Assembly (NCBI RefSeq): GCF_003725735.1
Contig: NZ_RJTM01000094.1
Span: 1 to 64,000, forward strand
Direction of reading: 5' to 3'
Source: Sinomicrobium pectinilyticum
Lineage (GTDB): Bacteria > Bacteroidota > Bacteroidia > Flavobacteriales > Flavobacteriaceae
Length of the DNA stretch: 64,000 bases
Every line of letters starts with the position of its first letter. Positions within the stretch are counted from its first letter, which is position 1. Position numbers and translations under genes: made by a program. Below are positions 1 to 64,000 of the stretch, in pieces. Under the pieces are notes generated by a model. That model was not told where the DNA came from. It worked only from the letters and a program-made list of their open reading frames with translations, and did not search any database.

Positions 1-1534
1 GGTCAAAAGCAGCATAACTCGCATCGTTGGAACCGTTATAAAGCACCAACACCATACCGTCGAGAGAAGTATTTCCCGTTCCGCCGTCATAAAGTTCTAC
101 GAATTCCATAGTATCCGTTCCGGGAGTGTCGGCATCTATCTCGTTGATAAGAACGCCTGTTCTGTTGTCCTCTCCGTTGCCGTTAGCTGCCCCCGGTGTA
201 GGTGAAGCCGTACTGTAGGAAGAAGTGTTCCTTGCCCCTCCCGCTCCGTCAGGCATACGCTGAAGGGAATGGTTATCTTTATCACCTGCCCCTGCTTCAT
301 TCAGTTGAGGCTGGCCGGAATTCAGAAGCGTAAGCAATTGCGCATCATCCGCATCATCAGTATCATATACAACAGCATCAATAAGGTCTGTTGTGGTAAG
401 CGCGGTACCCTCCGGAAAGTCCGCTGCGGTACCGCTATACAATGCTACCGCATCTGCACCGTTCTGAAGGGTATTGCCCGGAAAAACAACGGATACATTG
501 GGTACATCCTCATTCCCCAAAACGAAATATCCTTCCGCATTGGTGCTGTATCCCGTAAGGTCATAAGCGGCATAACTCTGATCATTGGAGCCATTATACA
601 ATACTACCACCATACCGTCGAGGGAAGTATTTCCTGTTCCGCCGTCATAGAGCTCTATAAATTCCATTGTGTCTACCCCCGGTGTATCGGAGTCAACCTC
701 ATTGATAAGAATATTTGCGATGGGAGCCGGACTGTTGCCAAAACGGTTTTCGGCTTGCGGGCCGCCCCATATGGATGTGGCAAAAGCGGGATTGTCAATA
801 AAGGGGTTTCGGTTCCCCTGTAAATTTTCCAGTATATTATTCCGGTTTATTTCGTATTGCGAAACCGGGTCCTCGGCATTCCATTCCAGGAAAATGTCCA
901 TCATCTCATTACTGTAGACCTGCGGTCCCGTCCCTACGGCAGAAGGCAGACAGCGATTTCCGTAACGGAGGTACATATACATTACCATCCGGGCAACATC
1001 TCCTTTCCATTCATCACCCGGGTACCAGGAGTTGCTTACTTTTCTTGCATTTCCACTGGCATCGGCAAAGGGGAGATTACCTCTGTCTGCGTTAAACCCT
1101 ACATCCGAAGCCCGTAAATGATGTGCATCCGACCCGGGGCCAGAGGTTCCCAGGTTAGGGTTACCGAGTGATTTGGCAAAGACATGTTCGCGATTCCAGT
1201 CTCCCGTATTCCCTCCGTTGTTATCCTTGTCCCCGGTCCGGTCGGTCTTTATATTACCGTCATTATCGTTATAACCGTAAATCAGCAACACATTTTCCGG
1301 GTTATCCGGATCAAGGTCTGTTTGTTTCAGCGCTTCCCATACTCCGGGGGTGTAACTCAGTTCCGTGGTATGAGTTTGTGTGATCAGGGCGGCAAGTTCC
1401 GTTTTCAGGTTATTGCCCGTTTGGTTTACATCTGTCCCGTTGTAGTAAGAAGGTACCTGTGCGTACAGTCCAAGACTGTGACATACGAGGGTTACGAACA
1501 GGACAGACAATCTGGCAGCGTAGAGTTTCATCAT
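1..1534 (-). CDS. Secreted endonuclease I family nuclease with tandem lamin-tail domains (3' end outside window)
   Basis: The frame starts at a double ATG (1534 or 1531) and stays open to the left edge, giving 511 readable codons without a stop. Residues 1-26 form a signal peptide ending LGLYAQ. The endonuclease I (EndA/NucM-type) core lies at about 60-265: NREHVFAKS at 114-122 carries the catalytic histidine, followed by DAHHLRASD (136-144), RGNLPF (151-156) and WKGDVAR (176-182), all typical of this metal-dependent, non-specific DNase/RNase family. Two lamin-tail (LTD) beta-sandwich repeats follow, the first at about 274-440 and the second from about 460 to the edge. They are nearly identical over LYDGGTGNTSLDGM and repeat at DNA level with a 558-bp offset (1-154 against 559-712). 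Likely secreted for extracellular DNA scavenging. A C-terminal T9SS sorting domain would be expected past the edge but cannot be seen. Confidence 0.9.
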   Translation of the reverse strand, partial: MMKLYAARLSVLFVTLVCHSLGLYAQVPSYYNGTDVNQTGNNLKTELAALITQTHTTELSYTPGVWEALKQTDLDPDNPENVLLIYGYNDNDGNIKTDRTGDKDNNGGNTGDWNREHVFAKSLGNPNLGTSGPGSDAHHLRASDVGFNADRGNLPFADASGNARKVSNSWYPGDEWKGDVARMVMYMYLRYGNRCLPSAVGTGPQVYSNEMMDIFLEWNAEDPVSQYEINRNNILENLQGNRNPFIDNPAFATSIWGGPQAENRFGNSPAPIANILINEVDSDTPGVDTMEFIELYDGGTGNTSLDGMVVVLYNGSNDQSYAAYDLTGYSTNAEGYFVLGNEDVPNVSVVFPGNTLQNGADAVALYSGTAADFPEGTALTTTDLIDAVVYDTDDADDAQLLTLLNSGQPQLNEAGAGDKDNHSLQRMPDGAGGARNTSSYSTASPTPGAANGNGEDNRTGVLINEIDADTPGTDTMEFVELYDGGTGNTSLDGMVLVLYNGSNDASYAAFD

Positions 1535-1557
1535 ATTTAATATTTTTTTAACATTAT

Positions 1558-1565
1558 CAAAACTA
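1558..1565 (-). promoter_or_regulatory. Candidate -7 box for the endonuclease I gene
   Basis: On the minus strand this reads TAGTTTTG, an exact match to the Bacteroidota -7 consensus TANNTTTG, about 24 nt upstream of the start codon. No convincing -33 TTTG lies at the usual 19-nt distance; a TTTTG sits only about 12 nt upstream, so the call rests on the -7 element alone. Confidence 0.35.
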
Positions 1566-1916
1566 CTAATAATATCGCAAAACCCCTTGTAAAGGGGTAA
1601 GGTTTATCCTTAAAATAACATTTGCTTTACACGAGCATTTCCAGTGGTCTTACCAAGATAATCAGAAGATTGGAGTCTGGGTTTCAACGAAGCCTGTGCC
1701 TCCGGGTGCACTACTAATTATGTTCCCGTAGTCTTTCCGGTTTCCCCGGACTGTTTTATGGAGGAGGGATCTTAACCGAAGATGACACGAATACCCCCGG
1801 ACGTACCATAGACAAACTACCCGCATTAATTTTTTAAGTATCGCGGCCAAAGCTTTACGTCTAAAACCTAAACGTTAAGCCCGGAAGCCCTGATCTTTAA
1901 CCCATAGTAACAATAC
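1566..1916. other. Intergenic stretch without a supported gene
   Basis: No reading frame here looks coding. A perfect 7-bp hairpin (ACCCCTT, loop GTA, AAGGGGT) sits at 1582-1598, just upstream of the endonuclease promoter. A 62-codon frame on the minus strand (1662-1850) has no recognisable domain and no signal peptide. From about 1917 the sequence passes into a periodic array. Confidence 0.5.
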
Positions 1917-2240
1917 TTTAGCTAAAAAGGGACAGGATTTGGCCAAAACGTGGCTCCGTTTAGGTGGGTCAACCTCCCGGTTAGGTAAAAAGATGTCTTG
2001 TTTAGGCAAAATGATCTCCTTTTTAGCTAAAACGATTCTCTTTTTGGAAGATGAGGCTGGGTATTATCCTATTTCATTTAAAATTAACGATACGTTGGCT
2101 AAAATGTTCTTTGTTTTATGCAAAAACATCTATTTTTCACCTAAACAGGTCCTTATTTTGACCTAAACTCGTTATATTTTGACTAAAAACAACGATTTCA
2201 GGCCTAAACAATGCTGTTTTTATTAGCAAAAGAATCCCCT
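1917..2240. repeat. Degenerate 21-bp tandem array of a near-palindromic TTTAGCTAAAA motif
   Basis: Units start at 1917, 1938, 1959, 1980, 2001, 2022 and 2043, exactly 21 bp apart. After a phase shift of about 51 bp they resume at 2094, 2115, 2136, 2157, 2178, 2199 and 2220. Each unit has a conserved 10-11 bp core (consensus TTTRGSYAAAA) followed by about 10 variable bases. Two cores are the perfect palindrome TTTAGCTAAA (1917, 2022) and one is TTTGGCCAAA (1938), which keeps dyad symmetry through paired changes. A 21-bp pitch equals two helical turns and would put all cores on one face of the DNA. Because 21 is a multiple of 3, a 75-codon frame inside (1939-2166) reads as a heptad-like repeat; this is most likely a by-product. 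The role is unknown; arrayed binding by a dimeric DNA-binding protein is one possibility. Confidence 0.75.
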
Positions 2241-2326
2241 TTGTTTTCGGAATAGGTCACTGATAAACTCGTTTAAGGCTCAGGAATTACCAAAATAACA
2301 TCTACTTACCACACTTTCATTACCTT

Positions 2327-3301
2327 TTATGCGTTCAGCACTACCCCTTTGAACTTTTCACGATAAGCCACAGGCGTGGTCCCCGTATTCCTTTTAAACA
2401 GCTTCCGGAATGATTTTTCGTCACGGTAACCTACATCCAGCATAATCTCCATGATGCTCTTATTGGTCTGTTCCAGCATTTTTTTGGCAGCTTCCAGACG
2501 TATTTTCTGAAGGTAAACTATAGGGGTAACTCCTGTTGCCTTCTTAAACCGCCTGACCATATTGCGCCGACTGGCGGGGACTTCGTTTACTATCTCTTCA
2601 ATGGTCTGTATCTCCGGGTACATTTCGTGGATATATTGTTCGATGCCCTTTACCAGTTCATCGCCGTGGTTGCGATTGGGAGTAAACGTACCGTAACAAG
2701 CCTGTTGTTCCCGGTCCATATCTATGGCAAACATCTTGGAAATATAAATAGCGGTCTCTACCCCGCAATATTTTTTAATAAGGTGAAGCATCAGGTGAAA
2801 GCTGTTAGTAGCCCCTCCGCTGGTATAGATACCTCCGTCTTCGGTGAGTATTTCCCTGGCCTGCAGCAAAACATTCGGGAAACTGTTGGCAAAGGCTGTG
2901 GTGGCATTAATATGCGTAGTGGCTTTCTTTCCGTTCAACAACCCCGATGCGCCCAGCAGAAAAGCCCCGGTGCAAAAACTGGCGATTTCTACCCCCTGCC
3001 TGTGCTGTTCGTGCAACCATCGGATGATCTCGCGGTTTTCCCCGATCAGGGTCCTGATATCTTCCGAAGCAAAGGCTGGGATCAGTACCAGGTCCGTACA
3101 CTCTACCTCCGTCACGGGTCTTGTCGTAAATTCGCTATACCGATCTTTGTAGCGTTCATCCGCACCGTAAAGCAATTGGATATCAAAGAAAGGAGGGGCC
3201 CCCGCTTCGGTGAAATACCGGTTTACCGACTGGAAAACATCCAGCATGGCAGCCACACTCAGCAGGCGATGATGAGATGTCAATAAAATAGATAACTCCA
3301 T
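2327..3301 (-). CDS. GlxA-family transcriptional regulator (DJ-1/PfpI domain plus AraC HTH)
   Basis: The protein has 324 residues, the usual size for the GlxA/FtrA family. Residues 1-190 form a DJ-1/PfpI (class I glutamine amidotransferase-like) domain with the nucleophile-elbow cysteine at position 110 in ASFCTGAFLLG and a histidine at 130 (KKATTH). In regulators this domain usually senses a small molecule or redox state and is not catalytic. Residues about 218-318 form the AraC double helix-turn-helix (EIMLDVGYRDEKSFRKLFKR, then the TTPVAYREKF end motif). Transcribed away from the SRPBCC/tautomerase cluster, which is a plausible target given the shared 303-bp intergenic region. The effector is not evident from sequence. 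Confidence 0.92.
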   Translation of the reverse strand: MELSILLTSHHRLLSVAAMLDVFQSVNRYFTEAGAPPFFDIQLLYGADERYKDRYSEFTTRPVTEVECTDLVLIPAFASEDIRTLIGENREIIRWLHEQHRQGVEIASFCTGAFLLGASGLLNGKKATTHINATTAFANSFPNVLLQAREILTEDGGIYTSGGATNSFHLMLHLIKKYCGVETAIYISKMFAIDMDREQQACYGTFTPNRNHGDELVKGIEQYIHEMYPEIQTIEEIVNEVPASRRNMVRRFKKATGVTPIVYLQKIRLEAAKKMLEQTNKSIMEIMLDVGYRDEKSFRKLFKRNTGTTPVAYREKFKGVVLNA

Positions 3302-3604
3302 TGGGATATTTGGTTTTTATACAGATGATTCTAGTTTAAAGATATATATTCCATCTATGAAAATCCCTCTTAATTGTAGCACAAACAATTAAACAACAGG
3401 GACTTATTTTAAAAAAAATCGTGCAAAACAAGCCTTTAAAGATACAATTTTGTCCCGAATCCCCCTATAAAATGGCATTATAAACTCCTTGAAAAGAGGT
3501 GTAATCACTTAATTTAGCCCTCAAGTCACCTCATATCAATTTAAAATCATGGATGGTAAACTGTCCTGTAAACGAATAAAAAATAACCTGAACAACAATT
3601 AACC
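3302..3604. promoter_or_regulatory. Divergent intergenic region between the GlxA-type regulator and the SRPBCC operon
   Basis: This AT-rich region must hold promoters for both directions. On the plus strand TAATTTAG (3510-3517) matches TANNTTTG at seven of eight positions, with CTTG ending 18 nt upstream (3488-3491). That is a weak promoter candidate leaving an 88-nt leader before the 3605 start. No clear operator palindrome was found. Confidence 0.3.
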
Positions 3605-4033
3605 ATGGCAGACATAGAGCATATCAACTATATTAAAGCACCTGTTTCCGAAGTATATACGGCACTCGCTACCGAAAAAGGTTTATCAGAAGTATGGACA
3701 CAGAAACTGAACGTAAAACCGGAGGTAGGCTATATCAACGAATTTGATTTTGACGATGGCTACGCAACCAAAATGAAAGTGGAGCATCTGACAGAACACA
3801 GCAAGATCGTATGGAAGTGTGTGGAATCCGATCCGGAGTGGGTTGGCACTTCGGTGATATTCGATCTTACCGAAAAAGACGGTGTAACCGCCGTGGTACT
3901 GAAGCATACTGACTGGAGAAAAGTGACGGAATTCTACCGCTGGTGCAATTATAACTGGGGAATGTTCCTCCTGAGCCTGAAAGAGTATTGCGAAGACGGA
4001 AAAGGCTTACCGTTCCAGGAACGCAAATTTTAA
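3605..4033 (+). CDS. SRPBCC / AHSA1-like (START superfamily) small protein
   Basis: The protein has 142 residues, a single-domain SRPBCC (AHSA1-type) fold. It opens with HINYIKAPVSEVYTALATEKGLSEVWT, the usual first strand and helix of this superfamily, and ends with the long C-terminal helix FYRWCNYNWGMFLLSLKEYCEDG. There is no signal peptide, so it is cytoplasmic. Family members bind hydrophobic ligands in a deep pocket; the ligand here cannot be predicted. The next gene begins 13 nt downstream, so the two are probably co-transcribed. The start ATG at 3605 fits the start of the domain. Confidence 0.8.
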   Translation: MADIEHINYIKAPVSEVYTALATEKGLSEVWTQKLNVKPEVGYINEFDFDDGYATKMKVEHLTEHSKIVWKCVESDPEWVGTSVIFDLTEKDGVTAVVLKHTDWRKVTEFYRWCNYNWGMFLLSLKEYCEDGKGLPFQERKF

Positions 4034-4046
4034 AAAATCACCTGCT

Positions 4047-4382
4047 ATGCCCATAGCCCATTGTTTTGTAAAGCGACAGGATATCCCGCGGACTTTGCTG
4101 GATACTATGGTCAGGGAATGGGGCATGCGTATCGGGGTAGCAGAAAAGGATATATGTATAAACCTGGTCAGTAACTTTCTACAGGCCGGGAAGTCTTATG
4201 AGGTTATGGTAAATCTCTATCTCCCTACCCTGTGGGCCGAAGAAGATATCCTTAACATACAACAAAACCTGCTGGAAATCCTGTCGGAGAACCTCCGTGT
4301 CGGGAAGAAAGACATTTTTATTATGACTTCCATGATCCGGCCTGGCCATGTTGTAGAAGACGGACAAACTATCGGGTGGTGA
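4047..4382 (+). CDS. Tautomerase/MIF-superfamily protein
   Basis: The protein has 111 residues and begins Met-Pro-Ile. Removal of the initiator Met would expose the N-terminal proline that is the general base of 4-oxalocrotonate tautomerase/MIF-superfamily enzymes. The C-terminal segment RPGHVVEDGQTIGW resembles the conserved SGHVxENG-W end of this group. Length is that of a fused two-repeat (MIF/CHMI-like) subunit and not the 60-residue 4-OT type. Located 13 nt after the SRPBCC gene, probably in one operon, which suggests a small hydrophobic or aromatic metabolite as common substrate (inference). The substrate is unknown. Confidence 0.65.
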   Translation: MPIAHCFVKRQDIPRTLLDTMVREWGMRIGVAEKDICINLVSNFLQAGKSYEVMVNLYLPTLWAEEDILNIQQNLLEILSENLRVGKKDIFIMTSMIRPGHVVEDGQTIGW

Positions 4383-4440
4383 CCTGTAACATTTTCCTTA
4401 AAACCCGGACTAATGAGGTATATCCCAAAAAAGAATAACC

Positions 4441-4674
4441 ATGCCCGTATACAATTTTGAATCTACCGTGGAAATTTTCCGAACCAATGTCCGGGATGAA
4501 ATCATGGCTGACAAAGTGGTTTCCGTGCTGCTCGACAATTTTCCGGAAGCCACCATCAACTTCGACCTGGAAGATTGCGACCGGATATTGCGCATAGAGG
4601 ACATCCGTATAGATACGGAAAAGGTGAAGAACATTCTACATACCTATCAGATACATGTGGAACTGATCTTTTAA
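4441..4674 (+). CDS. 77-residue ferredoxin-like-fold protein, paralogue A
   Basis: A small cytoplasmic protein without signal peptide. Its alternating pattern (VEIFRTNV, helix, FPEATINFDLEDCDRILRIE, helix, IHVELIF) suggests a beta-alpha-beta-beta-alpha-beta fold like heavy-metal-associated domains, but the metal-binding CXXC is missing. It shares NFDLEDCDRILR, FxTNVxD and the overall spacing with the protein at 6559-6792, also 77 residues long, so the two are paralogues. Function is not known. It lies 58 nt after the tautomerase gene and 69 nt before the AraC regulator, so it may belong to the same transcript. Confidence 0.65.
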   Translation: MPVYNFESTVEIFRTNVRDEIMADKVVSVLLDNFPEATINFDLEDCDRILRIEDIRIDTEKVKNILHTYQIHVELIF

Positions 4675-4743
4675 AATCCTGAATAAAAAGATCAAATACT
4701 ATAAAGCCGGTATTCCCGTTGATAGGTCATACCTCTCTGCAAA

Positions 4744-5637
4744 ATGAAATACATTGAATATAAACCGCATTCGGCACTGTCGGAATATGTGGAATGTTTC
4801 TGGAGTACGGACGTGACCAACACCATCTCTCCCCGGGACATGGAATCGTTTATCCCGGACGGAAACATAGAACTGGTATTTAATTTCGGCGATCCCCATA
4901 CGGAAGTAAAAAACGGTAAAAAAGAATGTGTTAAAGATTCCCATGTTTCCGGTATTCAAAGTAAGTCTTCACATGTTGTGCTTCCAGGAAGACTTAAACA
5001 TTTCTGCGTAAGGTTTAAACCCGGCGGAGCATTCCCTTTTTTGGGTATTCCTGCTCATCTCTTTGCCAACAGTAATTATCCCCTGGATATTTTACTTGGA
5101 AAGGAGTATCTCCTTCTGGAAGAACAGATATTTGAAGCCCCGAATGATACGGACAGAATAAAAATTCTCGAAAACTTTTTACTCAACAAACTTTCCGGAA
5201 CAGACTTTGTAAGTGATTACCGGTTTGTAAAATCCTGCATAAATAGCCTGTTACTCCCCGAAAATCCTTTAAAAATAAATGATCTCGGCAAATTATACAG
5301 CACCAATTACAAAACCATCGAACGAAAATTTAAAAAGATCATAGGACTGAGCCCCTCCGAACTGCTAAAGATTAAACGGATCAATAATGCCGTCCGGCAT
5401 ATGTACCACTCGGCAAATACCTCTTTAACAGAGGTGGCCTATGCATCCGGATACTACGACCAATCTCATTTTATTCGCGAATTCAAACAGATAACCAACC
5501 TCACGCCACGGGAATTCCGGAAAAAACAATTTGCACTGGTGTGCACCACAGAACAAAACCTCCTTTCCTGTCGCACTGTTGTCGAAATTGTACAATTCCT
5601 ACAGGTTACCGATTCCTATGTTTGTCTGGAAAATTAA
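4744..5637 (+). CDS. AraC-family transcriptional regulator with DUF6597-like N-terminal domain
   Basis: The protein has 297 residues. The N-terminal about 110 residues (YKPHSALSEYVECFW, then IPDGNIELVFNFGDP) match the DUF6597-type sensing domain found in many AraC regulators of Bacteroidota. The C-terminal about 100 residues carry the two HTH motifs (INDLGKLYSTNYKTIERKFKK and TEVAYASGYYDQSHFIREFK, ending TPREFRKKQF). About 20 extra residues follow the usual end of the HTH domain. Only 13 nt separate its stop from the outer-membrane protein gene, which it may control. The effector is unknown. Confidence 0.88.
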   Translation: MKYIEYKPHSALSEYVECFWSTDVTNTISPRDMESFIPDGNIELVFNFGDPHTEVKNGKKECVKDSHVSGIQSKSSHVVLPGRLKHFCVRFKPGGAFPFLGIPAHLFANSNYPLDILLGKEYLLLEEQIFEAPNDTDRIKILENFLLNKLSGTDFVSDYRFVKSCINSLLLPENPLKINDLGKLYSTNYKTIERKFKKIIGLSPSELLKIKRINNAVRHMYHSANTSLTEVAYASGYYDQSHFIREFKQITNLTPREFRKKQFALVCTTEQNLLSCRTVVEIVQFLQVTDSYVCLEN

Positions 5638-5650
5638 AACAGGCAAATTC

Positions 5651-6514
5651 ATGAAAAAATTTATCGCGGTAGCCTTATTAACAGGTTTTAATCTTGGCTA
5701 CGCCCAGCAGGAAGATGGCTTGTCCGTCTCTTCTACCCTGCTTCCCGAAAATGCGGGAACACACATGCTTAAATCCGGCTTTTCCTTTCAGAATACCTTT
5801 CCTACGAGCAAAAAAGGGAATGCCCTGGTGATAGGTGCATCCTATACACATTCAACCTTCAGTTTCGAAAAAAGGTCTCACCCGTTTTCAACTTCCTCCC
5901 TCGAAAGATTTCACACGGCTTCCTTAAAGACAGGATGGATAAAAACATTCAATAACAGGTGGAAGTTAATGACTGTCGTGGAACCCGGTATATCTTCCAA
6001 TCTCAACGGCAATCTGCAATTCAGGGATTTTTCGCTTACCGCCTACACAGTGGCGATACTATCGGGGAAAGATCTCACCTCTTTCTTTTTATTCGGAATG
6101 GCATATGATCTGCAACTAGGATTTCCCATCGGGGTAATTTCTTATTACAAAATAATTGATAAAAAATGGTCGTATCACTTAGGTGTTCCCAGTACTTACA
6201 TCAATTACAATATAAATCGGAAGATAGCTCTTCAGCCATTTATTAAACTGGACTGGACATTAGCCAATATCACCAAAGCTATCCTCCCGGGACAGGAAAA
6301 TAAAAAAAACAGGTTATCGCATATTGCAGTAGTAGGCGGACTGGGATATCATCATCGCATAGGTAAATACTTCTCCCTGTTCGCGGAAGGGGGATATACC
6401 ATTTTCAATGAAATGCAGATCCAGAATTATAAGCTGGATGATAACGCCCTGTATAATTTTGACCTGGAAAACATGCTTTACTTCAATATCGGGTTAAAAT
6501 ATAACCTGGACTAA
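5651..6514 (+). CDS. Outer-membrane beta-barrel protein of unknown function
   Basis: The start is placed at 5651 because MKKFIAVALLTGFNLGYAQ there is a standard signal peptide; an in-frame ATG at 5531 would run back into the regulator gene. The mature protein (about 268 residues) is rich in alternating aromatic/hydrophobic strands and contains FPTSKKGNALVIGASYTHS and FFLFGMAYDLQLGFPIG. It ends FNIGLKYNLD, a strand-like end compatible with a small outer-membrane barrel. It resembles the DUF6268-type proteins of Bacteroidota, but that assignment is tentative. Coupled to the AraC gene upstream and followed after 44 nt by a 77-residue paralogue. Confidence 0.7.
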   Translation: MKKFIAVALLTGFNLGYAQQEDGLSVSSTLLPENAGTHMLKSGFSFQNTFPTSKKGNALVIGASYTHSTFSFEKRSHPFSTSSLERFHTASLKTGWIKTFNNRWKLMTVVEPGISSNLNGNLQFRDFSLTAYTVAILSGKDLTSFFLFGMAYDLQLGFPIGVISYYKIIDKKWSYHLGVPSTYINYNINRKIALQPFIKLDWTLANITKAILPGQENKKNRLSHIAVVGGLGYHHRIGKYFSLFAEGGYTIFNEMQIQNYKLDDNALYNFDLENMLYFNIGLKYNLD

Positions 6515-6558
6515 AACGCTGTTCACGACCGTTTTTCAGGCATTAACATTCTGAACAT

Positions 6559-6792
6559 ATGAAAAATAACATACGGAGCATAGTGGAGATTTTCAAGACA
6601 AATGTACAGGACGATATCGCTGCGGACAGTTGTATTCTCGCATTGTCCTATCACTTTCCCCATATCCGTTTTAACTTTGACCTGGAAGATTGTGACAGGA
6701 TACTTCGGGCGGAAGGTTACCATATCGACATCGATAAAATTATTACCATACTGAAATCCATGCATATACATTGTTGTATGTTTACAGATTGA
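6559..6792 (+). CDS. 77-residue ferredoxin-like-fold protein, paralogue B
   Basis: Paralogue of 4441-4674: same length and same order of VEIFKTNVQDDI, FPHIRFNFDLEDCDRILR, IDIDKI and a closing hydrophobic strand. The NFDLEDCDRILR block is identical in protein but differs at several third positions in DNA (for example GATTGTGACAGG against GATTGCGACCGG), so the duplication is not recent. The C-terminus is IHCCMFTD, with an adjacent Cys pair the other copy lacks. No signal peptide and no CXXC at the usual heavy-metal-domain site. Function unknown. Placed 44 nt after the outer-membrane protein gene. Confidence 0.62.
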   Translation: MKNNIRSIVEIFKTNVQDDIAADSCILALSYHFPHIRFNFDLEDCDRILRAEGYHIDIDKIITILKSMHIHCCMFTD

Positions 6793-6902
6793 ATTCTCCA
6801 AAAAAAGACAATCTGAAAACAAATTTCAAAGTGTACAGCTATAGAAATTTAAGTATATTAGTCATCATAAATTCCACAAAAACGGGAGAAACAATAAATG
6901 TT

Positions 6903-8042
6903 ATGGCTCCGCGAATAAAAAGATTGTGCCTGGAATTGTTTATTTTACTACCCGGTATATTTTTCGGGCAGGAATACGTGCAAACTCCGGATGTACACAT
7001 AAAACATCTGCCGGAAATTGTCACCATAAACGGAAAACCCACGGTTTATTACGAACTGCACATTGCCAATTTCTCTGACACCCCCGTTAAATTTACCCGG
7101 CTGGATGTACAGGGGTTACCGGACAGCATTCCCGTTTTTTCCGTCACCGGTGATGAGTGGCAGTTTCGACACAAAGCAGCAGGCACGGAAAAACCACTTC
7201 CAGACAATGTCTTACCGCCGGGAGGAGCCAGTGTTATTTTTATGGAATTTACCCTCCCCCCCGCCACAAAAGACAAAACACTTGTACACCACCTTCAGTT
7301 TATACATCCGGAGAATGCCGAAATCAAAACGGTTTCTTTCGCAGGACCAGTCCTTGAACCGCACAAAACCACGGTGGTTCTCGGTCCACCGCTACGTGAC
7401 GGTCCCTGGACCGCGATCTATAGTCCGGACTGGGAACGCGGGCACCGCAGGGTGTTCTATACCGAAGGAGGAAAAGTGCGGATACCCGGGCGTTTTGCCA
7501 TTGACTTTATGCAAACGGACAGTAAAGGCAAACTTGCAAAAGGCGATGAAGACCTGGTTAAAAACCGGTACGGATATGGCGCTGATATACTCGCCGTTGC
7601 AGACGGTACGGTAGCATCGGCCAGGGATGACTTTATGGAAAGTGCTACCATTTCAGGGCATCCCCGATACCCTTCGGGAAAGGCTACCGGGAATTATGTA
7701 TCCCTGAAGATCAGCGGGGACCGTTATGTATTCTATGAACACCTGAAGCCGGGAAGTATCCGGGTAAGGCCGGGACAAAAAGTTAAAAAAGGTGAAGTTA
7801 TTGCTTCACTCGGTTTTACCGGACAGTCCACCGATCCCCACCTGCACCTGCATGTAGCCGATTCCGATTCCCCGCTCGGTGCGGAAGGTCTCCCCTTCCT
7901 GTTTGAACAGTTCACCCTTCTCGGCTCTTATAAAGATTTTTCCCGTTTCGGAGAAATGCCCTGGACCCCGGTAAACAGAGATTCCGGACAGGAAAAACAC
8001 CGGGAAAGGCCGGCACCCAATACCGTTATCAGGTTCCATTGA
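6903..8042 (+). CDS. Secreted M23-family (LytM-type) peptidase
   Basis: The start at 6903 is chosen over an in-frame ATG at 6771, because MAPRIKRLCLELFILLPGIFFGQ is a signal peptide and the earlier start overlaps the preceding gene. The protein has 379 residues. After a beta-rich N-terminal half, the C-terminal half carries the M23 hallmarks: YGADILAVADGTVASA, GNYVSLKI, VRPGQKVKKGEVIASLGFTG and the HLHLH metal/catalytic motif at about 313-317. The usual first zinc ligand motif HxxxD appears here as RFAID, so the histidine is replaced or comes from elsewhere, as in some divergent M23 groups. Expected to act on peptidoglycan cross-links in the periplasm, or be a regulatory relative if zinc binding is lost. 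Confidence 0.82.
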   Translation: MAPRIKRLCLELFILLPGIFFGQEYVQTPDVHIKHLPEIVTINGKPTVYYELHIANFSDTPVKFTRLDVQGLPDSIPVFSVTGDEWQFRHKAAGTEKPLPDNVLPPGGASVIFMEFTLPPATKDKTLVHHLQFIHPENAEIKTVSFAGPVLEPHKTTVVLGPPLRDGPWTAIYSPDWERGHRRVFYTEGGKVRIPGRFAIDFMQTDSKGKLAKGDEDLVKNRYGYGADILAVADGTVASARDDFMESATISGHPRYPSGKATGNYVSLKISGDRYVFYEHLKPGSIRVRPGQKVKKGEVIASLGFTGQSTDPHLHLHVADSDSPLGAEGLPFLFEQFTLLGSYKDFSRFGEMPWTPVNRDSGQEKHRERPAPNTVIRFH

Positions 8043-8116
8043 AAACACGGAAATTTCCGGATGTAAAACCAATTTACTAACTTTAAGGGCATTAAACCAA
8101 CCTGTATCACACCTCC

Positions 8117-8815
8117 ATGGATCAATACATCTATCTCTTCATTTCCGTGTTTTTATGTGTGCCCTGGATTGTTTTCTTTTGTTCCAGGCCAGATTTGAGA
8201 AGAAAAATATTAAAAACAAGTATAATCGGTGGCCTTGCGGGACTGGCCGCAGAGTTCTGGTATTTTCGCGACTACTGGCGCCCTCCTTCCTCCGTGGGAC
8301 TGGCTACCGTGTCACCGGAAGATTTTCTGTTCGGATTCTTTATTACGGGTCTGGCCGTATCGGTATATGATGTGGTTTTCCGGAAAAGCATTTCCAACGG
8401 GGAACAACGTAGGAAAAGACACTTTGCCTTCCTTTTTCTCACGGGGATCGGGGCGCTTTTCCTTTTGAGTAACTGGCTGGGGTTCTATTCTATTTTTGTC
8501 AGTTCCGTTGCCTTTATCATTTTTTCAATAATAATGGCCTCTATCCGGAAAGACCTGTGGATCCCCCTACTGGGCTCCGGAATACTCACCCTGCTGCTCA
8601 TCATTCCGGGTTATACGGTACTTTTTAACCTCATATCGCCTACCTACTGGGATCTGTACGGGCTCCTCTCCGGCACTCCCTACGGGGCTACCGTACTCGG
8701 AAACATCCCGTTAACCGAACTGCTGTGGTATTTCTCCTGGGGATGTATGGCAGGCATAGCCTACGATTTTGCTTCCGGGAAAAAGAAAACTACGGCGCTC
8801 AATACGGGAAAATAG
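8117..8815 (+). CDS. Polytopic inner-membrane protein, possibly lycopene-cyclase-domain-like
   Basis: The protein has 232 residues with about seven hydrophobic segments, the first at residues 4-22. Two short motifs at the ends of membrane segments, SPEDFLFGFFITG and IPLTELLWYFSWG, resemble the P-x-E-[ED]-F/L repeats of the heterodimeric (CrtYc/CrtYd-type) lycopene cyclase domain, also seen in many uncharacterised membrane proteins. No carotenoid genes lie nearby, so a cyclase role is not supported by context. The family assignment is tentative; the membrane topology is clear from composition. Confidence 0.6.
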   Translation: MDQYIYLFISVFLCVPWIVFFCSRPDLRRKILKTSIIGGLAGLAAEFWYFRDYWRPPSSVGLATVSPEDFLFGFFITGLAVSVYDVVFRKSISNGEQRRKRHFAFLFLTGIGALFLLSNWLGFYSIFVSSVAFIIFSIIMASIRKDLWIPLLGSGILTLLLIIPGYTVLFNLISPTYWDLYGLLSGTPYGATVLGNIPLTELLWYFSWGCMAGIAYDFASGKKKTTALNTGK

Positions 8816-8938
8816 CATTGTGCTTTCTCATATACGGGCTTTATCTGAATTAAAAACGTCAGAAGAAAATACGAGTTACGGATTTTATTTCTAATTTTAA
8901 CTCATCCGATCGATATATTTTTCTTAACAAACCTGAAA

Positions 8939-10240
8939 ATGATCCCTACACGTTCCGTATATAAGGCAATCATAAGCCTTTCCCTCCTTCTCACCGCAAT
9001 AGTAAACGGCCAGGCAGATCAGCCGGGTAACGAAGACCTCTATCTCCAAATCGACTCCCTGATCAATGCAAAGGACTATTTCCGTGCCCGTGAAATATAC
9101 TCGGAGAACGCTGATCGCCTCTCCGAACTCCACAGGCTGAAGGCCGGTGTTTTTCTGAACAATGTTTTTAACCGTCCGGATTCATCCATCCAAAAGATGA
9201 ACCTGCTCCTGGAAAAACACGCTTCGGAAATATCAGACAGCCTTAAATTCAGGATACTTTCCATAGGTCATGTCAATTATTCCAAATTATACGATTATAA
9301 AAAAGCAAAAGAAACGCTTTCCCTTTTGCTTTCGGAATATACAGACCGCATGACAGACGAAGAAGAGGAGGATTATGGAAATTCCCTGGCCATCTGGTCA
9401 GCGCTGGAAGAGCAGCCAAAACAGAAAATCGAAATAAACAGCACCGTGAACCTGAAGATTTCCCGGGACAAGGCACAACTGCAGAACCTGTTGGTTTCCC
9501 TGGGTCCCGAAGAACAGTATTTTGTTTTTGACACCGGGGCCAACCTCTCTACCATAACCGAAACGGCTGCCAAACGCTTCGGCCTGAAACTACTTGATGG
9601 CACCATAAATGTAGATGCTATTACCGGGCACCAGATCAAGTCAAGGATCGCCATAGCCCCGAAACTGCATCTTGGAAGCCTGACGGTCCGCAACGCGGTT
9701 TTTCTGGTATTCCCGGACGAGGCCCTTGCCTTCCCGCAGATAGACTACCAGATACATGGCATCATAGGATTCCCTGTCATCGAAGGCATGAAAGAAATAC
9801 AGATTACCCGGGACGACAGGTTTATCGTGCCCCTGGAACAAACTTCCGGTGAAGAAAGAAACCTTGCCATAGATTTTCTCACCCCGCTCATTTACCTGAA
9901 AGACAAGACGGGCGCAGGTACCTATACTTTGGATACCGGGGCTATGAGCAGTATGTTATACAGTACATATTATTCAAAAAATGAGAAACAGCTGAAAGAG
10001 ACCTATAAAGAAACGGATGTTACGATAGGCGGAGCAGGAGGTCTTATAACCAAAAAGGGAATGTATATCACCTTTTCCCCGGAAGTCGGCAATAAGCAGG
10101 TTGCCATAGACTCGATTATTGTTCTGAAAGAAGCCCTGAAACCGGATAACCACTACCTCGGCAACATAGGTCAGGACCTTATCGGAAAGTTTGAGAAAGT
10201 GACCTTTAACTTTAATGATATGTTCATACGTTTCGACTAA
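8939..10240 (+). CDS. Secreted retropepsin/pepsin-like aspartic protease with two DTG motifs
   Basis: The protein has 433 residues. Residues 1-25 form a signal peptide (IISLSLLLTAIVNGQ). Residues about 30-160 are helical and TPR-like (RAREIYSENADRL, AKETLSLLLSEY). The protease part contains two active-site motifs, FVFDTGANLST (DTG at 198-200) and YTLDTGAMSSM (DTG at 332-334), with an IHGIIGFPVIEG strand-turn after the first. Two catalytic Asp motifs in one chain suggest a two-lobed, pepsin-like arrangement built from retropepsin-like halves, unlike single-DTG bacterial retropepsins. Probably periplasmic or surface-associated. It is convergent with the sigma/TPR operon, 25 bp away. Substrate unknown. 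Confidence 0.8.
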   Translation: MIPTRSVYKAIISLSLLLTAIVNGQADQPGNEDLYLQIDSLINAKDYFRAREIYSENADRLSELHRLKAGVFLNNVFNRPDSSIQKMNLLLEKHASEISDSLKFRILSIGHVNYSKLYDYKKAKETLSLLLSEYTDRMTDEEEEDYGNSLAIWSALEEQPKQKIEINSTVNLKISRDKAQLQNLLVSLGPEEQYFVFDTGANLSTITETAAKRFGLKLLDGTINVDAITGHQIKSRIAIAPKLHLGSLTVRNAVFLVFPDEALAFPQIDYQIHGIIGFPVIEGMKEIQITRDDRFIVPLEQTSGEERNLAIDFLTPLIYLKDKTGAGTYTLDTGAMSSMLYSTYYSKNEKQLKETYKETDVTIGGAGGLITKKGMYITFSPEVGNKQVAIDSIIVLKEALKPDNHYLGNIGQDLIGKFEKVTFNFNDMFIRFD

Positions 10241-10265
10241 CCGAAACGCCGTGGCTCTTTGTTCG

Positions 10266-11006
10266 CTATTCCGGCAGTTTTTTCAGCAGTTTTTGTGCCT
10301 GGGCGTACCTGTCATCACCTTCCGGAATCTGTTCCAGGAGTCCCGCACTGGCCTTATAATCTTTTTGCCTGAGTTTGCTCAATGCCCCATACCATATGGC
10401 CTCTGTGCGGAATACCGAACGCGAAGCCATCAATGCGGAAAACCCGGTATCTGCTTCTTCATACCTGCCCAGTTCTACAAGGGATACGGCATAGTAGAAC
10501 GATATTTCCGCATTGGTCCTGTCCGCTTTCAGTATGTCTTCAAACAAGACCGATGCTTTTCCGTAATCTCCTTCGTTAAAAGCAGTTTCCGCCTGCTTCA
10601 ATAAGGTATTCTCCCCTCCCCTTACCGTAAGGCTCAACTGTGGGTAATCCGCATAATCCTCATAAACGGGCATACCTGTCCTTCGGAAAAAGAAAATCCC
10701 CAGTATTACCAGTATACTCGCAGCCACAGCTATCTGCCAGGGCCTCAGCTTACGTATACCCTTGCTGGGTTCCGTATCTTTACGAAAGTATTCTTTTGAT
10801 ATAGCCGATATCTTATCCCGGAAGGCCTCCGTATCTTCCGTTTTGCCGAAAGTACGGTCGAGGTAGACCGATGCTTCCTTATACACCGTGAAAGATTCCT
10901 TTAATTCATCGTCATATTGCAAACGCTCTTCCAGTTTCTGCTTTTCCTCCTCGGAAAGTGTACCGGAAACATAGTCCTCAAATAAAATGTAGTCTTGCTC
11001 TTCCAT
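10266..11006 (-). CDS. Single-pass membrane TPR protein, probable anti-sigma partner of the adjacent ECF sigma factor
   Basis: The protein has 246 residues. The cytoplasmic N-terminus (LFEDYVSGTLSEEEKQKLEERL) resembles the helical sigma-binding start of FecR-like and other anti-sigma proteins, without a zinc CHCC motif. One membrane segment spans residues 91-107 (QIAVAASILVILGIFFF). The C-terminal half (about 131-246) holds TPR-like repeats (LLKQAETAFNEGDYGKASVL, SFYYAVSLVELGRYEEAD) and would face the periplasm. Its start codon lies 2 nt after the sigma factor stop, so the two are translationally coupled. Role as anti-sigma is inferred from architecture and coupling; a TPR adaptor that senses envelope state is the alternative. 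Confidence 0.72.
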   Translation of the reverse strand: MEEQDYILFEDYVSGTLSEEEKQKLEERLQYDDELKESFTVYKEASVYLDRTFGKTEDTEAFRDKISAISKEYFRKDTEPSKGIRKLRPWQIAVAASILVILGIFFFRRTGMPVYEDYADYPQLSLTVRGGENTLLKQAETAFNEGDYGKASVLFEDILKADRTNAEISFYYAVSLVELGRYEEADTGFSALMASRSVFRTEAIWYGALSKLRQKDYKASAGLLEQIPEGDDRYAQAQKLLKKLPE

Positions 11007-11008
11007 CG

Positions 11009-11593
11009 TCAGGAGGATTTTATTTTTTCATATTCGGGTGACCGGCGGATCATTTCGGTTAGCTTTCCGATGCAAAGTGATTTCTTCTTTCGGGCGTAAG
11101 CATAGGTTATACTCAGTGCTTCCGCTACCTCTTCCATCGATTTTAAACGGAAAGATGTTTGCAGCAACTCCCTGCACACCTTACCGAGACGATTAAACAT
11201 TACGGTGAAAAGCTCTTCTTTTTCACTGAAAATATCTGCTTCCATAACCAGTTCTTCCGCACCTTCGTCCTTATATACGTTTTCATCACCTGTTGTTACC
11301 TCCCTCCCGGAAGATTTTTTTAACTGGTTCAGCCATTTCCTTTTGCATAGCAGAAAAAAATAAGCATCGAACGGGCAACTAAGTTGCAGGCCTTTATCCC
11401 TCGCCTGGTTGTAAATAATAACCAACACCTCCTGGATAATATCTTCCGCATCATTGCTATTTCCGCTGTTGTTACGGATGTAATGCACCACTTTGGGTAC
11501 AAACCTGTCATAAATAGACTTTATAACCAATGCATTGTGTTGCAACAGACCGTCTACATACTTCTGGTCTTCATGTATTTTACTTTCCGCCAT
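11009..11593 (-). CDS. ECF-type sigma-70 family RNA polymerase sigma factor
   Basis: The protein has 194 residues. Region 2 is visible as IYDRFVPKVVHYIRNNSG followed by NDAEDIIQEVLVIIYNQA and FDAYFFLLCKRKWLNQLKK. Region 4 is RLGKVCRELLQTSFRLKSMEEVAEALSITYAYARKKKSLCIGKL as a helix-turn-helix. It differs from the PUL-type sigma factor at 54438-55043 in sequence and in its partner, which is a TPR membrane protein and not FecR. It is the first gene of a two-gene minus-strand operon, divergent from the small secreted protein at 11733 and the lipoprotein/CHAT series. Those divergent genes are plausible targets (inference). Confidence 0.9.
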   Translation of the reverse strand: MAESKIHEDQKYVDGLLQHNALVIKSIYDRFVPKVVHYIRNNSGNSNDAEDIIQEVLVIIYNQARDKGLQLSCPFDAYFFLLCKRKWLNQLKKSSGREVTTGDENVYKDEGAEELVMEADIFSEKEELFTVMFNRLGKVCRELLQTSFRLKSMEEVAEALSITYAYARKKKSLCIGKLTEMIRRSPEYEKIKSS

Positions 11594-11732
11594 ACCAACA
11601 GAATTACCGAACTAAAATAAAAAAGTTTTCGCAGAGGGGTAACAAAATAACGGGCTATTTGATATAAAGATGAAACAGAGAAAGAGTTTCACTCAAAAAA
11701 AAGAAATTATCAAAACCCAAAAACAGTACGTT

Positions 11733-12176
11733 ATGAGAAATTCAGTTTTAATTATCGCAATCGCAGTATTTACTTTTTTGAATGTAAATGCCGCAAATAA
11801 AAAAATGACCTTAAGCACTTCAGCCGAAGTTGCGGAAATCATAAAAGACCATATTACAAAAGTTTATGATTGGTCTGTAAAAACAGATAAAGGTGTGTAT
11901 AAAGGAACTTCACCAAATACGGAACATGCCAACACTATGATAGCCATGGTAAGCCGGGGAGAGTTTGTAATAGAAAAGGAAATAGTAAGCTTTTATGTGC
12001 CGGAAAACGAAGCAAAAAACAATGAAAAGAGAAATTATTTCTGGGAAGTTGAAACAGCTACCGGATATGCAAAAGGTTATGCTTCAACCGAAGATTACGC
12101 TCATAAAATGATTGCTCTCGTCGCTTCCGGTGAAGTCATTATGTCAAAAATGATTTTCAGCCAGCCGAGACAATAA
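11733..12176 (+). CDS. Small secreted protein made of two repeats
   Basis: The start is set at 11733 (MRNSVLIIAIAVFTFLNVNA, a signal peptide of 20 residues) and not at the upstream in-frame ATG at 11670, which would add a lysine-rich, signal-less extension. The protein has 147 residues. Residues 46-89 and 103-146 are an internal duplication: WSVKTDKGVYKGTS with HANTMIAMVSRGEFVIEKEI, and WEVETATGYAKGYAS with YAHKMIALVASGEVIMSKMI. The repeat has a strand-loop-helix-strand look. I do not recognise the family. It is divergent from the ECF sigma operon and 67 nt upstream of the first ZU5-like lipoprotein. Confidence 0.7.
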   Translation: MRNSVLIIAIAVFTFLNVNAANKKMTLSTSAEVAEIIKDHITKVYDWSVKTDKGVYKGTSPNTEHANTMIAMVSRGEFVIEKEIVSFYVPENEAKNNEKRNYFWEVETATGYAKGYASTEDYAHKMIALVASGEVIMSKMIFSQPRQ

Positions 12177-12243
12177 CCTCCGAAGATCACCGAGTTTAAA
12201 AATCCTATAAGAAAATAAAATATTAATCCAAAAAGAAGAAATC

Positions 12244-13233
12244 ATGAAAAATGTAAAAACACCATTGGCCATCTTAGTTCTGTCAGCACTTCTGTTCACA
12301 GGTTGTTTAAGTGATGACGAAGGGATCACCCCCATAGAAGAACCCCCATTCGATCCTCCGACAGCCGAGGCGTTTAACAGTTTGAGGGACGCTGCCCTGC
12401 AAGACCGGTTACAGACTGCCCAGTTCAATGCGGAAGACGGTATTACTTTCACTTCGGAAAACGGGGTAACCCTGAATATATTCCCCGGATGCCTTACGCT
12501 CGACGGGGATGCGGTTACCGGCGAAGTAGACCTGGAATTTATGGAATTTTTCGAAAAGGAAAATATGCTCCCGGCCAACAAGCCTACTATGGGACTCACT
12601 CCGGAAGGTGACAAAACGCTTCTTATATCCGGAGGAGAATTCTATGTAAATGTCACCCAAAACGGGGAAGCACTGGAATCCGGCTGCAACATGCAAATGA
12701 CAATCCCGGCAGACCTGACCGGAGGGCCGGACCAGGATATGACCCTTTGGACAGGGATCATAGACAATGACGGTAACCTGGTATGGGACGAAGAGGAAGA
12801 GAATGATAACGGACAGGAAAACGGTGTATTTGCAGAAGGCGACCAGTATTTTGCATTCTTCGGCGAATTCGGCTGGACCAATGTAGACCGCTTCTACAAT
12901 GACCCAAGGCCCAAAACCACATTGCAGGTACAGGTCCCCGAAGGCTTTACCAACGAAAATTGTGCCGTATACCTCTCTTATGACGGCGAGGGAAATGCCC
13001 TGGCCCTGTTGGACACTTTCGATGCCAATACGGGTACTTTTTCAGAACATTACGGACAGATCCCGGTAGGGTTGGAAATGCACGTCATCTTTGTTACCGA
13101 GGAAGACGGTCAGTGGCGATACGCTATCCGGGGAGTTACCGTGGCCGAGAACGACATTTACACGTTTACGCTCGAAGACACGACCACGGGCAGCGAAGAA
13201 GACCTGGTCGATGCCATAAGCGCACTGCCGTAA
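12244..13233 (+). CDS. ZU5-like lipoprotein, copy 1
   Basis: The protein has 329 residues. The signal peptide ends with lipobox LFTGC (Cys21) followed by acidic residues, which favours surface or outer-membrane sorting. A beta-rich core at about 55-135 has a ZU5-like pattern (ITFTSENGVTLNIFPGCL, EVDLEFMEFFEKENMLPANKPTMG, ISGGEFYVNVTQNGE). The second half includes FFGEFGWTNVDRFYNDPRPKT and closes with IRGVTVAENDIYTF. It is a paralogue of 13429-14394, sharing NKPTMG/NKPSMG and FGWTNVDR/GNGWKGIA blocks at the same spacing. A strong terminator follows at 13267, so this gene ends its own transcript. Function unknown; ZU5 domains elsewhere mediate protein contacts and self-cleavage. Confidence 0.72.
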   Translation: MKNVKTPLAILVLSALLFTGCLSDDEGITPIEEPPFDPPTAEAFNSLRDAALQDRLQTAQFNAEDGITFTSENGVTLNIFPGCLTLDGDAVTGEVDLEFMEFFEKENMLPANKPTMGLTPEGDKTLLISGGEFYVNVTQNGEALESGCNMQMTIPADLTGGPDQDMTLWTGIIDNDGNLVWDEEEENDNGQENGVFAEGDQYFAFFGEFGWTNVDRFYNDPRPKTTLQVQVPEGFTNENCAVYLSYDGEGNALALLDTFDANTGTFSEHYGQIPVGLEMHVIFVTEEDGQWRYAIRGVTVAENDIYTFTLEDTTTGSEEDLVDAISALP

Positions 13234-13266
13234 AAATATATCTGGTTTTTTAGGTTTGTTCATGCA

Positions 13267-13310
13267 GAAATCCCGCCCTGGCCGATCACAGGTTGCGGGA
13301 TTTCCTTTTT
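13267..13310 (+). terminator. Intrinsic terminator after ZU5-like lipoprotein copy 1
   Basis: A perfect 10-bp stem GAAATCCCGC (13267-13276) pairs with GCGGGATTTC (13295-13304), with a smaller CCTG/CAGG helix in the loop. CTTTTT follows directly. Confidence 0.85.
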
Positions 13311-13428
13311 ATCGCAACACCTCATGCCCCAATCACTTTCATATTTACCGCCCGTTTATCTGTTTTATCTCATTCCGGATACAAACTTTTTCGCTACATT
13401 TGAGAAACCAGCCAAAACCACCGATGTT

Positions 13429-14394
13429 ATGAAATTCGCATCATTTCTGCATTTTTTTTCGTTGTTCCTGCTGTTATCCGGCTGTAACCGGGACACCTGT
13501 TGCGACGAGCCCCTGCAGGAAATGAACTTCGAAGCTCCGGCGCCACAGGAATTCATTAACCTGCAGGAAACCGCCCGGGAAACGCTTTCCACTAATATAA
13601 TCTTTCAGGCAGAACAGGGACTGGAACATACTTCCGACAACGGTATGATGATCATCATACCCCAGGGCTGCTTTACCTCTGCAGATGGCCAGCTCATCGA
13701 TGGAGATATAACCCTGGAATTCATCGAATTGTATGACCGGAACGATATGCTGGTTACCAACAAGCCTTCTATGGGGCAGATAACCGAACAAATAAGATCG
13801 CTTCTCATAGGCGAAAGATTCTTTTATCTCAACCTTACCCGGGACGGACAACAGATAGTAAGTGACTGTGGAATACAGATACGAGTTCCCATTTCCCAAA
13901 CCGGGGATGCTGCAGAGGATATGTTCCTTTGGGAAGGTATGGAAAATGAAAACGACAGTTTCTTCTGGAATGTGTATACGGAAGGTGAGTTTTTTACGGA
14001 AAACGGTTATTATGTAACCTATGTTTCCGGTAACGGATGGAAAGGCATCGCCCATGCAGCAAACTACCCCGGAGAAAAAGCGGGTATACAGGTATTGGCA
14101 AGCGATGGGTATAATGGTGAAAATGCTGCCGTTTACCTGGCTTATGCCGATGAAAAACATGCGATTGCACAACTTTACTGGGACAACAAAACATCTATGT
14201 TTACAGATCCTTACCGGCAATTTTCCCCGAACCTGGACATACACCTGTTGTTTATTTCCGCAGAAGGTGAACAATGGCGCTATGCCGTAAAAAGCATAAC
14301 TGCAGAAGCAGATAAGATATATACCATAGCCCATAGCGAAACAAGCACGGCAACCCTCACAGAACTGCTGTCGGTTATAGCCAAGCTCCCCTAA
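13429..14394 (+). CDS. ZU5-like lipoprotein, copy 2
   Basis: The start is placed at 13429 because MKFASFLHFFSLFLLLSGC gives a proper lipoprotein signal (Cys19); an in-frame ATG at 13324 would add 35 residues that break the signal. The protein has 321 residues and is parallel to copy 1 throughout: LEHTSDNGMMIIIPQGCF, DITLEFIELYDRNDMLVTNKPSMG, FYLNLTRDGQQ, ISAEGEQWRYAVKSITAEADKIYTI. Copy 1 has the matching VTEEDGQWRYAIRGVTVAENDIYTF. The two copies are clearly diverged, so the duplication is old or under divergent selection. Lies between the terminator of copy 1 and the PKD/CHAT pair. Confidence 0.72.
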   Translation: MKFASFLHFFSLFLLLSGCNRDTCCDEPLQEMNFEAPAPQEFINLQETARETLSTNIIFQAEQGLEHTSDNGMMIIIPQGCFTSADGQLIDGDITLEFIELYDRNDMLVTNKPSMGQITEQIRSLLIGERFFYLNLTRDGQQIVSDCGIQIRVPISQTGDAAEDMFLWEGMENENDSFFWNVYTEGEFFTENGYYVTYVSGNGWKGIAHAANYPGEKAGIQVLASDGYNGENAAVYLAYADEKHAIAQLYWDNKTSMFTDPYRQFSPNLDIHLLFISAEGEQWRYAVKSITAEADKIYTIAHSETSTATLTELLSVIAKLP

Positions 14395-14555
14395 CCTACT
14401 TTTGTTTTCCGGGTACAAAAAAATAAGACAATAAAGGGTAACAATTAAATCGTCTTCCGGATATAATTATAAAGAATATGATATAACAGCCCTGAAAAAG
14501 GCTTTATAAAAAGGAAAGCCTGGTTTTTAACATCTTTTATAAATGAAATAATCAT

Positions 14556-16523
14556 ATGCGGATTTTTACCTCTTTAATTTTAATCATTGTATTCCGGTCC
14601 GCTTTCGCTCAGGAAACACAACTTTCCGATACCTTGCAACGTACCGCTATTTTCGATTACCATATATCGGGCAACACGGTAGATCTCATTCCCATGCCCC
14701 CGGCCCTTATACAGATCGCCGGGGCTCCCAAAGCCTATTACTCCTATTTCTGGGAATTCGGGGATGGTGACTTCAGTCGGGACAAAGAACCGAAGCACCA
14801 TTATAAAAGAGAGGGAGAATACGAGGTAAACTTATGGGTGACCAATCATTACGACAATGGGAAAACACCTGCCACCCGTCCGCAGAAAATAAAAGTGGAT
14901 AAGGTTACGGAAACCTATAAAGACCAGGCTACCATGGAAGACTACCTCATCCTGCAAAGAAACCGCGAACCCGTCCCGGCAGAAGATATGGTAGTAGTGC
15001 TCAGCTATAAAAATCCCAAAGAATATGTTACGAGCGGTAAATTATATCTTTTTTATAATGAACTGAAATACAAGACGGATAACTTCGAACTTACGGATAC
15101 CCGTACTTATCACGGAGAAAAGGTCCGAACGGGTGAAGATTTTGTATACACCGGTAATGTGATGCAGGATGGCACTCTGCTGGCCTCCGCCGAAAAAGAA
15201 ATGCTTTACCCGAAACAACAATGGCAGGACAGTACGGAAAAAATCAACCTTCCCTTCACTCTCGAAGAATCCAAGGCGTATTACAAAGACTGGAGTATCC
15301 TGGAGTTTGAAGGAATGTCTCCCGCTGAAGAACGAAATATCTTTTTCACACTTCGTACCACTCCCGAAATGTTAAAGGATACCAGTGCCATTATTACCGT
15401 GAGGAGCATCTATGTCCCCGACGAAAATTATGACAATCACAAAATAAAGGAAATGGAAATGGAGATTGTTACCTCACACGATCCCAACAAAATGTCTTCC
15501 AACGCCACCATTATGAACTATCGCCTGGTACGGTTCAAGACCTTTCGGTTCAAAACAAGATTTCAGAATAATGGTGAGGGTCCTGCCCGGACCATACGCC
15601 TGGAAACCGATATTCCCGATATGTTTGACAAAAGTACGCTGGAGATTGAGAGTCTCTACCCCGAATGTCCCGTTTGCCCGAAAGAAAAAGACATCACCTA
15701 CAGTTGTATTGACACTGCCTTTACCGAAAAAAAGGCAATTTTCACCTTCAAAAATATCTACCTCCCGGGTAGCGAACAGAAAAACGTACAGGAATACGAT
15801 TCTACCAAAGGCTTTGTAAAATACCGTATAAAACTGGCAAAAGATTTTCACAAAAGGAAAACCAAAAGCCGGACAGCCATCTATTTTGATAAGAACGAAC
15901 CTATTATTACAAATTATGCTACCACCCGTTTTCTGCCTGATATCTCCGTCGGCGCCAAGGCCGGATACATGATAAGCCCGGACCTCGACAACCACCGCGA
16001 ATATTTTGCAGGTGTTACCATTTCACCATATAAATCCTATCGCGGGTACCTCCAGGCTGAACTTATGGTCTCGGCGGCGTCTTTTGAAGAAGTAAAACAG
16101 TTTACGGATGAAGTTGTAAACGATAATGGTTTTACGGACTCCTATGATGTGGAATCGCTTAATGAATACCGGAACATATCGCTATACCTCGTCCCGGTAT
16201 CCTACAGGTACAACCTCAACAATTACCTTGCCGTCGGTACCGGGGTGCAACTCAAAACCAACCTGAGCAGCAGGCATTGTATTACCGATACCGGAGCGTA
16301 TTCGCTCCTCATCCCCTCCGAGGGTGTGGATTTTCGTGACGACACCAAAGATTTTGTCACACAAACAGAAACCACGAGGTCGTTCACCAGTTTCCAGAGC
16401 GGGGTTTTTATAGGATTCAATGCAGGATTCGCCAGGATAGGCCCGAGTATCGGCGCACGATATGTCTATCATTTCAATGCCCCTAACAGCCAGGTACAAC
16501 TCTATGCCATATGGAAGTTCTAA
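14556..16523 (+). CDS. PKD-domain protein with a probable C-terminal outer-membrane barrel
   Basis: The protein has 655 residues. Residues 1-18 are a signal peptide (SLILIIVFRSAFAQ). A PKD domain covers about 45-110, with the hallmark YFWEFGDGDFSRDKEPKHHY and YEVNLWVTNHYDNG. A central Ig/DUF11-like region at about 300-450 includes the Cys-containing LYPECPVCPKEKD. The last about 190 residues alternate hydrophobic and polar (AGVTISPYKSYRGYLQAELMVSAAS, ARIGPSIGARYVYHF) and end in IWKF. The terminal Phe is typical of outer-membrane barrels. Its TAA stop overlaps the ATG of the CHAT gene (TAATG), so the two proteins are made in a coupled way and probably work together. Confidence 0.75.
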   Translation: MRIFTSLILIIVFRSAFAQETQLSDTLQRTAIFDYHISGNTVDLIPMPPALIQIAGAPKAYYSYFWEFGDGDFSRDKEPKHHYKREGEYEVNLWVTNHYDNGKTPATRPQKIKVDKVTETYKDQATMEDYLILQRNREPVPAEDMVVVLSYKNPKEYVTSGKLYLFYNELKYKTDNFELTDTRTYHGEKVRTGEDFVYTGNVMQDGTLLASAEKEMLYPKQQWQDSTEKINLPFTLEESKAYYKDWSILEFEGMSPAEERNIFFTLRTTPEMLKDTSAIITVRSIYVPDENYDNHKIKEMEMEIVTSHDPNKMSSNATIMNYRLVRFKTFRFKTRFQNNGEGPARTIRLETDIPDMFDKSTLEIESLYPECPVCPKEKDITYSCIDTAFTEKKAIFTFKNIYLPGSEQKNVQEYDSTKGFVKYRIKLAKDFHKRKTKSRTAIYFDKNEPIITNYATTRFLPDISVGAKAGYMISPDLDNHREYFAGVTISPYKSYRGYLQAELMVSAASFEEVKQFTDEVVNDNGFTDSYDVESLNEYRNISLYLVPVSYRYNLNNYLAVGTGVQLKTNLSSRHCITDTGAYSLLIPSEGVDFRDDTKDFVTQTETTRSFTSFQSGVFIGFNAGFARIGPSIGARYVYHFNAPNSQVQLYAIWKF

Positions 16524-19177
16524 TGTTCCGTAAAATTATGGAGCAGTATTGTACAATACAAAAAACATACGGCGTGAAAAAAAATTTACTTTTATTGTTT
16601 TGTCTCCTGTCAGTCATTCCGTTACAGGGACAGCTTACGGACAGCATATACCACACTGTGGACAGGCTGGCGAAAGCCTCCGCCCCGCATATTTTCAAGC
16701 GGCTGGAGGAAAAAGCCTCCGCTTTTGAAAAACAGGCAGTGACTCCCCGGGAGCACACAGCCATGCTTATACTTCGCTGTAATATGGGATACCATTACCG
16801 GAAATCGGGAATGTCGCAGAAGGCTATTGCCTGTTACGAAAGCGCCTGGAAAAACTATCAGGACCATCAACTAACCGATTACGACATCATAGAATATTGC
16901 CTGAAGCCACTTGGCAACCTTTATACGATATCAGGAAACTTCACCCAGGCCGAAAATACTATAAAATCTTATTTGTTTCTGGCCGAAGAACAGGGAAACC
17001 GGGTCCAAAGGGTTGCTGCGGTACTCAATCTCTCCGTAGTATACCATAATACCGGAAATTTTCACACCGCTATCCGGTTACTGGAAAAATATCTTAAAAA
17101 TACGGTTCCTGATACAAAACAAAAAGCATTACTACTGAACAATCTTGCCACTAATTATTTTGCACTGGAAGAATATGAAAAATCGGAAGCTATCCTGAAA
17201 CAGGCAACACAGACAAACCCGGAAATCACTTCCCCCATGTACCGCAATATGGCTCAGCTTGCCAAAAACCGGGATCAGGTAATATTGGCACAACAATACC
17301 TCGATCTTGCCGAAAAAGCCATACGGGAACAACCATCCCAGGCAAGGGATATTGCCCGCTTATACGTGGAAAAATCCGAATTATCTACGATAAATGGCGA
17401 TACGGCACAGGCCAGGAAACTTCTTTACACAGCTCTTGGTTTTCTTTTACCAAACCATAATAAAAACGCTTTACCAAACAGGGAAACACTATATCCCGAA
17501 AATACATTGATCGCCATTTTTGATGCCCTGGCTTCGTTGGAGAACGACATGGAAACCAGCCTTTACTATTACGAACTTAGTTTCTATGTAACCGGATTAC
17601 TACAGAAACAAATCATATCGCAGGAAACAAAAATCCTGCACGGCAACGATAACCGGATACGAAGTGAAAAATGTATAGACCTGCTCTACAATACTTATAA
17701 AAACACGAATAAAGATCATTATCTCGAAAGAGCCTTCTTCTATGCAGAACGAAGCAAAGCATCTGCCTTAAAAGGCGCTATTTCTCAAAAATCACTGGCA
17801 GAAAAATTTCCGGGGGATTCCCTGCTCCTGAAAGAAAACACCCTGTCCTCCATTCACGAAAATACCGTAAATAAACTGGTACGTGCACAACTCACAGGAC
17901 AGGGTAAAGATTCCGTCCGGTTGTATACGAAAACCTCAAACCGGCTCAACCTGGAGCTTAAATCACTCCGCCACAAAATCGATGAAAAATATCCTGAAAC
18001 TCCCTTTTCCGGTATATCCGTTCCCCTGTTACGGAATAAACTGAAGAATGACAACGCCAGCATGATCGTTTATTTTTCCGGGAAACAACACCTGTATATC
18101 TTTGCCTTCAGTAGAAATGGCGCCGAATTACACAGAAAAGACAATACCAGTGCACTCCGGGAAGAGATACGCCACTTCATTTCCTTCTTTGATAATCCTT
18201 CCCGTATCAATAATGACGTAACAGCTTATAGCCGGAGTGCTTACCAGGTCTACCGTTCCCTGATTCCCTCCGGAATACTCAATACCGAGTACCTGGTTAT
18301 CGTACCGGACGGATTACTTGGCTTTATCCCTTTTGAAGCCTTATTGATCGAGCCTGCACAAAGCGATAATTATAACCGGATGCCTTTCCTGGTGAAACGG
18401 CAAAAAATGGTATATCAAACTTCGGCAGACCTGTATCTCAGAGAATACCGGTATACTGAAAAAGAAAAACTTCTGGGTATTTTCCCCATTTTTGAAAGCA
18501 CTCCTATGGAGTTGCGGTATTCCGAAGAAGAAGCGGAAAGCATAAGGTGCATAACCGACGCAGATATCCTAAGCGGAAAAGATGCCACCAAAGCCAATTT
18601 CCTGGAAAAAGCCGGAAATTATGACATTATTCACCTTTCCACTCACGCCAGCGGTGGAAATTTTGTAATTCCCGCCAATATAGAATTCCGGGATGATGTA
18701 ATGTTACTTCACGAATTATATGGCTTACAACTAAAGCCCGCCCTTGTCGTACTGAGCGCCTGCGAAACAGGCATCGGGAAACTACAGCGCGGTGAAGGAG
18801 CTATAAGCCTCGCACGCGGTTTTCAGTACGCAGGGGCAAACAGGATACTGTTCTCTTTGTGGAAAGTAAATGACCGCGCTACCTCCCGGATTATGACACT
18901 GTTTTATCAAAACTATCAAAAATATGCCTCTGCTTCCGCTGCAAACCATCAATCCAAAATAGATTACCTGGAAGACAAAGAAGTCCCCCTGGCCCAAAAA
19001 TCGCCTTATTATTGGAGCGGATTCGTATACTACGGAAATATACAGCATGAAAAACTCCCGGTTTCTTCTCAAATTATCGTTTCAGGTACCATAGTAGCGC
19101 TGCTTTGCACAGCACTCTTCATCGAATTTTACCGGAGGAAAAAAAGAAAAAGACACCGGTCGGCCCGGGGAAGATAA
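16523..19177 (+). CDS. TPR-CHAT caspase-like peptidase, exported and anchored by a C-terminal membrane segment
   Basis: The start at 16523 overlaps the previous stop (TAATG); an in-frame ATG 12 nt earlier is possible. The protein has 884 residues. A signal-like segment occupies residues about 18-36 (KKNLLLLFCLLSVIPLQGQ). TPR repeats fill about 75-420 (YRKSGMSQKAIACYESAWKN, LYTISGNFTQAENTIKSYL, FALEEYEKSEAILKQA). The CHAT domain spans about 505-840, with the catalytic histidine in IIHLSTHASG (about H708) and cysteine in LSACETG (about C747), the caspase/separase-type dyad. A membrane helix at about 851-869 (IIVSGTIVALLCTALFIEF) precedes a basic tail RRKKRKRHR, which places the tail in the cytoplasm and the TPR and CHAT parts in the periplasm. 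Probable role: regulated cleavage of an envelope protein; substrate unknown. Confidence 0.88.
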   Translation: MFRKIMEQYCTIQKTYGVKKNLLLLFCLLSVIPLQGQLTDSIYHTVDRLAKASAPHIFKRLEEKASAFEKQAVTPREHTAMLILRCNMGYHYRKSGMSQKAIACYESAWKNYQDHQLTDYDIIEYCLKPLGNLYTISGNFTQAENTIKSYLFLAEEQGNRVQRVAAVLNLSVVYHNTGNFHTAIRLLEKYLKNTVPDTKQKALLLNNLATNYFALEEYEKSEAILKQATQTNPEITSPMYRNMAQLAKNRDQVILAQQYLDLAEKAIREQPSQARDIARLYVEKSELSTINGDTAQARKLLYTALGFLLPNHNKNALPNRETLYPENTLIAIFDALASLENDMETSLYYYELSFYVTGLLQKQIISQETKILHGNDNRIRSEKCIDLLYNTYKNTNKDHYLERAFFYAERSKASALKGAISQKSLAEKFPGDSLLLKENTLSSIHENTVNKLVRAQLTGQGKDSVRLYTKTSNRLNLELKSLRHKIDEKYPETPFSGISVPLLRNKLKNDNASMIVYFSGKQHLYIFAFSRNGAELHRKDNTSALREEIRHFISFFDNPSRINNDVTAYSRSAYQVYRSLIPSGILNTEYLVIVPDGLLGFIPFEALLIEPAQSDNYNRMPFLVKRQKMVYQTSADLYLREYRYTEKEKLLGIFPIFESTPMELRYSEEEAESIRCITDADILSGKDATKANFLEKAGNYDIIHLSTHASGGNFVIPANIEFRDDVMLLHELYGLQLKPALVVLSACETGIGKLQRGEGAISLARGFQYAGANRILFSLWKVNDRATSRIMTLFYQNYQKYASASAANHQSKIDYLEDKEVPLAQKSPYYWSGFVYYGNIQHEKLPVSSQIIVSGTIVALLCTALFIEFYRRKKRKRHRSARGR

Positions 19178-19278
19178 AAACCGGTTATGGATATAAAAAT
19201 CGTGAAATCCGCAATCCGTGCTTCACAAATGGTCTTAATTTTATAAATTGGCAGAAAATATCGGCTTCTTTGTAAATT

Positions 19279-19338
19279 AGCCACGAATTCACGAATAATT
19301 TTCAGAAAACCAATCCCATTATCTGTGAATTCGTGGCT
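19279..19338. repeat. Palindromic intergenic element with CACGAATTCAC arms
   Basis: The left arm (19279-19299) starts AGCCACGAATTCAC and the right arm (19318-19338) is its reverse complement apart from two adjacent mismatches. Arms are 21 nt with an 18-nt loop. It lies in the 202-bp gap between the CHAT gene and the fructan regulator. The core recurs in a second element at 27654-27703. Confidence 0.75.
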
Positions 19339-19379
19339 GAAATTAAAAAAACGATAGTTATAGTCCTTTTTTCAATGTA

Positions 19380-20906
19380 ATGCCAATTTCCGGGAACTCT
19401 GATATAATCCGCTATTGTCGCATTTTTGCCTGTATTCTCCTAACAGGCATTGTTTTCTCCTGCTCCGGCCTTAAGGATAAAGACAGGATAAAGATAGGTT
19501 TCTCTCAAGGTATGACCACCGACGACTGGAGGAAACAGATGAACAAATCCATGCGGCTGGAAGCCTCCCTGCATGACAATGTGGAACTCACCATACTCGA
19601 TGCCGATGACAATGTGGAGAAACAGGTGGAGGACATCGAAAGGCTTATCGGCGACCGATCGGATATAATCATTGTTTCGCCCATACAGTCCCAGCCCCTT
19701 ACCGCAGTGGTGGAACGATCCGTAAAAGCGGGCATTCCCGTAATTGTTATTGACCGGAAAATCGGTAACGAAAGCTACACTGCCTATATCGGCGCAGACA
19801 ATATAGAAGTGGGGAGGAACGCAGGACGTTATATAGCCTCCGGTATTCCCTATAAAGAAGGAAAAATAAAAATCGTTGAGATAAAAGGGCTTAAAGGATC
19901 TTCCCCGGCCCACGAGAGAAGCCTGGGATTCGGGCAGATCATAAACCGGTTTGAAAAACTGGAGGCCGTTGCGGCTATAGACGGCAACTGGGAAAGCGAA
20001 TCGGTAAAAGAACCTTTGCGAAATATACTGGAAGCGCATAACGATATCGATTATGTATTCTCCCACAACGATCGCATGGCCCTCAGTGCCTGGGAAGTGG
20101 CCCGGGAAAAAGGCGTGGAGAACAAAATAAAATTCATAGGAGTCGATGGGCTCAACACCCTGAACGGCGGTATACAGCTAGTCCAGGACAAGGTATTACA
20201 AGCTACCATCTTTTATCCTACAGGCGGAAACGAAGCCATAAAACTCGCCCTTAAAGTCCTCCGGAACGAACCTGTTTCCAAGAACAACATACTTAGTACC
20301 ACAATTATAGATTCCGTAAACGCGGATATTATGAAAAACCAGTTGGACAAGATCGACCGCCAGCAAGCAAGTATCGAAAACCAGTTGCAAAAACTCTCGG
20401 AACAGGAAAAGAAATACGCCACCCAGACCAATCTTATCAAAATACTGACTTTTTTCCTGGTACTTATCCTTTCCCTGGCACTTTACAGTATTTATTCCAC
20501 CTATGTCATCAGCAAAAAGAAAAAATTACTGGAACTGCAAAGCGAAAAGATCACCCTGCAACAAAACGAAATAGAAAAGATCGCCGGACAGGAATTTCGC
20601 ACTAGGCTGGACACTATTATAGAACAACATCTGGATAATCCGCAATTTACGGTAGAAGAACTTGCCCGGAGATTAAACCTGTCCCGCGTACAACTCTATC
20701 GCAAAATAAAAGCAATGTCAGGGATAAGCGCCAATGAATACGTCAGCGGTATAAGGCTGGAAAAATCCCGGGAAATGCTCCGTCAAACTTCCCTGAACAT
20801 AGCCGAAATTGCCTATGCCTGCGGTTTTTCTTCCCCCAACTATTTCTCCACTTCGTTCAAAAACAAGTATGGCATCACCCCGAAGGAATATAAAAACAGC
20901 TTATAA
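19380..20906 (+). CDS. One-component transmembrane regulator: periplasmic sugar-binding domain, TM helix, AraC HTH
   Basis: The protein has 508 residues. An N-terminal hydrophobic segment (about 14-28, ending in a lipobox-like IVFSC) directs export. Residues 36-310 are a type I periplasmic-binding (LacI/ribose-binding-like) domain: KIGFSQGM, IIIVSPIQSQPLTAVVERSVKAGIPVIVID, VFSHNDRMALSAWEVA, KFIGVDGLN. Coiled-coil segments (316-350 and 379-402) flank a membrane helix at 353-377. Residues 408-508 are an AraC HTH (ELARRLNLSRVQLYRKIKAM and IAYACGFSSPNYFSTSFKNKYGITPKEY). No histidine kinase or receiver module is present, unlike hybrid two-component PUL regulators. It stands just upstream of the fructan operon, so it probably senses fructose or a fructo-oligosaccharide and activates that operon. 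Confidence 0.88.
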   Translation: MPISGNSDIIRYCRIFACILLTGIVFSCSGLKDKDRIKIGFSQGMTTDDWRKQMNKSMRLEASLHDNVELTILDADDNVEKQVEDIERLIGDRSDIIIVSPIQSQPLTAVVERSVKAGIPVIVIDRKIGNESYTAYIGADNIEVGRNAGRYIASGIPYKEGKIKIVEIKGLKGSSPAHERSLGFGQIINRFEKLEAVAAIDGNWESESVKEPLRNILEAHNDIDYVFSHNDRMALSAWEVAREKGVENKIKFIGVDGLNTLNGGIQLVQDKVLQATIFYPTGGNEAIKLALKVLRNEPVSKNNILSTTIIDSVNADIMKNQLDKIDRQQASIENQLQKLSEQEKKYATQTNLIKILTFFLVLILSLALYSIYSTYVISKKKKLLELQSEKITLQQNEIEKIAGQEFRTRLDTIIEQHLDNPQFTVEELARRLNLSRVQLYRKIKAMSGISANEYVSGIRLEKSREMLRQTSLNIAEIAYACGFSSPNYFSTSFKNKYGITPKEYKNSL

Positions 20907-21325
20907 TTCCGGAAGACATTTTTCATGTTATCATAAAAAAGCCGTAAAGTTCATTCGCGATAAATAATATACCGCACCGGGAAGTAATATTATACCTCTT
21001 ATACGTTTCCCCCGCAATACGTTTATAAAACTGCAGAACACATTTATAACAACCCTTTCTTATCTTTCTTGTACCCGTGGTATGGTTTTATCGGGAAACC
21101 ATACCGGTAAGCCGGCTTTAATTCATGTAACATCAGTATAATTCCTGTTACCTGAGTATAACTATATCGTTATAGTAAAGGATCCGGCAAAAACAAATCA
21201 GTTGATTTACAGAATATTAAAAAATAAAATGATAAAAAAAGTAAAAACGAAATGATTTGAAACATCATCAAAACAGAACATCATTTTTTAAGAATAGATT
21301 AGCATTCATCACAATAAATTAAAAG
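20907..21325. promoter_or_regulatory. Regulatory region upstream of the fructan utilisation operon
   Basis: No gene is visible in these 419 bp. It must carry the promoter of the 21326-30713 operon. It contains the 15-bp direct repeats at 21127-21161, a perfect 6-bp hairpin ACTATA-TCGT-TATAGT just after them (about 21161-21176), and a very A-rich leader before the start codon at 21326. No exact TANNTTTG box was found. Confidence 0.5.
21127..21161 (+). promoter_or_regulatory. Two 15-bp direct repeats 20 bp apart, candidate AraC-type operator
   Basis: GTAACATCAGTATAA (21127-21141) and GTTACCTGAGTATAA (21147-21161) match at 12 of 15 positions, with AGTATAA identical, and start exactly 20 bp apart, about two helical turns. 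AraC-family dimers typically bind such direct half-sites. The site lies between the regulator gene and the operon it likely controls, about 165 bp before the transporter start. Confidence 0.5.
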
Positions 21326-22681
21326 ATGAATAAAATTATTCTTTGGTCGGTTACGGCGGCACTGGCCGGTTTTTTGTTCGGGTTCGATACGGTGGTTATC
21401 TCCGGGGCCGACAAGCAATTGCAATTATTATGGAATTCTTCCGATGCTTTTCACGGTTCCGTGGTCATGGCCATGGCCCTCTGGGGAACGGTGGTAGGGG
21501 CCTTGTTCGGCGGGATCCCTACGAACCGCATAGGAAGAAAAGACACCCTTATAGTTATAGGCTTTCTTTATCTGATATCTTCCGTAGGGTCTGCCCTGGC
21601 CAATGATCCTCATACTTTTGCATTTTTCCGTTTTATAGGCGGGCTCGGTGTAGGGGCCTCCACTATTGCCGCTCCCGCTTATGTATCGGAAATTGCCCCG
21701 GCAAGGAAAAGGGGGCAATTAGTTTCTTTATACCAATTTAATATTGTGCTGGGTATACTCATTGCTTTTATTTCCAATTACCTGCTCAGCAATACCGGTG
21801 AGAATTCGTGGCGCTGGATGATGGGTGTCGAAGCTTTTCCTTCCCTTGTCTATCTCCTCTTTGCCTTTAACCTTCCCAAAAGCCCGAGATGGCTTATTTC
21901 CCGAAAACAAACAGAACGTGCAAAAGTTATATTGAAACTTATTGACCCCGAAAGCGACGCAGATCGTTTGGTAAAAAAAATACAGGAAGGGGCGGCAACA
22001 GTCCATTCCGGAGAGACCATATTTATGAAAAAATACAGGTTTTCCCTTGTCCTTGCTTTCCTCATTGCCATGTTTAACCAGTTCTCCGGCATTAATGCTT
22101 TTCTCTATTATGCCCCGCGAATATTTGAGGAAGCAGGCCTGGCACAGAGCACTGCCCTGCTCAGCAGCGTGGGAATAGGCCTTGTTAACCTGTTGTTTAC
22201 GCTGGCAGGAGTAATGCTTATAGACAAACTGGGAAGAAAAACCCTGTTATTATATGGCTCATTCGGCTATATTTTCTCCCTTTCCATGGTAACCGCTTCC
22301 TTTTATTTTGACTGGGGCGGGTTATCGGTCCCCCTCTCCCTCTTTATTTTTATAGCATCGCATGCCATCGGGCAAGGGGCGGTAATATGGGTGTATATAT
22401 CAGAAATATTCCCCAATAACCTACGTCCCGCCGGCCAGGCTTTCGGGTCGTCCGTACACTGGATACTCGCCGCGGTCATCCCCTCCCTGATCCCCATGCT
22501 GTTCGCCGGTGTGGGCTCATGGCCGGTTTTCATGTTCTTTACGGTAATGATGATCCTTCAACTCCTGTTCGTTTGGTTTGTCATGCCCGAAACCAAGGGA
22601 ATTTCACTGGAGAAAATACAGACCCGGCTAAAAATCAAAGATAAAACCCCGGCCATACATCTCAAACATTCCGGAGAATGA
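21326..22681 (+). CDS. MFS sugar porter (SP family), probable fructose:H+ symporter
   Basis: The protein has 451 residues with 12 predicted membrane segments. Sugar-porter signatures are present: GFLFGFDTVVISGA in TM1, NRIGRKDT in loop 2-3, RFIGGLGVGASTIAAPAYVSEIAPARKRG, SPRWLISR before the central loop, QFSGINAFLYYAPRIFEEAG in TM7, DKLGRKTLL, and the final PETKG. It is the first gene of the fructan operon, directly followed by GH32. It most likely imports the fructose released in the periplasm by that enzyme; glucose or sucrose cannot be excluded from sequence alone. Confidence 0.9.
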   Translation: MNKIILWSVTAALAGFLFGFDTVVISGADKQLQLLWNSSDAFHGSVVMAMALWGTVVGALFGGIPTNRIGRKDTLIVIGFLYLISSVGSALANDPHTFAFFRFIGGLGVGASTIAAPAYVSEIAPARKRGQLVSLYQFNIVLGILIAFISNYLLSNTGENSWRWMMGVEAFPSLVYLLFAFNLPKSPRWLISRKQTERAKVILKLIDPESDADRLVKKIQEGAATVHSGETIFMKKYRFSLVLAFLIAMFNQFSGINAFLYYAPRIFEEAGLAQSTALLSSVGIGLVNLLFTLAGVMLIDKLGRKTLLLYGSFGYIFSLSMVTASFYFDWGGLSVPLSLFIFIASHAIGQGAVIWVYISEIFPNNLRPAGQAFGSSVHWILAAVIPSLIPMLFAGVGSWPVFMFFTVMMILQLLFVWFVMPETKGISLEKIQTRLKIKDKTPAIHLKHSGE

Positions 22682-22746
22682 CCGGGCATTACAAGCCCCT
22701 GATCGCACTTCGAAAATAACGCTTTAAACAATCAATCCCAATAATT

Positions 22747-24351
22747 ATGAAAAACACACTAAAAACCAAAGCGACAATACTTACCGCCTCCCTGTTTGTT
22801 CTCGTTGCCTGCGGACAGAAAAACGGGAAGAAGGGAACAACATCCCAAAATACGGTTCTGAGCGAAGAAGCGCTCTACAGGCCTTACTTTCATTTCACTC
22901 CCGAAGAAAAGTGGATGAACGACCCTAACGGCATGTTCTATTACAACGGGTATTATCACCTGTTCTTTCAACATTATCCGGACTCCACCGTCTGGGGCCC
23001 CATGCACTGGGGACACGCGGTAAGTACGGACTTGCTGAACTGGAAAGAACTTCCGATAGCCCTCTACCCTGACGAATCAGGCTATATCTTTTCGGGAAGT
23101 GCCGTGGTAGACCATGAAAACACTTCTGGCTTCGGAGAAAACGGGGCTCCTCCCGTAATAGCCATGTATACCATTCACAACCCGGAAAAAAGGGATAACG
23201 ACCAGGTCGATGTGGAAACACAGGGTATCGCCTACAGTACAGACGAAGGGATGACCTGGACAAAATACCAGGGCAACCCGGTCATCGAAAACCCGGGCAT
23301 ACGGGATTTTCGTGACCCTAAAATAGTACGCGACACCACACGTAATCAATGGGTCATGGTACTGGCCGCCCAGGACCGGGCCAAATTTTACCGTTCCGAC
23401 AATCTGAAAGACTGGGAATTCCTTTCGGATTTCGGTGTGGAAACGGGTGCTCACGGTGGCGTTTGGGAATGTCCTGACTTTTTCCCGATGACCGTGGAAG
23501 ACACAGGCGAAACCAAATGGGTACTGATCCAGAGTGTCAACCCCGGAGGACCGAATGGCGGTTCGGCTACCCAGTATTTTATAGGCGATTTTGACGGTAC
23601 GACCTTTATTTTAGATCCCGGGTTTGAAGCCGAATTAAATAAAAGAAAAGCCTTTTGGATCGACTACGGCAAAGACAACTATGCCGGGGTCACCTGGTCC
23701 GGCATCCCGGATAGTGACGGCAGAAAACTATTTATCGGATGGATGTCCAACTGGGAGTATGCCCAGCAGGTGCCCACCACCGCCTGGCGAAGCGCCATGA
23801 CCCTCCCCAGGGAATTGCGGCTTGTCAAAACAGGGAACACCTATCAACTGGCTTCACAGCCCGTCCGGGAATTAAAAGATTTTCGTGCCAGAGCCAGCAA
23901 AAAACACGACATTGCACTAAACACCCCTTTCGTTTATCATACAGAAAGTAATGCTGCACTTAACAGCACCGAAATCTCACTCACCCTCGAAGGAATAGGT
24001 AATGGAACATCTGTAATCCAACTCTACAACAAAGAAGGTGACAGCCTCACTTTCGGTCTGAACAGTCAGAAGAAAGAGTTCTTTATTGACCGGACAAAGA
24101 CAGGGAAAACCGGTTTCTCTGAAAAATTCGCAGAAAAAAAATCCGTTGCTCCCCGTTTTTCTTCATCAGCCACACTTGACATACACATTGTACTGGATAA
24201 GACTTCTATCGAGATATTTTACGATAACGGTAGTGTGGTCATGACAGAAATATTCTTCCCCGAAGCTCCTTTTGACACCTTTAGGCTTACTGCAACAGAT
24301 TCGGAAGCTGTCATTAAAGAGATCGCTATTCATCAATTAAAATTCGATTAA
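22747..24351 (+). CDS. GH32 beta-fructosidase lipoprotein (levanase/inulinase type)
   Basis: The protein has 534 residues. The signal peptide ends at lipobox LVAC (Cys22), so it is lipid-anchored. The five-blade propeller contains the three catalytic GH32 motifs: WMNDPNG with nucleophile Asp59, FRDP with transition-state stabiliser Asp190, and ECPD with acid/base Glu241. WGHAVSTDLLNWKELPIAL is also typical. The C-terminal beta-sandwich runs from about 385 to the end (IEIFYDNGSVVMTEIFFP). It hydrolyses beta-fructosyl bonds of levan, inulin or sucrose and releases fructose. The susC gene starts 18 nt downstream. Endo versus exo action cannot be decided by eye. Confidence 0.95.
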   Translation: MKNTLKTKATILTASLFVLVACGQKNGKKGTTSQNTVLSEEALYRPYFHFTPEEKWMNDPNGMFYYNGYYHLFFQHYPDSTVWGPMHWGHAVSTDLLNWKELPIALYPDESGYIFSGSAVVDHENTSGFGENGAPPVIAMYTIHNPEKRDNDQVDVETQGIAYSTDEGMTWTKYQGNPVIENPGIRDFRDPKIVRDTTRNQWVMVLAAQDRAKFYRSDNLKDWEFLSDFGVETGAHGGVWECPDFFPMTVEDTGETKWVLIQSVNPGGPNGGSATQYFIGDFDGTTFILDPGFEAELNKRKAFWIDYGKDNYAGVTWSGIPDSDGRKLFIGWMSNWEYAQQVPTTAWRSAMTLPRELRLVKTGNTYQLASQPVRELKDFRARASKKHDIALNTPFVYHTESNAALNSTEISLTLEGIGNGTSVIQLYNKEGDSLTFGLNSQKKEFFIDRTKTGKTGFSEKFAEKKSVAPRFSSSATLDIHIVLDKTSIEIFYDNGSVVMTEIFFPEAPFDTFRLTATDSEAVIKEIAIHQLKFD

Positions 24352-24369
24352 CCAGAAAAACCAAAACAT

Positions 24370-27300
24370 ATGAAACGATTATTGTTCTGCCTTCTGCTGT
24401 TGGCACAGGGCTACCTGTATGCACAGGAAACCGGAGTGAATGGTACGGTGACCTCGTCTGAGGACGGGCTTCCCCTTCCCGGGGCCTCCATTCTTGTAAA
24501 AGGGACTACCAAAGGTACCGTATCCGATTTTGATGGTAATTATAGTCTCCCCGACATCCCTGGCGGGGCCATACTGGTATTCAGTTATGTAGGATTTGTT
24601 ACAAAGGAGATCCCGGTAAACGGAAAAACACAGATTAATATTGCCCTGGACACAGATTCGCAACAACTGGATGAAGTTGTTATTGTAGGGTATACCAGGG
24701 AGCGAAAAGTGGAAATGACAGGGGCTATTTCCGTAGTAGACATGGCTCCGCTGGAAGGGCAAAGCATGAGCTCCGGGAGCACCATGCAGGCCCTACAGGG
24801 CCGTGTGCCCGGGCTGTTCGTAGAGAAGTCGGGAGACCCTACGGGGGCAAGCAGCCGCATTCTTATCCGGGGAGTGAGTACCCTGGGAGACAATAATCCC
24901 CTTTACGTTATAGACGGGGTTCCCACCGTCCGTCCGGAAGTCTTTGCCAGCATCAATCCGAGCGCTATTGAGTCCGTCCAGGTGCTCAAGGATGCTTCGG
25001 CATCCTCCATATACGGGGCAAGGGCAGCCAACGGGGTTATCGTGGTCAGTACCAAAAACTCCACAAGGGGAGAAGGTGAAAAATTCAGTATCAGCATAAA
25101 CTCAAACATTTCGGTCCTTTCCGAAAAGAAACAGCGTTACGATATGCTGAATGCGCAACAGAGAGGTGAAGCATTGTGGCGTGCCTCCGTGAATGACGGG
25201 GCCGATCCCAATAATGCCTATGGAGAGATTTACGATTTTAACTGGAACGGTGACTTTACCAGCCCTGTGCTTAACAGTGTATCCGTACAACCCTACGTGG
25301 GCGGAAATACCGATGTCCCTGCGGGAGATACGGACTGGCAGAAAGAAACCTATGAAACCGGGTATGTATATAATAATGATGTGAGTATTTCCGGGGGAAC
25401 AGACAAATCTTTCATGTTGCTCAACCTGGGATACCTGAAAAATACGGGTATCCTGAAATATACAGGTTATGAACGCTATTCGGCCAGGTTTAACGGAAAC
25501 GTAAAACTGTTTAAGGACAAGGTACGGGTAGGCATAAATACCCAGCTTTTTACTTCCAATGAAACCCTGGCCTCTCCCGATGTGGGAAGTGCCCCTACTC
25601 CCGGGCTGGCCATTACCCTGGCACCGACGATCCCCGTCTTTACGGCTACGGGAGAATATGCCGGGCCGATCGGCTCCGGATACTCCGACCGGAATAACCC
25701 CGTGTATATGCAATACATTAACCGGTGGGACAATACCGAAAGGACCACCCTTTTCGGAAATGTATTTGCAGAAGCCGATATCTTTAGTAACCTGACGTTC
25801 CGCACCTCTGTGGGAATAGACCACAACCGCTTTCACCGGAAAGATATAGAGACCACTGTACAGAACGGTTTTATAACCAGAAGTGTCAATAAATTGACAC
25901 ATGATACCAACGATTATACCAGCTTTACCTTTACCAATACCCTGAATTATGAGCTGAAGCTTGGCGATCACAGGATCGGGGTGCTTCTCGGTACCGAAGC
26001 GATAAGGACGGACTTTAATTCCATCGTATCCTCCGGCCAGGGCTTTGCCATAGAAACCGGAGACTACTTTACCCTTGGTGCTGCTTCGGGAAACCGTACC
26101 ACAGACGGTACTTCTACAGGCAGCCGCCTATGGTCGCAGTTCGGTAAGCTCAGTTATGCCTTTGCCGATAAATACCTGGCTTCCTTTACCCTCAGGCGGG
26201 ACGGATCTTCGCGTTTCGGAGACGACAACCGCTACGGCTACTTCCCGGCAGCAACCGCAGGATGGCGTATCAATCGCGAAGAATTCCTGAAAGAAAACAA
26301 CACTATATCGGATCTCAAAATACGTGCGGGCTATGGAGAAGTAGGTAACCAGTCTATAGGTGATGTGGCCCGCTTCGGATTATATGAAGCCCGGTACGGC
26401 CCCAATCAGAATGTATATGTACCGGACTTCTTTAATATTTATTATAATGTAGGAACTGCCTATGACCTCAACGGTAATAATACCGGGAACCTGCCTTCCG
26501 GCTTTGTCTCAATACAAGCTGCCAACAGCGGATTGAAATGGGAAGAGACCCGCGAAATGAATGTCGGGCTGGATTTCGGATTTTTCCAAAACAAAATTGC
26601 CGGTTCTTTCGATTATTTTGTGAGAAATACCGAAGGCATTTTAATACAACCTCCTGTGGCCTCGGTACTTGGCGAAGGCCGGCAACGCTTTCTCAACGGG
26701 GCCTCCACCCGTACCAAGGGATGGGAACTGTCCCTGGCTTATTCCGACACCTATGAAAACGGACTGTATTTTGCCGTGTCTACCAACTTCGGGGCTTTTA
26801 AGGATAAAATCACCGAACTTCCCGAAGAAGTAAGGACCGCTTATCCCGGAACTGCAGAAAATTCTATCATCGGTCATTCCCAGTTTTCCATTTACGGGTA
26901 CAAAACGGACGGGCTGTTCCAGAGCCGGGAAGAAGTAGAGGCACATGCCACCCAGGTAGGTGCAAGGCCGGGCGGGATAAAATTCGTGGATCTCAATGAA
27001 GATGGTATTATCAATGCAGACGATCGCGACTTCCTCGGTACCACACTCCCCGATCTGGAATATGGCATTCGCATTGATCTCGGATATAAGAACTTCGACC
27101 TATCGGTGTTTGGTTCCGGAGTCACCGGACGTATCGGGATCGATCCCTATATTTTCTGGAACAACTTTGTACAGGGACGGGAAAATGCCGGGCTGGGTGT
27201 CCTCAATGCCTGGACCCCCGAAAATACGGATACGGACATCCCTTCCCTTTCCCTGGTGAACAATGACACCCAGGACTCGGATTATGTATACCGCAACAAC

Positions 27301-27519
27301 TCCTATTTTAAACTGAGAAACGCCCAGTTAGGGTACAACCTGCCCAAGGAACTGATCGAAAAATGGGGAGGAATGACCAACCTGCGGTTTTATATGCAGG
27401 GAGAGAACCTGTTCTGGATCACTCCGAAAAACTTTGTGGGGGCCGATCCTGAAAGGACTAACGTCAATGCCATTCCGGTTCCTACCACTTTTTCACTTGG
27501 GATCAATATCGGGTTTTAA
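24370..27519 (+). CDS. SusC/RagA-type TonB-dependent transporter of the fructan PUL
   Basis: The protein has 1049 residues. Signal peptide 1-18 (LLLLAQGYLYAQ). A CarboxypepD_reg-like domain (about 22-100, GVNGTVTSSEDGLPLPGASILVKG, FDGNYSLPD) is followed by the SusC motif LDEVVIVGYTRERK. The plug domain (about 115-225) has YVIDGVPTVRPEVFASINPSAIESVQVLKDASASSIYGARAANG-type sequence. The barrel continues to a terminal FSLGINIGF. No STN domain is present, so it is a transporter and not a sigma-factor transducer, in line with control by the PBP-AraC regulator. Imports fructo-oligosaccharides together with SusD. The susD partner lies 247 bp away, an unusually long gap for this pair. Confidence 0.95.
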   Translation: MKRLLFCLLLLAQGYLYAQETGVNGTVTSSEDGLPLPGASILVKGTTKGTVSDFDGNYSLPDIPGGAILVFSYVGFVTKEIPVNGKTQINIALDTDSQQLDEVVIVGYTRERKVEMTGAISVVDMAPLEGQSMSSGSTMQALQGRVPGLFVEKSGDPTGASSRILIRGVSTLGDNNPLYVIDGVPTVRPEVFASINPSAIESVQVLKDASASSIYGARAANGVIVVSTKNSTRGEGEKFSISINSNISVLSEKKQRYDMLNAQQRGEALWRASVNDGADPNNAYGEIYDFNWNGDFTSPVLNSVSVQPYVGGNTDVPAGDTDWQKETYETGYVYNNDVSISGGTDKSFMLLNLGYLKNTGILKYTGYERYSARFNGNVKLFKDKVRVGINTQLFTSNETLASPDVGSAPTPGLAITLAPTIPVFTATGEYAGPIGSGYSDRNNPVYMQYINRWDNTERTTLFGNVFAEADIFSNLTFRTSVGIDHNRFHRKDIETTVQNGFITRSVNKLTHDTNDYTSFTFTNTLNYELKLGDHRIGVLLGTEAIRTDFNSIVSSGQGFAIETGDYFTLGAASGNRTTDGTSTGSRLWSQFGKLSYAFADKYLASFTLRRDGSSRFGDDNRYGYFPAATAGWRINREEFLKENNTISDLKIRAGYGEVGNQSIGDVARFGLYEARYGPNQNVYVPDFFNIYYNVGTAYDLNGNNTGNLPSGFVSIQAANSGLKWEETREMNVGLDFGFFQNKIAGSFDYFVRNTEGILIQPPVASVLGEGRQRFLNGASTRTKGWELSLAYSDTYENGLYFAVSTNFGAFKDKITELPEEVRTAYPGTAENSIIGHSQFSIYGYKTDGLFQSREEVEAHATQVGARPGGIKFVDLNEDGIINADDRDFLGTTLPDLEYGIRIDLGYKNFDLSVFGSGVTGRIGIDPYIFWNNFVQGRENAGLGVLNAWTPENTDTDIPSLSLVNNDTQDSDYVYRNNSYFKLRNAQLGYNLPKELIEKWGGMTNLRFYMQGENLFWITPKNFVGADPERTNVNAIPVPTTFSLGINIGF

Positions 27520-27635
27520 AATGGGATAATATTCCAATGAGATAATGAGGTAATTAGATAATCCAATGTATACCGATGACTTTAAACTTATAATAAAACT
27601 AAACCAATACGGGTTTGGAAGTCATAGGTTTACAG

Positions 27636-27654
27636 CAGACTGAAAGTCTGTTTT
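27636..27654 (+). terminator. Weak terminator-like hairpin between susC and susD
   Basis: A perfect 6-bp stem CAGACT / AGTCTG with loop GAA (27636-27650) is followed by TTTT. It is short for full termination and could instead tune the susC to susD ratio, or stabilise the susC mRNA 3' end. Confidence 0.4.
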
Positions 27655-27703
27655 GCCATCGATACACGAATCATTTTTAAAAACTATTAGTGTATTCGTG
27701 GCA
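27654..27703. repeat. Palindromic intergenic element between susC and susD
   Basis: Left arm TGCCATCGATACACGAAT (27654-27671) pairs with right arm ATTAGTGTATTCGTGGCA (27686-27703), matching at 14 of 18 positions. It shares the GCCACGAAT core with the element at 19279-19338. The preceding AT-rich part of the gap (27528-27575) carries a short direct repeat with GATAAT and CCAATG. No gene is visible in the 247-bp gap. Confidence 0.6.
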
Positions 27704-27766
27704 AAAGTTTATAGAAACTAAAAATTACAGGGTTTTAATCTTTGACTGAACAATAAAAATAAACAA

Positions 27767-29488
27767 ATGAAAGCAATTCACACCATATACTATACTCTCC
27801 TTGCCGGGACATTCTTATTGATGTCCTGCAGCAAGGATTTTCTGGAATACGATCCCAAAGGGCAGGTCCCCGAAGAGGATATTGCCACTGCCGAAAATGC
27901 CGAAAACCTGGTCACCACAGCTTATGCCGGGATTGCCAACGACGAAATGATAGGCCCCCTCACCCATTTATGGGTGTATGGCAGCGTACGTTCGGACGAC
28001 GCCTATAAAGGTGGTGGTGGAAGGAGCGATGTCGTTGTAGTGGACCATTACGAACAGTATAACCTTACCCAGGCCGATGATGGCGACCAAATGATACCGC
28101 GTACCTGGACTAATTTTTACAAAGCAATTTCCCGGGCCAATTTTGCCCTGTCGGTGATCGGGGAACTTTCCGAAGAAGAATTCCCTTTGAAAACCACCAG
28201 GATGGCAGAACTGCGCTTTCTCAGGGGACATTCCCACTTTATGCTGAAACTGCTTTTCAAGAAGATCCCTTATGTCACGGAAGGACTCAGCGATGAGGAG
28301 ATACTACAGATTTCCAATGATGTAGACAATGAAGAACTCTGGAACAGGATCGCAGAGGATTTTCTCTTTGCTTTTGAAAACCTTCCCGGGACCCGTGAAC
28401 AGTCGGGCCGTGCAGATAAAAGTGCCGCTGCCGCCTATATGGCCAAATTAAGGCTCTACCAGGCCTATGAGCAGGACGAAAATCACAATGTAGTGAATAT
28501 TAATCCCTCACGACTGGAAGAAGTTATTACGTATGCAAACGAAGTATCCGGCAGCCTGGAACCGGATTTTGCGAATAACTTTCTCGATGGCCATGACAAT
28601 GGCCCCGAATCCATATGGGCAGCACAATTTTCGGTAAATGACGGAACGGAAGTAGGCAGGGCAAGCTATGTTACCGGGCTGAATTCACCGCACGGAACTT
28701 CGTTGTACGGTTGCTGCGGTTTTCACCTGCCCAGCCAGAACATGGTCAATGCCTTTAAGACCGGTGCGGACGGCCTGCCCCTGCCCGACCATTTCAATGC
28801 TTCAGATATGATCGATCCCGAAGATTTTACCAGTGTCGATCCCCGGCTCGACCATACGATAGGTGTACCCGGACGTCCCTTTAAATACCGCAATACGGTA
28901 AACGAAGAGGGCGATATGATTTACCGGACAAGCTGGGCCAGGGATCCCGGTGTTTACGGCTTTTTCGGAAATATGAAAGAACAACAGGCTCCCGACTGCT
29001 CCTGTTTTGTAAAGGAAGGACCCTTTATAGGCACCTCTAAGAACATAGATTTTATACGATATGCCGATGTATTGCTTTTTAAGGCCGAAGCCCTGATACA
29101 ACTGGGCAGGTACAATGAAGCGCTGCCTATTATCAACGAGTTACGGGAAAGAGCTGCTGCAAGCACGGCCCGACCTATAGAAGCCGGGGCAAGCAACATA
29201 TACAACATAGAACCGTATCCCTCATTTTCTTCCAAAGAAGAAGCCCTGAAAGCCCTCAAATTCGAGAGGAGACTGGAATTTGCCATGGAAGGGCACCGTT
29301 TCTTCGACCTGGTCCGCTGGGGAGAAGCCGCAGCAGTATTAAATGCTTACCTGAATGAAGAAAAAACGAAGCGGGACTTCCTGGCCAATGCCCGTTTCAC
29401 CGCAGGAAGAGATGAATATTATCCGATCCCGCAACGGGAGATCGATTTTACCGGCGGAGGATTGTACAAACAAAATCCGGGGTATTAA
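27767..29488 (+). CDS. SusD/RagB glycan-binding lipoprotein of the fructan PUL
   Basis: The protein has 573 residues. The lipobox is LLMSCSKDFLEYDP (Cys21), the standard SusD start. The SusD fold is indicated by AENAENLVTTAYAGIA at the N-terminus, the TPR-like core (MAELRFLRGHSHFMLKLLFKKIPYV) and the C-terminal signature KFERRLEFAMEGHRFFDLVRWGEA with YPIPQREID. It forms the lid of the SusC transporter and binds fructan at the outer surface. The distance from susC is unusual; the palindromic element in the gap may have inserted there. Confidence 0.93.
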   Translation: MKAIHTIYYTLLAGTFLLMSCSKDFLEYDPKGQVPEEDIATAENAENLVTTAYAGIANDEMIGPLTHLWVYGSVRSDDAYKGGGGRSDVVVVDHYEQYNLTQADDGDQMIPRTWTNFYKAISRANFALSVIGELSEEEFPLKTTRMAELRFLRGHSHFMLKLLFKKIPYVTEGLSDEEILQISNDVDNEELWNRIAEDFLFAFENLPGTREQSGRADKSAAAAYMAKLRLYQAYEQDENHNVVNINPSRLEEVITYANEVSGSLEPDFANNFLDGHDNGPESIWAAQFSVNDGTEVGRASYVTGLNSPHGTSLYGCCGFHLPSQNMVNAFKTGADGLPLPDHFNASDMIDPEDFTSVDPRLDHTIGVPGRPFKYRNTVNEEGDMIYRTSWARDPGVYGFFGNMKEQQAPDCSCFVKEGPFIGTSKNIDFIRYADVLLFKAEALIQLGRYNEALPIINELRERAAASTARPIEAGASNIYNIEPYPSFSSKEEALKALKFERRLEFAMEGHRFFDLVRWGEAAAVLNAYLNEEKTKRDFLANARFTAGRDEYYPIPQREIDFTGGGLYKQNPGY

Positions 29489-29575
29489 TACAACCGTCAC
29501 ATCGGACGCAGTCGGGGTGTTTTTCAAGGCCGGAACCTCTCGGCTGCGCTACCGAAGACGTTTTTACTCTGCGGT

Positions 29576-29655
29576 TCTTTGTGAATTCTCTGAGCAACTT
29601 TGTGTGATAGCTATTTCACAGAGATACACAGAGGTTTCGCGGAGTTTCACAAAGA
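29576..29655. repeat. Composite inverted repeat with TTTGTGAA / CACAGAG motifs
   Basis: Outer arms TCTTTGTGAA (29576-29585) and TTCACAAAGA (29646-29655) are perfect complements. The centre TGTGTGATAGCTATTTCACA is a second imperfect palindrome around ATAGCTAT. In between are CTCTGAG and CACAGAG blocks. It lies in the 325-bp gap (29489-29813) between susD and the fructokinase gene; nothing else is recognisable in that gap. The type resembles dispersed palindromic intergenic repeats common in bacteria. Confidence 0.6.
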
Positions 29656-29813
29656 GTACTCATTTAATAATTAGCTTAATGTCATCCCTATTTATGCATT
29701 TGCTAAAAATGTTAAGTTTCGGAATGACTATAAAAACAGGGAGATCGAATTCAGACTTCCCATATTTAATTTTTCGTAATTTGTAACGGCAAACCTGCCT
29801 GAAAACCATAAAA

Positions 29814-30713
29814 GTGAATAAAGAAAAAAAACTCAGGGTAATATCTTACGGTGAAGTGTTGTGGGATTGTTTTCCGGACCACAAAAACATCGGCGGAGCA
29901 CCGCTTAATGTAGCTATGCGTATGCAGTCCCTCGGATGCCATGTAAGCATGATAAGCGGCATAGGCCGTGATGACGACGGTAAAGAAATAAAATCATACC
30001 TCGAAAAGAACGGGGTCAATACCAAAGGAATTGCCGAAATAGAAAACCACTCCACCGGCACGGTACAGGTAACCCTCAACGATCGTGGTTCCGCCACATA
30101 TGAGATAACTTACCCTTCGGCCTGGGATAAAATACCATTTACCGATACGGCAGAAAAACTGGTCAATACTTCCGACCTTCTGGTATATGGCAGCCTTGCA
30201 TGTCGTGACGAGGTAGCTAGGAATACCTTACATAAATTACTGTCCGGAGACATCCGTAAAGTATTCGATGTCAATTTAAGGAGTCCGCATTATACTATGG
30301 ACACCTTAAAAGACCTGATGGACAAAGCCGATTTTATAAAATTCAATGATGACGAACTCTATGAGATCTCGGAAGCATTGGGTTCTCCCTACAAATCCCT
30401 GGAGCAGAATATGGAGTATATGGCGGAAAAAACCAATACACCGTCCGCATGTGTAACCAAAGGCAGGCACGGTGCGGTATTACTTCACCAAGGAAAGTGG
30501 TACTATAACAGTGGTTATAACATCAGGGTAAAAGATACGGTAGGCGCAGGCGATTCTTTTCTTGCCACATTACTTACCCACCTGTTCCATCACAAATCCC
30601 ATCCGCAGAAAGCCATACATTTTGCATGTGCCATGGGTGCATTGGTAGCGGAAAGCGAAGGTGCCAATCCCGTTATAAGCCGGGAAAGGATATCCGCCTT
30701 AATGGTAAGGTAG
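29814..30713 (+). CDS. PfkB-family carbohydrate kinase, probable fructokinase
   Basis: The start codon is GTG at 29814. The protein has 299 residues. N-terminal RVISYGEVLWDCFPDHKNIGGAPLNVAMRMQSLG holds the sugar-binding GG motif. The C-terminal DTVGAGDSFLATLLTHL is the PfkB signature 2, with the catalytic Asp in GAGD. The remaining core (FDVNLRSPHY, FIKFNDDELYEIS) is standard for the ribokinase fold. Cytoplasmic. It would phosphorylate the fructose brought in by the MFS porter, completing the fructan pathway of this locus. It ends 8 bp before the convergent LysR gene. Confidence 0.92.
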   Translation: MNKEKKLRVISYGEVLWDCFPDHKNIGGAPLNVAMRMQSLGCHVSMISGIGRDDDGKEIKSYLEKNGVNTKGIAEIENHSTGTVQVTLNDRGSATYEITYPSAWDKIPFTDTAEKLVNTSDLLVYGSLACRDEVARNTLHKLLSGDIRKVFDVNLRSPHYTMDTLKDLMDKADFIKFNDDELYEISEALGSPYKSLEQNMEYMAEKTNTPSACVTKGRHGAVLLHQGKWYYNSGYNIRVKDTVGAGDSFLATLLTHLFHHKSHPQKAIHFACAMGALVAESEGANPVISRERISALMVR

Positions 30714-30721
30714 AAATATTT

Positions 30722-31651
30722 TTATCCGGCTATACTTTCTTTTTCCACAGGTTCATAAGAAGGCATTTTCCTTTCGAAAATGTCTTCTATGCATTTTATT
30801 TCATCGGCATAGATCGTCTTTTTACGCATAGCGAAGTAAAGCGTATTCTCTATGGGTGTTTTTCCTTCCCAAAGCAATTGGATATTCCCTTTTTCTATCT
30901 CATCCATACACAGAAAATCGGGAAGTACGGCAAGGCCTTTCGCCCTGCTCAGGCAACGCACGATAGACGTCTTGTTCGGAACAATATAATTACATTTAAA
31001 ATCGGGATGTTTATTGAAATTCACATTCCAGAACCTCTGCAGATTTTCCATATCGCCCGTAGTCCCGTACCATGTCTGGCACTTCAGCCACTCTTCCAGG
31101 CGGCCGCGTTCTCCTGTAAGCAGTTCTTCAAAACCGTCCACGTCCGTATCCCTTCCTGCCACAAGTACTATTTTCTCTTTGGAAAAGGCCCGGTAATCTA
31201 TATTCTTATCCTGACCTTTACGGGAACTTATCACCAGGTCGAGTATTCCTTTGTCCAGGTCATTGAGGGCATCCTTGTATTCCACAAACTTGATAATAAC
31301 ATCAAAAGGTAAAGTGGAAATAAACGGTTCCACAGTATACTGAAAGGTTTCCATACACATGCCTACACTAATGGTAGGTTTATCCTTTTCCGTACTTTTC
31401 CGGAAACACTGTTCGGCATCCTCCAGCTTGGCTATAGCCTCCTTAATATGGTTGTACAATACCTTTCCTCTCTCCGTAGGCACCATTTTTCTCGAAGAAC
31501 GATCAAATAATTTATACCCCGTATAGGATTCCAGCGAACTGAGATGCAGACTTACCCCGGGCTGGGAAGCATAAAGAGCCTGCGCAGCACCGGTAAGGGT
31601 GCCTGTTTCATAAATAGCTTTAAAAGTCCTGTACCACTCCAGATTTACCAT
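30722..31651 (-). CDS. LysR-family transcriptional regulator
   Basis: The start is set at 31651 (MVNLEWYRTFKAIYETGTLTG), the usual LysR beginning; an in-frame ATG at 31678 would only add a low-complexity stretch encoded by an AT-rich palindrome. The protein has 309 residues. Residues 3-62 are the winged HTH (LTGAAQALYASQPGVSLHLSSLESYTGYKLFDRSSRKMVPTERG), followed by a periplasmic-binding-like effector domain. Divergent from the quinone reductase gene (102 bp between start codons), so it very likely regulates the 31753-36089 cluster. The effector is unknown; a quinone or electrophile is plausible from the neighbours. Confidence 0.9.
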   Translation of the reverse strand: MVNLEWYRTFKAIYETGTLTGAAQALYASQPGVSLHLSSLESYTGYKLFDRSSRKMVPTERGKVLYNHIKEAIAKLEDAEQCFRKSTEKDKPTISVGMCMETFQYTVEPFISTLPFDVIIKFVEYKDALNDLDKGILDLVISSRKGQDKNIDYRAFSKEKIVLVAGRDTDVDGFEELLTGERGRLEEWLKCQTWYGTTGDMENLQRFWNVNFNKHPDFKCNYIVPNKTSIVRCLSRAKGLAVLPDFLCMDEIEKGNIQLLWEGKTPIENTLYFAMRKKTIYADEIKCIEDIFERKMPSYEPVEKESIAG

Positions 31652-31653
31652 AC

Positions 31654-31672
31654 CATAATTATTATAATTATG
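31654..31672. promoter_or_regulatory. AT-rich palindrome, candidate LysR operator
   Basis: CATAATTA-TTA-TAATTATG has perfect 8-bp arms around a 3-bp centre. It abuts the LysR start codon (31651) and faces the divergent mdaB-like gene, the usual position of a LysR autoregulatory site. Confidence 0.5.
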
Positions 31673-31719
31673 ATACAAATATATGATTTATATTATTTTA
31701 ATAATACATGAAGTAGCCA

Positions 31720-31727
31720 TAATTTTG
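31720..31727 (+). promoter_or_regulatory. -7 box of the quinone reductase operon
   Basis: TAATTTTG matches the Bacteroidota -7 consensus TANNTTTG exactly, 25 nt before the 31753 start. The -33 position holds only TTTTAA (about 31697). Confidence 0.45.
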
Positions 31728-31752
31728 TCCTGTAATCTTAAAAGACATAGCA

Positions 31753-32367
31753 ATGAAAAAGATATTCATTATTAACGGCGGACAAAAATTCGCACAATCA
31801 CGTGGCCGGTTCAATGAAACCCTGACAAACATAACCCATGATTTTTTTAAATCCCGGGAAGGATTTGAAGTAAAGACCACCAATATTAACGAGAAGTATA
31901 TTCCAAAAGAAGAAGCCCGGAAATTTGCCTGGGCGGATGTGATTATTTATCACATGCCTATCTGGTGGTTTCAGCTTCCCCACAAACTAAAAGAATATGT
32001 AGATTATGTTTTTGAAAGAGGAGACATCTATAATGGTGACGGCCGGTCTTCTGCCAATCCTGCTATCAACTACGGTACCGGCGGATTGCTCAAAGGAAAA
32101 AAATATATGGCTACCACCAGCTGGAATGCACCTAAGGAAGCTTTCACCCTTCCGGGGGAATTCTTTCAGCAAAAAAGCGTGGACGAAGGCATTTTATTCG
32201 GGTTTCACCGGATGAACGCCTTTATCGGACTAGAGCCGCTGGAAGGAATCCACTTTCATGATATTGTCAAGAACGGGGATATGGAAAGAGATATCACCAC
32301 GTATAAGGCCCACCTGGAAAAAGTGTTTTTTCCCGTGATTTCCGGGTACAAGAGTCTGATCTCATAA
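31753..32367 (+). CDS. mdaB: MdaB-like NAD(P)H quinone reductase (flavodoxin-like fold)
   Basis: The protein has 204 residues, the length of MdaB-type enzymes. The N-terminal KKIFIINGGQKFAQSRGRFNETL forms the FMN/FAD phosphate-binding loop of the flavodoxin-like fold. ADVIIYHMPIWWFQLPHKLKEYVDYVF is the conserved MdaB active-site/dimer segment, and YMATTSWNAPKEAF follows. Cytoplasmic. It performs two-electron reduction of quinones, which avoids semiquinone radicals. First gene of a plus-strand series with an MFS exporter and an old yellow enzyme, divergent from a LysR regulator. Confidence 0.85.
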   Translation: MKKIFIINGGQKFAQSRGRFNETLTNITHDFFKSREGFEVKTTNINEKYIPKEEARKFAWADVIIYHMPIWWFQLPHKLKEYVDYVFERGDIYNGDGRSSANPAINYGTGGLLKGKKYMATTSWNAPKEAFTLPGEFFQQKSVDEGILFGFHRMNAFIGLEPLEGIHFHDIVKNGDMERDITTYKAHLEKVFFPVISGYKSLIS

Positions 32368-32437
32368 TACCACGTCTAAAATCCATACTATATTATGAAA
32401 TCGACATGTGACCATTTAGAACTATAAAAATAAACGC

Positions 32438-33613
32438 ATGAAAAAAAGCTTATTATCCCTGGCACTGGGAGGCCTGGGTATCGGGGTTACCGAATTTACC
32501 ATTATGGGAATGCTGCCCGATGTATCCAAAGATCTCGATATTTCCATCCCGGTAGCGGGTTATCTTATTTCGGCCTATGCATTGGGAGTGGTGATCGGAG
32601 CGCCACTGTTGGTGGTAAGTATGGACAGGTTTTCCCCAAAGAAAGCACTGGTGTTGCTCATGGTTCTGTTCACCCTGTTCAACGGATTGTCCATTATTGC
32701 TCCGAACTATGAACTTCTCCTGCTATCCAGGTTCGTATCCGGGCTTCCGCACGGGGCTTTCTTCGGGATAGGATCCGTCATGGCCAGCAGGCTTGCAGAC
32801 AAAGGCAAAGAGGCACAAGCCGTAGCCTTCATGTTCTCCGGACTTACCATAGCCAACCTGCTTGGTGTTCCGCTGGGCACCTATATAGGACATCACTTTT
32901 CCTGGCGTTATACCTTTCTGCTAATCACCTTTATCGGGCTGGTTACCATCCTGGCACTGCGGTTCTGGATGCCTAAGACGGAACCGAGGAAAAATACCGG
33001 GAATCCCTGGAAAGACTTTGCCATTTTCAAAGATGGTAATGTTTGGTTTATGGTGCTTATATTTTCCGTGGCTCCGGGAGCACTTTTCGCATGGATAAGT
33101 TATATAGCGCCCTTGATGACGGAAGTATCGGGCATTGCCGAGAATCACCTGCCCTACATCATGATCCTCGCAGGATTCGGAATGTTTGTGGGGAACCTGA
33201 TCGGCGGAAAACTCTCCGATGCCTTTTCCCCGTCTGCAACCGTTATTACCGTACTGGGGTTCCAGATAATATGCATGGTTCTGATCTATTATACCGCATC
33301 CTACTCCTGGGCTTCGCTGGCCATGACGTTTCTTACAGGAGTAGCCACCTTTGCCATTGTTCCCCCGCTTACCGTATTATTGCTCAATTCGGTAAAGAGC
33401 GAAGCGGAAATGCTGGTGGCCTCCCTGGGCCCGGCCTGTTTTAATATTGCAAATGCACTGGGAGCGTTCCTCGGTGGCATTCCCATAGATATGGGTTATG
33501 GCTATACTTCCCCGGAGTGGGTTGGCGTTGCCATGGCTGCGGCGGGCATCGCCATTTCACTCTTGTTCCTGAGGCGAAACAAAAAGCTGAAATACGCAGT
33601 GGAAAACAAATAA
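32438..33613 (+). CDS. MFS transporter, AraJ/drug-efflux type
   Basis: The protein has 391 residues with 12 predicted membrane helices. GLGIGVTEFTIMGMLPDVSKDLDISIPVAGYLISAYALGVVIGAP at the N-terminus is typical of the AraJ/YdhP-like DHA1 exporters. SRFVSGLPHGAFFGIGSVMASRLADKGKEAQA corresponds to the family motif after TM4. Located 70 nt after the quinone reductase gene and 23 nt before the old yellow enzyme gene. Likely exports a toxic compound or its reduced product; substrate unknown. Confidence 0.85.
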   Translation: MKKSLLSLALGGLGIGVTEFTIMGMLPDVSKDLDISIPVAGYLISAYALGVVIGAPLLVVSMDRFSPKKALVLLMVLFTLFNGLSIIAPNYELLLLSRFVSGLPHGAFFGIGSVMASRLADKGKEAQAVAFMFSGLTIANLLGVPLGTYIGHHFSWRYTFLLITFIGLVTILALRFWMPKTEPRKNTGNPWKDFAIFKDGNVWFMVLIFSVAPGALFAWISYIAPLMTEVSGIAENHLPYIMILAGFGMFVGNLIGGKLSDAFSPSATVITVLGFQIICMVLIYYTASYSWASLAMTFLTGVATFAIVPPLTVLLLNSVKSEAEMLVASLGPACFNIANALGAFLGGIPIDMGYGYTSPEWVGVAMAAAGIAISLLFLRRNKKLKYAVENK

Positions 33614-33636
33614 TTCGCAAATCTGAAAATATTACC

Positions 33637-34767
33637 ATGAAATATATAGAACTTTCCCTTTTCAAAGGGCACAGGGTGGGAGAGTATACCACCAAAAACA
33701 GGATCGTTATGCCTCCCATGACCAGGTCCAGGGCGGCAAAAGGTGAAGTGGCTACTGACCTTATGGCCCGATACTACAGCCAGCGGGCATCCGCAGGACT
33801 TATTATTTCCGAAGGTACGCAGATCAGCAAACAGGGACAGGGTTATGCCTGGACTCCCGGAATATATACACCGGAACAGGTGAAAGGCTGGAGAAAGGTT
33901 ACCGATGCCGTACATGAAGCAGGCGGATTGATCTTTGCCCAGTTGTGGCACGTAGGCCGTATTTCCCATACGTCCCTGCAGCCCGATAACGGAGCTCCCG
34001 TTTCTTCATCTTCCCTGGTTGCTGAAGGTGTTAAGGTCTTTATCGATCCCGAAGGCAAAGGCGCTGAAAACGGGATGGGTGAAATGGTACAGCATTCCAC
34101 GCCAAGGGCGCTTACCACTCCGGAAATCCGGGAGGTCATACGGGATTACGCAAAAGCTGCAAAAAATGCCATGGAAGCCGGTTTTGACGGTGTGGAACTT
34201 CACGGAGCCAACGGATATCTCATTAACCAGTTCATAGACTCACAGGCCAATAACCGGACAGATATATACGGCGGCTCCCTGGAAAACAGGTTGCGCTTCC
34301 TGGATGAAACCGTTCAGGCCGTTACTGCCGCCATAGGGAAAAAGAAGGTAGGAGTGCGCCTTGCTCCCCTTACTACCCTGCAGGGTGCGGTAGATGACAA
34401 CCCGGAAGAGACCTATACGGCAGCAGCAAAAATCCTGAATAAAAGGGGGATTGCTTATATACATATAGCGGAGGCTGACTGGGATGATGCTCCTTTAATG
34501 CCGGTATCTTTCAAAAAAGCATTGCGCAAAGTGTTTGCCGGAACCATGATCTATTCCGGCAAATACACCCGGGAAAAAGCCGAAACCGCACTCGCTGAAG
34601 GATGGGCGGATATGATCGGCTTCGGACGCCCGTTCATTGCCAATCCGGATCTTCCGTATCGCCTGGAGTATAATATACCTTTTACCCAGGGGGACCCTTC
34701 TACGTATTTCGGAGGTGGGTCCAAAGGATATACGGACTATCCTTCAGCCGGGAAAACCCAGGAATAA
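33637..34767 (+). CDS. Old yellow enzyme family NADH:flavin oxidoreductase (alkene reductase)
   Basis: The start is set at 33637 (MKYIELSLFKGHRVGEYTTKNRIVMPPMTRSRA); an in-frame ATG at 33517 lies inside the transporter gene. The protein has 376 residues, an FMN-binding TIM barrel. Motifs: MPPMTRSRA near the N-terminus, GFDGVELHGANGYLINQF with the substrate-anchoring His and Asn (HGAN), QANNRTDIYGGSLENRLRF, and GWADMIGFGRPFIANPDLP near the C-terminus. Members reduce activated C=C bonds of enones, nitro compounds and similar electrophiles with NAD(P)H. Its context with a quinone reductase and an exporter suggests electrophile detoxification. Confidence 0.93.
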   Translation: MKYIELSLFKGHRVGEYTTKNRIVMPPMTRSRAAKGEVATDLMARYYSQRASAGLIISEGTQISKQGQGYAWTPGIYTPEQVKGWRKVTDAVHEAGGLIFAQLWHVGRISHTSLQPDNGAPVSSSSLVAEGVKVFIDPEGKGAENGMGEMVQHSTPRALTTPEIREVIRDYAKAAKNAMEAGFDGVELHGANGYLINQFIDSQANNRTDIYGGSLENRLRFLDETVQAVTAAIGKKKVGVRLAPLTTLQGAVDDNPEETYTAAAKILNKRGIAYIHIAEADWDDAPLMPVSFKKALRKVFAGTMIYSGKYTREKAETALAEGWADMIGFGRPFIANPDLPYRLEYNIPFTQGDPSTYFGGGSKGYTDYPSAGKTQE

Positions 34768-34793
34768 GTACAAACCTCTTAATTGAAAAAACG

Positions 34794-36089
34794 ATGAAAA
34801 CATTTTCAAAAAGAAATACTGCAGCAAGATTTATCGCTTTCTTCCCGATGCTTTTCTCCTTCGTTTCACATGCCCAGGGAACACAAGGGATTGATGCGGA
34901 GCGCCTGAAACAAATCGATTCTTTTGTTCACAGGCATATCGCAGACAAACATATTCCCGGTGCAACGGCACTTATTATCCGAAATGGAGAAGTGGTGTAT
35001 AACAAGGCTTTCGGCTATGCCGATACGGAAAGCGGGAAGAGGATGCAGACCGATAACATTTTCCGTATTGCATCTCAAAGCAAGGCTATTACCAGCCTTG
35101 CTGTGATGTTACTCTGGGAAGAAGGGAAGTTTTTGCTGGATGACCCCGTTTCCATGTATATACCGGCTTATGAAAATATGACAGTCCTGAACACTTACAA
35201 TGAAAAGGATACGACGTACACCACCTCCCCGGCAGAAAGACAAATTACCATCCGGGACTTGCTGAGGCACACCTCGGGTATTGCCTATCCGGCTGTTTTC
35301 AGTGACAAACGGATGTGGGCCATTTATGAAAAGGCAGGTATCCCCAGTGGTATCGGGTCTGCCGGTTCTACTATAAAAGAAAAAATGGAACTCCTGGCCA
35401 GAGTACCCTTACAACATCAGCCCGGCGAAGCTTTTACCTATGGTATCAATACCGATCTCCTCGGGTACCTGGTGGAATTATGGAGCGGGCAGACTTTTGA
35501 CAACTTCCTTCGCAAAAGGGTATTCGAACCATTGGGAATGGAGGACACGTATTTTCATATTCCGGAAGAAAAACAATCGCGCCTGGTTACCCTATACGAA
35601 AGTACTCCCAAGGGACTGGAAAAGGTAACCAGTTCTATTTACGAAGGTGTAAATCCCCTCTTCCCCAATCAGAAAGGAACTTATTTTTCGGGAGGTGCCG
35701 GACTCAGCTCCACGACTTCGGACTATGCCAGGTTCCTTACTCTTTTCCTCAATAAAGGGACCTACAACGGAAAAAGACTGTTAAGCCCCAAAACAGTAGA
35801 ACTTATGCTTACCAACCAGCTAACCCCCGAAATGCGTATTTCCCCCTACCCTCCGCAACCGGATGATTTTCAGTTCGGACTGGGATTTGCCCTGGAAACC
35901 GAAAAGAACGATTACCTGTCACCCTTTTCTATCGGTACTTTTAGCTGGGGAGGCGCATTTAATACACATTACTGGGCAGACCCGGAGGAAAATCTTATAG
36001 GAATACTTTTTACCCAGGAATACCTGTCCCCCTATTGGCGTATAGGTGATGAATTTGAAACACTCACTTACCAGGCAATTTCCCGGTAG
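34794..36089 (+). CDS. Secreted serine hydrolase of the class C beta-lactamase/esterase family
   Basis: The protein has 431 residues. Signal peptide about 1-28 (FIAFFPMLFSFVSHAQ). The SxxK motif is S94-Q-S-K97 in RIASQSKAITSLAVML, and the second motif region is FTYGINTDLLGYLVELWSGQ. IRDLLRHTSGI and FEPLGMEDTYFHI are typical of beta-lactamase-fold esterases. A C-terminal FSWGGAFNTHYWADPEENLIGILFTQ corresponds to the HxG-like third motif region. More likely an esterase or peptidase relative than a true beta-lactamase. Last plus-strand gene before the convergent GxGYxYP gene. Confidence 0.85.
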   Translation: MKTFSKRNTAARFIAFFPMLFSFVSHAQGTQGIDAERLKQIDSFVHRHIADKHIPGATALIIRNGEVVYNKAFGYADTESGKRMQTDNIFRIASQSKAITSLAVMLLWEEGKFLLDDPVSMYIPAYENMTVLNTYNEKDTTYTTSPAERQITIRDLLRHTSGIAYPAVFSDKRMWAIYEKAGIPSGIGSAGSTIKEKMELLARVPLQHQPGEAFTYGINTDLLGYLVELWSGQTFDNFLRKRVFEPLGMEDTYFHIPEEKQSRLVTLYESTPKGLEKVTSSIYEGVNPLFPNQKGTYFSGGAGLSSTTSDYARFLTLFLNKGTYNGKRLLSPKTVELMLTNQLTPEMRISPYPPQPDDFQFGLGFALETEKNDYLSPFSIGTFSWGGAFNTHYWADPEENLIGILFTQEYLSPYWRIGDEFETLTYQAISR

Positions 36090-36108
36090 TTCTGATACTC
36101 ACATAAAA

Positions 36109-36145
36109 CTGCCTTCCCCCACCTTAACAGGGCTTCGGAAGGCAG
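36109..36145 (-). terminator. Intrinsic terminator of the second PUL
   Basis: A perfect 9-bp stem, CTGCCTTCC (36109-36117) with GGAAGGCAG (36137-36145), is followed on the minus strand by TTTTATG. It lies 42 nt beyond the stop of the 36187-39588 gene. The same hairpin without a T-run faces the plus-strand hydrolase gene. Confidence 0.65.
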
Positions 36146-36186
36146 CTCAGCATGAAGACTCCGGTTTTAAGGGGCAAACAGGTCCC

Positions 36187-39100
36187 TTAATCTTTAATAA
36201 AGTGCTTTGTTTTTTCTTCTCCGTTCACATAAAAACGGATGATATATTGTCCGCTCTTCAATGATGAAACATCCACTGCTTCATCCGGTCTTACGGTCTT
36301 AACCGGCATAACCTTACGCCCGGCCATGTTATAAATGGCCACTTCGGTCTTTTCGGAATCAAACTGCAGACGCAGGTCTCCCGAAGAAGGATTGGGATAA
36401 AGTATAGTTGCATCTTCCTTTTCTTCGGCCTTTTCTGTTTGAACAATAATTGTTTGCCCAGAAGCATACAGTTGATTTCGCGGTATGATCTCTTTGGGCT
36501 GGGAATCACTGGACCACCGCAGCCTGCAATTGGCCCCGCCGTAATTTTCAAAATATTCCAGTCGTATGTCGTATTTCTGTCCGGCTTCCAGGGTAATAGT
36601 ACCGAAGTATTCCACATCCCAGTCATCTATCCAGGCATCGATAATAAGTTCGCCGTCAATCCATAGTCTCCTGCCGTTATCACTGGTGATGTAAAATGTG
36701 TATTCCCCGGAATACCTGGGTTCTACTTTTCCGTTCCATCGTATGGAATAGTCGTCTACATCCACACCAGTTCCCGGGGAACCTTCGCCCCAGTCAAAAT
36801 CGATTGAGGGGTCTGTCCTGGAAAAAACGAAAGTGTCGAACTCCATACCGTTGTAATAATCTCCCGTGAGCCCGTCGCCATTACCCACTGCCGGAGCAGA
36901 TACAAGTTCCCACTTTGCAGAAGCCTGACCGGTATCGGTATATTGTACTACACTGGCTTCCGATGATGTACTTTCATCTTCAGCGGCAATGACCTTACCA
37001 CTGTGTACGGCAATAAATTTGTAATTGCCCCCCTCACGAACAGCAATAAACTGCTGGTTACGGGCTTCATAGTTGGTTCGCTGTGAAATATTAGTACCGT
37101 CGTCCAACCCGGATTGTTCCACATCCAGGCATTTGGCACTGTGATATACCGTAATGGTATATACTCCGTTACCCATGTGTTCCAGGTTAAAGGTCTGGTT
37201 GGCCTGGTTATTTTCGTGCCATAATTGTACATTCACCCCGTCCGACACTCCTCCGAGCCCTCCCCGGACATCCATAAACAACCCGCTGTTTATGTTTTTG
37301 AGAGAATAGGTGCCTTCCAGTTCCGTATCTCCGTCGGCCATTACCTTGAGAGAACTCACCTTATTTTTCCAGTTGCCGAAGCATCCCCGGTTGGTATTGA
37401 TCTCTTTGGACGCCCCTCCGAAGTTATCTTCTTCGTACAGCACCGCTTTATATCCCCGGGCAATTTTCAGTGCTGCGATCTCTTTTTCCCGGAATCCGCG
37501 GAGTTCCAGGTCAGCCAGTTTGTATTCTCCTATGGGAAGTTCTGCATGAAAGCCTTTAAAACCACATTTTTCATAAAATGTCACCGGCCCTTTGGAGCTA
37601 TCCGGGCGGCTGTAAAGCTGTCCCTTCGGCACAATTTCACGCATCTGGGAGATGCTTTCCCATTCCAGGTGACAGAAGGCATCATCGCTGTCTTCAGCGT
37701 ATTCGAGTAAGATATCATATTTCTCCCCGGCAGCCAGGGTTATCGTACCGCTTCCGGTCTGTGCACCCCTTGAATCGTAGGCATCCATAAGTACCTCTCC
37801 GTTTACGGTAAGTCTCACGCCATCGTCCGACTGCACATAAAAAGTATATTCTTCATCATATAAAGGCTGTACCTGCCCGGACCATTTCACGGAGAACTGA
37901 TCGGTCCCCAGTTTTTCCACATCGGGAGAACCGGTTCCCCAATCAAAATCGACATTCGCATCGGTCTGACTGTACCTGAGTTCGTTCCGGTTATATCCAT
38001 CGTAATAATCTGCCCTGAGCCCATTACCGGTACCCACCTGTAATCCGCCGAGATTTTTACGGATAAGCCACACGAACTCGTCCGGTGCCACTACCCGTAC
38101 GTTGGGTCCCAGGTTCTCGATACATTCCAGCACATCGTCCACTCCCCTGGACCAAACGTGAACGGGGATGAGGCTGTAACCATCCTCGGAATAAATGTCG
38201 GTAGATGCCTGATTGAGTTGTTCAGCAAGTGGCCCGGGAGAAGAGAGGGTCCCCCATAAGGTATACCTGCCACCAATGGATGGTTTTCCGTTATACCAGT
38301 CTATTTCCCCCTGCCTTCCGGTATAATTGGCCCCGTAGCTGTAATAGAAGAGGGCATCTATATTATCCTGTCTGAGATAGGCTGACGGGTCATTATCACT
38401 ATCATCCGCATCGATGATATTTACGATCCTCAGGTCTGCCTTTTTCATATAGCGATTCAGCAATTCGCTTTCCGCTTCAAGATCGGCATCCGGATATCTT
38501 CCCGGCAGGTGGTATCCTCTTCCGGAAGGCCCTGCGATGAGCACATTCCGGCCTTCGGATGTGGTAAGACAGTTATCCACATATTTTTCATAGACCACGG
38601 GGGCGAGTTCCGCAAGTGCGGGAGAAATCGTCCACCCGAGGTTAACGCGGGCACGATTCGGATTGTTCCAGCTGGTGGGACTATCGTGTGAACCGAGAAG
38701 CCACTGTACGTTATCGCCGTCGGAAATGACAAAGCATACCGTATGAACATCCGGGACTACTTCAAAGGCCTTCACCGGTTCTTTCTGACGGAATGTTTCC
38801 TTAGTCGCGGGAATATTGGTGAGGGTTGACATATTAGGGCCCCAATCGGACGGGTGTATCACCGCGGAATTCAGGGACAATTGTTCTACCGTCTCATATT
38901 CCTGAGGGCCCCAGCCGAAATAGGTGGCTCCTTTGTCCATCCGGCTATACACGTTATTGGCCAGTGTTCCGGAAGGCGAATCGTCCCAGAACTGGAAAGC
39001 TCCTGTGAATGCGCTGTAATCTCCCAGGTGATATACCCGGTCGTCAGAACTCTGCTGATAGGATGCGATGGTGGTGCTAAAAAGATCCCCGTAATTGGCA

Positions 39101-39588
39101 AGCGCCCAGGATTCATCCTTGTCCCTTACATCCAGTAGTTTTTCGAGTCCCGCACTTATGGCGGTCTGCTCTATATCCGCGGGGATGGCCACGGCATTCA
39201 TTACACCGGCCAGGGAGATGGCTACATTGGTAGACCTGTCTTTCGGATTACAAAGGATATATCCGTCCAGCCTGCCGGCAAAATGTTCCAGTAGTGCGGG
39301 GAAATCCGTGTAATATGTATCATCCACCGTTATTCCCGTATTCTCCACAAGACCCCTGTGACCGTAAATATCCCTGAGTATTTCCGGTTTGTCTTTGGCA
39401 ATTACCCCCATAAGGGTCTGAAGGGCAATAATTTCCGAAGGGGCATAGTTCTCCGAAGTGAGGAACAAACGATCCGGCACGGCTGAAAACGGGTAAGGGC
39501 TCCCTTCCACACGGGGCACTGTTTGTGCCGCAACACATAGCACGGATGAAATCCCGGCCAGGATGCTGTAGATTAATTTTCTGTTCAT
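36187..39588 (-). CDS. Large secreted GxGYxYP-type protein with two PA14, crystallin-like, ricin-like and T9SS sorting domains
   Basis: The protein has 1133 residues. Signal peptide about 1-21 (ILAGISSVLCVAAQ). Residues about 30-520 form a GxGYxYP-type putative glycosyl hydrolase; the name motif appears as GPSGRGYHLPGRYP. A PA14 domain follows at about 523-650 (LRADYYDGYNRNEL, YTFYVQSDDGVRLTVNGEVL). Then come a beta/gamma-crystallin-like segment at about 655-745 (YEEDNFGGASKEI), a ricin-type lectin region at about 750-880 (NVQLWHENNQANQTFNLEH, KCLDVEQSG), and a second PA14 at about 885-1025 (YTFYITSDNGRRLWIDGELI). The C-terminus (from about 1055, ILYPNPSSGDLRL to KHFIKD) is a type A T9SS sorting domain. 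Probably cell-surface and carbohydrate-binding. Last gene of the second PUL; catalytic activity is not established for this family. Confidence 0.8.
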   Translation of the reverse strand: MNRKLIYSILAGISSVLCVAAQTVPRVEGSPYPFSAVPDRLFLTSENYAPSEIIALQTLMGVIAKDKPEILRDIYGHRGLVENTGITVDDTYYTDFPALLEHFAGRLDGYILCNPKDRSTNVAISLAGVMNAVAIPADIEQTAISAGLEKLLDVRDKDESWALANYGDLFSTTIASYQQSSDDRVYHLGDYSAFTGAFQFWDDSPSGTLANNVYSRMDKGATYFGWGPQEYETVEQLSLNSAVIHPSDWGPNMSTLTNIPATKETFRQKEPVKAFEVVPDVHTVCFVISDGDNVQWLLGSHDSPTSWNNPNRARVNLGWTISPALAELAPVVYEKYVDNCLTTSEGRNVLIAGPSGRGYHLPGRYPDADLEAESELLNRYMKKADLRIVNIIDADDSDNDPSAYLRQDNIDALFYYSYGANYTGRQGEIDWYNGKPSIGGRYTLWGTLSSPGPLAEQLNQASTDIYSEDGYSLIPVHVWSRGVDDVLECIENLGPNVRVVAPDEFVWLIRKNLGGLQVGTGNGLRADYYDGYNRNELRYSQTDANVDFDWGTGSPDVEKLGTDQFSVKWSGQVQPLYDEEYTFYVQSDDGVRLTVNGEVLMDAYDSRGAQTGSGTITLAAGEKYDILLEYAEDSDDAFCHLEWESISQMREIVPKGQLYSRPDSSKGPVTFYEKCGFKGFHAELPIGEYKLADLELRGFREKEIAALKIARGYKAVLYEEDNFGGASKEINTNRGCFGNWKNKVSSLKVMADGDTELEGTYSLKNINSGLFMDVRGGLGGVSDGVNVQLWHENNQANQTFNLEHMGNGVYTITVYHSAKCLDVEQSGLDDGTNISQRTNYEARNQQFIAVREGGNYKFIAVHSGKVIAAEDESTSSEASVVQYTDTGQASAKWELVSAPAVGNGDGLTGDYYNGMEFDTFVFSRTDPSIDFDWGEGSPGTGVDVDDYSIRWNGKVEPRYSGEYTFYITSDNGRRLWIDGELIIDAWIDDWDVEYFGTITLEAGQKYDIRLEYFENYGGANCRLRWSSDSQPKEIIPRNQLYASGQTIIVQTEKAEEKEDATILYPNPSSGDLRLQFDSEKTEVAIYNMAGRKVMPVKTVRPDEAVDVSSLKSGQYIIRFYVNGEEKTKHFIKD

Positions 39589-39688
39589 GGTGTCATTTCT
39601 GTTTGGTTAATTTTACAATTTGAGGGCAAAAAGGATTTATGAGCACCGATAACTGTTTCCCGGCCGGAATCAACTATCCGGTATTATA

Positions 39689-42139
39689 TTATTTCTTCCA
39701 TTCTTCTTCCAGCAGTTTTATAAAATAGCCTCCTACTACGCTTCTGGCCTGGAACCCGCGGACATCCCCGCTAGATGTAAAATGCCAGTCACTCATGGGC
39801 ACCCTGTCCTTACTTTCTGTGGCAAAAACGTGCACAGGATCTGCGAGTTTCATAAACCCGGACTTCGAATCCGTCAGTGTCGCCGTCCACAATATCCAGT
39901 CCGATTTGGTGTAGTCGGACCTGCTGTCCAGGGGCAGACCGTACTTGTTCTGGTTCTTCAGGTAAAAGGCTATTTCTTTCCGATAGACTTCTTTCGGGAA
40001 CAGATCAAGGTCAAGTACTTTATCCCAGACGAGATTGTATTTCTGGCTCCAGGTGTTACTGTCGTCGAACGTAAGCGCATAATGATCTCCCGCATCGGCG
40101 AGTTCCTGCCATTTCCCGGTCATTTCTTTGGCCATTGCCGTATATTTTTCAGCTACATCTTTATATCCCAATTGATCGGCAAGATACCCGTAACACCCGA
40201 GGGCTACTATCGCTTTTACGGACAGGTTGGCGTTTCTCGCCAGGTGTCCGGCAAAATCATCCGTACACAACTGGTTCCCGGGATCAAAGCCTTTATCTGC
40301 CAGGTAATTGGCCCAGGTGGTAAGCGTTTCCCAGTGCTTTTTGGCATAACCGGCATTGCCTTCAGCCCTTGCTATGGCCGCCGTGAGAATAATCATATTT
40401 CCGGATTCCTCAACGGGCATGGGTTCTCCGTATACCACCCCGTTCGCTTTGGGATATGTACCTATATCATGGGCAGGGAAAGGTTCTTTATACCTTCCGC
40501 TTTCAGAATAGTAAAAAATCCCGGTAAGCATACCTTCCATAAGTTCAGGATTGTACAGGAGAAATAGCGGTGCGGACGGGTAGGTCACATCAACGGTATT
40601 GATACAACCGTTACTGAAATTCTCTTTGGAAAGGAACAATACCTCACCGTCAGGGCTCTCTACCAGCTTATGAGCCGCAATACTCTGCCGGTAACCGATC
40701 TCGCATATCTCAGCATATTTCTCACCCCCTGCCGCCACGGCTTTCTGACGCAGATCGCTGTCAAATGCATCACATTTTTCCATGACGTCTTCGTACCGGA
40801 AATAGGCTTTTTCCAATTCGTTCTGAAAGGTATTTTTCCCGTCTTTATTCCACCACGGGCGCAGGTTCTGCCCGAAATACTGGATAGAATAGATATCGTC
40901 ATAGCCAAGCAGGATCAGGTGTTCCTTTTCGGAACGGATCTCTTCTTCGGGAAAAACGGTGTTCAGCATCAGTTGCTTTCCTTCCTTTACCTCCCCTGAA
41001 ACCGTATTTCCGGAGATGAAATTTTCCGCGGCTTCCGTGGCAGGGGAAACATATTGTGTTGCTTTTGCGGCACCCGGGGCGGCAACATACATATAGCCCC
41101 AGTCAATACGCAGGTTATCTCCCTTTTTCTCCAGGACAGGTTGTTCTGTGGTACCTGCTTTCAGGTATGAGAGGTTTTCCGTGGACGATTTTTCCGTAGT
41201 CATCAACTGGCCGGGTACATTGGATGCTACTGCAGAAGAAGCTCCGAAATATACCTGCACTTTATGAGCCTTGCCATCTTTAGGCGTAGTTTTTACGGAA
41301 ATATAGGATACCGGTCGGGCAAAAAGGGTGAGATCGTCCATAAGCAAAGGAGAGGTAAACGTAAGGTCTACGTCTACCGGACCGCATTCCAAAGTATATG
41401 TGGTTTGTGTTGCAGAAAGATTCAGAGCTTTTTGCCTGGCTGCAATGGCTTTGTCTTTCGGAACTATTTTTTCCACGATACCTGCATCCAACCATTGTCC
41501 GCCTGCTGTATTCCGTATGTGAATAGCCAGCACATTTCCTTTTTTCTTTAGTTTTTTCCGGACCTTTTCCGGGATGTCATAGTATTTGAATTCGTTATTC
41601 CAGCATTCGCAATCGTATACCGGCTCTCCGTTGATATATACTTTTACGTTATCATCATGACGGAGTTTCAGCAATATTTCTTCCGAAGGGACGGCAGAAA
41701 GGTCAAAGGTACGCCTGTACCAGAGGGCTTCACTCTTCCAGGAAGTCCCGGCCTGATCGTTATCCCCGAAAGGGGCAGAGGATACAGACCAGTCCGAATC
41801 GTTATAGCCGGGTTGTTCCCAGCCTTGTCCGGGGTTTTTCTCCGTACTTTTTACTTCATAGGCTTCACTGTCTGAAGCGGGAAGTACATCTTTATAATTT
41901 ACACCTTCTTTTCCCAGGAAACGGTATGTTTTCCCGTCTACTTTCACAAACCCCAGCAGGGATTGATCGGTTCCTGTCCAGTGCGTGGTGGGCGTGGAAT
42001 TTACCTCGTCGGCAAATGACCAGATACTAAAATAAGGATCGTGTGTTATAAGGGGATATGCAGGTGCCTGCCTTTGCTGGGCATAACCGGCCTGGAAAAA
42101 CAAGATGGTAAACAGGATCTGAATTAATTTTTTCATCAC
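39689..42139 (-). CDS. DUF4964/DUF5127/DUF4965/DUF1793 family secreted enzyme (glutaminase A-like) with jelly-roll insert
   Basis: The protein has 816 residues. Signal peptide about 1-21 (ILFTILFFQAGYAQ). AYPLITHDPYFSIWSFADEVN with THWTGTDQSLLGFVKVDGKTYRFLG is the start of this family. The catalytic-fold (alpha/alpha-barrel) half contains YRQSIAAHKLVESPDGEVLFLSKENFSNGCINTVDVTYPSAPLF and HDIGTYPKANG. An insert at about 90-235 (EQPGYNDSDWSVSSAPFGDND, ALWYRRTFDLS, VKVYINGEPVYD) is a galactose-binding-like jelly roll, as in glycosidases. The fungal relatives are called glutaminase A, but Bacteroidota members occur in glycan loci and their real substrate is unclear. Fourth last step of the second PUL operon. 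Confidence 0.8.
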   Translation of the reverse strand: MMKKLIQILFTILFFQAGYAQQRQAPAYPLITHDPYFSIWSFADEVNSTPTTHWTGTDQSLLGFVKVDGKTYRFLGKEGVNYKDVLPASDSEAYEVKSTEKNPGQGWEQPGYNDSDWSVSSAPFGDNDQAGTSWKSEALWYRRTFDLSAVPSEEILLKLRHDDNVKVYINGEPVYDCECWNNEFKYYDIPEKVRKKLKKKGNVLAIHIRNTAGGQWLDAGIVEKIVPKDKAIAARQKALNLSATQTTYTLECGPVDVDLTFTSPLLMDDLTLFARPVSYISVKTTPKDGKAHKVQVYFGASSAVASNVPGQLMTTEKSSTENLSYLKAGTTEQPVLEKKGDNLRIDWGYMYVAAPGAAKATQYVSPATEAAENFISGNTVSGEVKEGKQLMLNTVFPEEEIRSEKEHLILLGYDDIYSIQYFGQNLRPWWNKDGKNTFQNELEKAYFRYEDVMEKCDAFDSDLRQKAVAAGGEKYAEICEIGYRQSIAAHKLVESPDGEVLFLSKENFSNGCINTVDVTYPSAPLFLLYNPELMEGMLTGIFYYSESGRYKEPFPAHDIGTYPKANGVVYGEPMPVEESGNMIILTAAIARAEGNAGYAKKHWETLTTWANYLADKGFDPGNQLCTDDFAGHLARNANLSVKAIVALGCYGYLADQLGYKDVAEKYTAMAKEMTGKWQELADAGDHYALTFDDSNTWSQKYNLVWDKVLDLDLFPKEVYRKEIAFYLKNQNKYGLPLDSRSDYTKSDWILWTATLTDSKSGFMKLADPVHVFATESKDRVPMSDWHFTSSGDVRGFQARSVVGGYFIKLLEEEWKK

Positions 42140-42169
42140 GGTGATTTTAGATGGAGTTATCTGGTTATT

Positions 42170-43339
42170 CTAATTATCGGTTGTTGAAAAACTATATATG
42201 GAAACGGTATGGTATTCCTCATCGGGATCTAATATTATCGACGGGAAATCCGGCTGGTTCGGGGCATCGGGGAAGTGCTGGGTTTCCAGGGCGAATGCCG
42301 TACGGAAGTCGTCTTTGGTCCCGCTTTTGAAAGTATTCTTTCCCTGCATGAAGTTACCGCTGTAAAACTGTATCCCGGGCTCTTCCGTATAGACATTCAT
42401 GGTAATACCCGTTTTGTCCCCTATGATCGTAGCGGCATGGTTCATTCCTTTTGCTTTAGTATTGTTCAATACAAAATTGTGATCGTAACCGTCTCCGTTC
42501 TTTAATTGTTCATTTTCTTCTCCGATACGCTCCCCTATGGTGTGAAATTCCGAAAAATCGAAAGGAGTCCCTTTTACGTCCTTTAGCTCTCCTGTAGGAA
42601 TAAGGCCTTCATCTACGGGGGTAAATGCATCCGCATAAAATTTCACACGGTGTTCCAGAATAGTCCCATTCCCCTCGCCATTGAGGTTAAAAAAAGCATG
42701 ATTTGTAAGATTAACGGGGGTAGGCTTATCGGTTGCTGCTTCATATTCCATTTTCAGACTATTATCTGCCGTAACGGAGTAAGTAACTTTCACCTCAAGA
42801 TTCCCGGGGAAGCCTTCTTCCATATCGGGAGAAGTGTAATGCAGTACCAGGGTCTTGTCATCCGGTTGTTCTGCTTTCCAGACTACATCCTGGAACCCCT
42901 TGTTACCGCCGTGTAACGAATTTTCTCCGTTATTTACGGGAATAGTGTACTCTTTACCTTCCAGTGTGAATTTTCCTTTGGCGATACGGTTCCCTACCCG
43001 GCCTATTGTTGCGCCAAAATAGGGTTCCGTGGAATTGATAAAATCACCCACATTGTCAAAGCCTATCACTACATCGGTCATTTTCCCGTTTTTATCCGGT
43101 ACCCACAACCCCACCAAACGTCCCCCATAATTGGTAAAGGCGGCTTTTATCTTATTGTTCTTTATCCGGTACAGACCTACCTGCTTACCATCCAGGATCG
43201 TATCGAAGGCTTTTTCCCGTAACTCGGCCTGACCGGTATCTTCCGGTGTTTTCGCCGTGGTCTCTTTTTTATTGGTTTGTTTGCAGGCTGTTAAACTTAC
43301 AGCCAGGGTTAAGATAATATACAGATTAATTTTTTTCAT
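42170..43339 (-). CDS. Aldose 1-epimerase (mutarotase) lipoprotein
   Basis: The start is placed at 43339 (MKKINLYIILTLAVSLTAC, lipobox Cys19); an in-frame ATG at 43432 lies in the intergenic region and would spoil the signal. The protein has 389 residues. Galactose-mutarotase motifs: IKAAFTNYGGRLVGLWVPDKNG, YFGATIGRVGNRIAKGKF, NLTNHAFFNLNGEG with the catalytic His, EEPGIQFYSGNF and FALETQHFPDAPNQP with the catalytic Glu. Lipid-anchored and therefore likely periplasmic. It interconverts anomers of sugars released by the locus enzymes, possibly galactose or arabinose. Lies between the GH5-like and DUF4965 genes. Confidence 0.9.
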   Translation of the reverse strand: MKKINLYIILTLAVSLTACKQTNKKETTAKTPEDTGQAELREKAFDTILDGKQVGLYRIKNNKIKAAFTNYGGRLVGLWVPDKNGKMTDVVIGFDNVGDFINSTEPYFGATIGRVGNRIAKGKFTLEGKEYTIPVNNGENSLHGGNKGFQDVVWKAEQPDDKTLVLHYTSPDMEEGFPGNLEVKVTYSVTADNSLKMEYEAATDKPTPVNLTNHAFFNLNGEGNGTILEHRVKFYADAFTPVDEGLIPTGELKDVKGTPFDFSEFHTIGERIGEENEQLKNGDGYDHNFVLNNTKAKGMNHAATIIGDKTGITMNVYTEEPGIQFYSGNFMQGKNTFKSGTKDDFRTAFALETQHFPDAPNQPDFPSIILDPDEEYHTVSIYSFSTTDN

Positions 43340-43444
43340 GATTTTTATGTTAGTTGTACAGTTTTTCCTGGTTTTGTCCGGCAACTCATACAGACCGACA
43401 TTAACAGGAGAAATACAGAAAGCTTTCGGCACATAAAAATCAGC

Positions 43445-44509
43445 TTACTTTTTGTTATTCAGTTTTTTTATCAGGTCCGCTTCATCCTGCCGGTACGGGG
43501 TGCCATCCTTTCGGAATACATCGTGAAACCATTCGACGGGTTCTTCTCCGCTTTCTATCGGGGTATTCCAGGCATAAATGGTATTCGTTTTGCCGTTGAC
43601 CAGCCCCCAGTTTATCGCCCCTATGTTTTCCTCTTTCAGCATTGGCATAATATTGGCAAACCTGCTGTTCCTGGTACGGGCCATATACTCGGTACAGATC
43701 ATCGGGCGTCCGTGGCTTTTCAGCAATTCCAGGACCCTCCGGTGATCTTCGGGATCGCCGTAATTGTGATAGGTAATAATGTCGGAATGCAATGCCTGAA
43801 AAGCCCCGAGGTCCGTTAGACCCCACGACCATAAACCGGCCGATACCGGTTGGGAAGGATTCACTTCACGCGCCCATTCAAACACATTTTTGAGTAACGG
43901 CAACGATTCGTTTCCTTTCCCTTCATTTCCCGGTTCGTTGTAGAGATCCCACAACAGGATACGTTTATCATCTTTAAAGGTATTGATAATATCCTTGACG
44001 TATTTTTCCAGTTCCGGAAAATTCTTTTCTTCTCCGGAAGCGGGATCACCGGGATCCTGTACCCAACCGGAATTATGAGTACCTGTTTTTGGTTCGGGCT
44101 GTTTGCCGATCTTCGGGGTTTTGTCCCATACATCGTCAAAGATGACAAACATAGTCTTTATAGCATGTTTATTGGCAATATCCAGGTACCGGTCCACCCG
44201 CTTTTTAAAACCTTCGGGATCGGCTTTATAGGCCAGGCTATGCAGATAGACCCGCATAACATTCATCCCTATGCTTTCGGCATATCCCAGTTCACGGTCT
44301 ATGAGTTCGGGACTGAAAGTCTTTTCCTGCCACATCTCTAGCTGGTTTATAGCGTTACTGGGGATAAAATTGGCTCCATTGATCCAGTCGTGCTGTTTAT
44401 ACCACGCTTCGGCCTTCTCTATGGACCATCGTTCTCCCTTTTGCTGTGCCACAGCACTGCATATCATACTTAGGAATAGTAATAGTGTTAACGGATATAT
44501 TTTCTTCAT
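43445..44509 (-). CDS. GH5-like (clan GH-A) glycoside hydrolase, secreted
   Basis: The protein has 354 residues. Signal peptide 1-21 (LLLFLSMICSAVAQ). TIM-barrel clan GH-A features: GMNVMRVYLHSLAY on strand 2-3, ILLWDLYNEPGNE with acid/base Glu192 in the NEP motif, and PMICTEYMAR with nucleophile Glu274. GANFIPSNAINQLEMWQ near the N-terminus resembles the opening of bacterial GH5/GH2-type catalytic modules. Subfamily and substrate cannot be set by eye. Part of the second PUL, between the DUF3823 protein and the aldose epimerase. Confidence 0.82.
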   Translation of the reverse strand: MKKIYPLTLLLFLSMICSAVAQQKGERWSIEKAEAWYKQHDWINGANFIPSNAINQLEMWQEKTFSPELIDRELGYAESIGMNVMRVYLHSLAYKADPEGFKKRVDRYLDIANKHAIKTMFVIFDDVWDKTPKIGKQPEPKTGTHNSGWVQDPGDPASGEEKNFPELEKYVKDIINTFKDDKRILLWDLYNEPGNEGKGNESLPLLKNVFEWAREVNPSQPVSAGLWSWGLTDLGAFQALHSDIITYHNYGDPEDHRRVLELLKSHGRPMICTEYMARTRNSRFANIMPMLKEENIGAINWGLVNGKTNTIYAWNTPIESGEEPVEWFHDVFRKDGTPYRQDEADLIKKLNNKK

Positions 44510-44598
44510 GCTTAAAATATTTATTATAAAATTGATCTTGCTATTTTATATACCGAGTGCTGTTTCATTCAGAAACCGTTTAAATTTTAAGGTATTCA

Positions 44599-45300
44599 TC
44601 AGAATTCCAATTTTTCCACCGGTGAAAAGATAAGGCTTTCTACTCCACTGATCTTTACTCCTATACGTGCAAACACATAATTCCTGGTATTGTCATCGGG
44701 AATTTCCGCCGAAACCTCAATGGCATTAAGGTCTGCCGTATCGGCATTGGCATTTGCATAATTTTCCAGATCATTGTCCGAAACAAAAGCCGTATTATTG
44801 AGATAGAGTGTTACGCGCTCCACTTCCCTGGCCTCCTCTCCGGTTATAATCTGTCTTATGCTACACCTGGCATTAACCGTATTGCCGGAAAGGGAAAACT
44901 CCGTATTTTCTACCATAAAATAAGGCTTTACATCCACATCGAGCGTTTTTTCTCCATTCAGGGTAAAAAAGATAGTATCCCGCTGTTCTTCATTTATGAT
45001 TTCCGTCTGAAAAGGGCCTGCATTATTAACAAAGACCAGTTTATAGTCCCCATGGAATGTTTTTATACTGAAAGAGCCGTCCTGGTTTAACGGAACCTCA
45101 ATTGGTCCCGGGTCCCCGTATCCCGGCTGCCATAACTGAAATCTCACCTCGCCGTGCCTTACCTGTACCGGTTCTCCTTCATAGACCACCCGCCCGCTGA
45201 AAAAGGTATCCGGTTCGTCAAAATTATCGACACCGCAGGAAGTGAATATCCCGCATACACAGAGACATATCCAATAATATTTAAATTTTAGTGTTTTCAT
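44599..45300 (-). CDS. DUF3823-type surface lipoprotein
   Basis: The protein has 233 residues. The lipobox is GIFTSC (Cys22) followed by an Asp/Glu-rich run, as in exported surface lipoproteins. FSGRVVYEGEPVQVRHGEVRFQLWQPGYGDPGPIEVPLNQDGSFSIKTFHGDYKLVFVNNAGPF matches DUF3823, a two-Ig-like-domain protein often encoded after susD. It starts 10 nt after the susD stop. Likely a surface glycan-binding accessory, similar in role to SusE/F; ligand unknown. Confidence 0.85.
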   Translation of the reverse strand: MKTLKFKYYWICLCVCGIFTSCGVDNFDEPDTFFSGRVVYEGEPVQVRHGEVRFQLWQPGYGDPGPIEVPLNQDGSFSIKTFHGDYKLVFVNNAGPFQTEIINEEQRDTIFFTLNGEKTLDVDVKPYFMVENTEFSLSGNTVNARCSIRQIITGEEAREVERVTLYLNNTAFVSDNDLENYANANADTADLNAIEVSAEIPDDNTRNYVFARIGVKISGVESLIFSPVEKLEF

Positions 45301-45310
45301 CTTTGCCGTT

Positions 45311-47191
45311 TTAGTGGTTAGGGTTTTTTACAATCTTAGGGTTGTTGTTCAGCACATCCTGGGCGATCTCGGAATAGTAATTTCCAAACCGGAAGCGATC
45401 GGAAGCGGTTACACGGCTTGGTCTGACAATCTTGTAGATATACTTTTCATGATCTGCATTTCCGGGATTGTACACTTTATAAGGCCATATTCCATAGGGC
45501 TGTGTCTGCCGTTTGGTAGCGCTTCCTATATTTTGTGTGATCCCAGATTCCGTAATCTCCGAACCGTCCATTACCAGATGGGCAATCCGCCAGCGCTTCA
45601 GGTCAAAAAAGTACAGGCCCTCAAAGGCGAGCTCCACATACCGTTCGTGAGCTATCCTGTCAAAGGTTATATCTCCGGGGGTAAGCGGTACGGTAATCCC
45701 GGCTCTCTCCCGGACCCTGTTCATATAATCCGCCGCCACATCGGACTGGCCGAGTTCAAAAGCAGCTTCGGCAGCATTTAACAGCACTTCTCCGAAGCGG
45801 TAACGGATAAACCACACATCGCTCATTACCCCACGTTGCCCCGAACCATCCTTGGGGTCCTGGTATTTCCGGATATAAAAGCCGGATTGTGCCACGTGTT
45901 CCAGTCCGTCAATAGGCCCGTCAAAACCAACAACCTGCACGGAAGTACCGTCAACATCCTTGCTTTGCCCCCTGGAATCTCCACTGATTACGGAACCGTC
46001 GGGCATTTGTATTCCGGCAAAAATATCCACCTCCCTGCCTTTAAAGGACGAACCGGGTACAATTACAGTACCTTGCAGGCGCGCGTCCCGGTTTTCGAAG
46101 ATATCTCCTATGTTATCGTAGGCGATATATGCTCCGGAGGCATCTTTATTGGGCAACGGTGCAAATTCTCCCTCCAGGGTTTCAAAAGATTGTACGAAAT
46201 TCAGTGAAGGGTTTATGCGCCCTCCCTCTTCTTCTTCGGCGCCAAACCGGGGTTGGTTGGATATGGTAAAACCATGCCTTTTGCCGGTTTGTAATTTGTA
46301 GTCTTCTACAAAAATAGCCTCGGGATTGCTGGCCTTATCGTAAAAGATACTGGCAAAATTATCTGCCAGGTCGGGTTTCTTCTGATACAGTGCATAAGCT
46401 CCCGCTTCTCCGTCTATAATTCTCTGTGCTGCCTGCAATGCGGCAGTATAATAACCATTCGCCCTGTCTGCCGGAATGCCTACTTCTCCACCCGGCAGCG
46501 ATACCTGGGGGATTGTGGACCCGTATTTGGCTATGGAACCGGCATATAATGCCGCCCTGCATTGCATGGCAAGGGCTGCACCCATGCTGGCCCGTGATTT
46601 GGAATTTACGTCATCGGGAAGCATTTCCATGATCTCTTCCGCCTCTGCAATAACAAAATCATATATGGCTGCTTCGGTTTCCCTCGGATGCTGGAGATAT
46701 GTAGGATCTCCGCTGTAATCGTACTCCATAGGTTCGAGAATAAGCGGAACACCTCCCATACGCTTTACCATAGTAAAATAATACGAGGCCCGTAAAAACC
46801 TGGCTTCTGCAATAAAACGGGTTTTATCTTCTTCTTCCAGACCTTCCGAATCCGTAACTCCCTGTATAAAAATATTGATATCGCGGATGTAACCGTAATC
46901 CCATGTGCGCCAGTCACCATATCCCCATCTATTGTTCTGAAATGCCCCGTAACTCCCGTTATCGGACCAGAAAGCCATATTAAAACCGGAGAGCGACTGC
47001 CAGGACTCCACCGTTCCGAAATCATAATACCGGTTATACAGGTCCGCAAGAATAGACAAGGTCAGTTCCGGACTGTTATAGGCTTTATCCGTAGGGATGA
47101 TCTGTGTGGGTTCGCGGTTCAGGAAATCATCGTCATTGCAACCACCTAACCATAAAGTCAATGCTATCAGGGTATATATATATTTTTTCAT
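45311..47191 (-). CDS. SusD/RagB glycan-binding lipoprotein of the second PUL
   Basis: The protein has 626 residues. The lipobox is LWLGGC (Cys18). SusD features: FLNREPTQIIPTDKAYNSPELTLSILADLYNRYYDFG, FIAEARFLRASYYFTMVKRMGGVPLIL, and the C-terminal HERYVELAFEGLYFFDLKRWRIA. It is 15 nt downstream of susC on the minus strand, the normal close pairing. Large for a SusD, with long surface loops expected. Binds the second-PUL glycan at the outer membrane. Confidence 0.93.
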   Translation of the reverse strand: MKKYIYTLIALTLWLGGCNDDDFLNREPTQIIPTDKAYNSPELTLSILADLYNRYYDFGTVESWQSLSGFNMAFWSDNGSYGAFQNNRWGYGDWRTWDYGYIRDINIFIQGVTDSEGLEEEDKTRFIAEARFLRASYYFTMVKRMGGVPLILEPMEYDYSGDPTYLQHPRETEAAIYDFVIAEAEEIMEMLPDDVNSKSRASMGAALAMQCRAALYAGSIAKYGSTIPQVSLPGGEVGIPADRANGYYTAALQAAQRIIDGEAGAYALYQKKPDLADNFASIFYDKASNPEAIFVEDYKLQTGKRHGFTISNQPRFGAEEEEGGRINPSLNFVQSFETLEGEFAPLPNKDASGAYIAYDNIGDIFENRDARLQGTVIVPGSSFKGREVDIFAGIQMPDGSVISGDSRGQSKDVDGTSVQVVGFDGPIDGLEHVAQSGFYIRKYQDPKDGSGQRGVMSDVWFIRYRFGEVLLNAAEAAFELGQSDVAADYMNRVRERAGITVPLTPGDITFDRIAHERYVELAFEGLYFFDLKRWRIAHLVMDGSEITESGITQNIGSATKRQTQPYGIWPYKVYNPGNADHEKYIYKIVRPSRVTASDRFRFGNYYSEIAQDVLNNNPKIVKNPNH

Positions 47192-47206
47192 CTCTGTTCT
47201 TTTGCT

Positions 47207-50200
47207 TTATAATGAAATATTCACACCTAAGTTCACAAACTTATTCGGAGGGTATTGTAACCCGTTGGTATCTGCTATTTCCGGATCCACTCCAAATTTG
47301 GACAGGTTATCTATGGAAAACAGGTTATACCCGTTTATATAGAACCTCATTTTCTGCACACCGAATTTGTCCAGGAGAGCTTTGGGAAGCGTGTAACCGA
47401 GTTCAAGTGTTCTTGCCCTTATGTAGGTTACATTGTGCAGCCAGAATGTGGAATTCCTGTAGCTGCTGTGTCCGCCGTGATTATAGCGAAGCGGCGGGTA
47501 CTTGCCGGATATCCATTCGCTCTCCGTGTCGAAAGGATCGGCACGGTGCCAGCGATCCAGCAATATCCGGTTAAGTGCCCCTTCGTTCTGGTAAGGGACC
47601 CTCGTTTCATGCTCCTGATTCCAGGAATACCCTGAAGCCCCGGAGAAATCTGCGGTAAGGTCAAAGCCTTTATACGCCATCCGGAGGCTGAACCCGAAAT
47701 TGACATTAGGATTAAACGAGGTGTATCCGATAGGTCTCTCGTCATTACCGTTAATATATCCGTCACCATTAAAATCCTTATAGATAATATCGCCCGGCAA
47801 CAAAGTGGAATTTCCCTGTCCGTCTATATTTACCGGGTAGTTATCGATCTCTTCCTGGTTTTGAAACTGTCCTATGGCCGTAAGCCCCCAGAAAATATTT
47901 TCATATCTGCCTTCCCGGCGGTTCCGGTATTCCTGAAGGGCATTGGCATACCGCGGCTTATAGCTATCGAGGAACTTGCTCCTGGAAACCGAAGCATTTC
48001 CGCTAACCGTAAAAGTGAGTTCTCCGAAATTTCCGGAATAGGCCAGTGCCCCTTCTATACCATAACGGGCATCGCTGTTTACATTTTCATCCGGAAGGCC
48101 GTAACCTACTTCACTGGGGATCAATATATCATATTTCCGTCCCCTTAACCCGGTACGTTTTCTGTAGAAATATTCGAAAGACCCGCTCAGTTTACTGTCG
48201 AACAGGTAGAAATCCGCTCCGATGTTGGTTATCTTACTTTTGAACCAGCTAAAATTGGTTATGGGTATTCCCCGGTTTCGCGAACCTACTACAACATCTC
48301 CGTCCAGGATGACCTGCGACACATTGTAATTATACCCGCTCAGGTAATCATAAGCTCCCAATCCCGTAACATTCCGGTTATCATCCCCCAGGACACCATA
48401 GGAAGCACGGAATTTCAAATCATTTAAAACCGTGTTCTCCCCGAGAAAATTTTGCATAAACGGCTCGTCAGTTATACGCCATCCCCCTGATACGGAAGGA
48501 AAGAAACCGGTCCTCTTCCCGGGAGCAAACATCCAGGAGGCATCGCGCCTTCCGGACAGTTCCAGGTAATACCGGTTTTTGTAATTGTAGCTTATTCTCC
48601 CTACATAACCTATTCTTGCTTCTTCATTATCACTGTCATCAAATGTGTCCATATCCTTGAAATAGATCAGGGGAAGGTCGTTGTTATCCGGTACGGAATG
48701 CACCCACTGCCGTGTTTCGCGGTCTTCTTTTCGTTCTACCACAAAAAAGGATTCGATATTGTGGTTGCCAAAAGAATTTTTATAATGCAGCTGCCCCTGG
48801 TACAGTTGGCGGAACACTTTTTTGTTCTCCCTTTCCCGCCAGGGATTGGTACTTCCTCCCGTAACTTCATAAGTATCGGTATCCGGATGATAAGTATAAG
48901 CTTCATAAGTATATTCGTGACCATCGAGTACCCGGTCGGCAAGGTAGTAGGAATACATTCCTTTCAGGGTGAGCCCATCTATATAAGGAATATCGTATTC
49001 TCCCGTAAAATTGGTCTGGATAACCCTCCAGGTATCCAGGGCATATCCTCCGATTTCCTTATTGTGCAATGCCCAGTTCGTTTCATTATGTCCTATATCA
49101 TTGAGATAATCCGGGTTATCATTAGCGTAGGGGCGCTCAAAAGGGCGGTTCCTCAGAATGGCAAAACGAGGTAACCAGTAATCGTCGGCCCCGGGAATTC
49201 CCGGATTGTCCCGTATCTCTATTCTCCCGTTGATCTGTACACCCACACGAAGACGATCGGAGATATTCGCATCTACATTACTTTGAATATTGGTCCGTTC
49301 AAACGTAAATTCATCTCCCAGCACGGACTCCTGCTTTAAGCGGGTGGCAGAAAGATAATAATTGATCTTTTCGGAGCCTCCGGAAGCATTTATATTGATA
49401 TTGGTAAGCGGGGCATTTTTCTTGATAATAAAATCTTTCCAGTTAAAGGACTGATAGCCATACTCTGTACCTATCCGGTATTTTTCCAGTTCCTCCGGGG
49501 TAATGTTCGTCTGCCCGAACTGGTTGACATCGGCTTCGGCTTTCATCAGCATCCATTGGTAAGAATCGTTTACCGGTTCGGGGAACCTCGACCAGTTCTG
49601 CCAGCCGGTATACGCATTGATATTTACGGTATTCCTGGAGCCTTTCTTTCCTCGTTTGGTAGTGACTACCACCACCCCGTTTGCTGCCCGGACGCCGTAA
49701 ATGGCCGCAGAAGCATCTTTCAGGACGGTAAGGCTTTCTATGTCATTCGGAGCAAGATTATTAAATTGCCCTTCATCCTGCGGCACACCGTCTATTATAA
49801 ATAAGGGGGTTCCCATGTTACGGATCTGTACGGCGGCACTAGCCCCCGGCCGCCCATCGGCCATCCGAAAGGTGACTCCCGGAATCTTTCCAGCCAGGCC
49901 TGAACTCACGGTAGCACCTCCGTGTACATTCTCCATATCTTCACTGGTTATAGTAGCTATCGAGCCTGTGAGCGATTTTTTATCCTGTGCGGAGTAGCCG
50001 GTAATAACCACTTCGTCGAGTTGCTGGGCGTCTTCCTGCATGGTTATATCAATACGTGTTTTCCCGGCAACTGCTACTTCCTGTGAAATAAAACCTACGT
50101 AGGAAAAGGTAATGACATCATCTTCGGTAACGCTGAGTTCGTAATTACCATCGAAATCCGTAGAGGTCCCTTTGGGCTTATCCTTGACCAGGATATTCAC

Positions 50201-50647
50201 GCCGGGCAATGGCACTCCTTTATCGTCAATCACGGTCCCTTCTACTGTTTTTTCCTGTGGTTTTTCTTCCGCTTTTTTTACCGGAGGGGGTATCCTGATC
50301 TTTTTTACGGCTATAGTGTTATTCTTTTGTAAAAAAGATACATGGGCTTCCCTGGAGACCATTTTCAGAATTTCGGCGACACTCCGGTTCCGGGCATCCA
50401 GGGTAATTTTTTTATGGGTATTATAGATAATTCCTTCTTCATAGAAGAAAACAAAGTCGGTCTTGCTTTCTATGGTCTTCAGGATCTGTTCTACTGACAC
50501 ATCCTTCACTACCACATTGATATAGACATCCCGAATGTTCTGTGAGGTCGCTTTTGATGCAAAAGCTAATCCGGAAAATGTCCAGATGCTCAGTATAACT
50601 GTGCGTAAAGTCATGATAATACACGCCTTGGCAAGATTATTTTTCAT
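47207..50647 (-). CDS. SusC/RagA-type TonB-dependent transducer with STN domain
   Basis: The start is placed at 50647 (MKNNLAKACIIMTLRTVILSIWTFSGLAFA, signal peptide); an in-frame ATG at 50704 would only add an untypical extension. The protein has 1146 residues. An STN (secretin/TonB short N-terminal) domain spans about 45-110 (VSVEQILKTIESKTDFVFFYEE, VAEILKMVSREAHVSF). A CarboxypepD_reg-like domain at about 130-215 (VEGTVIDDKGVPLPGVNILVKD) and LDEVVITGYSAQDKKSLTG lead into the plug (FIIDGVPQDEG) and barrel, ending FVNLGVNISL. The STN domain shows that it signals to the FecR protein upstream as well as transporting. A candidate antisense RNA lies opposite its leader. Confidence 0.95.
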   Translation of the reverse strand: MKNNLAKACIIMTLRTVILSIWTFSGLAFASKATSQNIRDVYINVVVKDVSVEQILKTIESKTDFVFFYEEGIIYNTHKKITLDARNRSVAEILKMVSREAHVSFLQKNNTIAVKKIRIPPPVKKAEEKPQEKTVEGTVIDDKGVPLPGVNILVKDKPKGTSTDFDGNYELSVTEDDVITFSYVGFISQEVAVAGKTRIDITMQEDAQQLDEVVITGYSAQDKKSLTGSIATITSEDMENVHGGATVSSGLAGKIPGVTFRMADGRPGASAAVQIRNMGTPLFIIDGVPQDEGQFNNLAPNDIESLTVLKDASAAIYGVRAANGVVVVTTKRGKKGSRNTVNINAYTGWQNWSRFPEPVNDSYQWMLMKAEADVNQFGQTNITPEELEKYRIGTEYGYQSFNWKDFIIKKNAPLTNININASGGSEKINYYLSATRLKQESVLGDEFTFERTNIQSNVDANISDRLRVGVQINGRIEIRDNPGIPGADDYWLPRFAILRNRPFERPYANDNPDYLNDIGHNETNWALHNKEIGGYALDTWRVIQTNFTGEYDIPYIDGLTLKGMYSYYLADRVLDGHEYTYEAYTYHPDTDTYEVTGGSTNPWRERENKKVFRQLYQGQLHYKNSFGNHNIESFFVVERKEDRETRQWVHSVPDNNDLPLIYFKDMDTFDDSDNEEARIGYVGRISYNYKNRYYLELSGRRDASWMFAPGKRTGFFPSVSGGWRITDEPFMQNFLGENTVLNDLKFRASYGVLGDDNRNVTGLGAYDYLSGYNYNVSQVILDGDVVVGSRNRGIPITNFSWFKSKITNIGADFYLFDSKLSGSFEYFYRKRTGLRGRKYDILIPSEVGYGLPDENVNSDARYGIEGALAYSGNFGELTFTVSGNASVSRSKFLDSYKPRYANALQEYRNRREGRYENIFWGLTAIGQFQNQEEIDNYPVNIDGQGNSTLLPGDIIYKDFNGDGYINGNDERPIGYTSFNPNVNFGFSLRMAYKGFDLTADFSGASGYSWNQEHETRVPYQNEGALNRILLDRWHRADPFDTESEWISGKYPPLRYNHGGHSSYRNSTFWLHNVTYIRARTLELGYTLPKALLDKFGVQKMRFYINGYNLFSIDNLSKFGVDPEIADTNGLQYPPNKFVNLGVNISL

Positions 50648-50654
50648 AATTTTG

Positions 50655-50738
50655 TGAAGATTAAGTGAAACTTCGGTTTCGTTTGGTTTCCGGCCTTCTA
50701 TCAATTGCGCTAACAGTGGTAAGGAGGCCGCTTTTTTT
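50655..50738 (+). ncRNA. Candidate cis-antisense RNA opposite the susC leader of the second PUL
   Basis: On the plus strand, against the direction of all neighbouring genes, TAATTTTG (50647-50654) is an exact -7 box, with TTG 16 nt upstream (50628-50630), shorter than the usual 19-nt spacer. About 40 nt further a 9-bp hairpin ends in seven T residues (50732-50738). The implied transcript, about 78 nt from near 50661, would be fully complementary to the 5' leader of susC, which starts at 50647 on the minus strand. DonS-like antisense RNAs in this position repress PULs in Bacteroides. Expression is not shown here. Confidence 0.4.
50691..50738 (+). terminator. Plus-strand intrinsic terminator upstream of susC
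   Basis: CGGCCTTCT (50691-50699) pairs with AGGAGGCCG (50722-50730) through nine pairs with one U-G pair on the plus-strand RNA, with a 22-nt loop, followed by C and seven Ts. On the minus strand the U-G becomes an A-C mismatch and the T-run comes first as As, so it works only as a plus-strand terminator, although no plus-strand gene is present. Confidence 0.5.
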
Positions 50739-50787
50739 GGTTTATATGTGCATTGTTATCCGGTTGGTTTATTCATATATCGGTGTT

Positions 50788-51861
50788 TTATCTGGTACAG
50801 TCTTTTCCGTTTATAATGACGGTATCCTTTGTTATTTCATATGAGACTCCCAGGGCATATCTGAAGCTGTGCAACACACTGGACAATCCCTGATTTTTAT
50901 GGTCTCCGGTTATTACACATTTTTTAAGCCCTGGATTTTTAAGTATTACTTTTACGCCATACCAGCGTTCGAGCATTTTTGCCGCCTGGTCCAGGGGCGT
51001 CCTGTTAAAGGATAAAATACCGTTTTTCCACATAGCTATGCTGGCTATGTCCACTTCCCTTGTGATAAAATTCTGCTCATCTTCACGGTAGACAGCCTGC
51101 TGACTGGGGTTGAGCAATACATGCTGCTCTTCTTCGCTCTCTTTACCGGTTTCTCCTTTACTCACCTCAACCAGCCCGGTGGCTACGGAAACTTCCACTT
51201 CTTCTTCATTTTCATAAGCCTTTATATTAAAAGACGTACCCAAAACCCGGGTGGTAAGCTCACCTGTTTTCACAAGAAAAGGATGTTTTTTATCTTTCGT
51301 CACTTCAAAAAAGGCTTCCCCGCGCAGGGTCACTTCCCTGACATCGCCGGAAAAGCGATCGGGAAAAACCAGTTCGGTATTAGAATTAAGTCTCACTACC
51401 GTACCGTCGGGCAAAGTAATTGTTGCTTTTTCCCCGGAGGAGATATGCTGGGTAACCATGACCGGAGGCGGTAAAGGCTTTTCTCGGTTTTTAAAATACC
51501 AGATCCCCGAAACGGAAAGCAATAAAACCAGTATTGCCGCAACCCGGTAATATACATATCCCTGTTCCATGTCCCGGGGCCGGTGGACCCTGCGTCTCTT
51601 ATCCGCTTTTTCCAGTAGTTGGTGAAAGCGGGTATCCGATACTGTTTCTCTTTCAGGATGATCCTCGTTTTTTTTTAATTCTTCCCAGTGTTCGTCCATC
51701 CATTTTCGCATCCTGCTTTCAGAACCGGATTCCTTGATCCAGTCCATCAGCCGATGGTACTCTTCCTCATTTATGGTATTTTCCCGGAATTTTTTGAATA
51801 GTATTTCTATTTCCTTCTCCCTGTTCATCTCCATGTTATGGTTTACAGTGGGCACGGTCAC
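50788..51861 (-). CDS. FecR-family anti-sigma factor
   Basis: The protein has up to 357 residues; the start could also be Met10 or Met12 (MNREKEIEILFKKF). The cytoplasmic N-terminus (NTINEEEYHRLMDWIKESGSESRMRKWMDEHWEELKK) is the sigma-binding part. One membrane helix lies at about 110-126 (VAAILVLLLSVSGIWYF). The periplasmic FecR domain (ATITLPDGTVVRLNSNTELVFPDRFSGDVREVTLRGEAFFEV) and the C-terminal DUF4974-like secretin-fold domain (LSFNRTPLDQAAKMLERWYGVKVIL) follow. It relays the STN signal of SusC to the ECF sigma factor at 54438-55043. Unusually, a GH127 gene lies between the two. Confidence 0.95.
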   Translation of the reverse strand: MTVPTVNHNMEMNREKEIEILFKKFRENTINEEEYHRLMDWIKESGSESRMRKWMDEHWEELKKNEDHPERETVSDTRFHQLLEKADKRRRVHRPRDMEQGYVYYRVAAILVLLLSVSGIWYFKNREKPLPPPVMVTQHISSGEKATITLPDGTVVRLNSNTELVFPDRFSGDVREVTLRGEAFFEVTKDKKHPFLVKTGELTTRVLGTSFNIKAYENEEEVEVSVATGLVEVSKGETGKESEEEQHVLLNPSQQAVYREDEQNFITREVDIASIAMWKNGILSFNRTPLDQAAKMLERWYGVKVILKNPGLKKCVITGDHKNQGLSSVLHSFRYALGVSYEITKDTVIINGKDCTR

Positions 51862-51891
51862 CAGTGTCCTCTACTCTCGCCGTCCTTCACA

Positions 51892-51925
51892 TATACATCA
51901 CACGTAGCCCGGTGTAAAGTCCCAA
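51892..51925 (-). promoter_or_regulatory. 34-bp conserved element upstream of fecR, copy 1
   Basis: On the minus strand it begins TTGGGACTTTACACCGGG and goes on with CTACGTGTGATGTATA. It matches 25 of 34 positions of the segment 54338-54371, which lies between the sigma factor gene and the GH127 gene. It starts 64 nt before the annotated fecR start. Could be a sigma-dependent promoter or conserved leader. Confidence 0.45.
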
Positions 51926-51976
51926 CTTTAAAATAATTTTTTTTGACTTTTTGTGTCGCTGTCTTCCGGACTGGTA

Positions 51977-54100
51977 TTATTCCCTTATGTTATAGGTTGG
52001 AAATTCAGTGATTCTCAGCGTTGTACATCCGTAGGGTATAAGAATAATATCTTTTAGATCTCCCGAAGATTTACTGTTATTCCAGAAGCCGGGCATAACC
52101 GGCACCCCGTTCACGTCTTTCCATTCTTCTGCTTTAACTCCCTTAAGGTGCAGTTCCACCGGGGCATTTTCAAGGTTCCAGGGATAGTTTTCTTTCAGGT
52201 CCTTCTCCACAACCTGTATATTCTCTTCAGGATTATTTATAACAGACTCCAATAAACCATAGTTCCAGTCTGCCGCAGGATAAAATTCACGGAACTCCCC
52301 GTAACCGTCTTTCCGGTCCTTTCTTTTCTCATGATGCGGTATTTTAAGAGCATACACCAAAGGCCCCCGCTCTACAGCGGCGGAAAACTCATACCACCTG
52401 GAAGTCCGTATTTTCATAGGTAATTGCAATACCACTTCATCTCCGGATTCCCATTTTCTGTCTATTATGGCAATCTGTTCCTGAATATCTGCGTTTACTT
52501 TCTCCCCGTTTACGGTAATGACGGGATTGTCCGTCCATCCGGGGATGCGCAGATGGAACGGAAAGGAGGCCGACCCGGATAATGTCAGTTTAAAACGGAC
52601 CGTATCCCTGAAAGGATATTCCGTGGTTTCATGGAGTTCCAGGTCTACCCCGCCGGCAACTTTGAGTTCTGCCCGACTGGGGGCGTATTGCAGGGCTGCT
52701 ACACCACCGTCCTTTGTTCCGTAAAAAAGGTTTTGAACAAACTTGGGCCAGGACTGGTGCATATTGGTTGTACAGCAGGTATAACCCGTTACCGTACCGT
52801 ATACGAAATCGGTAAAATGGTGGTTATGGGTCTCAAAAGCAGCATCTATACGGTCGCTTATTTCCACCTGGTTAGCCGCCTGGAAATACTGTTTGGCCAT
52901 ATAATCGTCCGATGCCTGGGTAGGCAGGGCATTATAAGTAATCTTTTCCAGCAGGTCGGCAAATTCCATATCCCCGGTGATCTGTACCATACTTTCCAGC
53001 GAAAACATCATTTCGGAAACGGAACAGAACTCAATACCGCGAACCGGATTGTTGCCGTGTAAGGGCTCATCTCCCCCGTACATTCCCTGGGGCTGACCGT
53101 GAAATTGTTTTATATCCCGGAATGCTTTTTTAACGGCGCGAAGATATTTATCGTCGGTTTCTTTCTGATAACGTACTACGGGCTCCTTGATCCCTTGTGC
53201 CAGGTTTACGGTATGTATACCTCCTGGTTTGGAAAGGGTGATTTTACTTATTTCCAGGGAATCAAAAGGATAACCTTTTGTGCTCCCGAAAGACCAGGGA
53301 TGTCCCGGATCGGCATCTTTGACTTCGTTGAGAAATACTGTTGTCCAGGGAAATGTCTGTTCGTGTATGAGGTCTCCGAGTTTCAGGAGGAATTCATCGC
53401 CGGTTATGTTATACAACCAATAGACCACCTGCAAATTGTCCCCTCCCCTGCGGTTGCCCCAGAACGAGAGGAAATCGAGAGGTTTTTCGGGTAGTTCTTT
53501 TAGCTGGTATTTGAAATACCTGGTAAGGGCGGTAATCACCCTCTTGTCTCCGGTAGCTTCGTAATGCTGTTTCAATATTTTAAGCATGATCATTTTGGGC
53601 CACCAGTCCCGGCGTGCCCCCCGTTGCAATCCAGGCTCATGTTCCGGTTCTTTCTCAAAAGGTACCGGGCCGAGATAACCGTCGTCGGTCTGGTTGTTCA
53701 GTGTCCATTCGATCCAGGGTTTTGCTTTTTCCTTAAGTGTGTCGTTATCGAGTATATATGCCAGGGGAAGCAGGCCGTCAATCCAGTAGGGGCCTCTTTC
53801 CCATCCGTCGCCATCGCCCCCGAGCCAGCCGTTCCTTTCACCCACAACTTCCGAATAGATGGAATCCATTTTCCCCGTCATCCCGTTTGCCATCCGGTGC
53901 AGTTGTTCTTCGAGCCATCCTTCCGCGCGTATAGCTCCCAGGGGCAATTCCAGGTATGGTTTTGGTTGTAAGGGTTTCCTGTTCTGTAAATAGTTGGCAG
54001 AAGCTATCTCGTTTTTCTCCTTCACTTCCGGAGTCCTTTCTTCTTCTTTACACGACAACAATAACAGAACAATGCCGAAACAGGTAATAATATTTTTCAT
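51977..54100 (-). CDS. GH127-type (DUF1680) beta-L-arabinofuranosidase-like lipoprotein
   Basis: The start is at 54100 (MKNIITCFGIVLLLLSC, lipobox Cys17); an in-frame ATG 72 nt earlier would bury the signal. The protein has 707 residues. The alpha/alpha barrel contains WERGPYWIDGLLPLAYI, GDEPLHGNNPVRGIEFCSVSEMM and YGTVTGYTCCTTNMHQSWPKFVQNLFY. The Glu357-x-Cys359 and Cys442-Cys443 residues match the zinc/cysteine site of GH127 enzymes (Glu338, Cys340, Cys417, Cys418 in the Bifidobacterium enzyme), where a zinc-bound cysteine is the nucleophile. Acts on beta-L-arabinofuranosides or a related sugar (families GH127, GH142, GH146 are hard to separate by eye). Its place between the sigma and fecR genes is unusual. 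Confidence 0.88.
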   Translation of the reverse strand: MKNIITCFGIVLLLLSCKEEERTPEVKEKNEIASANYLQNRKPLQPKPYLELPLGAIRAEGWLEEQLHRMANGMTGKMDSIYSEVVGERNGWLGGDGDGWERGPYWIDGLLPLAYILDNDTLKEKAKPWIEWTLNNQTDDGYLGPVPFEKEPEHEPGLQRGARRDWWPKMIMLKILKQHYEATGDKRVITALTRYFKYQLKELPEKPLDFLSFWGNRRGGDNLQVVYWLYNITGDEFLLKLGDLIHEQTFPWTTVFLNEVKDADPGHPWSFGSTKGYPFDSLEISKITLSKPGGIHTVNLAQGIKEPVVRYQKETDDKYLRAVKKAFRDIKQFHGQPQGMYGGDEPLHGNNPVRGIEFCSVSEMMFSLESMVQITGDMEFADLLEKITYNALPTQASDDYMAKQYFQAANQVEISDRIDAAFETHNHHFTDFVYGTVTGYTCCTTNMHQSWPKFVQNLFYGTKDGGVAALQYAPSRAELKVAGGVDLELHETTEYPFRDTVRFKLTLSGSASFPFHLRIPGWTDNPVITVNGEKVNADIQEQIAIIDRKWESGDEVVLQLPMKIRTSRWYEFSAAVERGPLVYALKIPHHEKRKDRKDGYGEFREFYPAADWNYGLLESVINNPEENIQVVEKDLKENYPWNLENAPVELHLKGVKAEEWKDVNGVPVMPGFWNNSKSSGDLKDIILIPYGCTTLRITEFPTYNIRE

Positions 54101-54437
54101 GTCTTTTTTACTATTTTTCAATGGTCGCGACCTGTCCCTAAGTATTGAGGGGTGGAATCTCCATCTGACCAACAGGAAGTTTCTCGCTTTTCAACAGGTG
54201 ATAAAACTCAATCCGGATAAAGTTTTCCCGATTTTCATCCTCTGTTCCCAAAAGGGAAAAAACCGATATTCCGGAAATTCATTAAAAAATGAATTTTATC
54301 AGGTACTAAATTCTCAATTGTAAAAACTTATTCTTTGTAAACAACACACATAACTACCTGCAAAGTCCCAATACCTTTTTGTTTTTTTTATCTCATACAA
54401 AATATTCCCGCGGGAAGTAAAAATAAGGAACTGAAAA
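54101..54437. promoter_or_regulatory. Intergenic region upstream of the GH127 gene with conserved element copy 2 and a hairpin
   Basis: No gene is visible. Segment 54338-54371 (minus strand, starting TTGGGACTTTGCAGG) is the second copy of the element found before fecR. A perfect 9-bp hairpin AAATTCATT-AAAA-AATGAATTT lies at 54275-54296, followed by TATC on the plus strand. A smaller TTCCC-AAAA-GGGAA hairpin lies at about 54245-54258. The region must carry a transcript from the sigma gene or a promoter for the GH127 gene. Confidence 0.4.
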
Positions 54438-55043
54438 TCAGAAGAAATGATATACGGACAGGAGAAAGAAAAATTTAATGGTATTTTCCAGGTGAGGCTG
54501 TAATTGCACTTTTATCGTTTCGAAGATCTTCCAGAGATGGTTTTTTACAGTTTTCTGGGAAATGCCCATAATATCGGCAATTTCCGCATTGGTCTTTCCT
54601 TCTTCCCTGGACATTATATAAATGGAACGTTTTTTCTGTGGCAGATGATCTACAATATCGTCGAGGATATCGCGATATTCCGAGAATATCACTTCCGATT
54701 CCGTATCTTCCCGGAGTTCGGAAACATTTCTCCAGAGTTCGTCACGGATAACAGCTCGTTGTGAAGCATTTCGCAAATAATTCAGGGTAAGGTTTTTTGC
54801 CATCGTATACAGAAGGGAACTGAAAGACCCTTTCAGCTTTATCTCTTCTCTCTTTTCCCAGATCCTTATAAATACTTCCTGTACAATTTCTTCAGCGATG
54901 TATTCGGATTTGGTATAGGAAAATACAAAACCGTACAGCCTCTTCTCCATAAGTTCGAATATGGTCTGAAAGGCTGTACGGTCACCTTTGCTAAAAGGTT
55001 TTAGCAATGTGTCGTCTATAGTATGAATTGTAGGCTTTTTCAC
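54438..55043 (-). CDS. ECF sigma-70 factor of the PUL-associated Bacteroidota type
   Basis: The protein has 201 residues. Region 2 is visible as AFQTIFELMEKRLYGFVFSYTKSEYIAEEIVQEVFIRIWEKREEIKLKGSFSSLLYTMAKN. Region 4 is DHLPQKKRSIYIMSREEGKTNAEIADIMGISQKTVKNHLWKI. A hydrophobic C-terminal tail (IKFFFLLSVYHFF) is commonly seen in this sigma group. It is the first gene of the second PUL, and together with FecR and the STN-SusC forms the envelope-spanning relay that switches the locus on when the glycan is present. Confidence 0.93.
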   Translation of the reverse strand: MKKPTIHTIDDTLLKPFSKGDRTAFQTIFELMEKRLYGFVFSYTKSEYIAEEIVQEVFIRIWEKREEIKLKGSFSSLLYTMAKNLTLNYLRNASQRAVIRDELWRNVSELREDTESEVIFSEYRDILDDIVDHLPQKKRSIYIMSREEGKTNAEIADIMGISQKTVKNHLWKIFETIKVQLQPHLENTIKFFFLLSVYHFF

Positions 55044-55178
55044 CGAAGGGAAACTATACTTTTATCCAGCGGTATAAACTTAGCAACAATTAGTGTTTTA
55101 ACAAAATTTTATCTGTTTTTTTCGCAAATTAACTTTTAAAACCTTTTAAAATTCACAAAAACACTACGTAATTATCTA

Positions 55179-57374
55179 CTATTCTCCTGTATGTATTTCC
55201 ACTTTTCCCCCATCCCGGAACAACCGGTGCGGTATAAAAAAGGAATTGCTCTTTTTTCCGTCGATGCGTATTTCCTCCAGTTTCCTTCCCTCCGATTTTT
55301 TTTGCAGAGAAACAGGTTTATGTCCCTTGAAATTAAAGTCCACGCTATCAAAAACAGGTACAGTTACAAGGTATTCCGGATCGGCCGGAGACAGCGGGTA
55401 AAGTCCCATAGCAGCAAATACATACCAGGAAGACATTTCCCCGGCATCGTCCATCCCTACCAGGGCCAGTCCGTCTTCCCCGACTCCGTAATAATTTTCC
55501 AGCAGATTGTCGATCACCTCTTGTGATTTGTGTGGTTTATCTGCAAAGTAATAGGCAAACGGAGCTTCATGATCGGGCTGATTTCCGTGGCAGTACTGCC
55601 CCATAAACCCGGAGACATTTCTCGCTATGTGACCGGGATTCCACGGAACTTTAAAGAGCGAATCCAGTTTGTTTTCAAATTCTCTTTCCCCTCCGTAAAG
55701 CTCCACAAGCCCGGGCATGTCATGTGGTGCATAAAAAGAGACCTGCCAGGCATTGGCTTCGCGGTACATATATTCATAATAAGGGTATTGGGGATTAAAA
55801 GGGGTTATCCATTGTCCGTTTTCCCGCCTCCCGCGCATAAAATTTACAGAGGGGTCAAACACATTCGCGTAATTACCCGATCTTTTCAGGAGTTCCCGGT
55901 AGTGTTCCATATCTCCCATTTCCCGGGCAAGCAGGGCTAATGCATAATCGTCATAAGCGTATTCCAGGGTTTTGGAAACCCCGGCTTTTCCTTTGCTTTC
56001 CACATGCGGATCATCGATCTGCGGGTCGGAGATATATCCTTTTTTTATATATTCGGCTATAAAAGGCCTTGTACCTCCTTCTTTATAGGCATTATTCAGC
56101 AATAATTCATATGCCTTTTTTACATCGAAATCCTTTATTCCCCGCAGATAGGAACCGGTAATAAAAGCCGAGGCATGGTCCCCGTGAAAAAAGGTAGGTA
56201 TAAATCCTCTTATTTCTCCCCTGTTCGCAAGGGATTTTATGACATCTTCGGTAACATCAGGAGAAACTAGTGCCAGTAACACGAGCTTATTCCGGTATGT
56301 ATCCCACAATGAAGGAATAGTGTAGTAACGGAAGTCTTCTTTTCTTTTATTACCGGCTTCATCGGTAAACTCCCCGTTGTTGTCACTGCGGAGTGCGGGC
56401 CATAAAAAAGCGCGGTAAAAGGAAGTATAAAAAAGTTCTTTCTGCCTGCCGGTCCCACCGGAAACTTTGATCGATGACAATAGTTTTCCCCATGTTTCAA
56501 CACCTTTTTCACGGATATCATCGAGGGATTTGTCTCCTATTTCTTTTTCCAGGTTTTCCCTTGCATTGCCGGTACTCACAAAAGACAGCCCGATTTTCAA
56601 TACCACGGGACGGCTACCGTCTTTTAGCTGTACCAGGGCATAACCTTCACTTTCCCCCTCATTCTTTTTTTCTATATTTTCGATCTCGTCACTTATCAAA
56701 GCCGAAAAATAGATCTTCTCCTTTCCCATTTGCTGAAACCCTTCCAGCCTGTTTTTTCCGATGAGTTGTATTTCCCAGTCCGAAACCCGGTTATTGGCCC
56801 TGCCCAGGTCGAGTAACACCTTACGGTCCGTAGTATCCTTATAGGTATATTCGTGAATCCCGCAGCGAAGGGTTGAGCTCAACCGGACTTTTACATTGTA
56901 GTCTTTCAGCAGGACTTCGTAATAGGCCGGGGAAGCATCTTCTTCTTTATGATCGAATGAAGATCTGAAGGGATGCCGGGCATTGCCCGAAACAGGGAGT
57001 ACGGGGATATTACAGAGGTTCCAGTGTCCTTTATTGGTATGTGTAAATCCCAGTATTTCACTATCTTCATATTCATATCCCGCCCCGCTGCCGTATTCGG
57101 TAATAGGGCTTAATTGCACCATAGCATTGGGAAGGGAGGAGCCGGGATATACCAGCCCCGCCCAAACCCGCCAGTTTTCCGGAGGGGTATAGCCTATCAT
57201 CTCCGGGTCGGTAAGCGGCGCCGTGCCTATGAACGGATTAACGTATGATGTAAGCGCGACATCTTCTGCTGTTTTATTTACGGGAACCTTTTTTTCCTTA
57301 TCTCCTTCTTTGCAGTTAAAGCACAAAAGGGACAGGATAAGCAAGGTAATCCCGCTCTTCAAAAAAAATTTCAT
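55179..57374 (-). CDS. GH92 alpha-mannosidase lipoprotein
   Basis: The protein has 731 residues. Lipobox LLCFNC (Cys21). GH92 features: TSYVNPFIGTAP at the start, VYPGSSLPNAMVQLSPIT, ILGFTHTNKGH with the substrate-binding loop, PSLWDTYRNKLVL, and the C-terminal GMDDAGEMSSWYVFAAMGLYPLSPADPEYLV. These are calcium-dependent exo-alpha-mannosidases (alpha-1,2/1,3/1,4/1,6 depending on the member); linkage cannot be told by eye. Downstream gene of the alpha-mannan PUL, 29 nt after the GH125 gene. Likely periplasmic or surface-anchored. Confidence 0.93.
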   Translation of the reverse strand: MKFFLKSGITLLILSLLCFNCKEGDKEKKVPVNKTAEDVALTSYVNPFIGTAPLTDPEMIGYTPPENWRVWAGLVYPGSSLPNAMVQLSPITEYGSGAGYEYEDSEILGFTHTNKGHWNLCNIPVLPVSGNARHPFRSSFDHKEEDASPAYYEVLLKDYNVKVRLSSTLRCGIHEYTYKDTTDRKVLLDLGRANNRVSDWEIQLIGKNRLEGFQQMGKEKIYFSALISDEIENIEKKNEGESEGYALVQLKDGSRPVVLKIGLSFVSTGNARENLEKEIGDKSLDDIREKGVETWGKLLSSIKVSGGTGRQKELFYTSFYRAFLWPALRSDNNGEFTDEAGNKRKEDFRYYTIPSLWDTYRNKLVLLALVSPDVTEDVIKSLANRGEIRGFIPTFFHGDHASAFITGSYLRGIKDFDVKKAYELLLNNAYKEGGTRPFIAEYIKKGYISDPQIDDPHVESKGKAGVSKTLEYAYDDYALALLAREMGDMEHYRELLKRSGNYANVFDPSVNFMRGRRENGQWITPFNPQYPYYEYMYREANAWQVSFYAPHDMPGLVELYGGEREFENKLDSLFKVPWNPGHIARNVSGFMGQYCHGNQPDHEAPFAYYFADKPHKSQEVIDNLLENYYGVGEDGLALVGMDDAGEMSSWYVFAAMGLYPLSPADPEYLVTVPVFDSVDFNFKGHKPVSLQKKSEGRKLEEIRIDGKKSNSFFIPHRLFRDGGKVEIHTGE

Positions 57375-57403
57375 AGTAACGGTTTTGATCGGTTTAAGCG
57401 TTT

Positions 57404-58831
57404 TTAACGCAATAATTCCGGTTGTTTTTTATAAGTATCCCAAAGGAGTTCGCCGAACAATGTATTGGTCCAGGCAAACCAGGACCTGGTAAAATTCTTC
57501 GGATCGTCCTTATGAAAAGATTCGTGCATAAAGCCGGTATCTCCGTGAGTGGACTTCAGCATTTTTATACATTTCTTTATTTCCTGAGGATCGGTACTGG
57601 TCAGTCCCTTCATGATAATGGACATAGGCCATACCATATCCATACCTACGTGTGGCCCGCCTATGCCTTCGGCTGCTTTTCCTTCAAAGAAGAAAGGATT
57701 GTCCGGCGACCATACAAACTTTCGCGTATTCTGATAAACAGGATCTTTGATATCTACAGCATCCAGGTAAGGCAGCGCCAGAAGGCTGGGTACGTTAGCA
57801 TCGTCCATTAACAAGTGATTTCCGTAACCATCTACCTCAAAAGCGTAAATATCCCCGTATTCCGGGTGTTTTACCACAGCGTATGTTTTCAGCGCTTTGT
57901 CTACTTCGGCGGCCAGTGCTTTCAGGTCTGCTGCCAGTGCGGCATCACCTACCAGTGTTTCCACCATTTCCGCAGCCTGTTTTAAGCTGACCACGGCAAA
58001 AAAGTTGGAAGGCACCAGGAAGGAGAATACCGTGGCATCATCACTTGGACGGAAAGCAGAGCATATCAATCCCACAGGTTTTACCGGGTATCCGAAACCT
58101 TTCAGTGACCTGGTATCGGTGGCATTAGCCGTTTCCCTCTGGAAAGAATACGGGCCGGGGCCGTCTTTTTGCTGCTGATCCCTGAAAACTTTAAGTATGG
58201 CTTCTATTGCTTTTTTCCAGTTTGCATCAAACGGGGCCGTGTCTCCGGTGGTTTTCCAGTAATTATATCCCAGTCTTATGGGATAGCAAAGGGAATCTAT
58301 TTCATACTTACGTTCGTGAACTCCCGGTTTCATATCGGTAAAATCGCTTGTCCATTCCCCTTTTTTCTGCGGGTCATCATAAAAGGCATTGGCATAAGGA
58401 TCTTTGAGAATGTACTGTGTCTGCCTGTTTATAACGCCAGCTATAAGATTTTTCAGTTTGTCATCTTTATCTGCAAATGCCATATATGGCCATACTTGGG
58501 CCGAACTGTCGCGCAGCCACATGGCATCGATATCTCCTGTAATTACATAGGTATCGGGTTTTCCGTTCTTTTCGGTATAGGTAACCGTGGTGTCGAGAGT
58601 ATTCGGGAAACAGTTGTTGAACAACCAGGCCAGCTCCTCATCCTTTACATTTTTCTGAAACTCTTTTATAGCTTTTTCGATGGCTTTGCTTTCAAAATGT
58701 CTCTTGCCTTTGGGGGTCCTTACTTCCGGAAATTGCTGTTTGTGCAACGTACCCGCCGCCAGGTGAAAAGGATCTACCATTGCCAGGCTTCCCATAAGAG
58801 CCGTGTTTTGGATAAATTTTCTTCTTTGCAT
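57404..58831 (-). CDS. GH125 exo-alpha-1,6-mannosidase
   Basis: The protein has 475 residues. The N-terminus MQRRKFIQNTALMGSLAM has a twin-arginine-like motif and hydrophobic segment, so export by Tat is possible. GH125 features: TVTYTEKNGKPDTYVITGDIDAMWLRDSSAQVWPYMAF at the start of the alpha/alpha barrel, YPIRLGYNYWKTTGD, SAFRPSDDATVFSFLVPSNFFAV, and the C-terminal MHESFHKDDPKNFTRSWFAWTNTLFGELL. The family removes alpha-1,6-linked mannose from the non-reducing end, consistent with the neighbouring GH76 and GH92. It follows a 309-bp gap that contains a MITE-like element. Confidence 0.95.
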   Translation of the reverse strand: MQRRKFIQNTALMGSLAMVDPFHLAAGTLHKQQFPEVRTPKGKRHFESKAIEKAIKEFQKNVKDEELAWLFNNCFPNTLDTTVTYTEKNGKPDTYVITGDIDAMWLRDSSAQVWPYMAFADKDDKLKNLIAGVINRQTQYILKDPYANAFYDDPQKKGEWTSDFTDMKPGVHERKYEIDSLCYPIRLGYNYWKTTGDTAPFDANWKKAIEAILKVFRDQQQKDGPGPYSFQRETANATDTRSLKGFGYPVKPVGLICSAFRPSDDATVFSFLVPSNFFAVVSLKQAAEMVETLVGDAALAADLKALAAEVDKALKTYAVVKHPEYGDIYAFEVDGYGNHLLMDDANVPSLLALPYLDAVDIKDPVYQNTRKFVWSPDNPFFFEGKAAEGIGGPHVGMDMVWPMSIIMKGLTSTDPQEIKKCIKMLKSTHGDTGFMHESFHKDDPKNFTRSWFAWTNTLFGELLWDTYKKQPELLR

Positions 58832-58866
58832 TTTTCGTTTATAGTATTTATAGATTGAATTAGTTT

Positions 58867-59030
58867 AGTATATGACAAAGATTTTTTTAACAGGATTTTT
58901 CGGAAAATCAGTTTTACCCTAGCCCTAAAGGGAACCTGATTTTCCTCGATTCACCCTTTAGGGCTGGGGTTAAATCCCGAAAACTTTCGGGAGAGGAAAA
59001 TCCATCGAAATTGAATTTTTGTCATATACT
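58867..59030. mobile_element. MITE-like palindromic element (164 bp)
   Basis: Ends AGTATATGACAAAGATT (58867-58883) and AATTTTTGTCATATACT (59014-59030) form terminal inverted repeats with one mismatch. Inside, TTTACCCTAGCCCTAAAGGG (about 58913-58932) pairs with CCCTTTAGGGCTGGGGTTAAA (about 58954-58973), and TCCCGAAAACTTTCGGGA (58976-58993) is another hairpin. The whole element can fold into one long hairpin. It carries no coding frame. It sits in the 309-bp gap (58832-59140) between the GH125 and GH76 genes. No transposase or matching second copy is in the window. Confidence 0.55.
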
Positions 59031-59140
59031 CTAATAAAATGAATTAAAATCTTTCCTTTCACAAGTGTCTAAAATCAAACCTCAGAGACAAATATTATAG
59101 TCTTCATCCCTGTTGTCATAACTGTTTCCCGATACCTTTC

Positions 59141-60307
59141 CTATTCCAGCATCCCTTCTTCATGCAGCTTTGCAGCCGCTTCCATAAGCATTACCCCGCT
59201 GAGTTGCGTAGAAAGATCCGTTCGGTCTCCCGGCATTTCTCTCCAGTTGGGCCCTGCAAGCATAGCCGGACGTTTTATTCCTTTTTGGTAAAACGTTTTA
59301 GCATTGAATTTCATGAAGTCCAGAAAAGACTTCCTGTCGCCATCGTTTAAGTCCGGCTGTTGAATAAGCAATGTAAAATAGCGGACCAGTATGCCTTTAA
59401 AAAGTCCGCCGTCTCCCTGTCCTTCGTCCCTTAACAACCCTTCGGTTGTAAGCTTGGGACTCGTCATCATAGACCGGGCGGTCTTTACTGCTTCCCGGAG
59501 GTACATCTGTTCCCCGGTCTCTTCATATAATTTAAGCCCGGCTCCTATGTATGTCCCTATATTATAGGTAAAGATCCAGTCTTTGTTGATCACTACTTCG
59601 CCATCTACCTCATTTATATTATCCCATACCAGGCCCGAAGCAGGGTCTACAAGTATATCTTTCTGCCATTGGTAAATATCTTTTGCCCATTGCAGGTTTT
59701 CCTCGTTTCCATCCACTTCAAAAAGCCGCATGGCCAGTATGGCCGCAGGGGCATTGGACGTGGCGTTTTTTCCGAGCGGTTCGTTGGATTTCCAGGTAAT
59801 TCCGCCGCCGTACAGATCGCTCCAGCTTTTTTTGATCTCTTCCCAGACGAATTCGGCAACTTCTTTGAATTCCACGTCGCCCGTAGCGTTATATGCCCTC
59901 ACACAAGAATTGCCCAACCATTGCATATCATCATTGAAATCGTTGGTATACGTACCGCCGTGCTTCGTTTTTATTCCCTGCACCAGGGCTTTCATACGGG
60001 GAACATAATTTTCGTCTCCCGTCCTCAGGTAACCATCTACCAGGACATCCAGCATATGGGAATTCCACCAGTAATGAAATGTGGTATTGCCCTGGTTGTC
60101 CTGTACAAAGGTCCCTTCGGTCCCCAGGTAGGTATTATAGGTTGCCGACTGTAACGAATCGGCAGTCTCTTTCCAGGTAAAACCTGCCTGTTCTTCATTG
60201 TCCGACGGATCCCGGAGCGGAATGGCTTCATCATCGCATGCCATGACAAAGGCCAGAGCTGCCATGACAAAGATAATATTTTGAAGTGATTTGTGCTTCC
60301 TCTTCAT
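59141..60307 (-). CDS. GH76 endo-alpha-1,6-mannanase lipoprotein-like protein
   Basis: The protein has 388 residues. The N-terminal segment NIIFVMAALAFVMAC is a lipoprotein signal (Cys24). The alpha/alpha barrel carries the GH76 catalytic Asp pair in TYTNDFNDDMQWLGNSCVRAY, plus FHYWWNSHMLDVLVDGYLRTGD upstream and GGGITWKSNEPLGKNATSNAPAAILAMRL downstream. The family cleaves internal alpha-1,6-mannosyl bonds of the yeast mannan backbone. It starts 12 nt after the susE gene and stands first among the hydrolases of this PUL, which fits surface cleavage before import. Confidence 0.93.
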   Translation of the reverse strand: MKRKHKSLQNIIFVMAALAFVMACDDEAIPLRDPSDNEEQAGFTWKETADSLQSATYNTYLGTEGTFVQDNQGNTTFHYWWNSHMLDVLVDGYLRTGDENYVPRMKALVQGIKTKHGGTYTNDFNDDMQWLGNSCVRAYNATGDVEFKEVAEFVWEEIKKSWSDLYGGGITWKSNEPLGKNATSNAPAAILAMRLFEVDGNEENLQWAKDIYQWQKDILVDPASGLVWDNINEVDGEVVINKDWIFTYNIGTYIGAGLKLYEETGEQMYLREAVKTARSMMTSPKLTTEGLLRDEGQGDGGLFKGILVRYFTLLIQQPDLNDGDRKSFLDFMKFNAKTFYQKGIKRPAMLAGPNWREMPGDRTDLSTQLSGVMLMEAAAKLHEEGMLE

Positions 60308-60319
60308 GTTTCTGTTTTT

Positions 60320-61450
60320 TTAGTCTGTTACGGTAACCTCATGGGTATAGTCTGTTACTTCGGCATTAAAAATTACCTCTACATTTACCGTATGCATATC
60401 TACGGCTTCGGCGAACTTAAAGCAGTTGTTCCAGCGGTCATCCGTAACGGATACCATATACCAGTACGATGCGGGGGTATTGCTATCGGGTCGTGAGTTA
60501 TCATTATTCACACTGCCGTACCACTCTTCAAGGGTGTTGCCATCCTGTACGAGGGTCATGCGGAATTTGTATCGTTCGTCCCTTCCCCAGTCTTCCTGCT
60601 TAAATTCTATCATTTCGTCTACTGCCAGCCAGCTTCCGTTCCCTGCGTAGGGCAATTCAAATAAAAATTCCCCGAAAGGTGCAAACCATAATTCCATTTT
60701 CTCTACCCGGGCAACTTCTACGGAATTGTCATTGAGATCCAGCTTTATCCTGTATACGCCTTCTTCTCCGTCAAATGTTGCCGTACCGTTCTCCTCAAGT
60801 TTGTCACCTTCAATAAAATAAGTATTCGGCGTCCCGGTCTTTGCATCGGTAAACTGATAAGATCCGGAATTGAGGGCTGCGTATATCTCATATGTTGCCG
60901 TTCCCGTTTTTTTCAGGCCGGTAGCGGCAGCAAGGTCCTCTCCTCCTTCGGTAGCCGTTCCGGTAAGGAAAAGCTGCTCCGGTATATATACTTCTTCCGG
61001 ACGCTCGAGTTCTATGGTCCTGGACACATCAGATTCAACGATATCCAAGCCCCTGGAAGAGTGGACCGTCCATTTGAGCTTTCCCGTAGCATCTGCTTCT
61101 ATCCCGGCCATAGCTGCTATTGCAGTAAGATCTTCATAGGATAAGGTCAATGTATTCTGAAAGCCTTTTCCTTCGGAAGTTGTGACATAAACGGGGTTCG
61201 AGAAATCTCCTTCTGCAGTATCGAAAAGTACATCATAAAGGACCACCCCGTTGTCTTCTGATTTGGCTGCTTCCCATTCGAAAAAGACGGAACCTTTTCC
61301 TTCCAGTCTTACCAAAAGATCATCTTCCGGAGCATACAGGGCATTTACAGCGGACACTTTTACGTCCGGAAGTTTATCGTCGTCGCTACAGCCTGTAACG
61401 CTAAATACTATGAGCGCCAGGAAAGCCAGTTTGGTGAATATTGTTTTCAT
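60320..61450 (-). CDS. SusE-like glycan-binding surface lipoprotein
   Basis: The start is at 61450 (MKTIFTKLAFLALIVFSVTGC, lipobox Cys21); an in-frame ATG at 61516 would add 22 residues that break the signal. The protein has 376 residues. An N-terminal SusE-type Ig-like domain (VFFEWEAAKSEDNGVVLYDVLFDTAEGDFS, LSYEDLTAIAAMAGIEADATGKLKWTV) is followed by two carbohydrate-binding-module-like repeats (LFLTGTATEGGEDLAAATGLKKTGTATYEIYAAL and LWFAPFGEFLFEL). Probably holds mannan at the surface next to the SusCD complex. Located between susD and GH76. Confidence 0.85.
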   Translation of the reverse strand: MKTIFTKLAFLALIVFSVTGCSDDDKLPDVKVSAVNALYAPEDDLLVRLEGKGSVFFEWEAAKSEDNGVVLYDVLFDTAEGDFSNPVYVTTSEGKGFQNTLTLSYEDLTAIAAMAGIEADATGKLKWTVHSSRGLDIVESDVSRTIELERPEEVYIPEQLFLTGTATEGGEDLAAATGLKKTGTATYEIYAALNSGSYQFTDAKTGTPNTYFIEGDKLEENGTATFDGEEGVYRIKLDLNDNSVEVARVEKMELWFAPFGEFLFELPYAGNGSWLAVDEMIEFKQEDWGRDERYKFRMTLVQDGNTLEEWYGSVNNDNSRPDSNTPASYWYMVSVTDDRWNNCFKFAEAVDMHTVNVEVIFNAEVTDYTHEVTVTD

Positions 61451-61582
61451 CTGGTTATTTTTATCGTTTTTTATTGGTCGACCGAAACCTTTAATGTCCA
61501 ATGATATTTTAAACATCCGGGTTCTGTCAGACTATTTTTGATATTCGGTTGATCGCTGTTTTTCTGTGGTCGTTTCCCTTCG

Positions 61583-63211
61583 TTACCAATTGGGGTTTTG
61601 TGAAAGGTTTCCATTGATAAGCCGTTCATCTCTCGGCACCGGCCAGAGGTAGTGCTTAGCAGGGTCGAAATGTCTTTGGTTGGCACGGATATACCCGTCA
61701 TCGGGAGAAGCCGGGTCGAACTGTGCTCCGTGTGCCCATCCGTTGAGAACATCTTCGGCAATACGCCATCTGCGGATATCGAAAATACGCAGTCCCTCCA
61801 TGCCGAGTTCTACCCGGCGTTCATTCCGGATCACCTGTCTCAGGGCATTCTGCCCGAGTGCACTGTTAAATTCCAGCGCGGCATTTTCCTCAAAACCGGC
61901 ACGTGTCCGTAATGCTCCTATGGTCTTGTTCCAGGTATCCTGATTCATTTGGCCCTGTTCGTTTTTGGCTTCGGCATACATTAACAGTACATCCGCATAG
62001 CGGATGAGCATGAGATTAAGGCCCGACCTCAACGATGAAAGGTGAGTAGGATCGAAATATTTCCGGGTATAATACCCCGTGGGACTTGCAGAAGAGCCGG
62101 ACACGTATTCATCGGGACTATCTCCTTCTGACGAACCGGGCTCAATATAAATAGTGTGACTTCCGCCGCCCGGTTCTTTCCACTCATAACCGTGGTATAC
62201 CACCGTGTAAGTAAGTCTCGGGTCCCTGTTCTCATACGGATTTTCTTCATCGTAACCGGAACCGCTTTCCTCTATAGCCTTACCGTTCAGCATCCGGTAA
62301 CTATCCACCAGTTCCTGCGTAGGCGCAAGGGCATTAAGCCTGGCACCGGCGGAAAGGGGTGCCATGTCAAAGAATTCTCCCCAGGTACGGTATTCGGGTA
62401 CATACTGCAGACTGAGAATATCTTCGCTACTATACTGGTTTTCGGGCAGGAACAGTCCTTCGTAAGAAGGAAACAGGTCATAACTGCCATATTCGCCACC
62501 GTTTATGATGGCCTCACAGACCGTTACCACTTCTTCCCAACGTCCTTCGTACAGCAATACTCTTGCTTTTAATGCCATAGCCGCACCGCGGGTGATCCTT
62601 CCCCGGTCTGCTTCAGGATATTCCGTATTGGAGGGTAATACACCGGCGGCGGCGTCCAGTTCAGCCAGAATAAATGCAAGGACCTCGGAACGGGGTGTTC
62701 TGCTTATCGTCTGGGCTTCTTCGAGTGTAAGATCTTTGGAAACCAAGGGTATGTCCCCGAACCAGGTCATCAATTGAAAGTGCTGAAATGCCCTGATAAA
62801 CCGGGCTTCGGCCTTGAACCTGTTCCGCAGGCTTTCCTCCATGTCTTCTACCCTGTCTATATTTTCCAGGAGAAGGTTACAACTTTTTATACCTGCATAA
62901 CGATCGTTCCATTCGCTCTTTATCCTTCCCAGGGAAGGGTCATACGTACCGGCCGCCAGGGAAGCGGCACCTTCATTATCTCCCCTGCCGTTAAAGGCAT
63001 TGTCAGAAAGGGCTTCGTTATAGAAAAACCGGCTGCTGGTATATAGCTGTGAATATGCCGTATTGAGCATGCTTTCGGCCCTCGCCGCGCTTGTCCAGTA
63101 ATTCTGGTCCGTAAACTCATCTTCAGGAACCAGTTCGAGGTCCTCACAGCTTGTCATGAACAACAGTAATACTGCGAGATACTTTATTTTATGTCGGATT
63201 ATTTTTCTCAT
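61583..63211 (-). CDS. SusD/RagB glycan-binding lipoprotein of the alpha-mannan PUL
   Basis: The protein has 542 residues. Lipobox LLLFMTSC (Cys22) with EDLELVPEDEFTDQNYWTSAARAESMLNTAYSQLY, a standard SusD start. RFKAEARFIRAFQHFQLMTWFGDIPLVSKDL and the C-terminal RNERRVELGMEGLRIFDIRRWRIAEDVL with YLWPVPRDERLINGNLSQNPNW complete the signature. It is 11 nt downstream of susC. Presents alpha-mannan fragments to the transporter. Confidence 0.94.
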   Translation of the reverse strand: MRKIIRHKIKYLAVLLLFMTSCEDLELVPEDEFTDQNYWTSAARAESMLNTAYSQLYTSSRFFYNEALSDNAFNGRGDNEGAASLAAGTYDPSLGRIKSEWNDRYAGIKSCNLLLENIDRVEDMEESLRNRFKAEARFIRAFQHFQLMTWFGDIPLVSKDLTLEEAQTISRTPRSEVLAFILAELDAAAGVLPSNTEYPEADRGRITRGAAMALKARVLLYEGRWEEVVTVCEAIINGGEYGSYDLFPSYEGLFLPENQYSSEDILSLQYVPEYRTWGEFFDMAPLSAGARLNALAPTQELVDSYRMLNGKAIEESGSGYDEENPYENRDPRLTYTVVYHGYEWKEPGGGSHTIYIEPGSSEGDSPDEYVSGSSASPTGYYTRKYFDPTHLSSLRSGLNLMLIRYADVLLMYAEAKNEQGQMNQDTWNKTIGALRTRAGFEENAALEFNSALGQNALRQVIRNERRVELGMEGLRIFDIRRWRIAEDVLNGWAHGAQFDPASPDDGYIRANQRHFDPAKHYLWPVPRDERLINGNLSQNPNW

Positions 63212-63222
63212 CGCTCTGATTT

Positions 63223-64000
63223 TTAAAAACTGATATCTATACCAAGTCCGTAATACACCAGCGTAGGATAGGCCCTTCCGCTGTTAGCCCCCGAATTTTC
63301 CAGCCTGTTGTTAAATTCGGAAAGTTCGGGATCCACGAATTTCACCTTGGACAGCGTAAAGAGGTTTTGGCCGGAAAAATATACACGATAACTCTTCATC
63401 CCGAGTTTTTCCGCAATTTCTGCAGGCAGGGTGTATCCTATCTGAAGGTTTTTCAGGCGAAGGTAAGCACCGTCATACAGGTACATATCGGACCCGCGAC
63501 GGAAGTTATTGGTGTTGGAGGGAGAGCCGTTATTGGCAAGTCTCGGATACCTGGCATCCGTATTCTGTGGTGTCCAGTAATCCAGTTGATGCGTGTACAT
63601 GGTCATACCGTAATTGTAATGAAACGGTTCTACCAGTTCGCCACGTATCATCATGGTCCTTTTCCCTACTCCCTGGAGGAAAATACTAAGGTCAAGGTTC
63701 TTAAAGCCGAGATTATAGGTAAATCCGTACGTATACCTGGGGAAAGGGTTCCCGAAGACAAATTTATCGTCATCGTCAATAACCCCGTCACTATTTACAT
63801 CCACATAACGGTTATCTCCGGGCACAACAGTAAGCCCTTCCGGGACCGCTGCCCCGGATATTTCTTCGTAATTCTGAAAATATCCGTCCCTTTTAAGTCC
63901 CACATACGAATTAAAAGGCAGCCCTTCTCTCAGTAATACCTGTAATTCCTCTACCTGTGTCAGTATCTCTTTACCCTGAAAGTCAAGTACCTTATTTTTG
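63223..64000 (-). CDS. SusC/RagA-type TonB-dependent transporter of the alpha-mannan PUL (C-terminal part)
   Basis: The frame is open from the right edge, 259 codons ending in a C-terminal barrel strand GLGIDISF. Visible SusC features: the calcium/sequence motif VVPGDNRYVDVNSDGVIDDDDKFVFG (as in other SusC C-terminal parts), FPRYTYGFTYNLGFKNLDLSIFLQGVG, LRLKNLQIGYTLPAEIAEKLGM and YRVYFSGQNLFTLSKVKFVDPEL. The N-terminus, plug and a possible STN domain lie outside the window. Followed after 11 nt by susD. Confidence 0.93.
   Translation of the reverse strand, partial: KNKVLDFQGKEILTQVEELQVLLREGLPFNSYVGLKRDGYFQNYEEISGAAVPEGLTVVPGDNRYVDVNSDGVIDDDDKFVFGNPFPRYTYGFTYNLGFKNLDLSIFLQGVGKRTMMIRGELVEPFHYNYGMTMYTHQLDYWTPQNTDARYPRLANNGSPSNTNNFRRGSDMYLYDGAYLRLKNLQIGYTLPAEIAEKLGMKSYRVYFSGQNLFTLSKVKFVDPELSEFNNRLENSGANSGRAYPTLVYYGLGIDISF

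Follow-up and report, generated by a model that had tools for sequence, protein, structure and literature searches.

Curved DNA from helically phased A-tracts (PMC3940949) and the BrickBuilt elements of Porphyromonas gingivalis are the described systems closest to the array analyzed here. BrickBuilt is a MITE with a 23-nt minisatellite, a leader, a tail and IS5-type terminal repeats (PMC4596501). The arrays found in the window (the whole 64,000-nucleotide stretch of DNA analyzed) and elsewhere in its genus share helix-phased A/T-tracts and strong predicted curvature with the former and, like the latter, are non-coding, intergenic, multi-copy and composed of imperfect tandem units in variable copy number. 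They differ from phased A-tract curved DNA in being modular and dispersed, with fixed 21-bp units, an orientation switch and presence or absence at orthologous sites. They differ from BrickBuilt in a unit of 21 rather than 23 nt and in having no recognized leader, tail or IS5-type terminal repeats, and an orientation switch was not found in the BrickBuilt description consulted. A literature search, with most subscription journals outside its reach, returned nothing that describes arrays of this kind, whether locked to 21 bp or curved.

The 21-bp periodic array reported in the initial annotation is genuine, as the lag-21 self-match over 1909-2262 was 0.462 compared to a mean of 0.273 across lags 1-80, with 0 of 5,000 shuffles as high. 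When the full 64 kb was scanned at lags 10-30, keeping one best place per lag, the top 300-bp stretch was found for lag 21 at 1890 (0.48); outside the array, no listed stretch exceeded 0.383. Approximately 13 units (six forward and seven reversed) were placed at 21-bp pitch (Table 1), which bears out the earlier count of about 14. What had been described as one phase break vanishes once unit orientation is taken into account: the units flip mid-array while the 21-bp register runs on, with reversed starts falling exactly at 1917 + 21k + 18 except for 2167 (off by 1) and 2231 (off by 2). The same offset of 18 (mod 21) was recovered automatically in five of seven arrays; for the window array the automatic mode was 9, palindromic forward cores being counted as reversed, and 18 was taken from the unit scan, while a decayed array (C222) had zero units above threshold. 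In G003, a one-contig genome of the same genus, the array near 1612 kb folded at 21 bp into four forward, four palindromic (TTTAGGY-N5-RCCTAAA), four reversed and three palindromic units in a single register.

Table 1. Positions in the window of the array, its parts and the adjoining genes.
Feature	Position	Strand	Description
Whole 21-bp-register array	1917..2231		~15 register steps; autocorrelation, unit scan, curvature peaks at 1913 and (second model) 2061
Six forward units	1917..2042	+	TTTAGGYAAAA-like core with 10-bp spacer; starts in the unit scan at 1917, 1938, 1959 (weak, score 5.3), 1980, 2001, 2022
Degenerate middle	2043..2082		orientation switch here; register kept
Seven reversed units	about 2083..2231	-	spacer plus TTTTRCCTAAA-like core; minus-strand matches starting 2103, 2124, 2145, 2167, 2187, 2208, 2231
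Endonuclease I + lamin-tail domain gene	2..1534, runs off window	-	start faces array
DJ-1/PfpI + AraC-type helix-turn-helix regulator	2327..3301	-	3' end towards array

Column composition was analyzed over 50 orientation-corrected units, a set that retains six G005 rows cut 1-3 bp off register. The resulting consensus, TTTAGGYAAAA, is not dyad symmetric as first proposed, and G5 is present in 42 of 50 units. Spacers had been thought unconserved; their composition is biased at columns 13, 16, 20 and 21 (34 of 50 units carry G16), and one complete 21-bp unit is identical at two G003 loci. Both cores quoted initially as symmetric variants exist (at 1917 and 1938), but six of the seven column pairs tested show no surplus of symmetric changes. 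The mirrored pair 4-7 is complementary in 26 of 50 units versus 22.1 by permutation (259 of 2,000 as high) and pair 5-6 in 12 versus 12.5; pair 2-9 is the sole one leaning to symmetry (41 versus 38.6; 61 of 2,000). Because symmetric substitutions are not in excess, the arrayed dimeric operator has lost its main argument. The well-kept G5, the partly conserved spacer and the retention of the box in palindromic units as well speak for arrayed sites of a sequence-specific protein contacting one helix face every two turns, with curvature as a by-product of an A/T-flanked motif. We consider this rather unlikely, given the column-pair result and given that the scanned flanking genes have no Pfam family common to the loci (4 of 10 genes had no family); the curvature data described below bear on it as well.

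Six arrays from the genus were checked for coding, that of the window (1917-2240) among them, and none is spanned by an open frame, confirming the stretch as gene-free; a coding origin as a seven-residue repeat was rejected on that ground. A Pfam match was looked for in the 75-codon frame of the window and none was found, so the homology to a conserved protein that the initial annotation had named as counting against it was not seen in Pfam. A CRISPR array was rejected, as the cores are degenerate and the 10-bp spacers recur. An operator of the adjoining AraC-type regulator was likewise rejected, as the other loci flank unrelated genes (lumazine synthase, GAF protein and MauE). The distance from array to nuclease gene varies (383 bp in G000, the genome of the window and a 5.65-Mb draft, and 152 bp in G003), and the stretch just upstream of the nuclease-gene start is conserved in G000, G003, G005 and G001, array present or not. 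Upstream of this gene, at 1565 on the minus strand, lies a TAnnTTTG site that we take to be promoter-like. A simple promoter and terminator scan, which was set aside, gave seven promoter-like sites versus 2.3 in shuffles and one terminator versus 0.9. Elsewhere in the window, two related 77-amino-acid proteins (4441-4674 and 6559-6792, plus strand) with a common NFDLEDCDRILR flank an AraC-type regulator gene, the first being without a Pfam match. Around the 1612-kb array of G003 (L047 1-4541), several small genes look, by reading, like putative toxin-antitoxin pairs.

Of the six genus genomes, three were found to carry arrays, seven in total and spread over five intergenic loci, so the outcome of one decayed array only, which would have spoken against the annotation, did not occur. 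In addition to the window array, G000 carries C24:70250-70543 and C222:40531-40720; G003 has arrays near 619.5, 1612.3 and 3647.8 kb, and G005 has one at C25:596.2-596.5 kb. The C222 array was found by the curvature scan and has hardly any 21-bp self-match remaining; one stretch of it matched a two-mismatch pattern, and it was not listed among the sequence-model candidates scored. That sequence-model scan, in which 150 of 1658-2777 candidates were scored per genome and detection is incomplete, detected no array in G001, G002 or G004 (only E 0.016-0.08). With so few arrays detected (three, three and one, by an incomplete scan) and patchy among close relatives, a partition-like site is not supported.

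Occupancy varies from site to site. Among G000, G003, G005 and G001 (G002 and G004 being without a close regulator orthologue), the window site is occupied in the first two and empty in the last two. At the GAF-protein site an array is present in G000 and G005, none is seen by reading in G003, G002 and G004, and G001 has other, unclassified DNA. The ribH site carries an array in G003 alone among six genomes (by reading), and the MauE site in G000 only, the two closest matches (G005 and G002) being without bend; the fifth site (G003 1612k) lies outside this cross-genome comparison. Some orthologous sites are array-free though the flanking genes are present, and the maximum predicted bend in eight empty stretches is 0.08-0.22. 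Absence in close relatives, raised earlier as an objection, thus holds site by site, whereas the array family as a whole escapes it. All five loci lie, by reading, upstream of at least one gene, and none of the five sits between convergent genes, five cases that prove nothing. Occupancy this patchy speaks against an essential role.

Unit order is colinear above unit-shuffled controls, clearly so in 3 of 15 array pairs: G003 ribH with the G003 window site (score 146, control maximum 75), G003 1612k with G000 C24 (119 and 57) and the orthologous G000 C24 and G005 C25 (189 and 97). Several remaining pairs score highest in reverse orientation, for example, the G003 window site with G000 C24 (84), the controls covering forward order. 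Of the 239 array bases aligned between C24 and C25, 200 are identical, and the gaps (one of 21, two pooling to 21 with neighboring gaps and one of 12) only partly fit whole-unit indels. Such colinear copies at separate loci, together with dispersal in multiple copies as in a MITE (seven arrays, five loci) and patchiness at orthologous sites, favor a decaying selfish repeat, MITE-like with an internal minisatellite and without host function, in which 21-bp steps arise via slippage or unequal exchange; BrickBuilt, published as intergenic MITEs with 23-nt repeats (PMC4596501), is a precedent. We judge this reading unlikely, since neither a common terminal repeat nor a target duplication was recognized by eye among six arrays. 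In that comparison no common end was seen and the half-arrays were loosely inverted; empty sites exist for a target-duplication comparison, with flanks too diverged to fix the array borders.

The first two-core pattern search gave zero matches. A three-core pattern with one mismatch matched only G000, G003 and G014 among sixty relatives; as the backwards control matched six genomes, the G014 match was counted as chance. Model R1 reached E<=1e-4 only in G000 and G144 among 397 family genomes, a weak negative given that 13 candidates were scored per genome and the model recovered just one G000 C24 half-array out of two. In G144, of the same family, a near-identical tandem array of TTTTTTGGCTAAAGCGATCAC (L127 2675-3114) has a predicted bend of 0.65. 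A blastn search of plasmids and phages with the G003 1612k array gave no match at E<=1.

Predicted intrinsic curvature is the property common to all seven arrays. It was computed throughout with two wedge models (dinucleotide-wedge and AA-wedge-only) using assumed wedge parameters. Under the dinucleotide-wedge model, six arrays have a bend of 0.54-0.78 over 168 bp, which none of 60 dinucleotide shuffles per array reached (their values being 0.12-0.15), and it falls to 0.11-0.14 when unit columns are reordered with the periodicity kept (0 of 60 each). Under the AA-wedge-only model, which was applied to seven arrays including C222, column reordering matched the bend in 0-2 of 100 cases and letter shuffling in 0 of 100. 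The window array ranks first within its 64 kb under both models. Other scanned pieces were non-random, several being picked for holding arrays: the four peaks of at least 0.42 in 459 kb of G000 are two known arrays, the C222 array and one unrelated stretch, and arrays account for two of three such peaks in 396 kb of G003, with zero in 198 kb of G014 and ten in 309 kb of G689. The AA-only model places arrays first and second in the G000 pieces other than the window, and first and third in G003. As in phased A-tract curved DNA, the tracts stand in ~10.5-bp phase and the predicted curvature lies above composition controls. For tracts of at least 4 in six arrays, R is 0.64-0.82 at a best period of 10.40-10.45 bp, with 0-3 of 300 shuffles as high; phasing is weaker versus column reordering (1-26 of 300 for tracts of at least 4 and 4-27 of 300 for tracts of at least 3).

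The predicted bend is sensitive to the register between half-arrays. When 0-21 bases were inserted at mid-array, the natural junction lay within 1 bp of the optimum in all seven arrays, and 6 extra bp left a predicted bend of 0.16-0.30 where it had been 0.47-0.75. The way the box is presented differs among forward, palindromic and reversed units, yet their junctions stay near the curvature optimum, and the predicted bend of the C222 array persists although its 21-bp self-match is almost gone; both observations argue against arrayed protein sites. Random substitution at the observed divergence reached the observed bend in 0-4 of 200 runs in seven of eight directed comparisons (four pairs, both ways) and in 26 of 200 in the eighth, a test that cannot distinguish selection on the bend from selection on the motif. 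Retention beyond random expectation in those seven comparisons speaks against a functionless selfish repeat. Mean tract phases drift in one array (forward 10.4, palindromic 9.0 and reversed 7.3 of 10.5 bp), and the bend directions of the unit types are therefore similar, not identical.

Our preferred reading, to which we give roughly even chances, is that of a 'bend element', non-coding and dispersed. The 21-bp units span exactly two helical turns, and with a T-tract (columns 20-3), an A-tract (columns 8-11) and G/C midway (5-6 and 16), the bends of successive units would largely sum over ~300 bp. Forward, palindromic (clear in several copies) and reversed units succeed one another in unbroken 21-bp register. 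The unit order common to copies at different loci indicates that the element has been copied between intergenic sites; whole units may be gained and lost, and the bend is presumably what selection keeps. A pre-bent site could be offered to nucleoid proteins or RNA polymerase, and the element would most likely act on promoters or nucleoid structure. The nucleoprotein or structural role suggested initially is still plausible and is narrowed here to a static DNA bend; the partition site is unsupported and the operator reading weakened.

Folding of the array as structured RNA or single-stranded DNA was also considered. In four of six arrays the fold is more stable than in column-permuted controls (z -3.0 to -6.1), and versus dinucleotide shuffles z is -9.4 for G003 1612k, -5.5 for ribH, -4.9 for C24 and -2.9 for the window. 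Unit order hardly affects stability (z +1.6 to -2.8), and each of the two orthologous pairs includes one array without excess over column-permuted controls (z -2.0 and -0.5 against dinucleotide shuffles). As the stability excess is not conserved between orthologous sites, an RNA fold was rejected, and we regard function through such a fold as highly improbable. An Rfam search of five loci gave seven matches, every one below the gathering score.

A wider set of 21- and 42-bp arrays emerged outside the genus. Three TTTNGNNNAAA cores at 21-bp pitch with zero mismatch matched six of 395 genomes, and the backwards pattern at the same pitch also matched six (G480, G520, G539, G688, G689 and G695). 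The core is thus no more special than its control, and the pitch is what stands out. G688 resembles an ordinary near-identical repeat, and G485, G552, G618, G689 and G712 hold degenerate arrays with other spacers. A looser core, TTT-N5-AAA, gave matches in 10 of 15 chosen genomes, with 224 in G689 (control 79) and none in G000. A pattern-free scan of 316 kb of G689 (L181-L200) at lags 10-60 bp returned 78 periodic stretches, of which 49 have a period of 21 bp and 19 a period of 42 bp, one other being a run of N; extension to 130 bp gave 75 stretches (49 at 21, 17 at 42 and 1 at 126). The 68 stretches at exactly 21 or 42 bp correspond to about one per 4.6 kb, an overestimate from a biased sample in which many arrays lie at sampled contig starts and some pieces were placed on known matches. 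Stretches at 21 or 42 bp make up 14 of 20 in G485, 10 of 14 in G552 and 3 of 5 in G520 (pieces mostly chosen on matches). G014 and G042 have no excess at 21, and G038 has nine at 21 and more at 12, 33 and 54.

The arrays of G689, G485, G552 and G520 share with the window array an exact 21- or 42-bp period and the lack of a codon-position signal; unlike it, their units are mutually unrelated, their curvature is mostly weak, they are far denser and many overlap crude frames. In G689, the mutually unrelated units show a modest palindrome excess (15 of 68 at p<0.05) and modest predicted curvature (median 0.19 versus 0.15 with columns reordered). Three-periodicity at p<0.05 was found in 0 of 41 wider arrays, and 39 divergent arrays have a mean of 0.72 open frames versus 0.57 with columns permuted. 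Of 72 array midpoints, 30 fall inside a crudely called frame of at least 100 codons, which we take to be periodic open frames.

Among genome contigs, 13 exact two-unit matches were found, seven within lag-21 arrays and six outside. Five of the seven array-bearing TTTAGGYAAAA-core matches have a predicted bend of 0.44-0.89 (Prevotella, Prevotellaceae, Planctomycetaceae and two from one Spirochaetaceae assembly). The Flavobacterium macrobrachii repeat with this core has a predicted bend of 0.16, L054 being left out of the computation. Viral contigs gave 31 pattern matches; 21 was the best lag in seven, and only L095 reached 0.5 or more. Quite different cores are mixed in a single register in L058 133-682 (TTTAGGTAAAAC, TTGGGGTACGAA and TGTGCGCACGAA) and L065 5265-5498 of the Spirochaetaceae assembly and in L059 5837-6444 of a Prevotellaceae assembly. 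A second kind of degenerate 21-bp array, with a unit like AAAGYAGG...CCCCGTA and no predicted curvature (0.07), lies in L203 4494-4790 (G003:C1, ~644.5 kb).

Tentatively, and with less confidence than we place in the bend element itself, a process or constraint in Bacteroidia may build and maintain arrays in two-turn steps (21 or 42 bp) whatever their sequence, recurring every few kilobases in some lineages, with the window's arrays as the strongly curved branch. If this is true, 21- and 42-bp arrays would be a chromosome-wide architectural feature, not isolated repeats, and their locking to these periods leads one to ask what gauges a length of two helical turns. Should the bend itself be what is retained, the array would amount to DNA shape in portable form, specified by geometry and not by sequence, and what intrinsic curvature does in bacterial chromosomes would become directly testable.
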